From Leptolyngbya sp. PCC 6406 (GTDB lineage Bacteria > Cyanobacteriota > Cyanobacteriia > Phormidesmidales > Phormidesmidaceae), in assembly GCF_000332095.2 (NCBI RefSeq), contig NZ_KI913949.1:1210291-1274290 (forward strand): a stretch of 64,000 nucleotides of DNA, given 5' to 3'. Made by a program: the position numbers and the translations under genes. Under the pieces are notes generated by a model. The model made no database searches and was not told where the DNA came from. It saw nothing but the letters and a program-made list of their open reading frames with translations. Positions 1 through 64,000 of the stretch are shown here, piece after piece. Position 1 is the first letter of the stretch. Every line of letters starts with the position of its first letter.

Positions 1-140
1 CACGATCATAGGTCACAATTTGGTTTTAGTGTAGTTTCGATCCCCCCGACGGGGGTGAGCTGGGAGGCTGGTCAGTGCGATCGTTATCCATGGGTCACCG
101 GGTTGCTCGGTGAGCGGGTAGCCGATATTGGGGAGGGGAG

Positions 141-260
141 GGTGGAGGGATTTTGTGAAACCTGAGCGGAGTCGAAGGGTGGAGGGATTTTGTGAAACCT
201 GAGCGGAGTCGAAGGGTGAAGGGATTTTGTGAAACCTGAGCGGAGTCGAAGGGTGAAGGG
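141..260. repeat. 37-bp tandem repeat, about three copies
   Basis: The motif GTGAAACCTGAGCGGAGTCG recurs at 155, 192 and 229, a period of 37 bp, with the last copy incomplete. The array ends a few bases from the stop codon of the CHAT gene, so it lies in that gene's 3' untranslated region. There are no unique spacers, so it is not a CRISPR. The remaining DNA in 1-264 shows no gene. Confidence 0.85.
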
Positions 261-264
261 TGGG

Positions 265-2859
265 TTAGGGGGCGGTCTGGGGCTGAGTACCAGGGGCAAG
301 CTCCGGCATCAGGGCGGCATAGGCGGTAGACCATTCTCCCAACAGGGGCGCTGTCCAGAGCCAACTGTATTGGGGGCCGGAAGAGCCGCCAACAGCATTT
401 GCTAGGGTGGTCGGGCTTAACCCGCCCTCGGGGTCTAGGTTCTGCAAATCCTCTAGATAGCTGAGCGCAAAAGCACGGTTTCTGGCCGTAGTATCAGCAT
501 CTAGATCCGCAGTGGCAATCTGGAAGTAGGCCAAAACTAACCCCCCATAGGCATGGAGCACAATGGGTTCTTGTAGGGGGGCTGTGGCGGGGTCGGGCTG
601 GCGCGATCGCTGATCCAGTTCCACCTTATCCACGGCTTGCTCCCAGAGACGAATGGCTTCATCCACCTGACCCTGGGCATAGCGGGCAAATCCCAGGGCG
701 ACCAACCCCTCTGGAGACAGGGTCCGGCGCTCCACCAGATCGGCCCAGGCAGTGGCGGCGGTGTCGAGGGCTTCAATGGCGGTGGGGCTTTGGGCTAATC
801 CCGGCGTTTCTCCCACCTCCAACTTGTAGGTTTGCCAATAGGCTCGGCCTTTGACAAACAGCAGTTGTTCGTCTTCGTAGCCCACCAGCAGGGTGCGGAC
901 TTGTTCGTTGGGGTCTAAGAGATTGCCGATTCTTGCCTGCACGGTGGGCTCTAGCAAATGAGTCAATAGGGTCTGGGCAGTCTGATAGTCTCCGGCCTGG
1001 AGGGCTGTCTGGGCTTGATCTCGCAGAATGTCAGGATCGCTGCTGGTGATAGTCCCAGAGGTTGCGGTTGGGGTGGCCCTGGGGTCAGTGCGGACAAGAA
1101 TGGTAATGGTACCAAGAGCCAGGGTGGCTGCTACTCCCAGACCTGCTACAAGCATCCAAAGGGGAAAGGTGGAACGGTTTTCATCGCCAAGATTGGGGCG
1201 AGCTGTCAAGGGGGTATGGTACAGACCTCGATAGGGGGGGATCGATCGCTCCTGTTCGGGGAGGGTATAGCTAGGGGGGGGTGTTGGGTTGTCAGGGGAG
1301 TTACCTAGGGCTTCTTCGTAAATGCCCAAGCCCTGCTTCAGGGAGTTGTCTGGCAGTAGGGTTTCTTCCTGGGCGGCGAGATCGGGGATGTCTATTGTTG
1401 ACGCTTCAGAGCCAGGTTGGGATAACTGTTCCACCAACTGGGCCACGCTGGCGTCGGTAGGGTCCAGGCTGGTGTCTTCTGGGGTGAAGGTATCTGGATC
1501 CAGAAGAGAAAGGGGTAGGGCTGCGCCTTGATCGAAGTTGGATGGGACATCCATCTCAGTCCCAGGGTTGGGGGCTGTTTTAGCATCAGGTTCAAAATCA
1601 ATGCTAGGTCCGGGATCCCGTCCGGTAAGGGCGTCATTAGCAGGGTTTGAATGGGCCTCTGGGGTAGCCCAATTATCGTCGTTGTCCCAGGGGTTGAGTC
1701 GTTCAGCGGCAGTGCGATCGCGCTCTGTTAAACAGCCGTCAAATTCCGGTTGCAAATACAGCACCGGCAGCAACCAGTAATGGCGATCGGAGCTAAATTC
1801 AGACACCAAACTCTGGCGGGTGAACTTGAGGCTCAGGTCAATGGGGTAACCTTCATTAATATTCTTGTAGAGACTCCGGGTAAAGGCTGCTGCCACCGGG
1901 TCGGGAATACGCTCCGCCATGGCGATGACACTGGGAACCCCCCGATTCACCAATGCCTGCACCAGGTTTTGCTGCCGCCAGTCCATTTCGGCGTCGTCCC
2001 CCGCCAAATGACCACTGCGGCAGGAATTAAACACCGCCAAGTAAATATTGTTGTGTACCAGCAGTCCCGCTAAGTCCTCACCACTGAGACGTTCTGTGAG
2101 GCCGGTATGTTGATTGACAAGGTGCAGATCGCCCCCTGTTTCCCCAAAGTCGCTGTGGCCCGCATAGTGCAACACCTGATGGTTGCCTTGTTCTAGCACC
2201 TGGGTCAGGGCACTGCGATCGGGCTGCTCTAGCACCGTGATTTGGACCCGAGGCACGGTGCCAGCGGTCTCCTTCAGACTTTTCTGAATGTATGTCACCT
2301 CTTGGCGCAGGTTGAGCCGGGTTTGATCATCCGGGCTGGCCACCACCATCAACACCCGCAGAGGCTGATTTCCCTTCGGTAGAACCGGAGGCCGTCGAGT
2401 TTCGGCCACTGCCACCATTTCGGCAGAATAGCGAGCAAAAATTAGGTTAATGCGATTTGCTAGAAGCTGTCGCTGGCTATGGAGCGCTTCCCAGGGGAGC
2501 CGTTGCAGGCGACTATCCTTGAACCCCAGACGCAGCCGGAGATACTGCTGGTGGTGTTGGGCAATGCCTTGGGCGCAATGCCAGCTCTCTCGGATGGCAT
2601 CCTGCTCAAACAACGCCTGGTACAGGTCTTTACCCAGAGCCGTCAGATCTTCGCCGGTGCTTTGAGCACTGGGGGAGCGTCCTTGCAACAACCCTAAGAT
2701 CGGATCATCCATGGCGGGTTGCGATCGCTTTAACCACTCGTCCACGGGCCAAGTCACCAAAGCCTCCGCCACGGGAACCCCATCCACCATGTCTTCGGTG
2801 CGAATGAGGTAGCGATCGTGGCCGAGATTTGTGATTGATAGGTGAAATTCTTGGGGCAC
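265..2859 (-). CDS. CHAT-domain (caspase-like) membrane protein with TPR-like C-terminus
   Basis: The 864-residue product begins at a GTG with the N-terminus typical of cyanobacterial CHAT proteins (PQEFHLSITNLG). Residues about 95-375 form a CHAT peptidase domain with the expected His-Cys pair: H235 in YAGHSDFG and C280 in VFNSCRSG. A Pro/Asp-rich disordered stretch (about 380-570) follows, then one membrane helix at about 585-607, then a helical TPR-like region. This order predicts a cytoplasmic protease domain anchored in the membrane with a non-cytoplasmic repeat region; topology is inferred. CHAT proteases act in bacterial cell-death and defence systems, but substrate and partner are unknown here. 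No adjacent gene is an obvious partner. Confidence 0.85.
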   Translation of the reverse strand: MPQEFHLSITNLGHDRYLIRTEDMVDGVPVAEALVTWPVDEWLKRSQPAMDDPILGLLQGRSPSAQSTGEDLTALGKDLYQALFEQDAIRESWHCAQGIAQHHQQYLRLRLGFKDSRLQRLPWEALHSQRQLLANRINLIFARYSAEMVAVAETRRPPVLPKGNQPLRVLMVVASPDDQTRLNLRQEVTYIQKSLKETAGTVPRVQITVLEQPDRSALTQVLEQGNHQVLHYAGHSDFGETGGDLHLVNQHTGLTERLSGEDLAGLLVHNNIYLAVFNSCRSGHLAGDDAEMDWRQQNLVQALVNRGVPSVIAMAERIPDPVAAAFTRSLYKNINEGYPIDLSLKFTRQSLVSEFSSDRHYWLLPVLYLQPEFDGCLTERDRTAAERLNPWDNDDNWATPEAHSNPANDALTGRDPGPSIDFEPDAKTAPNPGTEMDVPSNFDQGAALPLSLLDPDTFTPEDTSLDPTDASVAQLVEQLSQPGSEASTIDIPDLAAQEETLLPDNSLKQGLGIYEEALGNSPDNPTPPPSYTLPEQERSIPPYRGLYHTPLTARPNLGDENRSTFPLWMLVAGLGVAATLALGTITILVRTDPRATPTATSGTITSSDPDILRDQAQTALQAGDYQTAQTLLTHLLEPTVQARIGNLLDPNEQVRTLLVGYEDEQLLFVKGRAYWQTYKLEVGETPGLAQSPTAIEALDTAATAWADLVERRTLSPEGLVALGFARYAQGQVDEAIRLWEQAVDKVELDQRSRQPDPATAPLQEPIVLHAYGGLVLAYFQIATADLDADTTARNRAFALSYLEDLQNLDPEGGLSPTTLANAVGGSSGPQYSWLWTAPLLGEWSTAYAALMPELAPGTQPQTAP

Positions 2860-3159
2860 AGGTGCAATCGGGACTCAGGGGCAAGTCTGGCTAGGCCATC
2901 GCCTAGCTCTCGGTTCTCTCCAGGGTATCCCAGGAGTTTTATCCCTACTGCTGGGCAAGGCAGAATTTCAGGAAATCCCTGGGTAGATCCCTGGATGGAT
3001 CATGCCCATCTGGAGCTGGGGATAAACAAGGGCAAGAGACGAGAGGGACAAGGAAAAATTGTGAGGAATTTGCCGTAATGGTGGGACGCCGTAACCCTTC
3101 TGGGATAGAAATAGGGAGACCATTGCTGCTCTTAGGCTTTATTGCCGGGATTCCCCTCT
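2860..3159. promoter_or_regulatory. divergent intergenic region between CHAT gene and S9 peptidase
   Basis: About 300 bp separate two divergently transcribed genes, so promoters for both should lie here. I see no clear operator palindrome and no convincing -35/-10 pair. Short open frames that run into the peptidase gene are in the wrong frame and look non-coding. Confidence 0.4.
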
Positions 3160-5322
3160 ATGCCCCGTCTTTCCTTTCCCCTCGGTCCCCGGAATCGTTG
3201 TGCCCTTTCTTTGTTGCTGTTGGGGGTTGCGATCGCGCTGGGCAAAAGTCCCGTCGCCGCTGAAATCGTGCCTGTGGGCTCCTATGGCTTTTATGAGGCT
3301 GGAGAGGAGCTGCCGAGTCTCAACCAGGCGGAGCAGGACCGTCTCGACATCCTTCAGGCCGCCCAGAGCCCGATCATCCTTAGCGATGTCAGCCCCAATG
3401 GCGAATACCTGATCGTCAGCAGCTACAACCGCCTCAGCCAATATGGCAACGGTCCTGTGCAGTTACTCAACCTCAAGACGGGGGAACTGGAGGAGTCCGC
3501 AGCCCTGAGCTATGAGGTGGTGAGCCCTGCCCTACCCATTCGCTGGGTAGACAATACGACGATCCGATTTGTCCAGGAAGGGTTCTTTGGTCCCTGGGAA
3601 ATTGTCTCCATCAACCGCATTACGGGCATTGTTTCCCGGACCACGGTGTACCCTACGGAGGCGGAATCGGGGCAAATTTTGGGGGCGGCCCCAGACCTAT
3701 CGGGGTTTGCGCTCCAGGTCTACGGTGAGGAGGAGGACATTATTTACCTGGTGTCCTTGGGATCCCTGGGGCGGATTGAGGTGGGCCGGATTCCTACCCA
3801 GACCGATCTTCAGCCTCCTTCCTGGTCTGCCAATGGGCAGCAGGTGGCTGTTTTGATTGCCTCTACTGAGGTGCGATCGCTGTACGATCGCACCCCCTTT
3901 AGTCCCAATTTGGCAGATCCGGTCAGCCAGGATGCCCTCGGGCGCACCCCCCCTGAGGACAATGTTTTTCTGAAGCAAAGCCAGGTTAAGGTTTATGACT
4001 TGACCCAGACCGAACCGTTGCAAATGGAGCTGGGGGTAGGGAATGGCAATGGGGACGTGGTGGCGGGGGTAGCCATAAGCCCCGATGGTCAGCGGGTCTT
4101 GGTGAAATACCACGAGCCGGGACAGGTGGTGGGACGAGCCTATCCCACCTACCTATTTCCCCAGCGATCCTACTACCGGGTTTTTGCCATCGATGGCACT
4201 CCCATCACTACCATTGAGCACCCCGTCTTGGACGGTCCTTTGGAAAATAGTGGGCGATTTGTGGATGGGGATACTCTGATCTTCCATGCCACGCTGGGGA
4301 CAAATCGCCATTTATACCTATACGACTTGCCTACGGGAGAACTGCGATCGCTACCGCTGCCCCCCGGTAGTGTGGATGGTGAGTCCTGGCAGGTCACCGC
4401 CGATGGCCGATCGGTCTTCTACAGCTTTTCCTCCGTGACCCAGCCGCCGGAACTATTTTCCCTAGCCCTGGATGGCAATAGTCCCCCAGTGGCGTTAACC
4501 GATATCAATCGTGATGTGGCCTCCAGTAACCGGGTTCAGGTCAATCCCGTCGCCTTTCAAACCCGCAATGGTCCTCGGGAAGGGTTCCTAGTCCAGCCCG
4601 CTGGCGCTGCCTTTCCCCCACGCCAAAACCCCATCGTTTTTTGGCAACAGGGGGGACCAGGGTTCTCCATGGTCAACGAGTTCGCCGTTGAGGTGGAGAT
4701 GCCCTATAACCTGCTGCCCAATTTTGGTATCTCCGTCCTGGCGGTGCCCTTGGCGGGGCGCGAAGGTTTCGGCCCCGAGACCTATCGACTCCAGGCAGAC
4801 GGCAATAACTTTGGCCAAGTGGACATTTTGGAGGGGGTGGAGATTGCAGGCCAGTTGGTGAGTCAGGGTTGGACAACCCCACGCCAGTTGGGAGTCACGG
4901 GCTGCTCCTATGGGGGCTACTACAGTGCCCAGGCCATCTCCCGCTTCCCGAGCGTATTTGCCGCCGCCAATCCTCAATGTTCGCTGCTGGATGCCTTTAC
5001 TGAGTGGCAGTTGGGCTATTCTGCCCTGCTCTCATACCTGACGGGGCAGACCCCCATGGAAGCCCCGGAGCTATACGGCCAGATCTCGCCCCTCTACAAC
5101 GCCCACTTGATCCGAACCCCGACGATGATTTTCCACGGGTCGGATGACTTTTTGCAGGTGGATATGGCCCGCAACTTCCACGATGTCATCGATGCCAATG
5201 GTGTCCCCGTAACACTGTATGAGTTTGAAGGGGTAGGTCACAGCATCTTCGACATCAGCCTGCAACGGATTGCAGCCCAACTGCAAATCGAATTTTTTCG
5301 TCACCATTTGACCACCCCCTAG
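3160..5322 (+). CDS. exported S9 family (prolyl oligopeptidase-like) peptidase
   Basis: I place the start at ATG 3160 rather than the upstream in-frame TTG at 3142, because the ATG leads straight into a signal peptide (basic N-terminus, LLLLGVAIALG core, cleavage near VAAE). The mature protein has a beta-propeller-like N-terminal half and a C-terminal alpha/beta hydrolase. Counted from 3160, the nucleophile is S583 in GCSYGGYYS, the acid is one of the two Asp near 662-663 in HGSDDFLQV, and the base is H694 in GVGHSIFD. The family cleaves peptides after proline or related residues, or removes dipeptides; specificity cannot be read from sequence. Location is probably periplasmic. It stands alone, divergent from the CHAT gene. 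Confidence 0.88.
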   Translation: MPRLSFPLGPRNRCALSLLLLGVAIALGKSPVAAEIVPVGSYGFYEAGEELPSLNQAEQDRLDILQAAQSPIILSDVSPNGEYLIVSSYNRLSQYGNGPVQLLNLKTGELEESAALSYEVVSPALPIRWVDNTTIRFVQEGFFGPWEIVSINRITGIVSRTTVYPTEAESGQILGAAPDLSGFALQVYGEEEDIIYLVSLGSLGRIEVGRIPTQTDLQPPSWSANGQQVAVLIASTEVRSLYDRTPFSPNLADPVSQDALGRTPPEDNVFLKQSQVKVYDLTQTEPLQMELGVGNGNGDVVAGVAISPDGQRVLVKYHEPGQVVGRAYPTYLFPQRSYYRVFAIDGTPITTIEHPVLDGPLENSGRFVDGDTLIFHATLGTNRHLYLYDLPTGELRSLPLPPGSVDGESWQVTADGRSVFYSFSSVTQPPELFSLALDGNSPPVALTDINRDVASSNRVQVNPVAFQTRNGPREGFLVQPAGAAFPPRQNPIVFWQQGGPGFSMVNEFAVEVEMPYNLLPNFGISVLAVPLAGREGFGPETYRLQADGNNFGQVDILEGVEIAGQLVSQGWTTPRQLGVTGCSYGGYYSAQAISRFPSVFAAANPQCSLLDAFTEWQLGYSALLSYLTGQTPMEAPELYGQISPLYNAHLIRTPTMIFHGSDDFLQVDMARNFHDVIDANGVPVTLYEFEGVGHSIFDISLQRIAAQLQIEFFRHHLTTP

Positions 5323-5506
5323 TGGTCTGTCAACTTTACCGTTGGGAGTCTGTGTATTTACTGTGTTAGCACCTCAGGGTCAAGCCCCGCTGACCCAGTG
5401 GATGGGTGGTGCTGGGGTAGACCCGCAAAGGGGACGGGTTCCTAGACAGCAGTAAATGGGGTGGGGGAGATTGTCCTCAAGGAACCCGTCCCCTGGCCCA
5501 ATCCTA

Positions 5507-5608
5507 TAGCGGTTCTCACTCGGGGTAAGTACAGGCAAGGGGCTTAAGCCCCTTGTTCCCCGAATTGCTATCAAGTTGGGCTGTACCTCATCCATTAGGG
5601 AACCGCTA
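5507..5608 (-). mobile_element. MITE family A, copy 1 (inverted relative to other copies)
   Basis: This 102-bp element has terminal inverted repeats starting TAGCGGTTC and a TA duplication on both sides (5505-5506 and 5609-5610). The centre has the palindrome AAGGGGCTTAAGCCCCTT. Copies with the same ends and core occur at 19516-19617 and 38388-38487 in the opposite orientation. It contains no open frame. The rest of 5323-5682 shows no gene. Confidence 0.85.
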
Positions 5609-5682
5609 TAAATTTGTAGTTGAGTCAAGCACCAGCGCGACCCAACACCTCTCGCGTTGCCTGGGTCTTGTTAGGTTTTCTC

Positions 5683-6642
5683 CTAACAGAGACGCTGAGC
5701 GGCTGAAGAGAAATTTGCTTCCTGGGGGCGAGAACAACTGGGGGCCAGGGAAATCAAATCTTCGATATTCCGTTTCATGGTGAGGCAAATAAGGTCGAGG
5801 GGCAGATCATTAGGATCATGGCCGAAGGGGTTTTCGATCTCAATGCCAATTTCCTCAATGCCGAAAACTGCGAAGCTGATGAGACCCACAATGAGGGCAG
5901 TCCAACCGTGCATACTGTCTACGACTTGAAACGGTAGGGCCAGACAATAGAGCATGAGGAGTTGCTTGAGGTGAACACTGTAGGCCAAGGGGATGGGGGT
6001 TTTGAGAATGCGCTCACAGCCGCCGATGGCATCTACCATGCCGTTGATCAGATTCATCATGGCGGCGAGTTGGTAAGTGTTGATACGACCCTGGGTGTGG
6101 CAGTCTTGGAGATAGTCGGCCATCCAGAATGCTACCTGAAGGGCGGGGTGATTCATGGCCTGTAGGTTCTGGAATTGCTCAGGGGTCATCATCGCCGCCA
6201 GTTCGGCGTTGGGGGGTTCTGACCGCAGGTGCAGCTTAAGTGCGATCGCAAAAGCCACTAGCAACCGCAGCATATTGATCTTGTGATGGCGATCGGCCTC
6301 GACCCTTTCGTCTACAGAGACCCAAATGTGGCGGGCCAGATTACGACTTAGGTTGATCAAATGGCCCCAGATCTTTCGCCCTTCCCAAAAGCGCTCGTAG
6401 GCCGTGTTCGTGCGAAATACCAGCAGCAGCCCCAGAACAATACTGGGGACTACTGACCCCAAAACAGGGAGAGAAATAGCCCAACCGCGACGATAGAAAT
6501 CTGCCACTAAGGCCCCAAACAGAGCACAACAGAACGCGCGGGGCAGCACGGCGGGCAGCACTGAACCCTGCCAGCGAAACAGAACCAGAAACCAATGGTG
6601 GGTTTCGCGACAGGCCATGGTTTTAATAAACTGCCTCAGCAT
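5683..6642 (-). CDS. bestrophin family anion channel (UPF0187)
   Basis: The 319-residue product has the bestrophin N-terminal signature (WFLVLFRWQGSVLPAVLPR), two hydrophobic helices at about 30-78, the motif FRTNTAYERFWEGRKIWG, and a second hydrophobic pair at about 225-265 with a WTALIVGLISFAVFGIEEIG segment. Bestrophin homologues are pentameric chloride/bicarbonate channels; in cyanobacteria and plastids they act in the thylakoid membrane and affect proton-motive-force partitioning. Thylakoid location is inferred from the family. The start may instead be the Met nine codons in (MACRETHHW). It ends 28 bp from the downstream end of the next minus-strand gene upstream (helicase). Confidence 0.9.
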   Translation of the reverse strand: MLRQFIKTMACRETHHWFLVLFRWQGSVLPAVLPRAFCCALFGALVADFYRRGWAISLPVLGSVVPSIVLGLLLVFRTNTAYERFWEGRKIWGHLINLSRNLARHIWVSVDERVEADRHHKINMLRLLVAFAIALKLHLRSEPPNAELAAMMTPEQFQNLQAMNHPALQVAFWMADYLQDCHTQGRINTYQLAAMMNLINGMVDAIGGCERILKTPIPLAYSVHLKQLLMLYCLALPFQVVDSMHGWTALIVGLISFAVFGIEEIGIEIENPFGHDPNDLPLDLICLTMKRNIEDLISLAPSCSRPQEANFSSAAQRLC

Positions 6643-6670
6643 CGGGTGTATTCCTTATCGGATGTATTCT

Positions 6671-9397
6671 TTAGGGCAGAACCTCATTCACAGGGAAACG
6701 GTTGAGGAGCGCCACGGCGCGGCGGGCGGTTGTCCGCAGGTTGTCGTCAATGTGGGGCACATGGGGAATCTGGGACAGAAAATCGAGGGTACGCCGCAGA
6801 ATTCGGACAATATCTCCCTCGTCTAAGCTGGTGTTGCCGCAGAGGTCTGGCCAATCCTTGCCCTCCCCCTCGTCCTCCGCCTCTGGTTGCTCGGGGTTAG
6901 ACGCGGGCAGGGTAAAGAGTTGCCCTTCCCCCATGTCGGCCCAGCGCTCCACGATGCCAATCAGGTCGAATTCCAGCCAAATGGGAACGTTCACGTCCTC
7001 TTGGCGCTGGATCTGAAACAGCTCTCGCCGCTGGTTTCGTAGACCCCCGAGGGCATCTAGCACCGAGGCCGAGGGGTCGTAGTTAGACCAGGTATCGGGG
7101 CGGCTGTTTTCCACTACCAGGGCGGCACAGGCGGCGGCCAGTTGGGAGGGCGAGAGGTGGTCCAGTTCTCCGGAGGCTAGGGCAATGGCCAGCCAGAGTT
7201 CGTTGTCGCCCCGGATGGCGGCGGCAATTTCACCAAGTGGGGTAGGGTGGTCCGCTTCTAGGGCTCCAAAGTGGGTGAGGACCGCCATGATGTTGACGAA
7301 TTCCTGCCAGTAGCGGTCAGAGGACTGGGCCAAGGCGGTGGTGCGATCGCGCAATTCTGCCTCTAAACGCCGCACCTGCCGCCATCGCTTCATCAGCAGT
7401 TTAGGATTCCCCCACTGACGGGCGGGATGGGTGGCGAGTTGGCGATCCAACTCCCGCACCCGATCAAGCTGCTCCTTCACCTCCGGAGCCGTATCTTCTA
7501 GGGGAGGCGGTTGGGGAATCTGGTGGACAATTAGGGCGGTGATATCGTTTCCTGTGCGGTGCTGACCGGGTTTGAGGGGCATATCGATGGGGGGCGTGAG
7601 ACCATCCACCGCCACCAGCCGAGGATATTCGCCATGAAGCCCCACCACATCGGCCACGGTGACCACATACCATTGGTTCGCTTGGGTCAGACAGACCAGG
7701 TAGGGAAACTGGCCCGATCCCTGGGCCTTGGTGACCAGAACGGCGGGAATAGGGTCGGCCACGGGGATATGTTTGCCCTTGAGGGATAGGATCGTCCCCG
7801 CGATCGCAAAAGCCAGAGCTGCCCCCATATCCCCCAGCAGCAACTCCGCCGCCTGCTGTTGCAGGATTTTGAGCAGACGTTTTTCTTCCCGTAGGTGCTC
7901 CCGCACCTTTTCGTAGGCCGCCAGCACCGCCTCATCAAACCCCACCAACTGTGCCCGCTGATGCTCTAGGGTGTCCTTGAGGGCAGCAATGGCCTGCTGC
8001 TGGGGGAGTAGGTGCAGGGTGGCGAGATACTGACCAAAGCTGCGCTCGATCAGCTCCCGTGCCTCTTCTAAATTGTGGGTTTGCAGTAGGTTCAGCACCA
8101 TACCGTAGCTGGGGGTGAACTGGCTCACCAAGGGATCTGGCCCCACCGTCGCCAGATAAACCGCCTCCTTAGCCCCTTCAAAGGGGGTCTCCACCGTCAC
8201 CACATTGCCCCGCTCATCCATGCCCCGCCGTCCGGCCCGCCCCGACATTTGCAAAAACTCCGAGGCCATCAGCAGGCGATGGCCAGAATCGGTACGCTTG
8301 GACAGGTTGGCAATGACCGTGGTGCGAGCGGGCATGTTGATGCCCACCGCCAGAGTTTCCGTGGCAAAGACGACTTTAATCAAACCCTGCTGAAACAGTT
8401 CCTCCACCAGCCCTTTCCAGGCGGGGAGAATGCCCGCATGGTGGGCAGCGATACCCCGATACAGGGGGTCAACTTGACCGCTACGGGCGGCTTCGGGGCT
8501 GTGCTTGAGAAAGTCGTCGATAATCCCCTTGAGCTGGGCCGCTTCCGCCTCGTTCACCAGGGAAAAATCACCAATCTCATTGACGGCGCGATCGCACCCT
8601 CGACGACTAAAAATAAAGTAAATAGCGGGCAGCATATCCCGCTGCTGGAGCTGGGACAACACGTATTGCAGACTGACCCCATCCCTGCGATCGCGCCGCC
8701 CCGACTGGGGTTGACGACGGCGCTGATGCTTCTTCAGAATCGGATGCATCTCCTTTTGGTCCGCATCCAACAGCGGTCCCAGCCCCGGCCCTTTGCCATT
8801 GCAGTAGTGAAAATCCAGGGGCACAGGGCGAAAGGTGGAGTAAATTAACTCCGTTGGGCCATGGACTTTACTTAACCAGTCCGTCAACTGATCGCCATTT
8901 TCCACCGTGGCAGAGAGGGCCAGCAGTTGAATCTCCGGCGGACAGTAAATGATCGACTCCTCCCAGACCGTGCCCCGCTGGCGATCATTCATATAGTGGC
9001 ACTCGTCCAGCACCACCGCCTCCACATCTTGCAGAGAGGTGCCCACCTCCCCAATGCGGGTGCCATAGAGCATGTTGCGAAAGATTTCCGTGGTCATCAC
9101 CACCACGGGGGCATCCCGGTTGATAGCGGTATCCCCCGTCAGCAGCCCCACCTGATCAAAACCAAATTGCTCCCGAAAGTCCCGCAGCTTTTGGTTCGAT
9201 AGGGCCTTTAGCGGAGTGGTATAAAACACCCGTTTACCGTTCGCTAGGGCGCGGTGGATAGCATATTCCCCAATCAGAGTCTTCCCCGATCCGGTAGGCG
9301 CACAGACCACGACGGACTTTCCCTCATCCAATGCGTGAACAGCGTCGAGCTGAAATTTATCAAGGGGGAACGGAAATAATTCGGCCAAATCACGCAC
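6671..9397 (-). CDS. Mtr4/Ski2-like DEAD/H-box RNA helicase with DSHCT domain
   Basis: The 908-residue superfamily 2 helicase starts at a GTG. It shows Walker A at residues 33-40 (APTGSGKT), motif II DECH at 131-134, motif III SAT, and motif VI QMSGRAGRRG. The long C-terminal region has the DSHCT arrangement of Ski2/Mtr4 proteins, including an acidic low-complexity insert (EQPEAEDEGEGKDWPDLC). Such cyanobacterial and plastid homologues (ISE2-like) act in RNA processing or decay; the exact RNA target is unknown. Frequent HIP1 sites indicate long residence in this genome. The gene is followed closely by the bestrophin gene on the same strand (28-bp gap), so co-transcription is possible. Confidence 0.92.
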   Translation of the reverse strand: MRDLAELFPFPLDKFQLDAVHALDEGKSVVVCAPTGSGKTLIGEYAIHRALANGKRVFYTTPLKALSNQKLRDFREQFGFDQVGLLTGDTAINRDAPVVVMTTEIFRNMLYGTRIGEVGTSLQDVEAVVLDECHYMNDRQRGTVWEESIIYCPPEIQLLALSATVENGDQLTDWLSKVHGPTELIYSTFRPVPLDFHYCNGKGPGLGPLLDADQKEMHPILKKHQRRRQPQSGRRDRRDGVSLQYVLSQLQQRDMLPAIYFIFSRRGCDRAVNEIGDFSLVNEAEAAQLKGIIDDFLKHSPEAARSGQVDPLYRGIAAHHAGILPAWKGLVEELFQQGLIKVVFATETLAVGINMPARTTVIANLSKRTDSGHRLLMASEFLQMSGRAGRRGMDERGNVVTVETPFEGAKEAVYLATVGPDPLVSQFTPSYGMVLNLLQTHNLEEARELIERSFGQYLATLHLLPQQQAIAALKDTLEHQRAQLVGFDEAVLAAYEKVREHLREEKRLLKILQQQAAELLLGDMGAALAFAIAGTILSLKGKHIPVADPIPAVLVTKAQGSGQFPYLVCLTQANQWYVVTVADVVGLHGEYPRLVAVDGLTPPIDMPLKPGQHRTGNDITALIVHQIPQPPPLEDTAPEVKEQLDRVRELDRQLATHPARQWGNPKLLMKRWRQVRRLEAELRDRTTALAQSSDRYWQEFVNIMAVLTHFGALEADHPTPLGEIAAAIRGDNELWLAIALASGELDHLSPSQLAAACAALVVENSRPDTWSNYDPSASVLDALGGLRNQRRELFQIQRQEDVNVPIWLEFDLIGIVERWADMGEGQLFTLPASNPEQPEAEDEGEGKDWPDLCGNTSLDEGDIVRILRRTLDFLSQIPHVPHIDDNLRTTARRAVALLNRFPVNEVLP

Positions 9398-9766
9398 GGA
9401 ACTGCCTGGAAACTGGGGACATCGCCATTTTAGTGCGTCTATGCAGTGTCGAAACTTCTGGCCCTAGCAGATTGATTGCCCCTGGGAGCCTCTACCCAGA
9501 TTCGGAATAGGAATTGCGCTGAAACAGATCGACCGGATTGAACAGTATGGAGATGACGTGGCAACAGCCGGAAATTCGCCCATATTCTGGCGTAATCGCC
9601 TTTTGGGAAACTTCTGGCAGAAAACGGAGTCATGCCATCCAGGCAAGAGGGTGCTCCATGAACGATCACTGAGATGATCTCAAACCTGCAATTCGGCCTC
9701 GATCAAGGCGCAGGAATCATCGGGGGCGACTACCTAATTTGCCAGTAAAAATCAGTGCGTGAACTT
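9398..9766. other. intergenic region, no gene seen
   Basis: This spacer separates two divergent genes (helicase and SLH protein) and should contain both promoters. I see no repeat element, RNA gene or clear operator. Confidence 0.4.
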
Positions 9767-10921
<1,155 letters not shown>

Positions 10922-10941
10922 CGGTTCTGATTCATGAAGCG

Positions 10942-10980
10942 AGTCCGGGCATCTGACTCCATCGGTGAGATGCCCGGACT
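10942..10980 (+). terminator. hairpin after the SLH gene, possible terminator
   Basis: Perfect 13-bp arms, AGTCCGGGCATCT at 10942-10954 and its complement at 10968-10980, enclose a 13-nt loop. It starts 20 bp after the SLH stop codon. There is no good T-run after it, so it is either a weak intrinsic terminator or an mRNA-stabilising structure. Confidence 0.6.
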
Positions 10981-11036
10981 ATACTTTGACCAATTCGCGT
11001 AGAGACCCGGATCCTTATTAATATGCAATTCTTGTG

Positions 11037-11057
11037 GGTCAGGCATCTTGCCTGACC
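11037..11057. repeat. short perfect hairpin before the FMN-binding gene
   Basis: Nine-base arms GGTCAGGCA and TGCCTGACC enclose a TCT loop, ending directly before ATG 11058. A hairpin with the same design (GCC-TCT-GGC type centre) is at 63120-63140. The placement suggests the gene may start at ATG 11082 instead, leaving the hairpin in the leader. Confidence 0.6.
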
Positions 11058-11624
11058 ATGTTCAGACTGTCGGACACTGTTATGGTCGCCACTGTTGCTA
11101 ATCAATGGGTCGATACTCAGGAGGGGGACCATCCTAAAGTGATCGCTAAGGCCCGAAATATCTTGACCCAGGTCCATTACTGCACCCTCGCCACCTGTTC
11201 CCCTGAGGGGATACCCTGGGCCTCTCCCGTATTCTTCGCCTATGACTCAGACTGGCATCTTTACTGGTCTTCAGCCACGGCGTCCCAGCATTCCCAGAAC
11301 CTCTATGACAACCAGGGGCGATGCGCGATCGCAATTTATGCCAGCAATCGTGCCGAAGGCCAGGGCCAGGGGCTTTATCTAGCCGGGACCGCTGGGGAAT
11401 TGGATCCCGCAGCCATCCCAGAGATCATGACCCTACTGTTTCAGCGCGCCGACAACTGGCCCCAGCGTACCCCAACAGACTATCTGGGGGACTCGCCCCG
11501 CCGCATCTACCACTTTCGTCCCAATGCGGTATGGGTCACGGGGGAACGCCTTGCCATCGGCCCACAACTCATCGATACCAAAGTGCAACTCGATCTAGCA
11601 CTGTTGCAAGGACACGCCCCCTGA
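11058..11624 (+). CDS. pyridoxamine 5'-phosphate oxidase-like FMN-binding protein
   Basis: The product has the split-barrel flavin fold seen in the pyridoxamine-phosphate oxidase superfamily: ILTQVHYCTLATCSPEGIPW, PVFFAYDSDWHLYWSS and RCAIAIYASNRAEGQGQGL are the characteristic strands, and a C-terminal FRPNAVWVTGE segment follows. Proteins of this type bind FMN or F420/heme and reduce small molecules; the substrate is unknown and it is not a true PdxH. Start choice is ATG 11058 or ATG 11082; a GTG at 11034 precedes a hairpin and is unlikely. It stands alone between the SLH gene and the metal-uptake pair. Confidence 0.8.
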   Translation: MFRLSDTVMVATVANQWVDTQEGDHPKVIAKARNILTQVHYCTLATCSPEGIPWASPVFFAYDSDWHLYWSSATASQHSQNLYDNQGRCAIAIYASNRAEGQGQGLYLAGTAGELDPAAIPEIMTLLFQRADNWPQRTPTDYLGDSPRRIYHFRPNAVWVTGERLAIGPQLIDTKVQLDLALLQGHAP

Positions 11625-11718
11625 TATCACCCCTTAATCTCAAGTCCGGCCAAAGAACCACACAAGCCGATAAAACTCGGTTCTCCCCAGAATTGATACC
11701 GCTATTAATGGCACATCC

Positions 11719-12837
11719 CTAATCGGGAGCGGAGGCGGGATCGCAGGTGCCGCCTAGGCCGACCACAATCACGCAGGTGTTGGATACCAGCATGGCCTGC
11801 AAGGTCTCCCCAGTAGAACCCGTTTCCCCTGGTCCCGCCACGTAGAGGACTTGGTCGGGCACCATTACCCCTGCTTCCTGGGCTACGGTTTGAATCACTT
11901 GGGGATTTGTAGCGGATTCGGCAAAAATAGCGGGCACTTGGGCCGCTTTTACCTGCTCCACTAGAGCGGTGAGGCGGGCAGCTGTGGGCTGTTCCTGGGT
12001 GCTGAGACCACTCAAGGCTCCTGCCACCTCAAAACCATAGGCATCGGCAAAGTAGCGAAAGGCATCGTGGGTGGTTACCAATTGGCGGTTACCCTCGGGT
12101 ACGGTGGCCACCTGTTCTCGAATCCAGTCATCTAAGGCCAGAAATTGCCCAGACAGTTTCGCCGTGCGGGTTTGATAGCGATCGGCTTCTGTTGGGTTGA
12201 GGGTCGCCAATTCTGTCCCGATGGCCTCTGCGATCGCGGCGCTGTGGACCGCACTCTGGTACACGTGGGGATCGGGCACCAAGGCATCTGTTTCCCCGTG
12301 GCCGTGGTCATCATGGCCGTGGTCGTCATGGCCGTGGTCGTCATGGCCGTGGTCGTCATGGCCGTGGTCATCATGGCCGTGGTCGTCATGGCCGTGGTCA
12401 TCATGGCCGTGGTCATGGTCGTGGGCAGCGGCCAAGAGCGGCTCGGGCACTGCCACCTCATAGATGGGCACCCGTGAGCCTGCCGTATTGGCCGAGGTCA
12501 CCATTTGAATCACCCCCGGTGCGTAGTTATAGCCGTCATAGAGCACCAAGTCGGCTTCTTCAATAGCGCGGCGATCGGAGGGGGTGGGGCGATAGACATG
12601 GGGATCTTGCCCTGCCTCCAGAAGGCAGGTGAGATCGAGGGTATCAGCAGCAATCTGCTGTACCAGATCACAGATCACCCCGTTGGTGGCCACTACTAAG
12701 GGCCGATCGCCGTCGGGTTCGACAGATTCAGAGGCGGAGGGGGTAGAGGTGCTTGCGCCACACCCCGCCAGCCCTAGCCCTAGGCCGCCGATAACGACCA
12801 TCCATTTCCCAATTTTCTGCAAGGTTTGACGCATCAT
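11719..12837 (-). CDS. znuA: zinc/manganese ABC transporter substrate-binding lipoprotein with His-rich loop
   Basis: I start the gene at the tandem ATGs 12837/12834, which give a lipoprotein signal with lipobox LAGC; an in-frame upstream start at 12885 would overlap the operator. It is an A-I cluster solute-binding protein with metal-ligand candidates in DPHVYRPTPS (His), DPHVYQSAVHS (His), LSTQEQPTA (Glu) and FAESATNP (Glu/Asp region). Between the first two lies a His/Asp loop made of repeated GHDDH units, typical of zinc-binding ZnuA proteins. The C-lobe resembles manganese-binding MntC, so Zn versus Mn is not settled. It captures metal in the periplasm and delivers it to a permease. It is divergent from the ATPase gene at 12915, and no permease gene is adjacent. 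Confidence 0.85.
   Translation of the reverse strand: MMRQTLQKIGKWMVVIGGLGLGLAGCGASTSTPSASESVEPDGDRPLVVATNGVICDLVQQIAADTLDLTCLLEAGQDPHVYRPTPSDRRAIEEADLVLYDGYNYAPGVIQMVTSANTAGSRVPIYEVAVPEPLLAAAHDHDHGHDDHGHDDHGHDDHGHDDHGHDDHGHDDHGHDDHGHGETDALVPDPHVYQSAVHSAAIAEAIGTELATLNPTEADRYQTRTAKLSGQFLALDDWIREQVATVPEGNRQLVTTHDAFRYFADAYGFEVAGALSGLSTQEQPTAARLTALVEQVKAAQVPAIFAESATNPQVIQTVAQEAGVMVPDQVLYVAGPGETGSTGETLQAMLVSNTCVIVVGLGGTCDPASAPD
12297..12416 (-). repeat. 15-bp in-frame tandem repeat in the metal-binding loop
   Basis: About eight copies of a 15-bp unit (CCGTGGTCRTCATGG on the plus strand) encode the repeated pentapeptide HGHDD. Copies differ mainly at one third-codon position (G or A). Copy number should vary easily by slippage without shifting the frame. 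Confidence 0.9.
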
Positions 12838-12888
12838 AAAGTCCCTGTGTTGACCCTCACCAAGTTTGCTATGATTAGCGGACAAGCT

Positions 12889-12903
12889 TGAGAACGATTC
12901 TCA
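12889..12903. promoter_or_regulatory. candidate Zur/Fur-family operator
   Basis: The palindrome TGAGAACGATTCTCA (6-bp arms, 3-bp centre) sits in the 77-bp gap between the divergent binding-protein and ATPase genes, 12 bp before ATG 12915. Symmetry, AT-rich flanks and position match a Fur-family operator such as Zur, which would repress both genes when zinc is plentiful. Identity of the regulator is inference. Confidence 0.6.
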
Positions 12904-12914
12904 TTCCACTTTGA

Positions 12915-13676
12915 ATGATGTTAGACATCGAAAATTTATCTGTCAACTACCAGCGATCTTTGGCTCTAGAGGCGGTATCGCTGCAATTGGCTCCTGGGGA
13001 ATTGGTGGGTCTCATTGGGCCGAATGGAGCGGGAAAAAGTACTCTGATTCAAGCCATTCTGGGCTTAGTGCGCTACCAGGGACGGGTGTTGTATCGCGGG
13101 GCTCCCCTGCGGTGGCAGCGGCAAAAGGTGGCCTATGTTCCCCAGCGATCGCAGATTGACTGGGACTATCCCGCCACCGCTTGGACCGTGGCCCTCATGT
13201 CCCAGACCTTAGCGGCAGGCTGGCTTCATGCCCCCACGCCACAACAGCGGGGACGGGTCCGAGCCGCCCTAGAGCGGGTGGGGATGGCAACGCTGAGTCA
13301 TCGGCCCATCGGTCAGTTATCTGGTGGGCAGCAGCAGCGGGTATTTTTGGCCCGAGCCTTAGCCCAGGATGCGGATCTCTTTTTGCTGGATGAACCCTTT
13401 ACGGGTATAGACAAAAGAACCGAAGCCGTAATGTTGGAAATCTTTACTGAACTCAAAACCCAAGGCAAAACCCTGCTGGTGAGCTGCCATGAATGGGGGG
13501 AGGCACTACAACGGTACGATCGCCTACTGCTTTTGAATGGTCGGCTGTTGGCCAACGACAAACCCCAGGCAGTAATGACCCTGGAAAATATTCGCCAAGC
13601 CTATGGCGAAGCCTTCCGCACGATGCCAGACCGTCAGATGTCTCCTATGCCTACGCCTACGCCCTGGGCCAGTTAA
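12915..13676 (+). CDS. znuC: zinc/manganese ABC transporter ATPase
   Basis: The 253-residue ATPase has Walker A GPNGAGKST (35-43), the family-specific Q-loop region VPQRSQIDWDYPATAW (75-90), signature LSGGQQQR (135-142), Walker B LFLLDE (155-160) and a switch His in SCHEW. The VPQRxxxDWD region is characteristic of Mn/Zn/Fe chelate importers. It would energise uptake of the metal captured by the divergent lipoprotein. The membrane permease normally encoded next is absent: the following gene is a convergent protease only 7 bp away. The permease must lie elsewhere or has been lost. Two ATG codons stand in tandem at the start. Confidence 0.88.
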   Translation: MMLDIENLSVNYQRSLALEAVSLQLAPGELVGLIGPNGAGKSTLIQAILGLVRYQGRVLYRGAPLRWQRQKVAYVPQRSQIDWDYPATAWTVALMSQTLAAGWLHAPTPQQRGRVRAALERVGMATLSHRPIGQLSGGQQQRVFLARALAQDADLFLLDEPFTGIDKRTEAVMLEIFTELKTQGKTLLVSCHEWGEALQRYDRLLLLNGRLLANDKPQAVMTLENIRQAYGEAFRTMPDRQMSPMPTPTPWAS

Positions 13677-13683
13677 CCTGGCC

Positions 13684-15216
13684 TTACCCGCCAATGCCTA
13701 GTCGCCCAGCCAAACTGGGGGTGAGGGGAGCCAAGGTAGCCAGCATGAGAAATAGGGCCAAGAGTCCCAGGGCTGCCCGAGCGTCGTTGGGCTCCGTCAG
13801 TTCGTTTTCCGCCGGACGCTCCAGGGTGCGCTGGAGAAACAAAATCAGGACGGACCAGTATAAGGCCAGGGGATTGGCCAGGGATGCGATCGCGAGCACG
13901 ATCAGCGTAATGACCGTCGCCCGACCCGCTACTTTGCGACCATAAATAGCCTGCACAATCCGGCCTCCATCCAGTTGGCCAGCGGGCATCACATTCAGGG
14001 CAGTGATCACTAGCCCCAGCCAGCCAACGAGGGTCAGGGGATGCACATCCACTAAGGGTTGGGACAGGGCTGAGCCGAGGACGCTCTTAGCCAAAGCCCC
14101 CACCAAGATCGAGCCCTGGAAAAACTGGGCTGGGACCTGAAATTGACTGCCGGGGTGGGAGAGGACTAAGCCCATAAACAACATGACCAAAGACACCAGC
14201 CCCCCTGCCGCTGGACCCGCGATCGCGACATCAAATAGCGTGCTGCGGTCTGGCAGGTTCGACTCAAACCGGGTCACTGCCCCAAAAGAGCCAATCTGCC
14301 AAGTTGGCAGAAAAAAGGGCCAGCTCAGTTTCACCTGCCGCCACCGCGCCATCCACCAATGACCCACCTCATGGGCCACCAGGATGAAAATAATACCCGC
14401 CGCTACCGGCCACACCTGGATCCATTGATTCGGCGTGGCCGCCAGATCAATACCCATCAACAGGCCACTTGCTTCCAGACAAGTGAGCAACGTCATCACC
14501 GCCAACACTACCGCCAGTACCTTCTGCGGCGTAGTCAGGGGGCTGGGGTCGGTCTCGCTGGGCAACGCCACTACCACGGGCTTGCTACTGGGGTCTTGGA
14601 TCAAAAACAGCCGATAGCGATCTCCCACCCGCTCCGCCTTCAGGGCGTTGAGCTTTATTAGAGTGTCCTCTGGAGTGCCCCTGAGATTACCCCGAAAAAT
14701 AGCCCCCTGTTGATAGGGCACCGTCTCAGTGCGAAAGAAGGTATCCACACCGAAAATACCCTCCAGGGCAGTGCGATCCGCCGCTGGTATCTCGGGAATG
14801 GCTTCAACGGCATTGCTGGCTATAGTTGCCCCAGCAGTCGATTCTGCCGCATCATCCGAGCCATGACTTGCTGACTCCCCTGATACCTCATCCGGACCCC
14901 TAGCATCGGCATCGGTCACCCCATCGGTCTGGGTTAGTGCTGCTGCCCGCTGGGCCAACAGTTCTGCCTGTCCCAGTTTGCGTAATTGGCGTCCTAGATA
15001 GACGTAAATACCCGCCGAGCCCAGAACTAACCCCAACACCACCGCCAAGTTGAGGTATACCCCCAGGGCAAACAAGGCAAAAAAGAGTAGCCAGGGAGCC
15101 ATCAAGACAACGGACTGGAGCCAAGCAAAAAGCCCCAGCTTGCCATAGGGCCAAGCTCGATAGAACCCCCAGCCCAATAATCCCACCGCAGCCAACAAAA
15201 GCAGCAGGGTAATCAT
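13684..15216 (-). CDS. site-2 protease family (M50) intramembrane metalloprotease
   Basis: The 510-residue protein has an N-terminal pair of membrane helices, a soluble Ala/Asp-rich linker (about 90-145), a domain of about 70 residues (VDTFFRTETVPYQQGAIFRG), and a C-terminal M50 core. HEVGH at 282-286 gives the two zinc His and catalytic Glu, and PAGQLDGGRIV near residue 415 gives the third zinc ligand Asp. Such cyanobacterial and plastid proteins (EGY-like) cleave membrane-bound regulators in regulated intramembrane proteolysis; the substrate is unknown. Several further hydrophobic helices flank the core. The gene converges on znuC. Confidence 0.88.
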   Translation of the reverse strand: MITLLLLLAAVGLLGWGFYRAWPYGKLGLFAWLQSVVLMAPWLLFFALFALGVYLNLAVVLGLVLGSAGIYVYLGRQLRKLGQAELLAQRAAALTQTDGVTDADARGPDEVSGESASHGSDDAAESTAGATIASNAVEAIPEIPAADRTALEGIFGVDTFFRTETVPYQQGAIFRGNLRGTPEDTLIKLNALKAERVGDRYRLFLIQDPSSKPVVVALPSETDPSPLTTPQKVLAVVLAVMTLLTCLEASGLLMGIDLAATPNQWIQVWPVAAGIIFILVAHEVGHWWMARWRQVKLSWPFFLPTWQIGSFGAVTRFESNLPDRSTLFDVAIAGPAAGGLVSLVMLFMGLVLSHPGSQFQVPAQFFQGSILVGALAKSVLGSALSQPLVDVHPLTLVGWLGLVITALNVMPAGQLDGGRIVQAIYGRKVAGRATVITLIVLAIASLANPLALYWSVLILFLQRTLERPAENELTEPNDARAALGLLALFLMLATLAPLTPSLAGRLGIGG

Positions 15217-15430
15217 GCCCTAACCCCCAACGCGCCAGTTCTCAGGTCCAGATACATCCGGCCTTGATGACCGATGATTATTGCCAGACATTGAATACTT
15301 TAACTGAGTCGAGTCCCCGCCCCATCGCACTATCCCGTTCGGATATCCCCTCGCATTCTGGGATTCCCATTGTTCCTATGCTTCAGAAGCGCTAAATTGA
15401 GCGAGAATTCTGGCTTCATTGTGATCTGTG

Positions 15431-15495
15431 TATCGGGATCTGGATTATCGAGATCTGGATTATCGGGATCGGGATCTGCTTATCGAAATCTACGG
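15431..15495. repeat. 15-bp direct repeats, degenerating
   Basis: TATCGGGATCTGGAT (15431-15445) is followed by TATCGAGATCTGGAT (15446-15460), then two longer or degenerate versions starting at 15461 and 15481, each opening with TATCG. They lie in the 483-bp spacer between the M50 protease and the pentapeptide gene, just before the long hairpin. Confidence 0.75.
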
Positions 15496-15510
15496 GATCC
15501 GGGATCTATA

Positions 15511-15563
15511 CCAAGTCCAGAAGTGGAGTTTCCCCGGCGGGGAAACTCCACTTCTGGACTTGG
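15511..15563. repeat. 53-bp perfect hairpin
   Basis: Two perfectly complementary 25-base arms (15511-15535 and 15539-15563) enclose a GGC loop. The arms start CCAAGTCCAGAAGTGG. There is no U-run on either side, so it is not an ordinary intrinsic terminator. It lies between repeat arrays upstream of the pentapeptide gene. Confidence 0.85.
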
Positions 15564-15573
15564 GCAAGGTTTA

Positions 15574-15673
15574 TAGCGATCCTGCATGAGCTTTGAGCAA
15601 GCGTTTTGTTCCGTGGGTTACGCTTCGCTTCACCCACGCTACGAAGATCTTCAGAAATCAAATGGGATTGCTA
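15574..15673 (+). repeat. dispersed repeat family B, copy 1
   Basis: The 100-bp element begins TAGCGATCCTGCATGAGC and ends GGGATTGCTA, short imperfect inverted ends. It contains a block reading GTTACGCTTCGCTTCACCC. A related, inverted and shortened copy lies at 23216-23301. Confidence 0.7.
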
Positions 15674-15699
15674 TGTATTATCGGAAACTATGATCGCCC

Positions 15700-17058
15700 A
15701 TGGCTGCTGACGCTGAAACCCCTCATCCTACCGCTGAGCCTGGGGAACCCGCTTTCCAGGACGCCAAATCTGATGCCGCCAAATCTAATGGCACCCTCCC
15801 CCATGGGCAGTCTAGCGCCCCAGCCCTAAAGCCCTTCTCCGCCGCCAACACCGATGGGAGACATCACCCAGATTCTTCTAAACAAGATCCTTCTAAACCG
15901 ATACCGAGTCGTGAAGGGGATATGCCCGCCATGATCCCGCGCCCCGCACTGTGGGTACAGCCCACAACTTCCCTAGCCTTAACGCTGTTGGTGGGCATGG
16001 TGGCACTGCTGGCGGGCTTTGTCCTAGATAGCAACTGGCTCATTTTGGCCGGGGCTTTAGTGACGGTTAGCCTATCTTGGCGGCTCCTATGGCCCTCCCT
16101 GCGGGGACTACTGGTACGACTCTCTCCCCAGCAGCAGGTCTTACTCATTGTTGTGCCCGCTTTCTTGCTTGGCAGCTTTGGACTCATGCGGGCAGTGGGT
16201 CTGACCCAAGCCATCCTAGTCTGGGGGCGCACAATTCGCTGGGAGGTGGTCGGTGCCCTAGGGGATTTTTTAGGAGCCTTTGGGCAGATTTTTGTGGCGA
16301 TGCTGGCCCTCTATGTAGCTTGGCAGCAGTACGTCATTTCCCGCGATCTGACCACCCAGCAAAACCGCATTACCCAGCAGCAAACTATTGACGCCTACTT
16401 TCAGGGTATTTCCGAATTGGTACTCGATGACGAAGGCATGTTGGAGGACTGGCCCCAAGAGCGGATCATTGCGGAAGCCCGCACTGCCGCTATCCTGACC
16501 AGCGTAGACGCTTCCGGCAAGGCCAAAGTTATTCGCTTTTTATCGCGGTCAAAACTGCTGACGCCCTTGAAGCGCGACCGGCACCTAGGCCGCCCCATTC
16601 TGGACGGCGAAGGGGGCTATGCCGAAGACCGTGCCCAGGGTGTCCGGGTGATTGACCTAAATACCGTCCTTGCGGGGGCTGATTTGGCAGGTAGCGATCT
16701 GCGCTGGGCTGAACTGAGTGAAGCCAACCTCGTACGAGCTGACCTCAGCCGCTGCGATCTAGCCCGCGCCGATCTCAGCCGCGCCATCCTCTACTGCGCT
16801 CTGCTCAACCAAGCTGACCTGATGAATACACGGCTGTTTTACGGCTCTATCGAAACAGCCTCTCCCCGTAGCCGCACCGAGTTGCCCGACTACGGGACAG
16901 GAGCCCACACTGGAGCAGTGGTAGAAGGGGCCAATTTCTTCCAGGTCAAGCGCCTATCGGAGGAACAACGCCAATATTGTTGCCGCTGGGGTGGAGAAGC
17001 CACCCGCCAGACCATTCCCGGTGGCTGTGACGGCATCCCCAACTGCTTGGACTCCTGA
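15700..17058 (+). CDS. membrane protein with C-terminal pentapeptide repeats
   Basis: The 452-residue protein has a disordered Pro/Ser/Ala-rich N-terminus (about 1-85), four hydrophobic segments at about 95-225 (for example LALTLLVGMVALLAGFVL and VLLIVVPAFLLGSFGLM), a helical cytoplasmic segment, and about ten pentapeptide repeats of A(D/N)LXX type around residues 325-375 (GADLAGSDLRWAELSEANLV). The C-terminus has a Cys-rich tail (YCCRWGGEA, GGCDGIPNC). Pentapeptide repeats form a right-handed quadrilateral helix for protein contacts. The specific function is unknown. A second pentapeptide gene lies 110 bp downstream on the other strand. Confidence 0.8.
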   Translation: MAADAETPHPTAEPGEPAFQDAKSDAAKSNGTLPHGQSSAPALKPFSAANTDGRHHPDSSKQDPSKPIPSREGDMPAMIPRPALWVQPTTSLALTLLVGMVALLAGFVLDSNWLILAGALVTVSLSWRLLWPSLRGLLVRLSPQQQVLLIVVPAFLLGSFGLMRAVGLTQAILVWGRTIRWEVVGALGDFLGAFGQIFVAMLALYVAWQQYVISRDLTTQQNRITQQQTIDAYFQGISELVLDDEGMLEDWPQERIIAEARTAAILTSVDASGKAKVIRFLSRSKLLTPLKRDRHLGRPILDGEGGYAEDRAQGVRVIDLNTVLAGADLAGSDLRWAELSEANLVRADLSRCDLARADLSRAILYCALLNQADLMNTRLFYGSIETASPRSRTELPDYGTGAHTGAVVEGANFFQVKRLSEEQRQYCCRWGGEATRQTIPGGCDGIPNCLDS

Positions 17059-17168
17059 GACCACATTCTGTCCATAGGCTCCGATGCGTTGGGCGCACAG
17101 CCGTCATGGACATTGCCTTGAAGGACTGGCTTGAATGGGATGTCATAGGAAGACCTTCAGGGAAGGGG

Positions 17169-17588
17169 TTAACCTGGGGCGCGATCGCACTTCATGCCAG
17201 CCTGAACCGGATCAAAGCCCTTAGGAAAATGAGTCTCCTTGGGATCATAATCCGCATCTTGAAGCATCGCCCCTGCCAACTGAGTTTCCCGCAAGTCGGT
17301 CCCGATCAGCATTGCCCCTCGCAGATCCGCCTCAGTTAAATCCGCTTCCCGCAGGCAGGCATAGCTCAGATCTGCCCCCCGCAGATTGGATCGATTGAGC
17401 TTAGCTTCCCGCAGGTCGGCATAGCTCAGGTCTGACCCCTTCAAATCTGCGCCAATGAGTTCCACCGCCGCCAGCGCCGCATTCGTAAAGGCTCGTTCAC
17501 CGGCACTATAGGCCCGCAATAGGGCCTTGGTCGTGGTGATCACGCCATCATCCATGGGTTGATTGGTATTCACCTGGATATCTGCCAT
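17169..17588 (-). CDS. small pentapeptide-repeat protein
   Basis: The 139-residue product is built almost entirely of pentapeptide repeats (GADLSYACLREADLTEADLR) between residues 45 and 115, giving about fourteen units, enough for three to four coils of the right-handed quadrilateral helix. The N-terminus (MADIQVNTNQPMDDGVITTT) and short C-terminal tail are unique. No membrane segment or enzyme domain is present. Function is unknown. It converges with the larger pentapeptide-repeat gene, which may indicate a duplicated pair, though their repeats are not closely similar. Confidence 0.8.
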   Translation of the reverse strand: MADIQVNTNQPMDDGVITTTKALLRAYSAGERAFTNAALAAVELIGADLKGSDLSYADLREAKLNRSNLRGADLSYACLREADLTEADLRGAMLIGTDLRETQLAGAMLQDADYDPKETHFPKGFDPVQAGMKCDRAPG

Positions 17589-17623
17589 CTGCTATCCCAT
17601 TCCGCCATCATCTTGATGACGCA

Positions 17624-18193
17624 CTATTTTCCTGTTGTCAGTCCTGTTGTCAGTCCTGTTGCCAGTGTAGTGCCCGTCAGTTCCGTCGGATCATCAGGCG
17701 TACTGAGCAGTCGTTCCATAAAGATTAAGTCCAACCAGCGCCCAAACTTATAGCCGACTTGGCGCAGGTGGGCGACCTCCTCAAAGCCTTGGCGACGGTG
17801 GAGGTGCAGGCTCACAGCATTATCGGCGTCAATGCCCGCCACAATGGCATGATAATCCCTCGCCTCAGCCGCTGCCACCAAGGCCGCTAGCATCTGCCCT
17901 CCGAGGCCCTGCCCTTGGGCTGCGGAGGCAATGTGGATGGAATTTTCCACGGTGTATTTGTAGGCGGCCCAAGCCCGAAAGGGACTCAGGGAACCAAAGC
18001 CAACCACTTGGTCCCCCGTTTCTGCCACCAGCACCGGCAACCCAGCCGCCACTTTGGCCCGATACCAATCCTGACGCATGGCTAGTGTGTGGGGCGCATA
18101 GTCGTAGACGGCGGTGGTGTGGAGAATGGCGTGGTTGTAGATTGCCAGAATAGCGGGCAGGTCTGGTTCAGCGGCGGGACGAATCTGGGCCAT
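17624..18193 (-). CDS. GNAT family N-acetyltransferase (phosphinothricin acetyltransferase-like)
   Basis: I start at ATG 18193 (MAQIRPAAEPDLPAIL), an in-frame TTG at 18211 being less likely. Features match the PAT/Bar branch of GNAT enzymes: IYNHAILHTTAVYDY, VENSIHIASAAQGQGLGGQM carrying the acetyl-CoA pyrophosphate loop (QGQGLGG), and GFEEVAHLRQVGYKFGRW. Such proteins acetylate small amines, for example phosphinothricin or methionine sulfone; the native substrate is unclear. The C-terminus has a slippage-like repeat (TTLATGLTTGLTTGK). The gene starts 14 bp after the stop of the upstream phosphatase gene on the same strand, so the two are probably co-transcribed. Confidence 0.87.
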   Translation of the reverse strand: MAQIRPAAEPDLPAILAIYNHAILHTTAVYDYAPHTLAMRQDWYRAKVAAGLPVLVAETGDQVVGFGSLSPFRAWAAYKYTVENSIHIASAAQGQGLGGQMLAALVAAAEARDYHAIVAGIDADNAVSLHLHRRQGFEEVAHLRQVGYKFGRWLDLIFMERLLSTPDDPTELTGTTLATGLTTGLTTGK

Positions 18194-18207
18194 AGCGGGC
18201 AGTGGGG

Positions 18208-19164
18208 TCAAAGGACAGATAGCACCGATGCGTGGATGGCTCCGTTGCTAACGACCACACCTCGGTTGTCCATCATTTTGACGCCGGAGTAGAAATCCAG
18301 GGGCTTACCGTGCATGTCGGTCACCTTGCCCCCGGCCTCTTCCACCACAATGGCACCAGCGGCGTGATCCCAAATTTTTTCCCGATAGTCCGGATATTTG
18401 GGGGAGGGGAGGCGCAGGTAGAGAGCTGCTTCTCCAGCGGCGACGGTCCCGTACTTGGCCTGACTGTCCATGCGGACTGAGGCTTGAGTGATGCCTGCCG
18501 CCTTGGCGACCGCCTGCTGTTGGGCCTGGTTGCCGTGGTTGGCTTCTACGCTTTCTACGAACCGCAGTCGCTCCGTATCCCCTGGCTGTACTACGTGAAT
18601 GCGCTGGGCTGGACCATCGCTGAGGGATTGCATCGTGGTGCCTTCTCCGCGCACCGCCACGAATAGCAGTCCAGGATCCCCTTCCCCAAAGGCCAAGGCA
18701 GGGCAGCCTAGGACCCCCACCTTCAAGTCGCCATCTTCAATCAGGGCTAATGCGATCGCATATTGATCACCCCGGAGAAAGCCCTTAGTGCCATCAATGG
18801 GGTCTAGGGTCCAAAAGCGTCGGCCCACATTGCCATTGCCGTGATCAATCCACTGAGCCACAAGGTCGGGGGTAGCTTCCGCAATGTGGGCTTTGACGAA
18901 GGCCGTAACCTGCTGTAAGCGACTGGCCATCTCTGGCTGACGCAGATCAGCGGCATCCTCCTCCCCCACCACCGGGTCGGCCCCAAATGCCGCTGCTAAG
19001 GCACAGCAAATGATCGCCTGGGAGCCATAGTCCGCCACGGTCACTGGACTGTTATCAGACTTTTCCATCGCCTCGGGCACCATATCCCGCCGCACCGCTT
19101 CACACAGTTTGGCAGCCAGGATGACGGCCTCTACCGCTACTGCCCGCTCTTGCTCATAGGCCAT
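18208..19164 (-). CDS. 3'(2'),5'-bisphosphate nucleotidase, CysQ/HAL2-like
   Basis: The start is ATG 19164 (MAYEQERAVAVEAV); a GTG five codons upstream is in frame but lacks homologue support. This inositol-monophosphatase superfamily enzyme has the metal-binding motifs VVGEEDAAD, LDPIDGTKGFLRGDQYA and WDHAAGAIVVEEAGG. The GTKGFLRGDQYAIALALI pattern is that of the HAL2 branch, which removes the 3' phosphate from PAP/PAPS, linking it to sulfate assimilation and lithium/sodium sensitivity. The protein is cytoplasmic. It heads a probable two-gene unit with the GNAT gene 14 bp downstream. Confidence 0.88.
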   Translation of the reverse strand: MAYEQERAVAVEAVILAAKLCEAVRRDMVPEAMEKSDNSPVTVADYGSQAIICCALAAAFGADPVVGEEDAADLRQPEMASRLQQVTAFVKAHIAEATPDLVAQWIDHGNGNVGRRFWTLDPIDGTKGFLRGDQYAIALALIEDGDLKVGVLGCPALAFGEGDPGLLFVAVRGEGTTMQSLSDGPAQRIHVVQPGDTERLRFVESVEANHGNQAQQQAVAKAAGITQASVRMDSQAKYGTVAAGEAALYLRLPSPKYPDYREKIWDHAAGAIVVEEAGGKVTDMHGKPLDFYSGVKMMDNRGVVVSNGAIHASVLSVL

Positions 19165-19261
19165 GGATATCTTTACCACTTAAAAGGTCAGCCCTAGTTT
19201 ACCCCTGTCCTAGTTGGTAATCTCTGTTAATTACCCCAGTGCTCTGTCAATCCTCAATTGG

Positions 19262-19295
19262 TAGGTTGGGTTCAGCGCTAGCGGAACCCAACCTA
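19262..19295. repeat. 12-bp-arm hairpin repeat
   Basis: Perfect arms TAGGTTGGGTTC and GAACCCAACCTA enclose AGCGCTAGCG. This is a common type of dispersed palindrome in cyanobacterial spacers. It is the first of four repeat types packed in 19180-19695. Confidence 0.75.
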
Positions 19296-19422
19296 GCCCA
19301 CTGCTGTTGGGTGACCCTTCGTTTCACCCAATCTACGAGTACCCTAATCTTTAGTCTTGACGCTGTACTAGGCGTGAGGGGGCAGCGCCAAAACCACCCA
19401 TTTACTAAAGCAGGAACCCTTA

Positions 19423-19513
19423 TAGCGATATGCAGATGGATTACGTACATTCCTGAGGGCGCACAGCCGTGTGCCTCTACCGTAGGCGTACTGGATTGAG
19501 ATCAATACCGCTA
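19423..19513. mobile_element. MITE-like element, family D, adjoining a family A copy
   Basis: The 91-bp element starts TAGCGATATGCAG and ends ATACCGCTA, with TA on both sides (19421-19422 and 19514-19515). The right-hand TA is also the left flank of the family A element at 19516, so two elements share one TA target. No open frame is present. Confidence 0.65.
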
Positions 19514-19515
19514 TA

Positions 19516-19617
19516 TAGCGGTTCCCTAATGTATGAGGTACACCTCAACTTAATGACACTTTGGCGAACAAGGGGCTTAAGCCCCTTGCCTGTACTTAAC
19601 CCGAGTGAGAACCGCTA
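19516..19617 (+). mobile_element. MITE family A, copy 2
   Basis: The 102-bp element has ends TAGCGGTTCCC and GAACCGCTA, core palindrome AAGGGGCTTAAGCCCCTT and TA flanks at 19514-19515 and 19618-19619. It is the same length as the copy at 5507-5608 but in the opposite orientation. Confidence 0.85.
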
Positions 19618-19639
19618 TATGTGACATAGACTTCCCTTT

Positions 19640-19695
19640 CTGCCTTCTGCCTTCTGCCTTCTGCCTTCTGCCTTCTGCCCTCTGCCTTCTACCTT
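19640..19695. repeat. heptanucleotide tandem repeat (CTGCCTT)8
   Basis: Eight consecutive heptamers, five or six exact, run from 19640 to 19695. The last degenerate copy (CTACCTT) supplies the TAG stop codon of the Gfo/Idh gene at 19689-19691. Heptameric short tandem repeats are a known feature of filamentous cyanobacteria. Confidence 0.9.
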
Positions 19696-20741
19696 TCAGT
19701 CCTAGGGGTTACGGCAACTGGGACACCGTTGGCCTGTAGAGACTGGGAGAGGGCTTGCAAGGTTCTAACCAAGGTTGTGGCCACCGCGCCCCCGGAGCGA
19801 TCGCTGGGGGTCTGGGTTTGGACACAGGTGAGAAAGTGTTGGCAGACCTGCTGGAGGGGTTCACCGGCAGGGACGGAGATCACCGTCCGGTCTAGAGAGG
19901 TGGGCAGAAAGTAGCCGTCGCCGCTGGGTTCAAACTGTCCCTGTTGTAATACCAATGGGTCTGGTTGTAGCTCATCCATGATTAGGGTGCCGCGATCGCC
20001 CACTAGGCAAAGTCGCCGTTGCTTGTCAGGGTTAGCCCAACTCAGATGTATCGTAGCCTGGACGCCGCTGGGGTACTGCAATCGTGCCCACACTGTATCC
20101 GCTAGTCCTTGGGGAAAGTGGGGATTGGGGGCCTGGGGCTGGAGCCAGACTTGCCCTTGGGCTGCAACGGTTTGGGGGGTTTCCCCTAGCCAGTGGTTAA
20201 AGATGGCAATGTCGTGGATGGCCAGATCCCACAGGGCATCGACATCGGGCCGGACGGGACCCAGGTTGGTGCGGGCGGCGTAGCCGTAGCGCAATGCCCC
20301 TAGGCGGTGAGCCGCCACCACTGTCTGCCCCTGCTCAACCACGGGATGGAATAGGTAGGTATGGTCAATCACCAGTTGGCGCTGGTGGGTTTGGGCTAGG
20401 GCGTAGAGGGCTTCACAGCTTTCGGCTTCTAGGGTCAGGGGCTTTTCTGCAAGAACGTGTTTGCCTTGAGTCAGGGCAGCGACGATCAACGGGTAATGGC
20501 TGGTGGCGGGGGTCGCAATGACGACGGCATCCACCGTGGGCAGGGCCATGACTGCGGCCCCGTCGGTGCTGAGATGGATGGCGGCATCTAGGTTAAAGCG
20601 ATCGCGGATTGTGGCCAGATGATCGGCACGGGGATCTACCACTGCCACGACTTCTGCATCCGGCAGGTGGAGAAAATTCCGCAGTAGATTGACACCCCAA
20701 CGTCCGACGCCAAATACCGCCAGCCGCACGCGATCGCCCAT
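19689..20741 (-). CDS. Gfo/Idh/MocA family NAD(P)-dependent oxidoreductase
   Basis: The 350-residue protein starts at ATG 20741 and has an N-terminal Rossmann fold with the dinucleotide loop AVFGVGRWGVNLLRNF (residues 8-23), the EKPLTLEAE strand typical of the family, and a C-terminal alpha/beta domain. WDLAIHDIAIFNHWLGE carries the His/Asp pair used in catalysis. Family members oxidise or reduce sugars and their nucleotide derivatives; the substrate is unknown. The 3' end runs into the heptamer array, and C-terminal residues could vary with repeat slippage. It is on the same strand as RNase III 80 bp upstream. Confidence 0.87.
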   Translation of the reverse strand: MGDRVRLAVFGVGRWGVNLLRNFLHLPDAEVVAVVDPRADHLATIRDRFNLDAAIHLSTDGAAVMALPTVDAVVIATPATSHYPLIVAALTQGKHVLAEKPLTLEAESCEALYALAQTHQRQLVIDHTYLFHPVVEQGQTVVAAHRLGALRYGYAARTNLGPVRPDVDALWDLAIHDIAIFNHWLGETPQTVAAQGQVWLQPQAPNPHFPQGLADTVWARLQYPSGVQATIHLSWANPDKQRRLCLVGDRGTLIMDELQPDPLVLQQGQFEPSGDGYFLPTSLDRTVISVPAGEPLQQVCQHFLTCVQTQTPSDRSGGAVATTLVRTLQALSQSLQANGVPVAVTPRTER

Positions 20742-20821
20742 AGTGCTGTCCCTAGTGGTGATTTTCTATGTCAGGACTCACCTTAGCGCGCTTCGCTTAA
20801 CTTTTCGCCCTACTTTCGGTC

Positions 20822-21586
20822 CTAGTCTCGGGTCTTAAGATCAGAATCTGGCCCAAGCGGGCTGCCAGATTGCATGGCGGTATAGGCGACCTGGGCTGCG
20901 GCCTGTTCGGCCAGCTTTATGGAACGGCCTTTGCCCGTGCCCCAGCATTGGTCTTGAAACCAGACTTCGGCCCGAAAACGATGGTCATCACCGTGGATTT
21001 GGCTGACTTCGGTGACCTGATAAAGGGGCAGGGTTTTGTAGTGGGCCTGGGTGAGTTCTTGCAAAGCCGCCTTGTAGTTTTGGCGGGTGGGGTCTTGGCG
21101 CAGGGCCGTGGCCATGGGTTCTAGGTAGTTGTCGAGCCAAGGACGCACCAAGCTGAGGTTGTTTTGGCTTAGGTATAACGCCGCCAAGATCGCCTCCATC
21201 ATGTCCGCAAGGCGGGCAGGACGGGCGGCCTGATCGCCCTCGGCACTGGCGGAAATTTGCAGAAAGGGTTCTAGCCCCAGGCGCTCGGCTAACTCTGCCA
21301 AAATGCGATCGCTAACCAGGTGCGATCGCAATGCCGACAGTTCCCCGACGGAGGCATCGGGGTAGCGCTCCATGAGAAACTCTGCCGCCGCCAGTCGCAG
21401 TACCGCATCCCCTAGGAACTCTAGCTGCTCGTTATTGCGGGTGGCTGACACCGATACGTGGGTAAGGGCTTGATCGAGCAAGTCCCACTTAATTGCCACC
21501 GTCTCGGGGAGTCCGAGGCGGGCAAGGCAACGCCGTAGATATAGGGGCGGATCGAGCAGGAAGTCTGTGGAGTTAGGGGCAATCAT
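20822..21586 (-). CDS. rnc: ribonuclease III
   Basis: Starting at ATG 21586 (a TTG four codons upstream is in frame), the protein has the RNase III signature NEQLEFLGDAVLRL with catalytic Glu/Asp, a second acidic site in DMMEAILAALYL, and a C-terminal double-stranded RNA-binding domain beginning NYKAALQELTQ and ending LAEQAAAQVAYTAM. Length is close to the family norm. It cleaves double-stranded RNA in rRNA and mRNA maturation. Cyanobacteria often have more than one RNase III-type gene, so this need not be the only copy. It lies upstream of the Gfo/Idh gene on the same strand. Confidence 0.93.
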   Translation of the reverse strand: MIAPNSTDFLLDPPLYLRRCLARLGLPETVAIKWDLLDQALTHVSVSATRNNEQLEFLGDAVLRLAAAEFLMERYPDASVGELSALRSHLVSDRILAELAERLGLEPFLQISASAEGDQAARPARLADMMEAILAALYLSQNNLSLVRPWLDNYLEPMATALRQDPTRQNYKAALQELTQAHYKTLPLYQVTEVSQIHGDDHRFRAEVWFQDQCWGTGKGRSIKLAEQAAAQVAYTAMQSGSPLGPDSDLKTRD

Positions 21587-21700
21587 GGCATCGGGCAACA
21601 GGACTCAATTCCCTGCTGGGGGAGGGCGGAAGAGGGTAGGGAACTAGAACAGGTTGGACGGGCGCGGCAGAATAGCAAGCCTATTTCTGCCGCAGAGGAC

Positions 21701-21860
21701 TAGTACTGGGCGGCGTAAATACTCTGACCGTTTCATCGTGGCACACCTCGGCCCCTCACCGTTCGGCTGAGCTCACGCCGAAGCCCTAGCCCTCTCCCAG
21801 GGGGCGAGGGGACCGGAAAATGTTGGGCTGGTGCGGCAGAATCGTAAGCTTATTTCCACC
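21701..21860 (+). repeat. dispersed repeat family C, copy 1
   Basis: About 155 bp here match 63201-63335 in the same orientation, with blocks GTGGCACACCTCGGCCCCTC, CCCTAGCCCTCTCCC and TGTTGGGCTGGTGCG. This copy carries an extra 20-odd bp (TTCGGCTGAGCTCACGCCGA). A partial third match lies just before it at about 21650-21690. No gene is seen elsewhere in 21587-21996. Confidence 0.8.
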
Positions 21861-21996
21861 AGGCAGTACGAGGGGCTGTGGACAATCAAAACCAGATTCC
21901 TGGTTATGGGGCGGTTACAGCCCCTAGCTTGATTCCCTAGGGTAGGCGTGATCATACCTACCCCGCAAGGGTTTCCCCATTAATTATCCCCACGCC

Positions 21997-23166
21997 CTAG
22001 TGGTTGCTGTGGAGCACCTGGCCTAGGGCCGTCAGCAAGGTTTCAACCCGATCGGGGTGGCTATTAGCCCCCATCAGCCCCACTCGCCAGACCTGACCCG
22101 CTAGGTCACCAAGACCACCACCGATCTCGATGTTGTGCTCTGTCAGCAGCATACGGGCAATAGCCTTAGCATCTACCCCGGCGGGCACTCGGACGGTGGT
22201 TAGGGTCGGCAAGCGAAATTCTTCTTCTACATGACAGGACAACCCTAGATCTGCCAAACCCGCCCAGAGCAGTTCAGCGGTGCTCTGATGGCGCTGCCAA
22301 CGGGCTTCTAGCCCTTCCTCCGCTAGCAGGCGCAGGGCTTCCCGCAGGCCGTAGGTGAGATTGACGGGGGCAGTGTGATGATAAACGCGATCGCTGCCCC
22401 AATACTTTCGCAGCAGGTTGGCATCCAGGTACCAGTTCGCCACAGGGGTTTTGCGACGGGCCAGCTTTTCCTCCGCCCGTGCCCCCAGTGTGAAGGGGGA
22501 AACCCCAGGGGAACAGCTCAACCCCTTTTGGCTACAGCTATAGGCGAGATCTACCTGCCATTCATCCAGAAAAATGGGCACCCCCCCCAAGCTGGTGACG
22601 GTATCGACGATCAGCAGGCAGTCAAATTCTCGGCAGAGGGCACCGACCCCCTCCAAAGGTTGCCGTGCTCCAGTAGAGGTTTCGGCGTGGACCAGGGCTA
22701 GTACAGCCGGACGGTGTTCGATTAAGGCAGCGCGAAGGGCCTCCAGACTAAACACCTGTCCCCAGGATTGGTGAATGGCGCGCACATCACCACCGTAGCG
22801 CTTGGCCATATCTACTAAGCGATGGCCAAAGTAGCCCATGACGCCGACCAAAACGCGATCGCCCGGTTCTACCACGTTTGCCAGGGTAGCCTCCATCGCG
22901 GCGGATCCAGTTCCCGGCACCGGGTAGGTCAGCTCGTTGCTGGTCTGCCATGCGTAGCGCAGCAGGGTCTGCACCTCATCCATCATGGTCAGATAGGCGG
23001 GATCAAGATGCCCGATGGGCTGGTGGCCCATGGCTGCCACCACTACTGGGTCGGCATTGGAGGGGCCAGGGCCTAGCAGCAGGCGCTCAGGCACCACAAG
23101 AGGGGCGAGGGAACTGCGGTGGGCGGTGTTGATAGTAGGGGTAGTGCGAGATAGAATTGAGGGCAT
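21997..23166 (-). CDS. alanine/serine--glyoxylate aminotransferase family protein
   Basis: The 389-residue class V PLP-dependent aminotransferase starts at ATG 23166. LLLGPGPSNADPVVVAAMG, GTGSAAMEATLANVVEPGD, D188 in LLIVDTVTSLGG and the PLP lysine K214 in SCSQKGLSCSPG are diagnostic. It would transfer amino groups to glyoxylate from alanine or serine, serving photorespiratory carbon recovery, which fits with the glcE-like gene at 52362. Homologues have been called soluble hydrogenase small subunit in old annotations; that name is misleading. It is monocistronic, flanked by repeat-bearing spacers. Confidence 0.92.
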   Translation of the reverse strand: MPSILSRTTPTINTAHRSSLAPLVVPERLLLGPGPSNADPVVVAAMGHQPIGHLDPAYLTMMDEVQTLLRYAWQTSNELTYPVPGTGSAAMEATLANVVEPGDRVLVGVMGYFGHRLVDMAKRYGGDVRAIHQSWGQVFSLEALRAALIEHRPAVLALVHAETSTGARQPLEGVGALCREFDCLLIVDTVTSLGGVPIFLDEWQVDLAYSCSQKGLSCSPGVSPFTLGARAEEKLARRKTPVANWYLDANLLRKYWGSDRVYHHTAPVNLTYGLREALRLLAEEGLEARWQRHQSTAELLWAGLADLGLSCHVEEEFRLPTLTTVRVPAGVDAKAIARMLLTEHNIEIGGGLGDLAGQVWRVGLMGANSHPDRVETLLTALGQVLHSNH

Positions 23167-23215
23167 AATGTTAAATTTTGCGATGTTTTAACCCGTGAGG
23201 TGGTATGGCAATCCT

Positions 23216-23301
23216 ATTTAATTTTTGAAGGCATTCGTAGCGTGGGTGAAGCGAAGCGTAACCCGCGAAGACGCTTGCTTAAAGCTCATGCAGGATCGCT
23301 G
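23216..23301 (-). repeat. dispersed repeat family B, copy 2 (inverted, shortened)
   Basis: The shared blocks GGGTGAAGCGAAGCGTAACC and AAAGCTCATGCAGGATCGCT are the reverse complement of those at 15574-15673. The ends (TGGCAATCC and GGATCGCTG) are degenerate. The rest of 23167-23545 shows no gene. Confidence 0.7.
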
Positions 23302-23545
23302 ATAGATATCGTCTCATACTCTGAATCCAGCTTAAACAGTCCTCAAGTCTCTACTAAATCAAAATTACTATTTCGAAAAGCTCACCAGAGTGGCTTGAGG
23401 GCAGAGCAACCCAATGCCGTGCTGAGGGGGTTGCAGCGCCAAAGTCTCTGGATGTTGGGGGAATTTAGAGTGGCACCCAGCCGAGACTATCGAGACTATA
23501 ACGTTGTCTAAATCCAAGCCCAGCTTCGCCAGAGGGCAGGGACGA

Positions 23546-23758
23546 TCAAAATAATTGGGGAGGATGGGGCCACTCGGTGGAACTCAGGGCTGGGGCTTTG
23601 GTTTTCTCCAAGTCCTGAGGATCGCCAAGTGCTTCAAACAATTCGTCCATGGCATTCATGTCGAGGGGCTGAAGTTTAGCTTGGGCACTGGGCTTGGGTA
23701 AGCGCCAGTTGTAATGGTTGGGAGTATTGTCCATTGAGGAGTAGGTAAAGACTGACAT
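23546..23758 (-). CDS. small hypothetical protein, 70 aa
   Basis: The product starts at ATG 23758 and has a compact composition with a short predicted helix (PLDMNAMDELFEALGDP) and Pro-rich ends. I recognise no family. Codon use resembles neighbours, and the frame is not opposite a larger gene, which supports it being real, but its size leaves doubt. It lies between repeat-bearing spacer and the promoter region of the P-type ATPase. Confidence 0.45.
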   Translation of the reverse strand: MSVFTYSSMDNTPNHYNWRLPKPSAQAKLQPLDMNAMDELFEALGDPQDLEKTKAPALSSTEWPHPPQLF

Positions 23759-24137
23759 CTTGAGTTACATCCTGATGGTGAGAGATCACAATGACCGATC
23801 TTCAGTGATCATACTGGGGGTAGCCCTAGAGCTACGTGATATCCCCAAAACTGCTTGGAGATCTAGATCTGAGGGTACTCGTGATCTAGATCAAGTTGCC
23901 TCGGGGATGTCCCAGGTTTTCTGTCCTTCACTTCGCGCTTGTCCCTAGAATATCCGCATAATCTGGGAGAGTTGTATTTTGTATCATACATAACGTTTTC
24001 CCTTGGGGAAGGAATTCGTCCCTGGGATAGAGGGCATCCGGTGAGATCGCTCTAACAATGGGGCCAGTGGTAGCGGGAGTACGGGGACAGATACCCTGGG
24101 AAACTAGCCTGAGCAAGACTAGGACGGCAGTAAATAC
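23759..24137. other. intergenic region upstream of P-type ATPase
   Basis: About 380 bp without a supported gene. It contains GATC-rich palindromic sequence (AGATCTAGATCT near 23860-23871 and GATCTAGATC near 23883-23892), possibly operator-like. No identified site. Confidence 0.35.
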
Positions 24138-26969
24138 ATGACGCTTCATCAGGAAAGATCTATGGACAGTGGTCGGAAATCAGAGACACTCCTATCCTTA
24201 GACCCATCGAGTCCACCGATGCCCTGGCACCATTTAGAAGCTGAGGCGATCGCTCAAAAGCTAGATGTGCGATCGCAGGTGGGGCTCTCTAGTGAAGAGG
24301 CCCAAGCCCGCCTCAGCCATTATGGGGCCAATGCACTGAAGGGCAAAGCCAGTAAGCCTGCCATCCTGCTGTTTCTATTGCAATTCAATCAACCCTTGCT
24401 CTACATCCTGCTGGTGGCGGGTTTGATCAAAGCCTTGCTGGGGCAATGGGTCAATGCCGGGGTGATCTGGGGTGTCACCGTCATCAACGCCATTATTGGC
24501 TTTGTGCAGGAATCTAAGGCAGAAAGTGCGATCGCGGCCTTAGCCTCAGCGGTAGAAACCGACGCCATGGTCCGCCGCAATGGCCAAATGATGCAAGTCT
24601 CCTCACGGGATCTAGTGCCGGGAGACATCGTACTCCTCACCTCCGGCGACAAAGTGCCCGCAGATCTACGCCTAGTGCGCTGCCGCAATCTCCAAGTAAA
24701 CGAATCGGCCCTCACCGGAGAATCCGTAGCGGTGGAAAAGCAGGCGAATCTGTGCCTGCCCGAAGACACGCCCCTAGCGGAACGCCACAACATGGCCTAC
24801 GCCGGGAGTTTTGTCACCTTTGGCCAAGGGGAAGGTTGGGTAATCGCCACCGGGCTCCAAACCGAAACGGGGCGAATCTCCAAGCTGATGGACGAAAGCA
24901 CCACTCTCGTCACCCCCCTGACCCGCAAATTTGATCGCTTCAGCAAAACCCTGCTGTACATCATCCTCAGCGTTGCTGCTTTTACCTTTGTCATCGGCCT
25001 CGGCTATGGCAACTCCCCCATTGAGATGTTTGAGGCGGCAGTAGCCCTAGCGGTCAGTGCCATTCCCGAGGGACTACCAGCGGTGGTGACCATTACCCTA
25101 GCCATTGGCGTCTCCCGTATGGCCCGCCGTAACGCCATCGTCCGGAAACTTCCAGCAGTGGAAACCCTGGGCAGCGCTACCGTCATCTGCTCCGATAAGA
25201 CCGGAACCCTGACGGAAAACCAAATGACGGTGCAGAGCCTTTTTGCCGGTGGGCACCATTATTCTCTTACCGGAGAGGGGTATACCCCGATTGGTGAGGT
25301 GCGCGACGGCGAAGAGGAAACCGTTCCCCCCGAACACATACCCCTTCCCTTAGTCCGTTGTTTGCACACTGGAATGCTCTGCAACGACTCAGAACTAGAA
25401 CATAAAGCAGGGCAATGGGTGGTTGTGGGAGATCCGACAGAAGGGGCGTTGCTAGTGGCGGCCCGTAAGGCGGGCTTTGACCGAGCCGAGTTGCAGCAGA
25501 CCTATCCCCGACTGGATAGCCTACCCTTCGAGTCTGAGTTTCAGTACATGGCCACCCTGCATCGGGGGCCAGAGGGTCGAGTCCTGTTGGTTAAGGGCTC
25601 TACGGAAGCGATCTCGGCTCGCTGTGAACGGATCTTAATGGCGGACGGGGCAGAAGTTCCCGTAGATCGAGACCACATCCTAACGCAGGCGGAACGGATG
25701 GCCTCTCGGGGACTGCGGGTGCTAGCCTTTGCCACCAAGCCCCTTGAGCAGGATCAAGTAGACCATGGCGATCTGGAAACGGGGTTAGTGTTCCTGGGCC
25801 TCCAGGGCATGATCGACCCTCCTCGGGCCGAAGCGGTTGCAGCGGTGCGCGCCTGTCAGTCAGCGGGTATCCAGGTGAAGATGATCACTGGAGATCACCG
25901 GGTGACAGCGGCGGCCATTGCTCAGCGCATGGGGCTCAGCAGCGAAGACCCCATCCTCGCCTTTACGGGCAAAGACCTCGCCACCCAAAACAAATCCGAG
26001 CTCGCCAATGCGGTGCAGGACGGCGCAGTTTTTGCCCGAGTGGCACCGGAACAAAAACTGCGCCTCGTCGAAGCACTTCAGCTCAAGGGCCACGTAGTGG
26101 CAATGACCGGGGATGGGGTGAATGATGCCCCGGCTCTGAAACAGGCGGACATTGGTATCGCCATGGGGAAGGCCGGAACTGAGGTGGCCAAGGAAGCCGC
26201 TGACATGATCTTGACGGATGATAATTTTGCCTCTATCGAGGCGGCGGTGGAGGAGGGACGTGCTGTTTTCCGCAACTTGATGAAGGCGATCGCCTTTATC
26301 CTGCCGGTAAATGGTGGCGAGTCCATGACCATTTTGCTCAGTGTGCTGATCGGACGGGGGGATATGTTGCCGATTCTCTCTCTGCAAGTCCTCTGGCTCA
26401 ATATGGTGAACTCCATTGCCATGACGGTGCCGTTGGCCTTTGAGCCTAAATCCCACACCTTGATGCAGCGCCCCCCCCGCCTACCCAATCAGCCGTTGCT
26501 ATCCAAAAATTTGCTTAAGCGGATTGGGTTAATTTCTCTCTTTAACTGGATTTTGATTTTCGGCATGTTCGAGTGGGTCTGGCAGAGTGCAGGTAGTATG
26601 GGCTGGATTGCCCCTGACCTAATGGGAACAGGTGCGGAACGGGAGCAGACCCTAGCCCTGGCCCGCACTATGGCTATCCAGGCGCTAGTAGCGGGGCGGA
26701 TTATCTATCTCTTTAGCATCAGCCAGTTTTGGGACAGTGTGGTCGCTAAGATGCGGGGGGTGGCGGTACCCTGGGGGGATGCCTCTGCCATTGGCTATGG
26801 CATTCTAGCCGCGATCGCATTTCAGTTCATCTTCAGTCAGTGGGGGGTGATGAACTTCCTATTTTTGACGACGCCTTTGGATGGGCTACAACTGCTGATC
26901 TGTATCGGGGCGGCACTGCCCATGACGTTGGTAGCGCTCCTCGCCAACCATCTCAATCCTCAAAACTAA
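24138..26969 (+). CDS. P-type cation-transporting ATPase (type II, Pma1/PacL-like)
   Basis: The 943-residue pump starts at ATG 24138 or ATG 24162. It has an N-terminal cation-ATPase domain, TGES in the A-domain ([14 protein letters not shown]), phosphorylation site D353 in SDKTGT, TM4 motif PEGLPAVVT as in SERCA, and hinge [11 protein letters not shown]. In TM6, [14 protein letters not shown] keeps the Asn of SERCA site I but replaces the Asp that completes calcium sites with Ser. It is therefore type II but probably not a classical calcium pump; sodium, potassium, proton or manganese are possible. It sits in the plasma membrane. A hairpin follows the stop. Confidence 0.9.
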
Positions 26970-26973
26970 AGAT

Positions 26974-27012
26974 AGTGACGCCACAGTTCTCTGGCGTCAC
27001 TCTGGCGTCACT
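26974..27012 (+). terminator. hairpin with duplicated 3' arm after P-type ATPase
   Basis: AGTGACGCCA (26974-26983) pairs perfectly with TGGCGTCACT at 26992-27001. The same 3' arm is repeated at 27003-27012, so two alternative hairpins share one 5' arm. The second arm is followed by ATTCCTCCTTCC, not a T-run. Position 5 bp after the stop suggests a transcript end. Confidence 0.6.
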
Positions 27013-27075
27013 ATTCCTCCTTCCGCTTTGCTACTCTCGGAATGACAAATGTGACTTTGACTTTTAAAACAGCCT

Positions 27076-27888
27076 CTAATGTCGGGAGGGTGCGATCGCA
27101 CATTTCCGAGAATCTTGATGGGCCTGACGTTGGGAGGCAACCACATCCGTAATAGCAATTGTCAGATCCGCCGTGAGGGCCGCCGCCGCCACCTTGAGAC
27201 CATCGCAAGGCAGTTGATCCTGGAGATAGGCGGCCACATCCAGGGATTTGCCAATAGAGACATCCACATGGGTACCCCAGCCCACCGAAGGATCGCTATA
27301 GTGAATTCCCACCGGTACAATTTTCACCCCTAGACGCTCCGGCATCGACTCCGCCTGTACCGCCATTCGCGCCAGACCAGGCTTCAGCCGATGGATCTGA
27401 CCATCCCGAAAAATATCGCCCTCGGGGAAGATAACCAGCATCGCCCGCCGCCGCATCAGATCAATACCGTGGCGCAAACTTGAAATAGTGGGATGACGGG
27501 TATTAACCGGGAATCCCCCCAAGCGCCGAATAAACCAGCCCTGAATACCCTGAACCTCATCGGAAGTGACCATGAAGTGGAGATCACGCCCCGTCACCGG
27601 ACGCCCTACCGCCATGGGCAAGAGGATGGAATCCCAGCGGGAGCGGTGGGTAGGAGCAAGGATGATTGGTCCCTGAGTAGGTAAGTTGTCTTGACCGGAA
27701 ATGGTGATGCGACCAAAGTAGGTGGGCAACACCAAGCGTCTCCCCAGAAAATAAATTAGAGGGGTGAGCCAGGGAGAACAGCGGGAGGTCGTGGACGAGT
27801 GGGAGTCTGACGGCTTCGGGTGAGATTGTGTCTGGTGAGATTGTGTCTTGGACACAGAGGTAAGAGGTAGTGTGAGTTTCGCGACCAT
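27076..27888 (-). CDS. plsC: 1-acyl-sn-glycerol-3-phosphate acyltransferase
   Basis: The start is ATG 27888; an upstream TTG at 27909 is less likely. A Ser/Thr/His-rich N-terminus with a 15-bp direct repeat (QTQSHQTQSH) precedes the PlsC domain. The acyltransferase motifs are present: HRSRWD (HX4D catalytic pair), GGFPVNTRHP and the FPEG block in VIFPEGDIFRDG. It acylates lysophosphatidic acid to phosphatidic acid in membrane-lipid synthesis, or a similar acceptor. Cyanobacteria carry several paralogues, so assignment as the main PlsC is uncertain. It converges on the P-type ATPase gene. Confidence 0.87.
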   Translation of the reverse strand: MVAKLTLPLTSVSKTQSHQTQSHPKPSDSHSSTTSRCSPWLTPLIYFLGRRLVLPTYFGRITISGQDNLPTQGPIILAPTHRSRWDSILLPMAVGRPVTGRDLHFMVTSDEVQGIQGWFIRRLGGFPVNTRHPTISSLRHGIDLMRRRAMLVIFPEGDIFRDGQIHRLKPGLARMAVQAESMPERLGVKIVPVGIHYSDPSVGWGTHVDVSIGKSLDVAAYLQDQLPCDGLKVAAAALTADLTIAITDVVASQRQAHQDSRKCAIAPSRH

Positions 27889-28152
27889 TGCCTGTGAAAT
27901 ACTCCCCAACGACTGAGATGGGCTGTGGCGGCTACTCCTTCAGGGTAGGGAAAAGCCCGTACTGATGGTCTCTGGACAGGACAGTTGGCAGGGTGTCCTG
28001 GGCTACTGTTTTTCCAGCTCCCGCTGACTGCCCTTGATGGTATCGTGTCCCAGTATTTTCCCGAAACCCCTCCTCGACAGAACTGCGGTTTATCTTCCTC
28101 ACCCTGAGGGATGGTGATCTTGACTCTAGAAAGCGCATTCTGTTTCCCCGGT

Positions 28153-28629
28153 CTAGCATTCCTTGCGCCGCTGGGCAAACCAAGTTTGCAACTGTTGCCC
28201 ACAGGGTACCCCCAAAATCCCCCCCAACACCGCCAGTCGATGATTAGAGGCGGCACTGTCCGGTAGATTCAGGACTGATCGCACCGCCCCCGCCTTGGCA
28301 TCCTCTGCACCGTACACTAGCAGGCCGATACGACTGAGGATAATCGCCCCGGCACACATGGGGCAGGGCTCTAGGGTGACATAAAGGGTACAGCCCGCCA
28401 GGTGCCAATGGCCTAGGGACTGTCCCGCCGCCCGCAGCGCCAACACCTCGGCATGGGCGGTGGGATCCCCATCCGTTTCCCGGCGATTAGCCGCCTGGGC
28501 CAAAATCCGATCCTGAGCATCTACCACCACCGCCCCCACGGGCACCTCCCCCGCCTCTCCCGCCTGGGTAGCGAGATCCAGGGCTAGCGCCATCCATCGC
28601 TGGTGTCGCAGTAGAGTCGCGTCAGTCAT
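28153..28629 (-). CDS. tadA: tRNA-specific adenosine(34) deaminase
   Basis: The 158-residue cytidine-deaminase-fold enzyme has the zinc site H59-A-E61 and P88-C89-P-M-C92, with E61 as proton shuttle. Family member TadA converts A34 to inosine in tRNA-Arg(ACG), expanding wobble decoding. The VTLEPCPMCAGAIILSRI block and DAKAGAVRSVLN are characteristic of TadA rather than cytidine or guanine deaminases. Length is normal. It starts at ATG 28629, about 108 bp after the DUF2993 gene on the same strand. Confidence 0.93.
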   Translation of the reverse strand: MTDATLLRHQRWMALALDLATQAGEAGEVPVGAVVVDAQDRILAQAANRRETDGDPTAHAEVLALRAAGQSLGHWHLAGCTLYVTLEPCPMCAGAIILSRIGLLVYGAEDAKAGAVRSVLNLPDSAASNHRLAVLGGILGVPCGQQLQTWFAQRRKEC

Positions 28630-28736
28630 TGAAAAGCCTCATTCTGTATTGATCGCGGAGCCCCGCGCCCCTACCCCTTTCTTGAATGCCGTTAGGCTAT
28701 ACACCCCCCATGAGATGATCTGCACTTATGCCGCGC

Positions 28737-29537
28737 CTAGGGATTCAGAAGGGGAGAGTCGGGATCGACACGCACAAATACCGCCAGATCCAGGGCTTCA
28801 GGCGTAATTTCAAACTGCAACACTCGCGCCGTGATGCCCAGATCGACCAGTTGCTTGAGGGTGAGTTGGTCCTGTACCCCTTCCACAAACCGATTGATCA
28901 ATTGCCGGGGCACGGGTTGACCCTCTACCGCTACCAAAGGGTCCACCAAAACCAGACGATGGCCCTCAACGACCTCTAGACCCGACTCCACCGTGGCTTC
29001 AATAGCTTCCTGGAGTACTTGATCTTGCAAATCCACCCGTACCCGGATGCGATTGCCCCCCAGGAATTCTAATTGGGGATTGGTGAGGCGGTAGCGGTCT
29101 GCCTCTCGGGCTCCCACCTGGCCCGGTAGGCTAAAGGGTAGTTGGTCCAATAATTGCTGGACCCGTTGTGACTGGAGCAGGGTATTGAGATCCTCCAGTT
29201 TCAGGACCAAGTGGGCGGCGGATTGAATCGGCGCATCCAGGGCGAGGCGACCCTGCTGCACCCCCGGTAGGTCAATGTCGATGGGGTCGGTTTCTACATC
29301 AATGATGTCGATGCGTAACTCTGGCACCGGATAGATTCCTCGTCCTGCCAGCCGCACCCGCTCTACCCGGCCCTGCAAAATCTGGAAGTTGGGGGCGTTG
29401 TCGATGCGCACGTCGAGAAAATCTGCCCGGACAAGGCGTTCTCGAATTAGCCCCTCAGCGACGTGATCTGCCACGATGCCGACGGGGGACACCAGGGTAA
29501 ACAGCCCTGACAGGACAATGGTGAAGAGTTCAATCAC
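28737..29537 (-). CDS. DUF2993 (LmeA-like) lipid-binding domain protein
   Basis: The 266-residue product starts at a GTG that overlaps the proS stop codon (GTGA at 29534-29537), indicating translational coupling. A hydrophobic N-terminus ([19 protein letters not shown]) may be a signal or anchor. The rest has the repeating beta-strand pattern of DUF2993, with [20 protein letters not shown] and [22 protein letters not shown]2993 proteins are common in cyanobacteria and actinobacteria and are related to LmeA, a phospholipid-binding protein of the envelope. Exact function here is unknown. Confidence 0.8.
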
Positions 29538-31345
29538 TGGGTCAATGCCTCATGAATCCAGCCCTGCAAGGTGGGTACCACATCCGCCAAGGCGAGATCT
29601 TGAGATGCCTTGGTGGCCCGCTTTACCACCTCTACTTTGCCCTCCTTCAGCGATCGCCCGGTGACAATCCGGAAAGGAATGCCGATTAGCTCCGAATCCT
29701 TAAACTTCACCCCGGCCCGCTCGTCGCGATCATCCAGCAGGGTTTCAATGCCCGCTGCGTTCAAGTCTTGGTATAGCTGCTCAGCGGCGGCCATTTGGGT
29801 GGCATCGCCAATGTTGGGCACCACCACAATGGCTTGGTAGGGCGCGATCGCAATGGGCCAGACAATGCCATCCTTGTCGTAGGACTGCTCCACGGCGGCC
29901 TGGGCCAACCGGGAGACACCGACGCCGTAGCATCCCATCACCAAGGGATTTTCTTCCCCCGCCTCATTAGTGTAGGTGGCCCCCAGGGCAGTGGAGTATT
30001 TGGTCCCTAATTGGAAAATGTGGCCAATCTCAATCCCCCGCGCCGTTTGTAGGGTTTGGCTGGGGTCGTGCAAAGCGCGATCGCCCGCCTGGGCCTTGCG
30101 CACATCCACCGTGATTTTGGGTTTAGGAAAGTCCCGATTCCAGTTGCCGCCGACGGTGTGGTAGCCGGATTGATTCGACCCGGTGACGAAGTGGGTCAGG
30201 TCTACAGCGGTTTCATCCACCAGCCGCAGAAATTTGGGCTCAATCCCCGCCAGCCCCGCTTGAATATAATCATCTCCCAAATTAGGGGCCATGTAGCCCA
30301 GGGGCAGAGGCTTCGTCGCCCACTTGGCCTGGGCTTCCCCATCGGGCACCATCAGGGCTAGCACCGCCGTTGCCCCGTACTGGGGAGCCAGCTTCACCAG
30401 TTCGTTTTGTAGCTTCACCTCATTCACATCCTGGTCTCCCCGGATGCTGACCAACACCAGCACCGTTTTGCCATTGTCGTAGGCGACCTGATAGAGGACG
30501 TTCTTGACAATCTGAGTGGGGGAGCAGTTGAGGAAGTCCGCCAGGGTTTGAATTGTGGGGGTGTTGGGGGTTTCTAGGGTTTCAAAGGTGGTGAAGGGGG
30601 AGGCCACGGCCTCGGGGGGTTGGGACACCGCCTTTTCCACGTTGGCGGCGTATTGGCCATCCTCGGTGTACAGCACCTCATCTTCACCAGCATCCGCTAG
30701 CACCATGAACTCCGTGGAGCCAGAGCCGCCGATGGCTCCAGAATCTGCTTCCACCGCTCGGAAGGCAAGGCCACAGCGCCGCAGGATAGTGCTGTAGGCT
30801 CGATACATCTCGTCGTAGGTCTGCTTCAGGCTCTCGGCGTCAGTGTGGAAGGAGTAGCCGTCCTTCATGATGAACTCCCGGCCCCGCATCAGGCCAAAGC
30901 GGGGCCGAATCTCATCGCGAAACTTGGTTTGAATCTGGTACAGATGCAGGGGCAACTGGCGATAGGAGCGGATCATCTCCCGCGCTACGGCAGTGATCAC
31001 CTCTTCGTGGGTGGGGCCAAGGCCCATCTTCTGTTCCCGTCGATCCACCAGGGAGAACATAATGCCCTCGGCCTTGGTGTAGGTATCCCAGCGGCCTGAC
31101 TCTTGCCACAGGTCCGCTGGCTGAAGTTGGGGTAGCAGACATTCCTGGGCTCCGGTGGCGTTCATTTCTTCCCGGACAATGGCGGAGACCTTGTTCAGCA
31201 CCCGCAATAGTAAGGGTAGGTAGGCGTAGACGCCGCTGGCAATGCGCCGGATGTAGCCCGCCCGCAACAGTAACTTGTGACTGGGAATTTCTGCCTCGGC
31301 GGGATCTTCCCGCAGGGTCACAAAGAGCATCTGAGACAGTCGCAT
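29534..31345 (-). CDS. proS: proline--tRNA ligase
   Basis: The start is ATG 31345 ([20 protein letters not shown]), the conserved ProS N-terminus; an in-frame start 12 codons earlier is not supported. Class II synthetase motifs are present: motif 1 region [17 protein letters not shown], motif 2 [21 protein letters not shown], motif 3 [17 protein letters not shown], with the bacterial YbaK-like editing insertion (about 230-400) and a C-terminal anticodon-binding domain. It charges tRNA-Pro. It lies 42 bp downstream of nadE and overlaps DUF2993, so the three genes are probably one transcript. Confidence 0.95.
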
Positions 31346-31387
31346 GGATTCCGTGTCCTTTTGGCCAAAGCTACATCTCAAATCAGT

Positions 31388-33196
31388 CTACCGGGAAGGG
31401 CTGGTTTTGCACGGCGGCAAGCCTAGATCCTTGGAAACTGGGGGCTTGGGGGGGGTAGTGGGGAGATGCCAGCGGCTGGCAATGGGCATCCGCCAACCCG
31501 TGCCAAAGGCACGATCGGTGACCTTTAATACCGGGGGAGCTTGGCGGCGCTTGAACTCAGCGCGGGACACCAAGCGAATGACCCGATCTACGATCTCGGG
31601 ATCATGGCCTGCTGCCACGATATCTGTCACCGATTCGTGGCCCTTCACCAAGCGGTCCAAGATATCATCCAGCACCTCATAGCTGGGGAGGGAATCTTGA
31701 TCCATCTGGCCCGGTTTTAGCTCAGCGCTGGGAGGTTTCGTGAGGATATTGGGGGGAATTACCGGAGTAACAGGGGTGCTAGGCAAGGGAAAGGGTAGGA
31801 TCTCGGCTCCAGCCTGCGACTGGTTGAGCCACTGGCAGAGGGCATAGACACGGGTTTTGGGTACGTCAGCAATCACGGCGAGGCCACCGTTCATGTCGCC
31901 GTAGAGGGTGCAGTAGCCTACGGCCATCTCGGACTTATTGCCTGTGGAAAGGAGCAGGTGTCCGAACTTGTTGGCGATCGCCATGAGTAGGTTGCCGCGA
32001 ATTCGGGACTGAATATTTTCCTCTGCTACGCCGAAGGCTGTACCTGCGAATAGGGGATCAAGGGTGCGATCGTAGCCCGTCATCAGTTCCCCAATGGCCA
32101 AGGTTTGGTGGTGGATGCCCAGGTTCTCTGCCAGGGCTTGGGCGTCGCTGAGGGAATGGTCAGAACTGTAGGGGGAGGGCATCAGCACCCCCAAGACGTT
32201 GTTGGGGCCGAGGGCCACGGTTGCGATCGCGGCTACCAGAGCTGAGTCAATGCCGCCACTGAGGCCAATCACCGCCTGGGTAAAGCCACATTTTTGAGCG
32301 TAGTCCCGCACCCCCAGCACCAGGGCAGACCAGAGTTCGGCGTTGGCATCGGCGATCGCGGGGGTTATGCTTCCAGCCTGTAAATCCTGGCGGCGGGGAT
32401 CGTAGGTCAAGGTCAGCAGGTCTGGCTGAAAGGTACGGGCGCGCCCAACCACGGTTCCAGACCGATTAACGGCGACGCTGTTACCGTCAAAAATTAAATC
32501 GTCATTGGCTCCCACTTGATTGGTGTAGAGAATGGGCACGGCGAAACGGGCGGCGCTGTGGCCTAGCATGGCTTCGCGGGTAGCCTGTTTTTGCACAGTA
32601 AAGGGGGAGGCAGACAGGTTCACCACCACATCCACTCCCAAATCCGCAAGGGCTGCGATGGGGTTGGTAGGATATTTGCGCTGGCCCCAAAATTGCTCGT
32701 CATTCCACAAGTCTTCGCAAATGGTGACGCCAATGTGCAGGGTCTTCCCTGCCTCAATGGCGAGGGAGAAATGATTCACCTGACGACCGGGTTCAAAATA
32801 ACGGTCTTCGTCAAAGACATCGTAGGTGGGCAGCAGTTGCTTATGGAAAATTTGTTGTACCCATCCCTTCTCCAGTAACGCCATGCTGTTAAATAGGGGC
32901 TTGCCGCCGTGATTCTCCGCTTCGGGATTGCGCTCCACAAAACCGACTAAAACCGCCAAGTTGTCCGGTAGTTGTTGAGCTAGATCTGCTAACGTTGCTC
33001 CCATGGCATCAATGAAACCCGGTCGTAGCAGTAGATCGCGGGGGGGATAACCGCAGAGAGACAGTTCTGGCGTTAGCATCAGCCGTGCGCCCTGATCTGC
33101 CGCCACCTGAGCCGCCACCAGGATTTTTTCGGCATTACCGGGCAGGTCACCGATGACGGGGTTGAGTTGTGCGATCGCGATGTTCACTTTACACAT
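31388..33196 (-). CDS. nadE: glutamine-dependent NAD(+) synthase
   Basis: The 602-residue fusion has an N-terminal nitrilase-type glutaminase (E44 in LMLTPELSLCGYP, Lys in FHKQLLPTYD, Cys in GVTICEDLWND near residue 157) that supplies ammonia to a C-terminal synthase with the PP-loop SGGIDS near residue 310. It converts nicotinate adenine dinucleotide to NAD, the last step of the pathway. It is the last NAD gene of the minus-strand cluster pncB-nadD-nrtR-nadE and is separated from nrtR by the inserted restriction-modification pair. The C-terminal 25 residues after the synthase fold are a Pro/Lys-rich extension. Confidence 0.95.
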   Translation of the reverse strand: MCKVNIAIAQLNPVIGDLPGNAEKILVAAQVAADQGARLMLTPELSLCGYPPRDLLLRPGFIDAMGATLADLAQQLPDNLAVLVGFVERNPEAENHGGKPLFNSMALLEKGWVQQIFHKQLLPTYDVFDEDRYFEPGRQVNHFSLAIEAGKTLHIGVTICEDLWNDEQFWGQRKYPTNPIAALADLGVDVVVNLSASPFTVQKQATREAMLGHSAARFAVPILYTNQVGANDDLIFDGNSVAVNRSGTVVGRARTFQPDLLTLTYDPRRQDLQAGSITPAIADANAELWSALVLGVRDYAQKCGFTQAVIGLSGGIDSALVAAIATVALGPNNVLGVLMPSPYSSDHSLSDAQALAENLGIHHQTLAIGELMTGYDRTLDPLFAGTAFGVAEENIQSRIRGNLLMAIANKFGHLLLSTGNKSEMAVGYCTLYGDMNGGLAVIADVPKTRVYALCQWLNQSQAGAEILPFPLPSTPVTPVIPPNILTKPPSAELKPGQMDQDSLPSYEVLDDILDRLVKGHESVTDIVAAGHDPEIVDRVIRLVSRAEFKRRQAPPVLKVTDRAFGTGWRMPIASRWHLPTTPPKPPVSKDLGLPPCKTSPSR

Positions 33197-33210
33197 AACT
33201 TACACGTAAA

Positions 33211-33231
33211 ATTATTGGTGGTAATAACGCC
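33211..33231. promoter_or_regulatory. weak NrtR-like operator candidate upstream of nadE
   Basis: The plus strand reads ATTATTGGTGGTAATAACGC, with imperfect dyad (TTATT/AATAA) and a GT-N7-AC core (GTGGTAATAAC). It lies just upstream of nadE and 3' of the restriction gene. The symmetry is much poorer than at 38305, so this is tentative. Confidence 0.3.
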
Positions 33232-33236
33232 ATACT

Positions 33237-33902
33237 TCAAGTATCAGGTTGGTCAAGCCAAAATTGCCTGACCTGTTCAAATCGACCGACACGCCCTTCA
33301 ATTTTGAGAATCTCTCCAGGATAAAAAATATTCATCAATAGATCGCATAAATGAAGCATCCACTGCTTTCGTGAATAGCCATGCACAATTTGGATGTTAT
33401 TTGAATTTTTAATTTGAATTTGACCCCAGCCCAATGCCCCGATAGTTAAGCAGCTCCAATCCAGGAACTCAATTGGAGCAAATTTAACATCCGTGACAAC
33501 TACTTGTAAGCTTTCAACCTTGTATTTGACCATCAATAACGAGAATACATTTGTCTTGCTTTCATAAAATCTAGAAATTCTCTCTACAGATGTAAGGTTT
33601 GGCATATTGAATTCAGTCCCTTCCCTATGGGTCTTAACATCGACAATCGTATAAAAATTTTCTGAGTCTATGAAGGCCAAGTCTGCCATAGCCCTCCTGG
33701 AGAAATCCCTGGAATATTCTTGGCAAAAATCTCCTAAAAAGTCGTTAAATACATCGGCTATCATGCCTTCCAAGGCATCTCCTGCTGTCCTTGTACTTCT
33801 GACAGTTTCGATTGAAAGAAAATCAGCTTGATCATTTAAATAATCTTTTACTTGAAGGGCTAAATCACGATAATGGCCACCGTAGTAAAATGTTGGTTTC
33901 AT
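33237..33902 (-). CDS. type II restriction endonuclease, PD-(D/E)xK fold (HincII/EcoRV-like)
   Basis: I use ATG 33902; a TTG at 33980 is in frame, 7 bp after the methyltransferase stop. The centre has the pattern of the EcoRV/HincII branch: RRAMADLAFIDSENFYTIVD then DVKTHREGTEF, giving catalytic Asp74 and D88-V-K90, followed by the conserved Asn-Leu-Thr-Ser-x-x-Arg stretch. It should cleave the site protected by the adjacent methyltransferase. Recognition sequence cannot be read. The gene is A+T-rich and free of HIP1 sites, unlike its neighbours, which points to recent transfer. It ends 40 bp before the nadE start. Confidence 0.75.
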   Translation of the reverse strand: MKPTFYYGGHYRDLALQVKDYLNDQADFLSIETVRSTRTAGDALEGMIADVFNDFLGDFCQEYSRDFSRRAMADLAFIDSENFYTIVDVKTHREGTEFNMPNLTSVERISRFYESKTNVFSLLMVKYKVESLQVVVTDVKFAPIEFLDWSCLTIGALGWGQIQIKNSNNIQIVHGYSRKQWMLHLCDLLMNIFYPGEILKIEGRVGRFEQVRQFWLDQPDT

Positions 33903-33989
33903 ATAGAGATTCTCTGTGAATTGCAAAAATCTGTAGTACAGGGATCTTGTCTGCACAAACAATCTAGCTTCAAGAATCAATTCGGATTT

Positions 33990-34994
33990 CTATAGTAAAC
34001 TCATTTGTGTTTCCGACAAAGACGATTGTTGAGTGCTAGAGGATATATTTTTCTTGGAGTTGTTTTGATCTGAAAGTGAGTTACGCTCCCAAAATACACC
34101 ATCTGAATAACCTTGAATGCTGGCATCCAAATCCGCCAAAGCTAGACGTTTTTCTGCCAAGCAGCAATATTCCTCCTCAATCTCAACGCCGACAAAATTT
34201 CGCCCCAGCTTTTTGGCTACTACTGACGTAGTACCACTGCCGAGAAACGGGTCAAAAACCACAGCATTAGGTTCAGAACTGGCTAGGATCAGCTTGGCGA
34301 TGAGTTTTTCGGGTTTTTGAGTGGGATGATCAGTATTTTCTGGCATTGACCAGAAGGGAATGGTAATGTCCGTCCACAGATTAGACGGATGGGTAAGACG
34401 GTATTTTTCCGTTTCCGTTTCTTCCCAATCTTTCGGCTTACCTTCATCCGTTCTATAGGGAGCGATTACTCTGCGTTTAAGCTTAACCGTTTCAACGTTA
34501 AAATAGTAGTCATTAGTTACCGTGCAAAACCAAATATCTTCGCAGGTGTTTTTCCAGTTTTGTTTAGCACCTCGCCCTTTTTCTCGTTCCCAAGTAATTC
34601 TATTTCTAATCTGGAAGTGTTGTTTTAATACCGGATAAAGGGCGGCTGAAGTTAGCCAGTCGGCACAGACATAAATTGAGGCGTTGGGTTTGAGTAGAGA
34701 TTTCAATTGGGAAATCCAGGTGTCGAACCAGGCAGCATATTCCTCGTCATTTAACTGCTTGAATTTTCTGCCATTGAAATTCTTGTTAAGATTATAGGGC
34801 GGATCAATTATCATTAAATCTACAAAGTTTCGAGGCAAATAGTTCAACGTTTCCAATAAATCTTGGCAAAGAGTTTTATTTAGAATCTCTGCTAGAGCAA
34901 CTTTTTGATGAAGTTTGACTAGACGTTGTGATAACTTCCTGAATTCATCAGGTTCTAGAGTAAGGGTACGATTTCTAGGGGCGCGATCTTTCAT
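33990..34994 (-). CDS. type II DNA methyltransferase, beta class (probably N6-adenine)
   Basis: The 334-residue enzyme has the catalytic motif DPPY at 64-67 before the SAM-binding FLGSGTT at 251-257 and HPTQKP at 224-229. Motif IV preceding motif I defines the beta class; DPPY suggests N6-adenine, though N4-cytosine is not excluded. The C-terminus is a Ser/Asn-rich tail (about 310-334). Together with the downstream nuclease it forms a type II restriction-modification system. Both genes are A+T-rich and lack the HIP1 octamer across 1.7 kb, so they look acquired. It starts 38 bp after nrtR, within the NAD cluster. Confidence 0.9.
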   Translation of the reverse strand: MKDRAPRNRTLTLEPDEFRKLSQRLVKLHQKVALAEILNKTLCQDLLETLNYLPRNFVDLMIIDPPYNLNKNFNGRKFKQLNDEEYAAWFDTWISQLKSLLKPNASIYVCADWLTSAALYPVLKQHFQIRNRITWEREKGRGAKQNWKNTCEDIWFCTVTNDYYFNVETVKLKRRVIAPYRTDEGKPKDWEETETEKYRLTHPSNLWTDITIPFWSMPENTDHPTQKPEKLIAKLILASSEPNAVVFDPFLGSGTTSVVAKKLGRNFVGVEIEEEYCCLAEKRLALADLDASIQGYSDGVFWERNSLSDQNNSKKNISSSTQQSSLSETQMSLL

Positions 34995-35032
34995 GGTATT
35001 GAGGGCTTTGGGTTAGGAGTTTTGAAAGACAG

Positions 35033-35779
35033 TTAAATAAACACCATAGGTTTGTCTTTGAGGGGCTCAAAGGCCGCAGCATCAAAGCGATAGAGACTGG
35101 CGGGGCGACCGGCACCGCGAGAGGTTTTCTGGCCCGTGTCTTCCAGAAAGCCCAGCTTCAGCAATCGGGCACGGAAGTTGGAATAATCGGAGAAATCTTC
35201 CCCCAATACCGTCACGTATAGCTGGTACAAATCCCCGAGGGTGAATACCTCTGGCAATACATCGAAGGCGATGGGGCTGTATTCCAGTTTGTTGCGGAGG
35301 CGCTGGTAGCCATAGTTAAGGATTTCGTTGTGGTCAAAGGCGAGGCGAGGAACCCGGCTGAGGGGATACCAGGCAATGCCACTGACCCCATCGGCAATTA
35401 ACTCTGCCTCCGCAAAGCGCACCAGGGCAAAGTGGCTCACCGAGAGATAGCGCACCCCATAGGCATCGCGGCCTTCGCGGGGATCCCGATCGGGACCACC
35501 GAAGGTATAGAGCTGTTCCAGATAGAGATTGCTGACCCGAATTTTTTCCGATAGCACCCGGTAGGCAGCATCCTCTAGAGATTCTCCCTGGCGTACTAAC
35601 GTTCCTGGCAAACTCCAGTAGCCCACAAAGGGTTCTTGATGGCGCATTACCAGGAGCACCAGCAGGCGGTTTTGGTCCGTATCCACCGAGAAGATGACGT
35701 TATCCACCCCGACCTTGAAGTCTGCAAGGGCATCCTCCTCTAATGGGTCGGCTGTTTTTCTCTGGAGTTTTCCGGGCAT
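35033..35779 (-). CDS. nrtR: NrtR-type Nudix transcriptional regulator of NAD metabolism
   Basis: The 248-residue protein has an N-terminal Nudix domain (about 20-160) and a C-terminal winged helix (FSDYSNFRARLLKLGFLED, then RGAGRPASLYRF). In the Nudix box, GTLVRQGESLEDAAYRVLSE retains the fold but deviates from the consensus catalytic REUXEE, as expected for a sensor rather than a hydrolase. NrtR proteins bind ADP-ribose and regulate NAD synthesis and salvage genes. Its placement among pncB, nadD and nadE, together with the palindrome before pncB, strongly supports this role. It overlaps the nadD 3' end by 40 bp. Confidence 0.88.
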   Translation of the reverse strand: MPGKLQRKTADPLEEDALADFKVGVDNVIFSVDTDQNRLLVLLVMRHQEPFVGYWSLPGTLVRQGESLEDAAYRVLSEKIRVSNLYLEQLYTFGGPDRDPREGRDAYGVRYLSVSHFALVRFAEAELIADGVSGIAWYPLSRVPRLAFDHNEILNYGYQRLRNKLEYSPIAFDVLPEVFTLGDLYQLYVTVLGEDFSDYSNFRARLLKLGFLEDTGQKTSRGAGRPASLYRFDAAAFEPLKDKPMVFI

Positions 35780-36339
35780 GGTGGATATAGATTTTTTTGA
35801 TGGATATAGGCTCTGACGGCTGTGGGCAGCGCCTCTGCGTCGTCAGTTTGACGAAAATAGCTGGAGGATATGTCGAATTGTTTGGGAATATCCGCGATCG
35901 CAATTTTTCCCCCTTGACGACGCACCTCCATCAAATCATCCTCCGCTAGGGTAAAACCAGGGCGCGGGATTGCCAGCACCTCCACTTGGGCCAGCAATTC
36001 CTGGGCACCGTACCATTTGGGCAATTGCCGCACTAGGTCCGAACCCACGACCAAGGTCAACGTTGCCCCCGGCCATTTTGACTGAGCCCGCTGGACCGTC
36101 ACCAGGGTCCGGGAATCGCTCAGACTCTCATCTAGGGCAATACGTCCCGGCGATGCTGGGATATCCCGAATCATCAACCGCAACATAGCAACGCGATCGC
36201 CCAAAGGGCTGAGGTGCTCCTTAAAAGGATTGTCCGAAGCCCAGACCGCCACATGGTCAAACTGGGTCGCCAGCCATCGCAGGATTTCACAATGGCCCCG
36301 GTGGGGGGGATCAGCGCTGGTACCGAAGAGGGCGATTTG
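35740..36339 (-). CDS. nadD: nicotinate-nucleotide adenylyltransferase, start codon apparently lost
   Basis: Coding similarity runs from codon CAA 36337-36339 to the stop at 35740-35742. The opening IALFGTSADPPHRGHCEI holds the nucleotidyltransferase motif (GTSADPPHxGH) that binds ATP; FDISSSYFRQ near the end is the ISSTxIR-like motif. NadD adenylylates nicotinate mononucleotide. However, this frame has no ATG, GTG or TTG between the catalytic motif and the stop codon of the four-helix-bundle gene at 36463. The first in-frame start, GTG 36252, is past the motif. The space where the initiator should be is filled by G-rich heptamers. It may be read from a non-standard start, be frameshifted, or be inactive. 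Confidence 0.8.
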   Translation of the reverse strand, partial: QIALFGTSADPPHRGHCEILRWLATQFDHVAVWASDNPFKEHLSPLGDRVAMLRLMIRDIPASPGRIALDESLSDSRTLVTVQRAQSKWPGATLTLVVGSDLVRQLPKWYGAQELLAQVEVLAIPRPGFTLAEDDLMEVRRQGGKIAIADIPKQFDISSSYFRQTDDAEALPTAVRAYIHQKNLYPPCPENSREKQPTH

Positions 36340-36397
36340 GGGAGTGGGGGAGTGGGGGGGTGGGGGAGTGGAGGAGTGGGGGAGTGGGGGAGTGGGG
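36340..36397. repeat. G-rich tandem repeat, GGGGAGT-type
   Basis: Seven- and eight-base units of the form GGGGAGTG/GGGGGAGT recur across 36340-36397 directly at the beginning of nadD coding sequence. G-tracts up to 7 long make length errors likely during replication and sequencing. Confidence 0.9.
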
Positions 36398-36462
36398 TAT
36401 GTCGTTGATGTGGCTAGAGGAGGGGTGATGGTGGGGCATTGGCGGGGTGGGGGGTGAAGTCG

Positions 36463-36867
36463 TCACGGTTTTTTTGTGGATTTAGTGGCAGGGGTTGACC
36501 AGTGGGAAGCATTTCGAATCAGGGTGACTATCATGGCCAGAATTTGGTCATAGGTCTGGATCAAATCTGCGGATGCCTCTGGACTCAAATAGTGACAATG
36601 ATGGGCAAATTCGAGCCAGGTTTGGGTTTCAGCCGCTTCTGCCTCAGAATCACTAAGTTTGGAGACAAAGGCGGCCTCATACCTCCGTTTTCGCCAAGCC
36701 TCGGCAATATTGGCACAGACAGAACGAGACGATCGACGGATCTGATCGGTTAGTGAGTATTTTTCCTCCTTGGGAAATGTTTTAGTGACTTCAAAGATTG
36801 TCATAGCTGCCGCAAAAGCGACTTTGTAGACTTTCAAGTCTTGGTGTTGTCGAATAAACTCACCCAC
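36463..36867 (-). CDS. four-helix-bundle protein (S23/IVP family, TIGR02436-like)
   Basis: The 134-residue protein begins at GTG 36867, inside a repeat tract, with the family's start pattern EFIRQHQDLKVYKVAFAAAM. Core helices TDQIRRSSRSVCANIAEAW and TQTWLEFAHHCHYLSPE match the four-helix-bundle proteins first found in 23S rRNA intervening sequences and related to Avd accessory proteins of diversity-generating retroelements. Its job as a stand-alone gene is unknown. Both flanks are G/C-skewed tandem repeats in opposite orientation, and it separates pncB from nadD in an otherwise tight NAD gene order, so the unit looks inserted. No reverse transcriptase is nearby. Confidence 0.85.
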   Translation of the reverse strand: MGEFIRQHQDLKVYKVAFAAAMTIFEVTKTFPKEEKYSLTDQIRRSSRSVCANIAEAWRKRRYEAAFVSKLSDSEAEAAETQTWLEFAHHCHYLSPEASADLIQTYDQILAMIVTLIRNASHWSTPATKSTKKP

Positions 36868-36957
36868 TCCCTTCCCTCCCTAACACCCCAATACCCCACC
36901 CCATTACTCGCCCACTTCCCACGCCCCAATACCCTAATACCCCAATACCCTACGTCC
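36868..36957. repeat. C-rich tandem tract, opposite strand bias to 36340-36397
   Basis: Repeats of CCAATACCC/CCTAATACC type run through 36880-36953. Read on the minus strand this is G-rich, like the 36340-36397 array, so the two tracts bracket the four-helix-bundle gene as imperfect inverted repeats. The tract also encodes the last codons and TAG stop of pncB (36934). Confidence 0.8.
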
Positions 36958-38286
36958 CGTCCTCTCCCGCAGCGCCGCCAACGCCGGGGAAATCTCCACC
37001 GGGTAGACAGTGGGTGCGGTGATAGCGCGAACAGCGGGGGGTAGGGCTTGGACGCTGTGGGTGGTGCATTGGGCGATGGTGGCTAAATCCTCCGGTGGCG
37101 ACAATTGTTCTCCATTGTGCATAACCCGCTGGAGTAGGGGTGTGGTATTGGCCGGGGGACTATCTGTCATCAGCCCTAGGGTGTCGCCTTGGTTGAGGTC
37201 GGCGGGGCGAAAAATCTGCTTGCATCCGGGGTAGGTGGTTTTGTTATGGGCCTCCTTCATGACGGGAATGCCGTCGATGTCCACTAATTTATAAACGCCG
37301 TTGACGGGGGTACCTGTCACCAATCGGGTGCCGAGGCCGTAGCCGTCGAGGCAGGCTCCGGCCTGTTTCAGCCGCTGGATCTCGTACTCGTCCAGATCTC
37401 CACTGGCGAAGATGGGGACGCCGGGAAGTAGTTCCCGCACCTGCTGGGAGAGGCTGACCAGATCGCCGGAGTCGAGGCGGACCCCGGCTAGGGCGCTGCG
37501 ACCATTCTGGTGCTGGGTGGCGAGGCGGCGAGCAGCGGCGATGGTGTCATAGGTATCGATGAGCAGGGGCGCACCGGGAAAGTAGCGATGGAATGCGTCA
37601 AAGGCATCGGTTTCGCTGCCCTGGGTGGCGGCGATCGCCATTACCAGGGCATGGGCCATGGTGCCTGCTGGTTTGCGGCCTAGGGTGAGGGCAGCGAGGA
37701 CATTAGAAGTGGAATCAAAGCCCCCCGCGATCGCGGCCCGTGCGGCCCAGAGAGCAGCCTGGGGGCTAAAGGCCCGCCGGGTGCCGAACTCCAGCAATTG
37801 TGCCTCGGGACCCGCCACATCCCGTAAACGAGCGGCGCGGGTCGCGATCAGAGTTTGATAATTCAGAGTATTTAGCAGATAGGTTTCCACCATCTGGGCC
37901 TGCCACAGGGGTGCTTCTACCCGCAGCAGGGGCTCATTGGCAAAGACGGCGGTGCCTTCCGGGACGGCCCACACATCTCCGGTGAACTTGGCCCCGCGTA
38001 ATCGAGACCAGAACGCTGGGGGAGCCTGGGTGAAAATGCCCGTGGCCTCTAGAGCGGCTAAATGGCGATCGCGGATTTGGAACTGGCTTAGAAATTCCAA
38101 CCCCTGGGCTAGGCCAGCGGCGATGATATAGCCAAAATTTTCCGGCAGACGACGGGCAAAGAGTTCAAAGCTGGCACGGCGCTGATCCAACCCTTCCCCG
38201 ACATAGCAGGCGGTCATAGTGATCTGGTACAGATCCGTCAGCAGGCTGTAATCCTCTGGGGCGCTCAGCAGGGGCGGCGTCGGCAT
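36934..38286 (-). CDS. pncB: nicotinate phosphoribosyltransferase
   Basis: The 450-residue protein starts at ATG 38286 and has the NAPRTase pattern: SLLTDLYQITMTACYV at the N-terminus, GTRRAFSPQAALWAARAAI, AGTMAHALVMA with the phosphorylatable His, and GVRLDSGDLVSLS. It converts nicotinate and PRPP to nicotinate mononucleotide, the entry of Preiss-Handler salvage. It is the first gene of the NAD cluster and is preceded by a palindromic NrtR operator candidate. The C-terminal RRVLGY is encoded by the C-rich tract, suggesting that the original end was replaced or altered. Confidence 0.93.
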   Translation of the reverse strand: MPTPPLLSAPEDYSLLTDLYQITMTACYVGEGLDQRRASFELFARRLPENFGYIIAAGLAQGLEFLSQFQIRDRHLAALEATGIFTQAPPAFWSRLRGAKFTGDVWAVPEGTAVFANEPLLRVEAPLWQAQMVETYLLNTLNYQTLIATRAARLRDVAGPEAQLLEFGTRRAFSPQAALWAARAAIAGGFDSTSNVLAALTLGRKPAGTMAHALVMAIAATQGSETDAFDAFHRYFPGAPLLIDTYDTIAAARRLATQHQNGRSALAGVRLDSGDLVSLSQQVRELLPGVPIFASGDLDEYEIQRLKQAGACLDGYGLGTRLVTGTPVNGVYKLVDIDGIPVMKEAHNKTTYPGCKQIFRPADLNQGDTLGLMTDSPPANTTPLLQRVMHNGEQLSPPEDLATIAQCTTHSVQALPPAVRAITAPTVYPVEISPALAALRERTGRRVLGY

Positions 38287-38304
38287 GGCAAGTCCTCCTG
38301 TGAC

Positions 38305-38325
38305 TTATGGTTATTTTAACCATAA
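38305..38325. promoter_or_regulatory. NrtR operator candidate upstream of pncB
   Basis: A 21-bp palindrome has perfect 9-bp arms TTATGGTTA and TAACCATAA around TTT. Its core GTTATTTTAAC fits the GT-N7-AC pattern reported for NrtR sites. It starts 19 bp upstream of the pncB ATG, so a bound regulator would block the promoter or start of transcription. NrtR itself is encoded two NAD genes downstream. Confidence 0.8.
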
Positions 38326-38387
38326 ATACTTGCCAAGTAAAGTGGGAAACCAATTTTTCTGACAGTTTTTTGGCGGTTGCCCATCTA

Positions 38388-38487
38388 TAGCGGTTCCCTA
38401 ATGTATGAGGTCACCTCAACTTGATGGGACTCGGCGGACAAGGGGCTTAAGCCCCTTGTCTATAATTAACCCGAGTGAGAACCGCTA
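38388..38487 (+). mobile_element. MITE family A, copy 3
   Basis: The 100-bp element has ends TAGCGGTTCCC and GAACCGCTA and core AAGGGGCTTAAGCCCCTT. TA precedes it at 38386-38387; the right flank reads TC, a decayed duplication. It lies in the spacer between pncB and the SDR gene, which otherwise shows no gene in 38326-38657. Confidence 0.82.
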
Positions 38488-38657
38488 TCGATTCCAGGCA
38501 ATTTATACGGGACAGTCTGGTCGGCCAAGGTAGGTCTGAATGCTGAAATAACAGCAGGAAAACTCGCACCTATTTTTGGTGAAAACCAACTTTACCGACC
38601 CCTGCCTAGTCACGACTCCCTCATGGGGTGGTGCTAATGGGCCGCAGGGCAGTGCAC

Positions 38658-39323
38658 CTACCAGGGCAGCACATCTCCGTTGGCGTGCCAAAAGGTGCCG
38701 CTGTTTTCCAGGGTGAGGGCATCAATACGCTCCAGAAGTCCGGTGACGGACTGGGTGGGGGTAATGCCGCTTGCCGTGAACCCCGTCATCTGGGTTTGGA
38801 CCAACCCTGGGTGCAGGATGGCGACGGCAATGCCCCGAGGTTTGAGATCATGGGAGAGGGATTTACCCGCCATAGACAGGGCCACCTTAGACATGCGGTA
38901 GCCGTAGGAGCCACCGGAGGTATTGTCGGCAATGGATCCCATGCGGCTGGTCATGAGCACCACCTTGGACCCCGCCTGGAGATTGGGCAGCAGCGCCTGG
39001 GTTAGGCGCAGGGGGCCGAGGGCATTGACCTCAAACTGGCGGCGAATACTGTCAACATCTAGCCCGTCGAGGGTGACCCGCTCGAAAATCCCAGCGTTAT
39101 TGATCAGCACATCTAAGGCTGTGTTCTGGAGACGCTGCACCAGAACGGCAATGGATTCGTCATCAGTGATATCAATATCGGGCTCAACTTGTACCCCCAG
39201 TCTTTTTAGATCCTCAGAGGGGGTACGGCAGATGGCGATAACGCGATCGCCCCGTTGCTGGAGTTGCTTACAGTACTCGTAGCCAATGCCACGATTGGTC
39301 CCCGTCACCAGATACGTTGCCAT
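38658..39323 (-). CDS. SDR family NAD(P)-dependent oxidoreductase
   Basis: The 221-residue Rossmann enzyme starts at ATG 39323. It has the cofactor loop VTGTNRGIGYEYCKQL (residues 5-20), NNAG in LDVLINNAGIF, catalytic Ser/Tyr/Lys in SGGSYGYRMSKVALSM. It resembles C-factor/CsgA-type short-chain dehydrogenases. The substrate is unknown. The C-terminus (SGTFWHANGDVLPW) is typical of this subgroup, with the final Trp replacing the usual substrate-loop extension. It stands alone, with IS remnants 180 bp upstream. Confidence 0.9.
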   Translation of the reverse strand: MATYLVTGTNRGIGYEYCKQLQQRGDRVIAICRTPSEDLKRLGVQVEPDIDITDDESIAVLVQRLQNTALDVLINNAGIFERVTLDGLDVDSIRRQFEVNALGPLRLTQALLPNLQAGSKVVLMTSRMGSIADNTSGGSYGYRMSKVALSMAGKSLSHDLKPRGIAVAILHPGLVQTQMTGFTASGITPTQSVTGLLERIDALTLENSGTFWHANGDVLPW

Positions 39324-39359
39324 GGTTTTTTCTAGATCTCCTTGGAAATTTCTAAGCGT

Positions 39360-39416
39360 TATAGCAGTTGCCCATCCAGATTAGGACAAGGGGCTTAAGC
39401 CCCTTGTTCGTTCCAG
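39360..39416. repeat. truncated MITE family A-like fragment
   Basis: TATAGCAGTTGCCC at the left is followed by ACAAGGGGCTTAAGCCCCTTGT, the central palindrome of family A. No right-hand TAGCGG end is found, so this is a fragment or a diverged member. Confidence 0.55.
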
Positions 39417-39504
39417 GCTTTGAAACGTCCGGCTCTTCCGACCTAGACATGGGAAAGAGCCCCTGAGGGCGAGAAGTGGAGAGAGAAAGAAACGCTAGGA
39501 AGGG

Positions 39505-39862
39505 GTGAAGTGCGCAAGTTCAAGTCTGAAGTGCATCAACCTGGCTCAGAACTACTGCCAGCCTTTGCAAGCATTGCCAAGGCCAGAGAACACCTATGCC
39601 CTATTGACAGTGGGCCTTGCGGGGATTAAAGGGGTGAGCATAGACCTGTGGAGACCCTACCAGAGTTTGGTCGAAGAGATGATGCCGAATGCGACGGTAG
39701 TCGCAGATCGATTCCATGGTTTGATGAATTGACATCATACTTTGAACTGAGAATAACAACGGGGTTGTAGAGGGAATAAATAACAAGCTTAAGTTGATTA
39801 AGCAATTGGGTTATGGCTTTTCTAATTTCGACAATTTCAAGTTAAGAGGTTTGTTGCCGTGA
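39505..39862 (+). pseudogene. ISL3-family transposase remnant
   Basis: The frame 39505-39732 encodes ...GVSIDLWRPYQSLVEEM then MMPNATVVADRFHGLMN, the conserved central block of ISL3 (DDE) transposases. After a disruption the similarity resumes in another frame at 39752, NNNGVVEGINNKLKLIK then QLGYGFSNFDNFKLRGLL, ending at TGA 39860-39862. The N-terminal zinc-finger half is absent, so this is a dead fragment. It lies just after the 3' end of the giant kinase gene. Confidence 0.8.
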
Positions 39863-39953
39863 GCATTTCCGCTTAAAGCAGCATAACCAGACCGGAAGAG
39901 GCGATTTTGCCTCTACACCCTTATTGTCATACAGATTATGCAGAATTAGCTTC

Positions 39954-42000
39954 TCAATCCACTATCGGTAGCCGAATATAGAACTCAGTGCCTTGGTCTA
40001 ACTCTGAATGAACTTCTAATGTCCCATCGTGTTTTTCTACCACAATTTGACGGGCTATCGCCAATCCTAATCCTGTTCCCTTGCCCATCCCTTTAGTTGT
40101 AAATAAATGATCAAATATTTTGAATTTCACATCTTCTGACATCCCAGCACCATTATCACGAATGCCAATTTCCACAATATTCTCTGCTATTGACGCTGTG
40201 GTTTGAATCGTGATGATCTGAGGCTGGGCCTCTAAATCCCTAAAGGAAAATCCCTGAGCAGATTCATCAAAAACATCAATAGAATTTGCCAAAATATTCA
40301 TGAAAACCTGGTTTAGCTGCCCAGGAAAACATTCGATAGATGGCACCTCCCCGTAGTTTCGAATTACTTGAATAGTAGGCCGATACTCATTTGCTTTGAG
40401 CCGATATTTGAGCATCAGCAGGGTACTCTCAATTCCTTCGTGCAAGTTGACCTTGATTTTGCAATCGGTATCCGCACGGGAAAAGGTGCGTAGGCTAGTA
40501 CTAATACCTTTGATGCGATCGGTGGCACCCTTCATTGATTCCAGAAGCTTCGGTAAGTCCTCACTTAGGAACGCCAGATCAATATCTTCAGCCTTGTCTT
40601 GAATCGGGGCGGCGGCATTAGGATGATGTTGCTGATAAAGGGCAAGATGTCCGAGCAAATCTCGCGCATATTCCTTAGCGTTGTTAATACTGCCATTGAG
40701 AAAGCCGATGGGATTATTAATTTCATGCGCGACCCCAGCAACGAGATTTCCCAGAGATGCCATTTTTTCCGCTTGCACCATTTGGAGTTGAGCTTGTTTC
40801 AAATTACTCAATGCAGCTTCCAATTCTTCGGCCTGTTGCTGAAGCTTGATCTCAGCTATTTTGCGCTCGGTAATGTCATCTACTAGCGACGCCACTCCAA
40901 TTAATTTGCCATCCTCATTTACAAGTGGACTGTTATACCAAGCACAAAAGATTATCTTGCCCTCTTTTGTGATGTTTTCGTTGATATTGTGATGGCCACC
41001 CTGTTGCGATAGAAGATCGGAGTTTATTTTGGCGAATTCGACCCAATTTTTTTCAGGGACAAGAAATTGTACTTGACGACCCAGAGTCTCTTCTTGGGTA
41101 TAACCAAATATTCTTTCTGCTGCTGGGTTCCAGCTAGTAATTTGCTGATTAACATCCCACTCAATGATCGCAAGGGGAGTTTGTTGAACTAACAACTGAA
41201 GCCTTTTCTGAGATGCTCGCAAGCTAGACTCTGCGGCTCTCAACTCCATCAGAGAGTTCTCTAGCTGCTGAGAGTATTGTTGTGATTGTTCATATAGCCG
41301 AGAATTTTCCAAGGAGATGGCAGCTTGAGCACACAGCAGATTGAGGAGTTCAACGCGATCCTCTGTGAATGCTCCCTTAACCAAATTGTTTTCTAGGTAT
41401 AAAACGCCTATAAGCTTTCCTTGATGCAAGATGGGGCTGCACAGAACACTTTTAGGCTGCTGAAGAATGACATAGGGATCGCTGGCGAGAGTTGGATCTG
41501 CACTAGCGTCTATTAATACGGAAGTTCGACTATCATGCTCGACTCTATGAACTAGCTTTAGGGGAATAATATCCTGGCTATCTTCAACAGGAAGACGCTG
41601 TAAGACAACAGGATCAGATCCTGCAATTATTAAACCTTTTATTAGTAGGTGGTTATTTCGCAGGAGCATCAACACACATTTACTCGCTCCAGAATTTTCA
41701 AGAACGATAGAGAGCAATGATGCCAATAGTTTATCAAGTTTGATCTCGCTAGAAAGAGTCTGGGAGGCTTTTAGGATAGTGGCTAAATCTAGCGAACTGA
41801 CAAGATTAGAACTAGAATTGGAATTAGAACTAGATTGAGTAGGCGTAATATCTCCTGTGGCAAAGACGGTTTCATGAATGGAAAGGGAAGGGTTTATTTG
41901 TTGCAAGATGGGGGTTAGTAAATGCGGGTAGCGATGTTCCAGATCGGCAACTTTTGCATTAGCTCCCCAACGAGCATAGCCGTAGTAGGCTTGGGTCATA
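39954..42000 (-). pseudogene. 3' fragment of giant Ser/Thr-His kinase: GAF-PAS-histidine kinase part
   Basis: This 5'-truncated part begins at the IS630 boundary and includes MTQAYYGYARWGANAKVADL, the end of the AAA/helical region of HstK-type kinases. Then come a GAF domain (about 115-260 in this fragment), a coiled coil, a PAS domain (LAIIEWDVNQQITSWNPAAE), an H-box with phospho-acceptor His in VAGVAHEINNPIGFLNG, and an HATPase domain (DNGAGMSEDV, GLGLAIARQI). An ATG at 41999, present in the parent gene, could allow translation of a free-standing sensor kinase. The open frame extends into the IS630 to 42080. It is the C-terminal third of one interrupted gene. Confidence 0.88.
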
Positions 42001-43017
42001 TAGCGGATTTCATAATTATGCGGCACAATAGCAGCAATGGGTGAACCAGCTTTTAATGTCCGCTTCAGAGATGTCCTCAAAGGCTATTTCAAGGGCTTCT
42101 GATAGCGCTTGATAAGTCCGTGCCCCCAGTGCCCTGAGAATTGACTTTAGCTTTGACCAAAAGTTCTCAATCGGCGAGAAGTCCGGCGAATAGGGCGGCA
42201 GATATACCAGACGTGCCCCTGCGGCCTCAATCAACTCCCGAATCATGTCGTCCTTATGAATGGAACAGTTGTCCATCACGACACAGGCCCCTGGCCAAAG
42301 GTTGGGCACCAGGCGAGTGGCCACAAATGCCTCAAAACTCAAGCCGTCAAAGGCTCCTAAAATCACCGCCGAAGCCACTACCCCAGCCAAGCTTAACCCT
42401 GCCACCAGGGACACATTCTTCCCCCGCTTGGGCTGTTCTCCATAGGCTCGTCGGCCTTGCAGCGCCCAGGCAAACAACCGAATCAACCCCAGATTAATCC
42501 CCGACTCATCGATAAACACCAAGTCTTCAACTCGGATGTCTCGAATCTCATCCCAGTACTCCCCTCGCAACCGCTGTACCCGATCACTCACCTTGTCACT
42601 GGGGTGAAGGGCTTTTTTTTTACGGGTGAACTGAAGCCGCTTCATCACCCGACACATCGTGGATCGACTCACCGTCACCCCATACTGTTGAGCCACTTCG
42701 GCGCGAAGCTCATCTAAGGTCAGATCAGGGTTCGCTTCAACGAAGGCTTGAACCCCCTGCATCTGCGCCTCATCCAGTTCCCTCGGTCGCCCAGGACTGG
42801 TCTTGGGGGCAAGCTCACCCGTTTCCCGATACTGCTTCAGCAGTTTCACGATAAAACTTAGAGTCACTCGAAATCGCTGGGCTAACTGGCGCTGCGAAAT
42901 GCGCTCGTTCTCATAGGTCTCAATAATCTTCTGTCGCAAATCGGTGCTGTAGGCCTTCATCGGCTCCTCGCGCTTTTTCTACCCGCTATTCGTACCACAT
43001 CTTTGTGAAATCCGCTA
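42001..43017 (-). mobile_element. complete IS630-family element inserted in the giant kinase gene
   Basis: The 1017-bp element starts TAGCGGATTTCATAA and ends with the complement of TAGCGGATTTCACAA, 14 of 15 terminal bases matching. It is bordered by TA at 41999-42000 and 43018-43019, the hallmark duplication of the IS630/Tc1 superfamily. It holds one intact transposase gene. Removing it with one TA joins GCGCAGGACT to ATATGACCCA in frame, reading AQDYMTQAYYGY. Confidence 0.93.
42016..42960 (-). CDS. IS630-family transposase
   Basis: The 314-residue protein has an N-terminal helix-turn-helix pair (ISQRQLAQRFRVTLSFIVKL and a winged segment ending GRPRELDEAQ), then a DDE domain with VEDLVFIDESGINLGL, VVMDNCSIHKDD and the family block LPPYSPDFSPIENFWSKLKS. 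The catalytic D, D and E are all present and there is no frameshift (some IS630 members need one). It should be active on TAGCGG-type ends with TA targets. It lies entirely inside the inserted element. Confidence 0.93.
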   Translation of the reverse strand: MKAYSTDLRQKIIETYENERISQRQLAQRFRVTLSFIVKLLKQYRETGELAPKTSPGRPRELDEAQMQGVQAFVEANPDLTLDELRAEVAQQYGVTVSRSTMCRVMKRLQFTRKKKALHPSDKVSDRVQRLRGEYWDEIRDIRVEDLVFIDESGINLGLIRLFAWALQGRRAYGEQPKRGKNVSLVAGLSLAGVVASAVILGAFDGLSFEAFVATRLVPNLWPGACVVMDNCSIHKDDMIRELIEAAGARLVYLPPYSPDFSPIENFWSKLKSILRALGARTYQALSEALEIAFEDISEADIKSWFTHCCYCAA

Positions 43018-46000
43018 TATAGTCCTGCGCAATACGGGACTTACCCCATTCTAGATAGAACTTGGCCGCCAGTTCATTGGCAAGAGCTTCTTCCTGAATA
43101 TACCCATTGGCGCTAGCTCCAGCGATCGCCCGATCGTAAAGATCAACAGCTAACAGCCAGTCCTGGAGCAGTCTTGCCTTTTCTGCTTCCACCAAGTTGT
43201 ATTTATGTTCAAAGTTGGCGGGTGCATTAGACATCCACAGCTTCATATGGGTTTGGTTGACATTAACCTGCTGCAACACATTTGAGATTTCTTGCTGTGA
43301 GGCTTTTTCAGGGCTACTTTCCGTCCGAGGCAAATTATGATGTTGAGTGAGCAGGGCAAGGGAATAATAGAAATTATGGGTGCTAACTGTAATAAACCCA
43401 GGCACCGCATCCAAGTAATTAGTGGCCTGACTTGCATAATAAGCAGCACCTGCATACTCTTCAAACAAATAATTAAGAATGCACTTCGCAACGTAAGCTG
43501 CGAATGGCAATGTGCGATCGTTACCTGAACAGAAGGTTGGCAAAAGCTTTAATTCGTCGAAATACCGACCTGACAACTGCATAGGATCAAGTGCTTCGCC
43601 AAGCAAGTTGGAAACTAATTGCTGCCAAACTTTGGCGTTGTAAATTGCATGATCTTGCTTGGTTTGTAGAAGAATATCAAGCGCAATAAACTGTTTATCT
43701 TGGACTTGTTTTAGTGGCTCTCCTGCCAGAAAATAGTGTGTGCAGCCGTGAGCTGCGGCATAACTAGCATACTCAATATCTCCGGTTTCAAATCCAATTT
43801 GGCTAGCTCGTGCCAATGGATCAACCGTATCTCGAATTGGCTGTTTCCAGGGTTTAATAAAGCTATTAAATAGATTGTTAACTCGGCACTCTAGTTCTTT
43901 TGCAGAAAATCGCTCTACTGTTTTGAGGGCTAGCAATCCAGAGTAATAGCCTGTATCCAGATGTTCTTCAAGTCCACACAACAAAAGACCGTAATAGATG
44001 TAACCGCTGGCGGTGGCAGAAGCTTGACCATGTTCTAGGCTCAAGGCAATCATCTTGGTCACTATGCATGGCAGAAGGGCTGGCTGAGTCGTGTATGCAG
44101 ATGGGAAAAGGGCCATCAAAATACGCTGAATTGCAAGCTGATTAGGATCCGTCATCATTGGCAAGCATTCCATCTCTGCCATCGTAGGTAGTTTGATCTC
44201 TAGTAGAGACGGAGCCTGATCTAAGTCAATACCCAACAGATCCAGTGCTAAAATCCCAGCTTCAAGAGCTTTGGGCATTTCTGCCTGAGCCATATACATC
44301 TGAATTTGTAGTTCATAAATCTTGACGCGATCGAGCAAGGTAGTCGTGTGCTGCAAGACCACATTGGCTAAAGTTTGTGCCTCAGTAAAATTAATGTCCA
44401 GATATTCAGCTTCGACCGCAGATTCATAGAGCGATAAAGTAAGGGAATAATGATTTTTCCAGCTCTCGATTGTGAGCAAACTAATTCCAGTACGAAAATA
44501 TTGTGCAGCCGCAGCATAGGCTGTAGATGAGCGTGCTTTCTGCCCAGCTAGGAGATTGAGTTCAGCAAACTGATGACGTTCTTCTAAAGATGTAATGAAT
44601 TCAATCCCGGCATTCAAATGATTGACGATATCAAAAATCCTTTCCTCCTGCTCTACCTGAGATGCGCTCCTTAATAGCAATCGTCCAATCTTGAGGTGGG
44701 TTGCCTGTTTTTGATCATTTGGAATCAAGGAGTAGGCCGCTTGTTGAACGCGATCGTGCAAAAAGCAATAGGTTAGATTGACATCCTGTTCTTTATGAAG
44801 GTGTTCGGCTTGATTGGATTGGAAGAACTGATACATGCGGCTGGTTGGAATCACCAACCCTTCCTGCAAGGATTCCCACAGGGCGATTGCAACCTGCTGA
44901 GGTTCCTGCTCTGAAACAATGGCTAGGGTCGCCAGATCAAATTGATTACCCACACAAGCTGCTAGCTTCAAAACCGATTGAGTTTCGGGCGGTAGTTTTT
45001 GTAACTGGTCTGCCATAAACTCCACCACATCATCAGTGAGAGTAAGGGCATCCACCTGAGCCATATCGCAGATCCAATAGCGGCGGCTTTGGTCAAAGTG
45101 AATCTGCCCATCTTCGTGCAGGGATTTGAGGAATTGCGTGGTGAAAAAAGGATTGCCTTGAGTCTTGCGATTGACAAGTTGAGTTAATGGTTCTGCTAGG
45201 TCAAAGGGACAGTGTAGGGTGTCCGCAATCAGAGCATTTGTGTCATCAAATGACAAGGGTTTTAGGGTAATAGTGTGAATCGTTTTTTTGTCTTTTTTGA
45301 GTTCTTCTACTGTTGCGATAAATGGATGAGTTGAAGATACTTCATTATCTCGATAGGCTCCTATCACTAACAGGTGACCACCGTTTTCCATCAACAATTT
45401 CAACAATTGGAGCGAGGCCAAATCTGCCCACTGTAAATCATCTAAAAATAATACTAGGGGATGCTCGACAGTGGTAAAGACCTGAATGAATTGTTGAAAC
45501 AGTCGATTAAAGCGATTTTGTGCAGCATTGCCCGACAATTCTGGAGCGAGGGTTTGCTTGCCAATGATCTGCTCTAGTTCAGGAATGACCTCTGTTAAAA
45601 CTTGACCATGTTCACCTACGGCTGCTAGAACTTTGGTCCTCCAGCGGTCGATGTGAGTATCGGATTCTGAAAGGAGTTGCCCCATCAAATCTCGCAGGGC
45701 TTGGACAAAGGCTGATAGGGGAATACTGCGGTTGAATTGATCGAATTTACCTTTGATAAAGTAGCCGCGCTGACGCACGATAGGCTTGTGGACTTCATTG
45801 ACCACCGCTGTTTTGCCAATTCCCGAAAATCCCCCTACCAACATAAGTTCCGAAGTGCCTTCGGCAACTCGATCAAATGCCTGGAGTAGGGTTTGCACCT
45901 CGGTTTCCCGTCCATAGAGGTTTTCGGGAATCAGAAAGCGATCGCTCACATCCCGTTCTCCTAATTCAAACGGGGCGATTGCCCCTGTTTTCTGCCACTG

Positions 46001-46543
46001 GGTTAAACATTGTTGTAAATCATGCTTGAGTCCCAGCGCACTTTGGTAGCGGTCTTCCGCATTCTTCGCCATCAGTTTTGTGACGATCGCTGCCACCATT
46101 CCGGGCACCGCTGCATTCACTTGATCAACAGGGACGGGCAACATTGCCATGTGATAATGCACAAGTTCCAATGGATCGGCGGCGATAAAGGGTAGCGTTC
46201 CTGTCAATAGCTCATACAGCGTTACACCCAGGGAATAAAAATCAGCCCTATAATCAATACCCCGGTTCATCCGTCCGGTTTGTTCGGGCGCGATATAGGA
46301 CAGGGTTCCTTCTAAAACATTGGGGTTTTGAATCTCCTGAGTTTCCTTGGGCAATAGGGATGCAATACTGAAGTCAATGAGTTTGACTTGCTTTGACTCG
46401 GGATGAATCAGAATATTGGCGGGTTTGATGTCTTTATGCACCACCCGATGTTGGCTGAGTCCGTGGAGAATATCTGCCAATTGGAGGGTGATGTCCAGTA
46501 CCTCTTTCCAATCTAGGGGCTGTAACTGAAGATATGTCCCTAA
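43018..46543 (-). pseudogene. middle fragment of giant Ser/Thr-His kinase: kinase core, AAA ATPase and helical repeats
   Basis: This segment, from the IS5 boundary to the IS630 boundary, has no proper start or end; the open reading frame (from ATG 46480) stops inside IS630 at 42986. It carries the Ser/Thr kinase catalytic loop HKDIKPANIL, DFS in place of DFG, APEQTGRMNR, then an AAA/NB-ARC-like ATPase with Walker A GFSGIGKT and Walker B LVLFLDDLQWAD, and about 650 residues of helical repeats. In HstK-like cyanobacterial proteins this architecture precedes GAF and histidine kinase domains. Upstream frame continuity (LGTYLQLQPLDWKEVL) begins exactly at the IS5 border. Confidence 0.9.
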
Positions 46544-47454
46544 GAGGGTGTCTGAAAAGCTGGAATGTAGGTATGAATTAGCACGTTAGTCGCCTTAACA
46601 TGACTCGAATATTGGCCACATAAATCCATGCCTCAGCGGTCTCTGGTAGGCGCTCATAGTCTTTACTCAAGCGGCGGCAAAAAGTAAACCAGCCAAATGT
46701 GCGCTCCACCACCCACCGCTTGGGTAACAGCACAAATCCCTGCGCACAGTCGGGGCGCTTGATCACCTCAATCACCCATCGAAAGCGGTCCATGATCTCT
46801 TTCATGAAATCGTTACCGCTATATCCCCCATCAACCCAAATGACACACAGGCGAGTGAACCACTGACTAACCTGATGCATTTTTTCTAGCACCTTTCGTG
46901 CGCCATCCCGCTCAGGGAGACTCGCTGCGGTAACCACAACCATCAGCACTAAACCCATTGTGTCGACCACCACGTTTCGCTTCCGACCTTTGACCTTTTT
47001 GTTTGCATCGAAGCCGACCGACTCCGAAATGTAGACATCGCTGTTCACCGACTGACTATCCATCACCGCTGCACTGGGAGACGCTTCGCGCCCCTCCGTT
47101 AACCGCACCAACTCCCGCAATCGGTGATTGATGTGTTCCCACACCCCATCATTGCGCCATTGGCGAAAATAATGGTAGACCGTTTTGGCCTTCGGGAAAT
47201 CATGGGGTAAGCACCGCCACTTGGTGCTATTGTCCAGAACGTACAGAATCGCATTGACCACTTCTCGCATATCCGTGCTCCGAGGTCGTCCACCAGGCTT
47301 CGCCGGAGGAATCAAGAGAGAGAGAATATCCCATTGTTCATCAGTCAAATCGGTGGGGTAGGATAATCGCATTGCCCTCAAAAACCCTATCAAGTGTACT
47401 TACTGACTGATAGAGTAGCGTTTTTGAGGGCCTTTCTACTTCTCAGACACCCTC
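46544..47454 (-). mobile_element. complete IS5/IS1031-group element inserted in the giant kinase gene
   Basis: The 911-bp element starts GAGGGTGTCTGAAAAG and ends with the complement of GAGGGTGTCTGAGAAG. TAA flanks both sides (46541-46543 and 47455-47457), a 3-bp TNA duplication as in the IS1031 group of IS5. It holds one transposase. Deleting it with one TAA joins GGGGAGGCGTGGCC to TTAGGGACATATCTTC on the coding strand, reading DWGGVALGTYLQLQPLDW in frame. Confidence 0.93.
46578..47372 (-). CDS. IS5-family transposase
   Basis: I begin at ATG 47372 (MRLSYPTDLTDEQWDILSLL), the usual start for this group; an ATG at 47393 is also in frame. The protein has the N-terminal insertion-element domain (PAKPGGRPRSTDMREVVNAI), a DDE domain with AAVMDSQSVNS, VIWVDGGYSGND and RWVVERTFGWFTFCRR. 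All catalytic residues and the YREK-like signature are present, so the enzyme looks intact. It lies within the 46544-47454 element. Confidence 0.92.
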   Translation of the reverse strand: MRLSYPTDLTDEQWDILSLLIPPAKPGGRPRSTDMREVVNAILYVLDNSTKWRCLPHDFPKAKTVYHYFRQWRNDGVWEHINHRLRELVRLTEGREASPSAAVMDSQSVNSDVYISESVGFDANKKVKGRKRNVVVDTMGLVLMVVVTAASLPERDGARKVLEKMHQVSQWFTRLCVIWVDGGYSGNDFMKEIMDRFRWVIEVIKRPDCAQGFVLLPKRWVVERTFGWFTFCRRLSKDYERLPETAEAWIYVANIRVMLRRLTC

Positions 47455-47760
47455 TAAGGCCACGCCTCCCCAATCTTCCATGACGAGGGCATAGCTACTG
47501 CCCAAGAGTTCTAAGCTCAAAGGCCGGACAATACCGGGAAAGGAGAGATTTTTCGCAATCTCATATTGATTGCGAAACTGCACCAGTTCGCCAAAGCTTG
47601 GATAGTCGCGTCGCAGCATCTTAATCACGACTGGATGCTTAGTCGCTATTTGTACGGCTCGATATACCGCTGTTCGAGAACCCAGATACACTTGTTCAAC
47701 AATGCTATAGCCGGAAATATCCGGGAATGAATGAGGTGTATGTGGGTTTAGAGATTTCAT
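47455..47760 (-). pseudogene. 5' fragment of giant Ser/Thr-His kinase: N-lobe of the Ser/Thr kinase
   Basis: The gene start is ATG 47760 (MKSLNPHTPHSFPDISGYSI); an in-frame ATG 47808 is also possible. The fragment reads through the kinase N-lobe: GYSIVEQVYLGSRTAVYRAV, the ATP-lysine in HPVVIKMLRRD, and LVMEDWGGVAL. It then enters the IS5 and stops after EGV at 47443. The three fragments, after removing both insertions and one copy of each duplication, total 5922 nt (1974 codons) from ATG 47808. The full protein would be one HstK-like hybrid sensor. Confidence 0.9.
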
Positions 47761-48070
47761 AGGTCGGGATGGGCGGCGCGAGCCCGAATCAGGTCGAAGT
47801 ATCTTCAATTAAGGTTCCCAATCGTTTGGACGATCGCACCGCACCATAAACGGATATGCCACAGGTTGGTCAGCAAAGCAGACCATATTTTTGGCCAAGG
47901 AGTATCTTCGGGACTATTACTCTGAAGGGGTGACCTCTCACTCCGGACGGCAGCCTCCACAGACCTTTGTCCGCTGCCTTAGGGATCTGCGGGTTAATAG
48001 TGTACCCGCAGATCCCTTATGCCCTCAGCCCTCGCAACACAGGGCTATTGGGGGCAGATTTATGCAACCG

Positions 48071-51000
48071 CTAGCTTTTGCTGGGGGGATGCTGGGCGAG
48101 GACGCGGGCTAGGTAGTGGCCCGTGTAGGAATGGGGATGGGCGGCCACTTCCTCCGGCGTGCCTTGGGTGATGATTTCACCCCCGCGATCGCCCCCTTCT
48201 GGTCCTAGGTCAATGATCCAATCAGCGCAGCGAATCACATCTAGATTGTGCTCAATGGTCAGCACTGAGTTGCCCTTATCCACCAGCCGCTGCACTACAT
48301 CCAGTAACTTGTGGACATCGTAGAAAGAGAGTCCGGTGGTGGGTTCATCAATCAGATACAGGGTCTTGCCTGTGGCGCGGCGGGCCAGTTCCGAGGCCAG
48401 CTTCATGCGCTGGGCTTCGCCACCAGAGAGGGTGGGGGCGGTTTGGCCTAGGCGCACGTAGCCCAGGCCCACATCCACCATGGTTTGTAGGCGGGCCGCA
48501 GCCTTGGGAATATTTTGGAAGAAGTCTAGGGCTTCCTCAGCGGTCATGTTCAGGACATCGGAGATGGTCTTGCCCTTGTATTTCACCTGGAGGGTTTCGC
48601 GGTTGTAGCGGGCTCCCTTGCAGACTTCGCACTGGACATAGACATCCGGCAGGAAGTTCATTTCAATGACATTCACGCCCTGACCGCCGCAGGCTTCGCA
48701 GCGGCCCCCCTTGACGTTGAAGGAGAATTGACCCGCTTTGTAACCTCGGGCCTTGGCCTCTACGGTGGTGGCGAAGAGGTCGCGGATGATGTCGAACAGC
48801 CCTGTGTAGGTGGCGGGGTTGGAACGGGGGGTGCGGCCAATGGGGGACTGGTCGATGACGATGGCCTTATCCAATGCCTTCAGGCCCGAGAGCTTTTCCA
48901 GATCCTGGGGGAAGGGCACCTTGCTGCCGAAGTGGTGGCGCAGGGCTCCATAGAGCAGGTCATTGACGAGGGTGGATTTGCCTGATCCTGACACTCCGGT
49001 GACGCACACCAGCTTGCCCAGGGGAATTTCCACATCCAGACCCTTGAGGTTGTTGCGGTTGGCCTGGTGTAGCTTGAGGACACGGCCATTGCCCGGTCGC
49101 CGTGCGGCGGGGGTCGGGATAGAGCGGCGGCGGGAGAGGTAGGCTCCGGTGAGGGAGTCTTGGGCCTCCAGCAAATCTTGGAGCTGGCCCTGGGCGACGA
49201 TGCGACCGCCGTGGACGCCTGCACCGGGGCCGATATCGACGAGGTGATCGGCGGCGCGGATGGTGTCTTCGTCGTGTTCGACGACGATTAACGTGTTGCC
49301 CAGATCCCGCAGGCGGTGGAGGGTGTGGAGCAGGCGATCATTGTCCCGTTGGTGGAGGCCAATGCTGGGCTCGTCTAGAACGTAGAGGACGCCGGTTAAG
49401 CCAGAACCGATCTGGGTGGCGAGGCGGATGCGCTGGGCTTCACCGCCGGAGAGGGTCATGGCGGTGCGGTGTAGGGTCAGATAATCCAGGCCCACATCCA
49501 GCATGAACTGGAGACGGGCACAAATTTCCTTCAGGACCAGATCGCCGATTTGCCGCTGGCGGGGGGATAGGAGGGGGGTATGGCCGTCGGCCCCCATCAG
49601 TTTTTTGATCCGGTCTAGGCATTCCCGAATGGAGACGCTGGTGAGGTCTTGAATGGTGTGGGGTCCGATGCGGACGGCTAGGGATTCCGGCTTTAGCCTT
49701 GCTCCATGGCAGACTTCACAGGGTTGATCCACGAGATACTTTTCTAGCTTTTGTTTGTAGGTGTCGGAGGTGGTTTCCCGATACTGGCGCTCCAGCATAG
49801 GTAGCACCCCTTCGTAGAGGCGTTGGTAGCCCTTGCCATCGCGGTATCGAGAGTCGGTTTCTACATAGATCTTCTCGTCGGACCCGTGAAGAACAATTTC
49901 CTGCTGCTCTGGGGTGAGGGTTTCCCAGCGGTCCTGGATTTCAAAGCCAAAGGCTTGGCCGACGCTGAACAGGAGAGAGAAGTAGTAGGTATTGTCCTTC
50001 TCGGACCAGGGCGCGATCGCGGCATAGACCGGCAGACTAGGATCCGGCACCACCAGATCCGCCGAGAAGGTGCGTAGGTTACCCAACCCATGGCAATGGG
50101 GGCAGGCTCCGTAGGGAGAATTAAAGGAAAACAGCCGAGGCGACAGTTCCTCCATCACCGCCCCATGCTCAGGACAGGCGAAGTTTTCTGAAAACACCAA
50201 TTCCTTCAGCTCTTGAGCCTCCGGCGGTTTCAACGTCTCCGACACCACAGCATAGGTGCCATTGCCCTCCGCCGCCATCGGCAGGCGATCGGAGAGGATG
50301 CCGGGATTCAGAGGCACCACCTTGGTCGTGGCTTTTGCGGTTGCGGCGGCAGCGGTGGCTGTACCCCCATTCCCCTGAGACGTACTGTCAGGGGTGGAAA
50401 TCACGTCAATGATGGCAATGCCTTCAGATCGCTTGAGGCAGGTTCCCAGGGAGTCCGCCAGTCGCTCCTGCAAGTCGTCCTTTTTCACCAAGCGATCCAC
50501 CACCACCTCGATGGTGTGGGCATGGTTTTTATCCAGCTCAATATTGTCGTTCAGGTCTACCACGTCGCCGTTAATGCGGACGCGGACAAACCCTTCCGCC
50601 GCCAGGGCAGACAGGAGTTTCTTGTGGGTACCCTTTTTGCCCCGCACCACCGGGGCTAGGATTTGAAAGCGGGTGCGATCGGGCAGGGCCATGATCCGGT
50701 CCAGCATCTGGTCAATGCTCTGGGGGGAAATAGCGCGATCGCAGTGGGGACAATGGGGCTCCCCCGCCCGTCCAAACAGGAGTCGCAGATAGTCATAGAT
50801 CTCCGTCACCGTCCCCACCGTAGAGCGGGGGTTGTGGGAGGTGGACTTTTGATCAATGGAAATGGCCGGACTTAGCCCCTCAATGGCATCCACATCGGGC
50901 TTGTCCACCTGGCCCAGGAACTGACGGGCATAGGCACTGAGGGATTCCACATAGCGCCGCTGGCCCTCAGCAAAAATCGTGTCAAAGGCCAGAGACGACT

Positions 51001-51169
51001 TGCCCGACCCAGAAACCCCGGTGAAGACAATAAGCTGATCCCGAGGCAGTTCTAGATCGACATTCTTGAGATTGTGCTGCCGCGCCCCGCGCACCTTAAT
51101 TAGGTTTTCCTCTGGCAGGTTCCCTACAGGCGACTGACCCTGGGTAGAACTAACAAGATTCGCAGCCAT
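48071..51169 (-). CDS. uvrA: UvrABC excinuclease subunit A
   Basis: I prefer ATG 51169 ([13 protein letters not shown]); an in-frame GTG 51274 gives an extra Pro-rich 35 residues. Both ABC modules are present (GVSGSGKSS and GVSGSGKST), signatures [14 protein letters not shown] and [14 protein letters not shown], and the zinc motifs [17 protein letters not shown] and [11 protein letters not shown]...CEVCKGARY. UvrA scans DNA for damage and loads UvrB. The protein is longer than the family norm mainly because of an Ala/Thr-rich low-complexity insertion around residues 285-325 ([19 protein letters not shown]). It is isolated on this strand. Confidence 0.95.
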
Positions 51170-51690
51170 AGTGTCAGGCGGTGTGGGCTCAGTCGGAGGA
51201 GGAGACTGGGGCATAGGGACAAAACCAGGGGCAGTGAAAACTGTTCTCGCTGCAATGGAATCCGGACCGGACACAGGCCAGACCTAAAACAGTTCTTAAC
51301 AATACTAACCTGTGGCTTTACTAACCTGTAGTTCTCGGCCCTATTGAGAATCCGGGGGAGTTATCCGCTACCTCAGCATGACCCCAATACAGACCGAATA
51401 TTGCCACCGGGCAGGGCAGATTTTGAGTGACCATACCTGAATTTCCTGCCAGGAGCCCAATATCGGGCAAGCACCCTACGGCTAGTTGCTCCTCCGGCGC
51501 AACCGACCCAACCCAAAATGTTGGGTAATGCCCGGAAGAAACAGAGGAAAGCCTGTCATTCCGAGCACAGGGAGGGATCCTGGTCTGGCTCACGGAGATC
51601 TGATCTCGACTTATGCTTCGCTGCCCATCCGCCAGGGAATAAATTGCCCTGGCTCATCGCAGAAGTCCGTTAAAGGAGACATCCTGCATT

Positions 51691-51796
51691 GGGCGCGGAA
51701 ACCGCGCCCCTACCCCATCACCCCATCACCCCTAAGCCCTTCGGGCAGGCTTCGCCCACACCCCATCACCCCATCACCCCATCACCCCAATACCCC
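51691..51796. repeat. hairpin plus octamer tandem repeat downstream of gloA
   Basis: GGGCGCGG-AAA-CCGCGCCC (51691-51709) is followed by units of CACCCCAT, clearest at 51758-51789, broken by GCCCTTCGGGCAGGC. It lies in the 630-bp uvrA-gloA spacer, in which no gene is seen. Confidence 0.75.
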
Positions 51797-51801
51797 CCCA
51801 C

Positions 51802-52233
51802 CTAGACCGTTTGGGCTACAGGCACTGCCTCTTGGCGGGCAGATCCTTGGCTACCGAGCTGGATCAGTTCTACCTTGTAACCGTCAGGATCACTCACAAA
51901 GGCAATGACGGTACTGCCATGCTTCATCGGGCCAGGTTCTCGGACCACCTGACCGCCCTGGGCCTTGATCCTGTCGCAGGTGGCGTAGATATCATCTACA
52001 CCAATGGCAATGTGGCCATAGCCTTCCCCCAGGTCATAGTGGTCCGTGTCCCAGTTGTAGGTCAGCTCCAGCACCGTATGGTCCGCCTCATCCCCATAGC
52101 CGACAAAAGCCAAGGTAAACTTGCCGCCGGGATAGTCCTTCTGGCGCAGCAGTTTCATCCCCAGCACCTCGCAGTAGAACCTGAGAGCAGCGTCGAGATT
52201 TCCCACCCGTAGCATGGTGTGCAGTAGTCGCAT
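51802..52233 (-). CDS. gloA: lactoylglutathione lyase (glyoxalase I)
   Basis: The start is ATG 52233 ([20 protein letters not shown]), the standard GloA N-terminus; ATG 52251 and TTG-type upstream starts are possible. The four metal ligands of a Ni/Zn glyoxalase I are present: H in MRLLHTML, E in [11 protein letters not shown] in GYGHIAIGV, and E in YKVELIQLG. It isomerises the hemithioacetal of methylglyoxal and glutathione to S-lactoylglutathione. Residues after about 129 are a Gln/Ala-rich tail ([17 protein letters not shown]). It is divergent from glcE. Confidence 0.93.
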
Positions 52234-52361
52234 CGTGTCTCCTTTTGCCATGACTGTCTGCACTTCAGTATAGAAAAGCCCAGGGGGAAGTGAGGTGGGG
52301 CCAGTCAAGGGCCGTCATAAGCCGTCGTAAACTGAAGGATGGCGTTGGTACAGAGGGCAAC

Positions 52362-53693
52362 ATGGGGACAATCGCACAGCAGGTTGCGGCTCTGCTGGGG
52401 GAAACAGCGACTCAACCCTGGGAGGCAGTGGACCCTGACCTGCGCCAGCGCCTCACTGCTACCCTGCGGCCTGACCGAGCAGGACGCATCACCCCCCCCC
52501 ATTGCATCGCCCAGCCTGCCACCCTTGAAGAACTGGCGGAACTCATGACCTGTGCCCATCGGGAGGGCTGGCGGATCCTGCCCTGTGGCCACGGCACCAA
52601 GGTGGCCTGGGGCGGTCTGGTAGCCGGGGTAGATCTGGTGGTGAGCACTACCCGCCTCAATCGAGTGGTGGACCATGCCATCGGCGATCTGACTGTAACC
52701 GTGGAAGCAGGTCTGCCCTTTGCCCAGTTGCAAACCCAACTGGCCCAGACCGGACAATCCCTGGGACTAGATCCCGCCTATCCGCACCGGGCTACCTTGG
52801 GGGGCATCATCGCGACAGCGGATACGGGAGCCCTGCGCCAGCGCTACGGCGGGGTTCGGGACCGGGTTATCGGTATCACCCTAGTGCGCCATGATGGGCA
52901 AATTGCCAAGGCTGGGGGCCGGGTAGTGAAAAATGTGGCGGGCTACGATCTGATGAAGTTAATGACGGGATCCTACGGCACCCTGGGCATTGTGGGACAG
53001 GCCACTCTCCGCACCTATCCCCAACCCGAGGCATCTCAAACCGTTCTACTAGCGGGGGCCGACACCACCATCGGTGACCTAATGGCAGCGGTGCGGCGAT
53101 CGCCCCTTACTCCCGTGGCCATGGATCTGTTGTCCCCCAGCTTGCTAGCGGCCACTGGAACTGACCTTGCCGATACCGGCACCTACGGCCTTGCCCTACA
53201 ATTTCAAGCCATTGCCGCTGGGGTGGCGGAACAAGCTCAGGTCTTAACTGCCCTGGCAGGGGATCGGGGGATCTCTGGAAACATCCTGACCGCTGGCACT
53301 GATACAGCCTTTTGGACCCAAATCCAAACCGAGATATGTCCCCAGACAGAACCGGGACTGCTTCTGAAGGTGGGCATTTCTCCCGCTGACGCCTTGGCCC
53401 TGATGGCATGGCTCACCACCCACCTACCACCGGGTTGGCGGGGCCGTCTCCACGCCAGCAGTGGCATTGGCCAGCTTGGGATGTTGCCATTTCCCACAGC
53501 CCGAGAGACTCTGGAGCAACTGCGGAGCTTTTGCCAGAGGCATGGCGGCTACTGTGTCCTGCTCAAAGCGCCCCCAGCGGTGAAACAGGACTTTGACGCC
53601 TGGGGACTGAGTGTTGATAGCCGCCGTCTGATGGCGCTGCTCCAGGCCCAATTTGACCCCCAGGGTCGCCTCAGTCCAGGCCGCTGGGGGTAG
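52362..53693 (+). CDS. glcE: FAD-binding oxidoreductase, glycolate dehydrogenase GlcE-like
   Basis: I start at ATG 52362 (MGTIAQQVAALLGETATQPW); the upstream in-frame ATG at 52290-range is improbable since it runs into the gloA region. The PCMH-type FAD-binding domain shows PCGHGTKVAWGG, LTVTVEAGLPFAQLQTQL and TLGGIIATADTGALRQRYGG, with GGRVVKNVAGYDLMKLMTGS, the pattern of GlcE. GlcDEF oxidise glycolate from photorespiration; a GlcE subunit needs GlcD and GlcF, not in this window. An aminotransferase of the same pathway is at 21997. It faces gloA across about 130 bp. Confidence 0.85.
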   Translation: MGTIAQQVAALLGETATQPWEAVDPDLRQRLTATLRPDRAGRITPPHCIAQPATLEELAELMTCAHREGWRILPCGHGTKVAWGGLVAGVDLVVSTTRLNRVVDHAIGDLTVTVEAGLPFAQLQTQLAQTGQSLGLDPAYPHRATLGGIIATADTGALRQRYGGVRDRVIGITLVRHDGQIAKAGGRVVKNVAGYDLMKLMTGSYGTLGIVGQATLRTYPQPEASQTVLLAGADTTIGDLMAAVRRSPLTPVAMDLLSPSLLAATGTDLADTGTYGLALQFQAIAAGVAEQAQVLTALAGDRGISGNILTAGTDTAFWTQIQTEICPQTEPGLLLKVGISPADALALMAWLTTHLPPGWRGRLHASSGIGQLGMLPFPTARETLEQLRSFCQRHGGYCVLLKAPPAVKQDFDAWGLSVDSRRLMALLQAQFDPQGRLSPGRWG

Positions 53694-53903
53694 ATCGATG
53701 CGGGAATTTCTGTATCCTTTGCTAGCTGGCAAGTGATATAAAATCCGCGCTTAAAATCCGCGCTAAGGCTAACGCTAGGGCGGAGCCTGCCCGGAGGGCA
53801 TAGGATGGTTGCCCAGTGGGTGGGGGACCAAAGTTGGCCAGGGAGACGAGTGGCCAGTGAAGCGGGATGGCACAATGAGCCTTGGTATTGAATCAATGGC
53901 GGC

Positions 53904-54251
53904 ATGACTTCACAAATCACCTTCAATTTGCTCCAGGGCTCAGTTCGGTTTAGCTTCTCCCCAGAGGTGGCCCAGGGGCTCAAGCAGTCCCTGGGGGATC
54001 TCATGGCTTCTCTAAAAGCGATCGCAGATCGTACCGCCAGTGGTGGGCGGCGATCACCGGAGCCCTCCTTGGAATATCAACACGCTGGGGAGATCTTTCT
54101 GGAGGTCTTCTGTAACCCCAATATTTGGCCCAACCCCTTTGCGGCTAAACTGCTGATCACTGTGCGGGATGATCGCATTCGGCTAACCACCGAGGCTGAA
54201 CTGCCGCGTATTCTAGAGGATGTCAATCAGTACCTAGAGACCGTGGCCTAA
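53904..54251 (+). CDS. conserved hypothetical protein, 115 aa
   Basis: Starting at ATG 53904, the product has no signal peptide, membrane segment or known motif. The pattern FEVFCNPNIWPNPFAAKLLI-like (here LEVFCNPNIWPNPFAAK) and VRDDRIRLTTEAELPRILED suggests a small alpha/beta protein. I recognise it only as a cyanobacterial short conserved-looking gene; no function is offered. It opens a series of three short plus-strand genes (53904, 54414, 54841). Confidence 0.65.
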   Translation: MTSQITFNLLQGSVRFSFSPEVAQGLKQSLGDLMASLKAIADRTASGGRRSPEPSLEYQHAGEIFLEVFCNPNIWPNPFAAKLLITVRDDRIRLTTEAELPRILEDVNQYLETVA

Positions 54252-54289
54252 GCGCCTTGAGGAGACGGGTTAGAATCGGAGACGTAGCT

Positions 54290-54355
54290 GGTGAGACTCG
54301 GGCCGCAGGGGGAATTATCTATCCCCTCGGTTAACACCTATGGGTTAGTCTCGCC
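54290..54355 (+). ncRNA. structured leader or small RNA candidate, unassigned
   Basis: GGTGAGACT (54290-54298) can pair with AGTCTCGCC (54347-54355; one G-U), closing about 48 nt that include a second hairpin, AGGGG (54307-54311) with CCCCT (54323-54327). It lies in the 162-bp gap between the hypothetical genes at 53904 and 54414. It does not match any known riboswitch I recall. Low confidence. Confidence 0.3.
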
Positions 54356-54413
54356 TATGCTCCTTTTCGTCTGCTCATTATTCTGTTGTTGGCATAGCTA
54401 AGCCGCATTCACC

Positions 54414-54797
54414 ATGAACCCAGATACTCTGACTCAGACGATTCAAAAAAGCTTCCGCGTCACCCTAGGTGCAACAGCATCGTTGTTGGAGGCGCTCAAG
54501 GATCCCCAGGGATCCCAGGCTAGGTTTGCTGAGATTGGTAGCGATGTCGATAGGCTAACCGAGGAACTAGAGTCCCGAGGGGTTGCCACCGAGCGGGAAG
54601 CCCGAGAATTGGTGGATAGCCTGATGACTCAGGTGCCCAATCCTTTCAACCCCACCCCTGCCTCTGATGCTACGGTGGATACTATTGCGACGCCGATTGT
54701 GGACCCATCGGTCCAGATGGATCTCGCCCTTTTGACCCAGGAATTGGCTACTCTCCGGCAGGAAATTGATGCCCTGCGGGGCTTCCCCCAGAACTAG
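54414..54797 (+). CDS. conserved hypothetical protein, 127 aa
   Basis: The product starts at ATG 54414 and looks largely helical: TQTIQKSFRVTLGATASLLE, EIGSDVDRLTEELESRGVAT, and a C-terminal helix LALLTQELATLRQEIDALRG. A Pro/Thr-rich hinge (about 80-105) separates them. The pattern recalls phasin-like or membrane-associated helical proteins, but I cannot assign a family. It is close to the next gene (43 bp) and may be co-transcribed. Confidence 0.65.
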   Translation: MNPDTLTQTIQKSFRVTLGATASLLEALKDPQGSQARFAEIGSDVDRLTEELESRGVATEREARELVDSLMTQVPNPFNPTPASDATVDTIATPIVDPSVQMDLALLTQELATLRQEIDALRGFPQN

Positions 54798-54840
54798 GGG
54801 CGATCTGCGTTGGCCCATGGCTGATTGAGCGTTGAGTGCA

Positions 54841-55173
54841 ATGGCTGAACCAATTCCCCCCATTACCCTGCCTCCACCTGAGGATCCTTTGCAAGAGGGA
54901 GAATGGCTCCAGGCGACCCTACATCGGTGGCTTGATCAGGAGTTCATCCCCGAAGCGGTGAATGGAGAGATTGCGGCGCGGGCTGCCCAGGTTTTTGTCC
55001 GACAACGCATGGAGGGGGAAAATGACTTGGGTTCTCTGGTGGTGGCCATTGTCATGGAAATGCAGGGGTTTGACTTTTCCCAGAGCTTCTATGGCGAATT
55101 TGCGATCGCAAATGCTGTCAGCGATCTCCTCCTCGATAGTCTAGGGATTGATCGCTGTTGTGGTGCAGGCTAA
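54841..55173 (+). CDS. conserved hypothetical protein, 110 aa
   Basis: The start is ATG 54841 (MAEPIPPITLPPPEDPLQEG) rather than TTG 54832. The protein is acidic, with a Pro-rich N-terminus and helical core (LQATLHRWLDQEFIPEAVN, AARAAQVFVRQRMEGENDLG), ending in a CC pair (RCCGAG). I recognise no domain; by resemblance in composition it may be a conserved cyanobacterial protein. The following gene is convergent. Confidence 0.6.
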   Translation: MAEPIPPITLPPPEDPLQEGEWLQATLHRWLDQEFIPEAVNGEIAARAAQVFVRQRMEGENDLGSLVVAIVMEMQGFDFSQSFYGEFAIANAVSDLLLDSLGIDRCCGAG

Positions 55174-55199
55174 GGGGCACGAACTAATCGGGCGAATTC

Positions 55200-55481
55200 C
55201 TAACTAGCCGCCACATCCACCACTGGTCCTTCCTCCGCCACCGTATTTACCCCCTGGGGTCGCCGCCGCACCTTCTCCCCAATCAGTTGGCTCAGTTCTG
55301 TCAGCATCAGGGTTGCCAACAGACCATCATCAATCCAGCCCACGATGGGAAATACATCGGGGATCAGGTCCACTGGGCTGATGAGATACAGCATCGTGGC
55401 ACCAATGACCAGCCAACGGTACTGGGGATGGCGAATGAAGCGCCGGTAACCTTGGTAAAACGCCTGGATGAGATACTTCAT
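55200..55481 (-). CDS. DUF1232 (YkvA-like) membrane protein
   Basis: I start at ATG 55481 (MKYLIQAFYQGYRRFIRHPQ); an upstream in-frame start at 55634 would give a poorly conserved extension that overlaps lnt. Residues 25-60 hold the DUF1232 signature YLISPVDLIPDVFPIVGWID with a membrane helix on either side. Such proteins are small integral membrane proteins of unknown function. The C-terminus (RRRPQGVNTVAEEGPVVDVA) is soluble. It is divergent from lnt by 120 bp. Confidence 0.8.
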   Translation of the reverse strand: MKYLIQAFYQGYRRFIRHPQYRWLVIGATMLYLISPVDLIPDVFPIVGWIDDGLLATLMLTELSQLIGEKVRRRPQGVNTVAEEGPVVDVAAS

Positions 55482-55601
55482 GGGGAGAACCCTAGTCCTG
55501 TACATGTCTCCATCATCATGACGAAGGTGGGGAACAAGCCCCAGGGCGAAAACCGCCCTTAGGGTTCGCAAAGGCCGATATCCCAGCGGGTTTTTCCCAC
55601 C

Positions 55602-57251
55602 ATGGTTGTACAATCCGCCCTCAACCGTCCCCACCTGCCCCGGTCTTGGCGATCGCCGCTGACGGTCATCCTGGGGGGCATCGCCATGGGTCTGTGCCCT
55701 GCTCCGGTGAATGTCTGGCCCCTAGCCTGGGTGGCCCTCGTGCCTCTGTGGCTAACGGTGGCCAATCCGTCCAAATTCACCTCTCCAGGATGGGCCTTTC
55801 GTCAGGGGCTCTGGTGGAGCCTCACTTACCATGGCATTGTCCTGTCCTGGATTACGGCTCTCCATCCCTTGATGTGGCTGGGGGTACCCTGGCTGGGCAG
55901 TATTGCGATCGCGGCCTTTGCCTGGAGCTTTATCACCCTACTGGGGGGCGTCACCTTTGGGGCCTGGGCCGGGTTAATGCACTGGGCTGGTGCCCGGTGG
56001 TCCCTCAATGCCCTCCAGCGACTAGTGCTGGGGACTGCCCTGTGGTGCGCCCTAGAAACCTTGCTGAGTTGGGGGCCGCTCTACTGGCCCTCCCTGTCCT
56101 ACACCCAGAGCCCAACCAATAGCTGGATTTTGCACCTGGGTCAGCTCTCGGGGCCGATGACGGTGACGGCAGCGATTGTGCTGGTAAATGGCTGCTGGGC
56201 TGAAGCTTGGATGGCCCAACGGCGGGGGCGATCGATCGGATCCCCTGCCCACCCAGCCCGACGGCCCCTTTCCCCTTGGGCGGGGATCGGGCTGGGGCTG
56301 TGGCTCGGGTTCCATAGCTTGGGGGCAGGGCTGATGTCCCTGGCCCCGGCAGATAGCGCCGAACAGGGGCTGACGCTGGGCTTAATTCAGGGGAATGTCC
56401 CGACCCGCATCAAGCTCACCCCCGAAGGAATGCGTCGGGCCTCACGGGGCTATGCGGAGGGCTATCGCGCCCTAGTGGCCCAGGGTGCAGAAGCGGTCCT
56501 CACCCCAGAGGGGGCGATCCCGGAGGTATGGCTGGACCACACCCAACGCCAAAGCCCGATTTATCAGGCGGTGGCGGAACTGGGACGGGTGCTGTGGCTG
56601 GGCACCTTTCGCCCCGTAGAAACTCCCCTGGGGCGCAGCCTCACCCAGAGTCTCGTGACCCTAGATGGCAATGCCCAGGTCATAAGCCAGTACGACAAGG
56701 TCAAGCTGGTGCCTCTGGGGGAATACATCCCCTTTCCGGCAGTGTTAGGGCGGATCATTTCCCGGCTCTCCCCCCTGGAGGGCAGTCTCTACCCTGGAGC
56801 CCTACCCACGGGGCTGGAAACTCCCTTTGGCAGAGCCATTGTAGGGATTTGCTACGAGTCAGCCTACAGTGACCTGTTCCGGCGACAGGCGGTCCGAGGC
56901 GGGGAATGGATCATGACCGCCTCGAACAATGATCCCTACCCGCCTCGGATGATGCTCCAGCACCATGCCCAGGATGTGATGCGGGCCATTGAGACCGATC
57001 GCTGGGCGCTGCGGGTGACCAATACAGGAATTTCCGGTGTGGTTACCCCCCGAGGGGAAACCCGGTGGCTGGCCCCTCACCATGAGTACGTCACCCATCT
57101 AGAGCAAATTTACCGCCGCCGCACCCAGACCCTCTATGTCCGCTGGGGAGATTGGCTCACCCCTTTGCTGCTAGGGCTGGCCGCGATCTCGCTCTTCACT
57201 CGCCCCATTTACCCCCCCATTTCCCCTTTGCATTCCCAAAGCCGGGAATAA
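55602..57251 (+). CDS. lnt: apolipoprotein N-acyltransferase
   Basis: The 549-residue membrane enzyme starts at ATG 55602. An N-terminal polytopic region (about 20-250) precedes a periplasmic nitrilase domain with the catalytic triad E303 (LTPEGAIPEVW), K366 (QYDKVKLVPLGEYIPFP) and C417 (VGICYESAYSD). It N-acylates the diacylglyceryl-cysteine of lipoproteins, finishing their maturation. A C-terminal hydrophobic helix follows (LLLGLAAISLF). In this window its substrates would include the ZnuA lipoprotein. No other lipoprotein-maturation gene is adjacent. Confidence 0.9.
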   Translation: MVVQSALNRPHLPRSWRSPLTVILGGIAMGLCPAPVNVWPLAWVALVPLWLTVANPSKFTSPGWAFRQGLWWSLTYHGIVLSWITALHPLMWLGVPWLGSIAIAAFAWSFITLLGGVTFGAWAGLMHWAGARWSLNALQRLVLGTALWCALETLLSWGPLYWPSLSYTQSPTNSWILHLGQLSGPMTVTAAIVLVNGCWAEAWMAQRRGRSIGSPAHPARRPLSPWAGIGLGLWLGFHSLGAGLMSLAPADSAEQGLTLGLIQGNVPTRIKLTPEGMRRASRGYAEGYRALVAQGAEAVLTPEGAIPEVWLDHTQRQSPIYQAVAELGRVLWLGTFRPVETPLGRSLTQSLVTLDGNAQVISQYDKVKLVPLGEYIPFPAVLGRIISRLSPLEGSLYPGALPTGLETPFGRAIVGICYESAYSDLFRRQAVRGGEWIMTASNNDPYPPRMMLQHHAQDVMRAIETDRWALRVTNTGISGVVTPRGETRWLAPHHEYVTHLEQIYRRRTQTLYVRWGDWLTPLLLGLAAISLFTRPIYPPISPLHSQSRE

Positions 57252-57430
57252 AACCGTGGGATCACCTGAAGACTAGGGATCACAACCATAAAGTTTGATT
57301 TAATTCCCAAGAGATTCAGCATTTACACTGAGACTTTCCGGGATTGTAGCCACACCCGGTGTTAAGGGTGTTAGGGGGCGATTCGCGATCGCGCATTCGG
57401 GGGACTATATTGCTGGGGCAAGAACTCCGT

Positions 57431-57463
57431 AATATTACTGGAATACTACCGGAATATTACTGG
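57431..57463. repeat. 11-bp tandem repeat, three copies
   Basis: AATATTACTGG, AATACTACCGG and AATATTACTGG lie head to tail. A second 11-bp triplet is at 57545-57577. Together they occupy the spacer before a small hypothetical gene. Confidence 0.8.
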
Positions 57464-57544
57464 CGCAACAGCCGCCAGATTCTCAGGACCAGCGCTACGG
57501 CATGAGTCGCCCATATCAGTCCTCACTGAACGGCTCCATTGTGG

Positions 57545-57577
57545 GTGCTATCAGAGTGCTATCAGGGTGCCGTCAGC
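57545..57577. repeat. second 11-bp tandem repeat, three copies
   Basis: GTGCTATCAGA, GTGCTATCAGG and GTGCCGTCAGC lie head to tail, 26 bp before ATG 57603. Spacing of 11 bp is close to one DNA turn, so protein contacts could fall on one face, but this is inference. Confidence 0.75.
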
Positions 57578-57602
57578 TAGCGAAACTCCTTCCTTCGTCA
57601 CT

Positions 57603-57881
57603 ATGAGTTCTCTTCCTAACTTGGCAGCGGAATACGCCATCTACTACAAGATTGTCCTAGAAGCAGGACAAATTCGTCTGAGACTCTGGGAAATTGCGCC
57701 GGATTCTCAGAAAAATCCCTATCCCTACCTCTACCTCGTCAACTACGGCTTCCACCATCGAGAGGAGGCTGAAGCCTTCCTACGGGAATACCTGTTTTTG
57801 AATGGAGCCTTTGACGTGCCAGAAAGAAACCTGCCCCCAGAGGGACAGGTCGAAATCTTGCCGTTCCCCACTTGGAATTAA
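57603..57881 (+). CDS. conserved hypothetical protein, 92 aa
   Basis: I choose ATG 57603 (MSSLPNLAAEYAIYYKIV); a GTG at 57567 overlaps the 11-bp repeats. The sequence has a compact alternating pattern (GQIRLRLWEIAPDSQKNPYP, YLVNYGFHHREEAEAFLRE) suggesting a small mixed alpha/beta fold. No family recognised. It ends 18 bp from the 3' end of mraY, which is convergent. Confidence 0.65.
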   Translation: MSSLPNLAAEYAIYYKIVLEAGQIRLRLWEIAPDSQKNPYPYLYLVNYGFHHREEAEAFLREYLFLNGAFDVPERNLPPEGQVEILPFPTWN

Positions 57882-57899
57882 TGGGGCAACGCATTCAGA

Positions 57900-59021
57900 T
57901 CAGGCGGGGCTGAGGGGAAAGATGACCATCAGGGCCAAAACTGCGGTCACGGCATAGAAGGTCGCCACGACGCGAACTTCAGACCAGCCTGACAATTCAA
58001 AATGATGGTGCAAGGGAGACATGCGGAAAAATCGCTTGCCGATGCCGTCTGGTCCCTTCGTGGCCTTGTAATAGGTGACTTGAATAATGACCGAGAGGGT
58101 TTCAGCAAAAAACAGCAGGGTGAGAATCAACAGGGGAAAAAGTTGGCCCGTGAGGATGCCTACGGCGGCTAAAGCTCCCCCTAAAGCCAGGGAACCTGTA
58201 TCCCCCATGAAGACCTTGGCAGGATTGCGATTGTGAACCAGAAAGCCGATACAGGCTCCACTCAGGGCGGCACAGAACCCCATTAGTTCCGGGTGGGTGG
58301 GTGCCACGATGGCCCCTAGACCCAAAAGTGCGATCGCGCCCGTGCCCCCCATTAATCCATCTAATCCATCAGTGAGGTTAGTGGCATTACTCTCCGCCAC
58401 CAGTACAAACCCCGCCATGGGCCAAAACAAGGCCCCCAAGGGCAGGGCTAAGCCCAGGGGCAGGGCCACGGTAGTCAGGGTGGAGGATTGGGTCAGCAGC
58501 ACCCAGAGACAGAAGAGGGCGGCAAAGACGATCTGGAGTCCGAGTTTTGTGCGGGGGGAAATCCCTTTATTGGATTTGCGGCGTAGGACTTGCCAGTCAT
58601 CGAGCCAGCCAATGAAGCCATAGGACAGGGTGAGGAGAGCCGCCGCCAATACTAGGGGTTGGGCACCGCCCACGAGCACCCCCACAAGTACCCCCGCTGG
58701 GATCAAGAAAATGCCGCCCATGGTAGGCGTCCCGGCTTTTTTGAGGTGAGCCTGGGGACCATCTTCACGAATGAACTGCCCCGCCTTGAGGGATCGCAGC
58801 AGGGGCACCACACCGTACCCCGCTGCTGCCGTTATCGCTGCCGCCCCGACCCAAGGCAGGGTCAGGGAGGTGATTTGCCCCAGCCGTCCCCAGAGGGCGT
58901 CTAGTCCTAGGGCCAGTAACAGCAAGCCACCACCAACCCAAGCTAGAAGGGTTTGTCCCGAAATAACCGTGTTGTTAATCGGTCGTGTCGATGAAAATTT
59001 TGCGTCCACAAGCGCGTTCAC
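57900..59021 (-). CDS. mraY: phospho-N-acetylmuramoyl-pentapeptide-transferase
   Basis: The 373-residue enzyme has about ten hydrophobic helices. It begins at GTG 59021. Diagnostic motifs are GFIGWLDDWQVLRRKSNKGI with the DD of the active site, ESNATNLTDGLDGLMGG, VFMGDTGSLALGG and RMSPLHHHFELSGWSE. It transfers phospho-MurNAc-pentapeptide to undecaprenyl phosphate, forming lipid I, at the cytoplasmic membrane. It is not linked here to other mur genes, as in many cyanobacteria. Confidence 0.95.
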   Translation of the reverse strand: MNALVDAKFSSTRPINNTVISGQTLLAWVGGGLLLLALGLDALWGRLGQITSLTLPWVGAAAITAAAGYGVVPLLRSLKAGQFIREDGPQAHLKKAGTPTMGGIFLIPAGVLVGVLVGGAQPLVLAAALLTLSYGFIGWLDDWQVLRRKSNKGISPRTKLGLQIVFAALFCLWVLLTQSSTLTTVALPLGLALPLGALFWPMAGFVLVAESNATNLTDGLDGLMGGTGAIALLGLGAIVAPTHPELMGFCAALSGACIGFLVHNRNPAKVFMGDTGSLALGGALAAVGILTGQLFPLLILTLLFFAETLSVIIQVTYYKATKGPDGIGKRFFRMSPLHHHFELSGWSEVRVVATFYAVTAVLALMVIFPLSPA

Positions 59022-59251
59022 TCCTCACAGATTGCCACTCACACCACTCCAGTACCCAGGCGGGAACAAATTCCCTACGCCTCAGCGAAATCCTAGGTTT
59101 TCCCCCATCGTTTTACCATGCAAACCCCCAGAACGTACTGGCAAGGCAAGGGTTAAGGTTTCTATTGGGGAAAAGAAATTATCTGCATGGGGCACATCGA
59201 TCTATGCCTATGCCCCTAGGACATTACGATTCGGTCAGATGACGTTTCGTT

Positions 59252-59488
59252 CTAATCGTCGTCGTCACCGCCAAGGCTGAGATCGTCGTCGTCGTACTTA
59301 TCGCTGTCTCCCATCAGATCGGACAGTTCTTCGCTGTCAGCCTCTTCCTTGACGACCTCGGCAGGTTCGCGGGGTTTCAGCCGCCCCGTGCCTTCTAGCC
59401 ACACGAGAATAGAGGGTTCTTGCTGCGCAGGCAGCACTTCAGCTAATTGGCTACGGGGAATCTGACGGAGAGAGGGGTTATAAACCAT
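59252..59488 (-). CDS. DUF3134-like small acidic protein
   Basis: The 78-residue protein starts at ATG 59488. Its N-terminal half (MVYNPSLRQIPRSQLAEVLP, EPSILVWLEGTGRLKPREP) matches a short domain found in cyanobacteria (DUF3134). The C-terminus is highly acidic (DKYDDDDLSLGGDDDD). Function is unknown. It is divergent from the fibrillin gene by about 350 bp; mraY is upstream on the other side of a 230-bp spacer. Confidence 0.72.
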   Translation of the reverse strand: MVYNPSLRQIPRSQLAEVLPAQQEPSILVWLEGTGRLKPREPAEVVKEEADSEELSDLMGDSDKYDDDDLSLGGDDDD

Positions 59489-59838
59489 AGGGATAAACTA
59501 TTTCCTGAAATTGGCAAAAAATCAAAACTTGGGGTGATTAGCATAACAGAAACCCCTTGGGCAGTTCTCTGGTCCTGCTGGGCGGACATCCTCTGGTCCA
59601 AACATCCTCTGGTCCAAATGGACCATCGCGGCTTGACTCAAACTAAGCCCGCCTAGAGTTTACCACTGGAGTGTTAGACGACATCCCTGGAAATGTCAAT
59701 TCTCCCTGAAGGAACGTAACGTTACTAAGCTGTAGGAAAGTCCCTATGGGTTATCCCGAGTGATCCCGACCAACCTCACAGGGAAGATACGGGCGATCGC
59801 GGCGGTAGCAATGCCTTGTTGTTTATTACTACGGACCT
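59489..59838. other. intergenic region, no gene seen
   Basis: About 350 bp between divergent genes. It holds AACGTAACGTTACT near 59713, a small palindromic stretch, and otherwise nothing I can assign. Confidence 0.4.
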
Positions 59839-60435
59839 ATGCTGGGAAAATCGGAACTAATTGAGGCAATTTCCCCAACAAATCGCGGGCTTTTAGCCTC
59901 TAAACAAGACCAACAGGCCATTGGCATCGCCATCGCTCGATTAGAGGAGCGCAACCCCACCCCCGAGCCCTTCTCCGCCCTAGATTTGCTGGGGGGAAAC
60001 TGGCGCTTGCTCTACACCACCAGCAGTGAACTGCTGGGGATCGACCGCTTTCCCCTCTATCGCTTGGGACAAATTTACCAATGTATTCGTCCCGATGAGC
60101 AGCGCATCTACAACATTGCAGAGGTGGTGGGGGTACCCCTACTGGAGGGGTTGGTGTCGGTGTCGGCCCGGTTTGAGGTCGTGTCTCGTCAGCGGGTGAA
60201 TGTGGCCTTTGAGCGCGGTGTCTTTGGACTCCAGCGGATCTTGGGCTATACCCGGCCTAGTGCCTTGATCCAGACCCTTACCACCCAAGCCAAATTACCC
60301 CTGTGGCAAGGCATCGATTTTCGCATCAACCGGGAGTCATCGGGCTGGCTAGAAGTGACCTACCTGGATGCGGATTTGCGGATTGGTCGGGGCAACGAGG
60401 GAAATGTTTTTGTACTGCGAAAAGCGGCGCTGTAG
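59839..60435 (+). CDS. PAP/fibrillin family (plastid lipid-associated) protein
   Basis: The 198-residue protein starts at ATG 59839. It has the fibrillin pattern: LLGGNWRLLYTTSSELLGI near residue 55, RLGQIYQCIRPDEQRIYNIAE, and a C-terminal WLEVTYLDADLRIGRGNEGN. Fibrillins are lipocalin-like proteins found in thylakoid-associated lipid droplets and membranes, implicated in photosystem protection and quinone binding. Location at thylakoids is inferred from the family. It is convergent with chlP, with a terminator between. Confidence 0.88.
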   Translation: MLGKSELIEAISPTNRGLLASKQDQQAIGIAIARLEERNPTPEPFSALDLLGGNWRLLYTTSSELLGIDRFPLYRLGQIYQCIRPDEQRIYNIAEVVGVPLLEGLVSVSARFEVVSRQRVNVAFERGVFGLQRILGYTRPSALIQTLTTQAKLPLWQGIDFRINRESSGWLEVTYLDADLRIGRGNEGNVFVLRKAAL

Positions 60436-60473
60436 AATCTCCCCCGAAACCCCCTGAAAAATTCCTCAGAAAG

Positions 60474-60507
60474 CAAAAAAAACGCGCTGAACCGGGGCTC
60501 AGCGCGT
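60474..60507 (-). terminator. intrinsic terminator of chlP
   Basis: On the minus strand ACGCGCTGA pairs with TCAGCGCGT across an 8-nt loop and is followed by a run of eight T. It lies about 39 bp after the chlP stop. The minus-strand T-run corresponds to A 60475-60482. Confidence 0.88.
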
Positions 60508-60545
60508 GGGGGGAATGTATAGGTCAGCTCGTTGAGATTCAGAAA

Positions 60546-61781
60546 TTACCAACCCCGAGTCGGTGCTAGGGCATTACCCCGCAATAGACTCCCCAGGGTT
60601 TTGGCCGTGATCTTCATTTGCACGAGGGGATTGGCGGGCACGACGGTCTTGTAGAGATAGCTGTCAAAGGTTAGCTTCTGTACATCCATGTCGGCGCACA
60701 TTTCCACAAAGGCTTCCCGCGTGGCGTCGGTGCGATAGAACACCCGTTGCAGCAAATCCAACACCAGATAGGTGGTGCCGTACTGCTTATCCCAGCGCTT
60801 CAGGTACACCTTGAGATCTGCCTCGGTGGGGATGCGTTGTCCCCCCTGGGAGAATTCCACGATGGCCTCGGCGCACATGCGGGCGGACTTGGCAGCAAAG
60901 TAGATGCCTTCGCCGGAGGACTTGGTGACGGTGCCAGCGGCATCGCCCACCAGGGCCACCCGACCCACCACCCGGCGCGGGCGGGGATGTTCGGGAATGG
61001 GATGGGCTTCTACCTTGATGATCTCGCCGCCCTCTAGGCGCTTGGCGGCGCGGGCGCGAATGCCTGCCTGGAGTTGTTTGATCTTGGCCTGGTTGACCCG
61101 CATGGTGCCGGTGCCCACCGCTACGTGGTCATATTTGGGGAAGACCCAAGCGTAGAAGTCGGGGGAAACATCGTCACCCACGTACATCTCCGCCAAGTCT
61201 TCGTAGTAGGTCATTTTGTCTGCGGGCAGACGGATGCGTTCTTGAAATGCGATCGCGTAGTTGTAATCTCCAGCTTTGATCGCTTTGGCCACGCGAGAGT
61301 TAGCCCCATCGGCCCCGATCACAAGATCCACTTGTAGGCTCTTATGATTACCCACTAGCCCCTCTTCACTATGATCTGCATAGTGCAGGGTGTAGGGGTC
61401 ACTTTCGGTCTGGGGTAGTTCCAGCGTGTGGACGGTGCCATTGATCAACTTGGCCCCTAGCATGGCAGCGCGATCGCGCAGGAACCCATCCAACACTTCC
61501 CGGCGGCACATGCCGATATATTCCCCATCCTTGAGGGTGCTGCCGATATTCACTTCGATGTTGGAAGGGGAGATCATCTTCATCTTTCGCACTTGGCGAT
61601 CAATGATCTCGGGGGGCAGGTCAAATTCTTCCACCATACAGAGGGGAATGGCCCCTCCACAGGGTTTGGCATTATCTAATTTGCGTTCAAAAAGATAGGT
61701 TTCGATTCCAGCCTTAGCGAGAGTCTCAGCGGCAGAGGATCCCGCTGGCCCTGATCCGACAACAGCAACCCGAAGTGACAA
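60546..61781 (-). CDS. chlP: geranylgeranyl diphosphate reductase
   Basis: The 411-residue flavoprotein has an FAD-binding N-terminus (VVGSGPAGSSAAETLAKAG), the conserved ERKLDNAKPCGGAIPLCMVE and VALVGDAAGTVTKSSGEGIY motifs, and the C-terminal YLYKTVVPANPLVQMKITAK of ChlP. It reduces the geranylgeranyl chain to phytyl for chlorophyll and tocopherol at the thylakoid membrane. The start is ATG 61781. It is followed by a strong intrinsic terminator and is probably monocistronic. Confidence 0.96.
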   Translation of the reverse strand: MSLRVAVVGSGPAGSSAAETLAKAGIETYLFERKLDNAKPCGGAIPLCMVEEFDLPPEIIDRQVRKMKMISPSNIEVNIGSTLKDGEYIGMCRREVLDGFLRDRAAMLGAKLINGTVHTLELPQTESDPYTLHYADHSEEGLVGNHKSLQVDLVIGADGANSRVAKAIKAGDYNYAIAFQERIRLPADKMTYYEDLAEMYVGDDVSPDFYAWVFPKYDHVAVGTGTMRVNQAKIKQLQAGIRARAAKRLEGGEIIKVEAHPIPEHPRPRRVVGRVALVGDAAGTVTKSSGEGIYFAAKSARMCAEAIVEFSQGGQRIPTEADLKVYLKRWDKQYGTTYLVLDLLQRVFYRTDATREAFVEMCADMDVQKLTFDSYLYKTVVPANPLVQMKITAKTLGSLLRGNALAPTRGW

Positions 61782-61945
61782 GGGAATTTCTCCACACGGT
61801 ACAAAGCTACGGAAAGTATCGTATCACGGGGGTTTGGTGGATCTGGAGGCACTCTCGCCGTTGTAACTGGAATGAAACAGTCATTAACATTCTGATACCG
61901 CAAGGCATCGACTGCGCCCAATGCAAGGTTTTGGTCGATTAACGC

Positions 61946-61987
61946 AAAGCTCCCCATTGCCCACCTAGGTGGGCAATGGGGAGCTTT
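61946..61987. terminator. 42-bp perfect palindrome downstream of vipp1
   Basis: Perfect 21-base arms meet without a gap at ACCT-AGGT (61963-61970); outer ends AAAGCTCCCC and GGGGAGCTTT. It lies 53 bp after the Vipp1 stop on the minus strand. A stable stem with CTTTGCG afterwards is compatible with termination, but the T-run is poor. The zero-length loop on one strand suggests a cruciform as an alternative. Confidence 0.7.
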
Positions 61988-62040
61988 GGTGCGGGTTGAC
62001 AAGTGGGGGTCAAAACTCCAGATCCGAAGATGGGCAACGG

Positions 62041-62811
62041 TTACAGGCTGTCCAACTGGGTTTTGAGTTCTTCCAACTCGGCATCTACCGCCTGGTCTTG
62101 AGGGGCGGCCACGGGCTCGTCAGAAGCGGGCAGCGAGGATTGGCCGACGGACCCACCCGCCAGTTGGGCCTTCATGGCCGCCAGTTCATCATCCACATTG
62201 CCACCGGATTCTAGGGCCGCAAATTGGCTCTCTAGATCGGCTCCCGCCAACTCTGATGCAGCCTGGGATTTGGCCTCCATCATCAACACCTTTTCTTCCA
62301 TGCGCTCAAAGGCTCCCATGGCACTGCCAGTACTCATCTGGCCCATGGTGCTTTGCAATTGCTCGTTGGCCTTCGCGGCGCTGACCCGAGCCTTCAGCAT
62401 GTCCTTCTTGGTCTTAGCTTCGGAGATCTTGCTCTCTAGGCCAATCAGGCTTTTCTTGAGCTGGTCTACCTGGGTGACTTGGCCGTCCAGTTGGGTCTTG
62501 AGGGAGGCAGCGGTGTCGGTGTTCGCCTTCTTACGGCTCAGGGCTTCCCGCGCTAGGCTCTCATCACCCTTTTGCAGGGCCAGTTGTGCCCGTTGGTGCC
62601 AGGTATTGGACTCGGACTGGGCCTTCTCGTATTGCTGTTGAACTCGCTTTTGGGAGGCGATCGCCTGGGCCACGGCCTGACGCATTTGGATTAAATCCTC
62701 CTGCATGTCGATAATGGCTTGATCTAGGATTTTTTCTGGATCTTCGGCGGCGCTAACGGCGGCGTTCAGGTTGGAGCGAACAACTCGGCTGACTCGATCA
62801 AACAACCCCAT
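62041..62811 (-). CDS. vipp1: PspA/IM30 (Vipp1-type) protein
   Basis: The start is ATG 62811 (MGLFDRVSRVVRSNLNAAVS), the universal IM30 start; upstream codons back to 62901 are non-conserved. The protein is one long coiled coil (EDPEKILDQAIIDMQEDLIQ, QMSTGSAMGAFERMEEKVLM). The C-terminal extension of about 40 residues (SLPASDEPVAAPQDQA, AELEELKTQLDSL) is the extra helix that separates Vipp1 from PspA. It forms large rings that maintain and build thylakoid membranes. A palindrome follows the stop. Confidence 0.93.
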   Translation of the reverse strand: MGLFDRVSRVVRSNLNAAVSAAEDPEKILDQAIIDMQEDLIQMRQAVAQAIASQKRVQQQYEKAQSESNTWHQRAQLALQKGDESLAREALSRKKANTDTAASLKTQLDGQVTQVDQLKKSLIGLESKISEAKTKKDMLKARVSAAKANEQLQSTMGQMSTGSAMGAFERMEEKVLMMEAKSQAASELAGADLESQFAALESGGNVDDELAAMKAQLAGGSVGQSSLPASDEPVAAPQDQAVDAELEELKTQLDSL

Positions 62812-63119
62812 GACTCTGAGTTTCCTTCCAATGTATGTGTGACTCGTCGGAGGGTATCCTTTCGCAGGGATGCTACGCACCAATGCGTTGGGTCCGTGCA
62901 ATGTGGAACGCTTAGGCAGTCCCTAGACTCCCAGGCTGGCACCTAGACAGCAGGATGCCCACACCTTAGCCTTATACCCGGCGGTCGGCCCGGTTTCCTT
63001 AACCCTTTGAGAGAAACCCCTTGGGCGGCAGGTCACTGCCTGTCTCTAGTCTTAGCACATGGCTCTAAAGCTGCCCCTATCTCTGCTGTATGGCTTTGGT
63101 CAATTTCTGGCTTTCCTGG

Positions 63120-63140
63120 TTCCCAGGCTCTGCCTGGGAA
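63120..63140. repeat. short hairpin in spacer
   Basis: TTCCCAGGC-TCT-GCCTGGGAA, with 9-base arms. It has the same loop as the hairpin at 11037-11057 and lies between vipp1 and thrC, in a 530-bp region without a supported gene. Confidence 0.6.
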
Positions 63141-63200
63141 TCCTCCCCGAGGCTCTGCCTTGTCGTTAGAAAACGGCAAGGATTTACGCCCTGCGGTACT

Positions 63201-63335
63201 GGTACTGTGCGGCGTAAATACCCTGGCCGTTCTATCGTGGCACACCTCGGCCCCTCACCCTAGCCCTCTCCCACGGGGAGAGGGGACCGGAGAATGTTGG
63301 GCTGGTGCGACAGAATAGTAATCCTATTTCAGCCT
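63201..63335 (+). repeat. dispersed repeat family C, copy 2
   Basis: This matches 21701-21860 in the same orientation (GTGGCACACCTCGGCCCCTC, CCCTAGCCCTCTCCC, TGTTGGGCTGGTGCG), missing about 20 bp in the middle. It ends near the thrC stop codon. Confidence 0.8.
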
Positions 63336-63342
63336 AGGTGTA

Positions 63343-64000
63343 CTAGAGGCCCATGGCCTGGGCGATCGCATCTAGGGTGGCGGGGATTCCCGTTTTGACC
63401 CCATTCTCGCCGTGGGTGATGGCCACATCGGGATCCTTGAGGCCATTGCCCGTGAGGACGCAGACGACGGTGGCTCCGGTGGGTACCTGATCCTTGACCT
63501 TGAACAAACCTGCTACGGAGGCGGCGCTGGCGGGTTCGCAAAAAATGCCCTCTTCCTGGGCTAGGAAGCGGTAGGCGGCGAGGATCTCATCGTCGGTGAC
63601 GGCGTTGAAGGCTCCCTGGCTGGCGTCGCGGACCGCCACCGCCTGATTCCAACTGGCGGGGTTGCCGATGCGGATGGCGGTGGCTAGGGTATCTGGGGCA
63701 TGGACAGGGTGGCCTAGCACTAGAGGAGCGGCTCCGGCGGCCTGAAAGCCCATCATTTGGGGCAGGCGACGGCAGCGGCCTTCTCGATGGTATTCACAGA
63801 AGCCCATCCAGTAGGCGGTGATATTGCCTGCATTGCCAACGGGAATGCAGAGCCAGTCTGGGGCGTCCCCGAGGGCGTCTACGACTTCAAAGGCGGCGGT
63901 TTTCTGCCCTTCTAAACGATAGGGATTGACGGAGTTCACTAGGGTAACGGGGTACTGGTCTGCCATCTGGCGCACTAGGGCAAGGGCATCGTCGAAGTTG
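63343..64000 (-). CDS. thrC: threonine synthase, 3' part, gene continues beyond the window
   Basis: The C-terminal part is in frame up to base 64000. It has [20 protein letters not shown] with the PLP phosphate-binding Gly-rich loop, and [17 protein letters not shown] near the end. It converts O-phosphohomoserine to threonine with PLP. The PLP lysine itself (expected upstream) lies outside the window. The stop is at 63343-63345. A family C repeat directly follows the 3' end. Confidence 0.93.

What the first reader, a model, noticed from the sequence alone, without database searches (positions are those of the whole stretch)
36340..36957. Four-helix-bundle gene bracketed by opposed G-rich tandem tracts: a possible mobile cassette
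The gene at 36463-36867 is flanked by a G-rich array (36340-36397) and a C-rich array (36868-36957), i.e. imperfect inverted repeats. It splits pncB from nadD, changes the last codons of pncB (stop within the array) and takes the place of the nadD start. This family came from rRNA intervening sequences and relatives assist diversity-generating retroelements, yet no enzyme for movement is near. A non-autonomous cassette that spreads with its repeats would be new.
Basis: partly seen in the sequence, partly recalled or inferred. Interest (0 to 1): 0.7.

Follow-up and report, generated by a model that had tools for sequence, protein, structure and literature searches.

The report
Four-helix-bundle genes in inverted repeat arrays
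A small gene wedged into a cyanobacterial NAD-synthesis operon is bracketed by mirror-image short DNA repeats, and the same arrangement surrounds relatives of this gene across bacteria (each copy with its own repeat), which points to an undescribed kind of slow-moving genetic element and a possible source of the puzzling short tandem repeats of cyanobacteria.

Summary
The gene at 36463-36867 is a 23S-rRNA-IVP/four-helix-bundle gene (PF05635). It lies between pncB and nadD between opposed 8-nt arrays; 28 family relatives have 34-223 bp there and no such gene. Here nadD has no ATG/GTG/TTG start left. In the same family 39 of 76 free-standing IVP genes have matching inverted arrays on both sides (51%), against 0/51 DUF29/PIN genes, 1.3% of random ORFs and 0/20 RT-Cas1/Cas2-linked tandem IVP pairs. 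A scan across phyla gives 55%, against 0.9% for mismatched flanks. Repeat units are locus-specific, yet track IVP relatedness at unrelated sites (90% shared at >=80% protein identity, 3% below 50%), so arrays and gene form one unit. Sister species show the unit present, absent, flipped, internally deleted, or reduced to an inverted array scar. Orthologous IVPs evolve under purifying selection. Solo arrays share units with their own genome's IVP flanks (73% vs 27% expected). Best reading: a slowly mobile, non-autonomous cassette with inverted-array ends, resembling REP/RAYT and rRNA intervening sequences but meeting neither definition. Not shown: movement in action, exact ends, the enzyme. I found no earlier description.

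The parts
36463..36867 (-). IVP / four-helix-bundle gene (PF05635, TIGR02436), 134 aa, GTG start at 36867, TGA stop 36465-36463
36868..36957 (.). 5' array of the cassette (C-rich on +, G-rich in the coding sense), degenerate 8-nt units CCCCAATA/CCCCACTT; contains the pncB stop
36339..36397 (.). 3' array of the cassette, 7.4 copies of GGGGAGTG (CCCCACTC in the coding sense), inverted relative to the 5' array
36398..36462 (.). degenerate C-rich (coding sense) stretch between the IVP stop and the 3' array; holds an out-of-frame ATG at 36439
36934..38286 (-). pncB (nicotinate phosphoribosyltransferase), upstream host gene; stop codon lies inside the 5' array
35740..36338 (-). nadD (NaMN adenylyltransferase), downstream host gene; its conserved N-terminus begins at 36336-36338 directly after the array, with no ATG/GTG/TTG upstream in frame; the listed GTG start at 36252 would cut off the catalytic motif
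35033..35779 (-). nrtR-like NAD regulator, next gene of the conserved pncB-nadD-nrtR order

Best explanation
The IVP gene and the opposed arrays on either side of it are one element: a non-autonomous cassette whose ends are inverted arrays of short tandem repeats. SHOWN: (1) the bracketing is specific to free-standing IVP genes and found across bacterial phyla; (2) array and gene keep company at unrelated sites; (3) the unit is present or absent between sister species; (4) it can flip in place; (5) it erodes to deleted IVP relics and finally to an inverted-array scar; (6) the protein is under purifying selection; (7) both arrays of a copy share a unit that differs between copies and between sister species. 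INFERRED: the arms fold on each other as RNA or single-stranded DNA with the gene in the loop. Recombination between the inverted arms flips the gene and keeps the arms alike (concerted evolution). The IVP protein, a relative of the nucleic-acid-handling Avd of diversity-generating retroelements, binds the folded arms or serves an enzyme that does. The enzyme is supplied in trans; a reverse transcriptase is my first guess, because tandem IVP pairs sit next to RT-Cas1/Cas2 and Avd works with an RT. In an operon such as pncB-nadD, cleavage of the RNA stem would free the host messages, as RNase III does for rRNA intervening sequences. Many solo short tandem repeats of cyanobacteria would be scars of such cassettes.
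For: Specificity: inverted flank match (local score >=14) in 39/76 free-standing IVPs of the family; 0/51 DUF29+PIN genes of the same genomes (Fisher p 2e-11), 7/556 random ORFs (p 9e-34), 0/20 RT-Cas1/Cas2-linked tandem IVP pairs. Phylum sample 58% of 48. Multi-phylum sample 55% of 82 against 0.9% mismatched. Co-travel: at sites without flank homology, unit match 90/43/17/3% for IVP identity >=80/65-80/50-65/30-50%. Presence/absence, relics and scars at four sites in genus g27, and a flip at a site with 93-99% identical flanks. dN/dS about 0.08-0.24 at the informative ortholog pairs. Own locus: absent in 28 relatives; the arms pair in the predicted transcript, -217.7 kcal/mol, z -4.6. Solo arrays share the units of their own genome's IVP flanks, 73% vs 27% expected, p 2e-9. 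RT link.
Against: No identical cassette at two unrelated sites; the closest such pair is 88% identical in protein, so movement is slow or ancient. No target duplication or exact end could be defined. About a third of the clearly matched pairs are better direct than inverted (15 of 50), and 18 of 76 free-standing copies show no clear match even at >=12. G081 has no detected IVP but is rich in arrays (38 per 80 kb), so arrays exist without a resident IVP. Present/absent patterns at several sites can also be read as loss. Sequences alone cannot show the enzyme or what IVP binds. The family statistics include related loci, so the p-values overstate independence.
Confidence: 0.58

Rival explanations
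1. The arrays are not ends of a mobile unit but a structure made and kept in place around the gene: an RNA or DNA hairpin that insulates, processes or regulates the IVP message. The gene arrives by ordinary horizontal transfer, and the arrays grow by slippage and stay alike by recombination between arms.
For: Both arrays share a unit within a species while differing between sister species at the same site. Strand bias is strong: G-rich 5' and C-rich 3' in 53 of 76, opposite in 2. The arms pair in the predicted RNA. At one site the unit TTGGTAA equals the host sequence TTTTTGGTAA at the left edge.
Against: At unrelated sites the unit follows the IVP lineage, which in-place growth would not give. 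Array-only scars and IVP relics at the same joints show the arms being gained and lost together with the gene.
Confidence: 0.2
2. Hitch-hiking by homologous recombination: IVP genes sit between common dispersed arrays and are shuttled between existing solo arrays by the host's recombination machinery, with no dedicated mobility.
For: Solo arrays of a genome share units with its IVP flanks. In G115 and G101 one site has near-identical flanks but different array and IVP content. Flipping between inverted arms is what host recombination would do.
Against: Exchange into a solo array should leave direct, not inverted, arrays; solo arrays are seldom inverted pairs (12/68). Outside cyanobacteria arrays are about ten-fold rarer away from IVP genes, so landing sites are scarce.
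Confidence: 0.15
3. A RAYT-like relationship: the IVP protein itself mobilises or multiplies the short arrays, and solo arrays are its non-autonomous offspring.
For: Own-genome match between solo arrays and IVP flanks; inverted bracketing and unit/protein co-divergence as in RAYT/REP (PMC3686654); a real RAYT-like gene with palindromes occupies the same joint in G124.
Against: IVP is a small helical bundle without a known catalytic domain. Array number does not follow IVP number: G081 38 per 80 kb with none, G115 3 per 80 kb with nine.
Confidence: 0.07
4. Coincidence: short arrays collect in intergenic spaces, and IVP genes lie in such spaces.
For: Arrays are common in cyanobacterial intergenic DNA.
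Against: Random genes, DUF29, PIN and RT-Cas1/Cas2-linked IVP pairs in the same genomes lack matching flanks; mismatched flanks match at 1-5%.
Confidence: 0.01

Closest known systems
23S rRNA intervening sequences (IVS) encoding IVP/S23 protein (Leptospira, Coxiella and others; PMC4990558)
   Same: Same protein family in the loop of a terminal inverted repeat; sporadic, horizontally spread; a mobile origin with the ORF as mobility component was proposed by Ralph and McClelland 1993 (cited in PMC4990558).
   Different: Here between protein genes, not in rRNA helices; arms are arrays of 6-9-nt tandem repeats whose unit changes from copy to copy; flips in place.
RAYT transposase genes with inverted REP sequences (PMC3686654)
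   Same: One gene bracketed by inverted repeats, repeats diversify with the gene lineage, solo repeats elsewhere in the genome; even shares an insertion joint in genus g27.
   Different: No Y1/HUH transposase, no GTAG-tagged palindrome; repeats are tandem arrays.
Short tandemly repeated repetitive (STRR) and heptamer repeats of cyanobacteria, Xanthomonas and Beggiatoaceae (PMC2670836, PMC4692102, PMC4679880)
   Same: Same unit length and intergenic place; inverted heptamer pairs counted in Xanthomonas; horizontal spread of TAACTGA repeats suspected with no mechanism evident.
   Different: None of the passages I read ties them to an IVP gene; here they are the ends of a gene cassette.
Foldback (FB) transposons of Drosophila (own knowledge, not looked up)
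   Same: Long inverted ends built of short tandem repeats around a middle segment.
   Different: Eukaryotic and far larger; no homology tested.
Avd of diversity-generating retroelements; IVP genes in cas loci (PMC3936711)
   Same: Same fold family; RT partner in DGR; tandem IVP pairs beside RT-Cas1/Cas2 here.
   Different: This gene scores below the Avd cut-offs and has no RT beside it; RT-Cas1-linked pairs lack the arrays.

Membership tests
23S rRNA-IVP / four-helix-bundle protein family (PF05635, TIGR02436) | profile score above curated cut-off | tested here: met
   114.1 bits vs 33.8; 108 vs 24; matches solved 2gsc and 2rld
Avd (DGR accessory protein) | score above the Avd/bAvd cut-off and a neighbouring DGR reverse transcriptase | tested here: not met
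   30 vs 80 bits and 38.7 vs 40; the immediate neighbours are NAD genes
23S rRNA intervening sequence | location inside an rRNA helix | tested here: not met
   lies between pncB and nadD
23S rRNA intervening sequence | IVP ORF enclosed by complementary ends able to form a stem | tested here: met
   arms pair in the predicted RNA, z -4.6; inverted arms
23S rRNA intervening sequence | excision from the transcript by RNase III | not testable with these tools
   needs RNA mapping
RAYT/REP system | Y1 transposase gene in the cassette | tested here: not met
   the IVP protein has no Y1 domain
RAYT/REP system | inverted repeats bracket the gene; solo copies in the same genome share the sequence | tested here: met
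Insertion sequence / classical transposon | encoded transposase | tested here: not met
   the only gene of the cassette is the IVP gene
Insertion sequence / classical transposon | target-site duplication at defined ends | tested here: inconclusive
   filled and empty joints compared, but the array edges blur the ends
Cyanobacterial STRR repeats | 6-9-nt intergenic tandem units | tested here: met
   period 8 here, mostly 7-8 elsewhere
Mobile genetic element | present/absent at orthologous sites | tested here: met
Mobile genetic element | near-identical copies at unrelated sites or observed transposition | tested here: not met
   closest pair at unrelated sites 88% identical in protein

The most novel reading that the evidence does not exclude
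IVP/four-helix-bundle genes define a bacteria-wide class of mobile element with foldback-like ends made of short tandem arrays. They move by a hairpin nucleic-acid intermediate with an enzyme in trans (perhaps a reverse transcriptase), and their decay and spread created much of the short-tandem-repeat load of cyanobacteria; rRNA intervening sequences are the branch of this class that settled in rRNA.
Probability: 0.3. Interest if true: 0.93.

Novelty: categorically new. Interest (0 to 1): 0.84.

Why it matters
Two old puzzles meet here. The function and mobility of IVP genes have been open since intervening sequences were found in 23S rRNA in the 1990s, and the origin of short tandemly repeated sequences of cyanobacteria and other bacteria is unexplained. 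A specific, repeatable link between them, with sister species showing the unit filled, flipped, eroded and empty, makes both questions testable in ordinary laboratory strains. The unit also breaks operons and start codons, as at nadD here, so it has a genetic cost and needs a way of being tolerated.

Tried and rejected
Coincidence of intergenic arrays: rejected by four controls. 'The arrays reflect the general repeat load of a genome with many IVPs': rejected, array density does not follow IVP number. 'Solo arrays are themselves usually inverted pairs and IVP merely sits in one': rejected, 12 of 68. L206/L207 first looked like a recent transposition (identical IVP, no same-side flank homology); a cross-side comparison showed the same site with the cassette flipped, so site homology was redefined and the table redone. 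Other cross-wise flank matches (27 pairs) involve recurring, possibly paralogous flank genes and were not counted as inversions. Counting the 8-mer genome-wide with mismatches was uninformative because the reversed control scored higher. The idea that the unit is copied from the target site rests on one clear case (L207) and is left open. A second NaMN adenylyltransferase that could excuse a broken nadD start: PF01467 finds only nadD and one other hit with a 179-aa frame, probably coaD by size. Eight literature searches found no paper joining IVP genes and tandem arrays; the library holds only open-licence papers.

Full report
1. The observation. The window lies in a 5.78-Mb cyanobacterial genome of three contigs. 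On the minus strand the order is pncB - IVP gene - nadD - nrtR. The IVP gene (36463-36867) is a clear member of PF05635/TIGR02436. To its 3' side stands an array of 7.4 copies of an 8-nt unit (36339-36397), to its 5' side a more degenerate array of related units (36868-36957), in opposite orientation.

2. It is an insertion. Of 59 genomes of the taxonomic family searched with PncB, 28 fetched loci besides this one carry pncB and nadD on one contig; gaps are 34-223 bp and none holds an IVP gene. In the window the gap is 597 bp. The only same-genus genome with the joint assembled, G018, has short arrays there (TTCAAAA, TTCCCTA types) but no IVP; G025, whose contig ends upstream of nadD, keeps a nadD start ATGACCCAACTCCAAATCGC, where the window reads CCCCACTCCCCAAATCGC. 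nadD in the window has no ATG, GTG or TTG in frame between the IVP stop codon and its conserved N-terminus, although PF01467 finds no other likely NaMN adenylyltransferase. An assembly error in the array cannot be excluded.

3. The other copies in this genome. Seven places match the protein. Nearly all free-standing ones stand between arrays, each with a different unit: TTTTGAG/CTCAAAA, CAATTGA types, GACGCGGAGA types; a degenerate fragment on contig C2 lies between GAAGG types. A tandem pair on C2 lacks matched outer arrays; it sits next to an RT-Cas1 fusion and Cas2.

4. Statistics. I catalogued 103 IVP genes in the family and scored 120 bp upstream against the reverse complement of 120 bp downstream. 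For 96 with full flanks, 41% reach 14 inverted and 18% direct, against 5% and 3% for mismatched flanks. Excluding the 20 genes of tandem pairs (0/20 inverted), 39 of 76 free-standing genes reach 14 inverted and 50 of 76 in either sense; where matched, inverted beats direct 35 to 15. DUF29 and PIN genes from the same genomes give 0/51 inverted, and 556 random ORFs in 800 kb of ten cyanobacterial genomes 1.3%. In the coding sense the upstream flank is G-rich and the downstream flank C-rich in 53 of 76, the reverse in 2. These counts include some orthologous loci, so the p-values are optimistic; the contrast with the controls is not subtle.

5. How far it extends. A sample over the whole phylum, including small 1.8-2.2-Mb genomes outside the class, gives 58% inverted of 48. 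A named scan of species genomes brought 80 loci from Bacteroidota, Verrucomicrobiota, Chloroflexota, candidate phyla, Proteobacteria and an archaeal genome bin: 55% inverted and 18% direct of 82 IVPs, against 0.9% and 0.4% for mismatched flanks. Arrays are about ten times denser beside the IVP gene than elsewhere in these loci. In Xanthomonas codiaei and Pseudoxanthomonas the gene lies between inverted GGGGACC arrays, with the same downstream neighbour.

6. One unit. For pairs of IVP genes at sites with no flank homology, arrays match in 90% when the proteins are >=80% identical, 43% at 65-80%, 17% at 50-65% and 3% at 30-50%. The TTTTGAG cassette of this genome, for example, has 80-83%-identical relatives with the same unit at unrelated sites in G046 and G030.

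7. Alleles in sister species. Flanks of nine sites were searched in 16 genomes of one genus and joints read at four sites. Site L203: intact cassette in G115 and G127; internally deleted IVP relics in G101 and G128; an inverted-array scar without gene in seven others. Site L174 (nrtR-nadE): cassette in G115 and G123, array remnant in G129 and G132, none in G122 and G127. Site L207: cassette in G115, G120 and G123, flipped in G101 (identical protein, flanks 93-99% identical), absent in G119, G126 and G129, other small genes at the same point in four more. Site L208: cassette in G115, G101 and G121, a truncated relic in G129, and in G124 a Y1 transposase bracketed by palindromes at the same joint, with a solo palindrome in G120 and G123. 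Within a species both arrays share a unit; between species the unit differs even where flanks are nearly identical (L203, G115 against G101).

8. The protein matters. Orthologous IVPs at these sites have dN/dS about 0.08-0.24 at the informative pairs. Solved relatives are Xcc0516 (2gsc) and 2rld, the first described as an assembly of five four-helix bundles in the reference list of PMC3936711.

9. Solo arrays. In genomes with IVP genes 73% of arrays away from IVP genes match a flank of an IVP of their own genome, against 27% expected from equal numbers of flanks of other genomes (p 2e-9); in random 20-kb regions 11 of 15 against 11%. Yet G081, without any IVP found, is full of arrays. So solo arrays can be scars of cassettes, as seen at site L203, but they also persist or spread without a resident IVP.

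10. Mechanism. The predicted transcript of the window's cassette pairs its two arms around the gene (-217.7 kcal/mol, z -4.6). The same architecture, an IVP ORF inside complementary ends, is that of rRNA intervening sequences, which are cut out by RNase III and were long ago proposed to be mobile with the ORF as helper (PMC4990558). The tandem IVP pairs beside RT-Cas1/Cas2 (the RT part found in eight of the ten loci) and the kinship with Avd make a reverse transcriptase the first candidate partner; this is inference. Flipping and concerted arms follow naturally from recombination between inverted arrays.

11. Comparison. It meets the definition of the IVP protein family, but not of rRNA intervening sequences (location), RAYT/REP (no Y1 enzyme), Avd (score, RT) or insertion sequences (no transposase). 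It works most like RAYT/REP and rRNA intervening sequences. In the open-licence literature I could search I found heptamer repeats described without cause (PMC4679880, PMC4692102) and IVP genes in cas loci (PMC3936711), but nothing joining IVP genes and arrays.

12. Verdict. The association is real, specific and widespread. That it is a slowly mobile cassette is my best explanation (0.58). The enzyme, the ends and movement itself remain to be shown.

Noticed in passing
window 36336-36465 and 36439: nadD has no standard start codon; an ATG at 36439 opens a frame through the array that is out of phase, and one more 8-nt unit would put it in phase, so nadD expression might depend on array length (or the assembly is off).
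   Followed up: partly
L074 (G000:C2:31000-38000) and L129-L141: Tandem IVP gene pairs stand beside RT-Cas1 fusion and Cas2 genes in this family of cyanobacteria and lack matched flanking arrays; a possible RT-linked role of IVP.
   Followed up: partly
L460 (G124:C1:4802900-4804650), L463, L466: The joint that holds an IVP cassette in sister species holds a Y1 (RAYT-like) transposase with GATCCCCGACTTCTTGAAGAAGTCGGGGATC-type palindromes in G124 and a solo palindrome in G123 and G120: a shared insertion hot spot.
   Followed up: partly
L438 (G115 nrtR-nadE), L287 (Flavobacterium, before nadD): IVP genes turn up repeatedly beside NAD-synthesis genes; PMC5524665 also lists a four-helix-bundle gene between guanylate kinase and nadD in Flavobacterium columnare.
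   Followed up: no
L447-L457 (site L207): The host sequence at the left edge of the site, TTTTTGGTAA including the stop codon, equals the array unit TTGGTAA; the unit may be copied from the target or the array may have overwritten the edge.
   Followed up: no
L385-L388 (G081): A complete cyanobacterial genome with no detected IVP gene has about 38 short arrays per 80 kb, far more than the other nine genomes sampled (0-7).
   Followed up: no
L288, L290: In Xanthomonas codiaei and Pseudoxanthomonas an IVP gene lies between inverted GGGGACC arrays directly upstream of what looks like carB, conserved over two genera.
   Followed up: no
window 139-260: Three copies of a 37-nt unit AGGGTGAAGGGATTTTGTGAAACCTGAGCGGAGTCGA, not examined.
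   Followed up: no
L449, L453-L455 (site L207 in G124, G128, G122, G127): A 93-aa protein without Pfam match, with a further HNH-like frame in two of them, occupies the joint that holds the IVP cassette in sister species.
   Followed up: no
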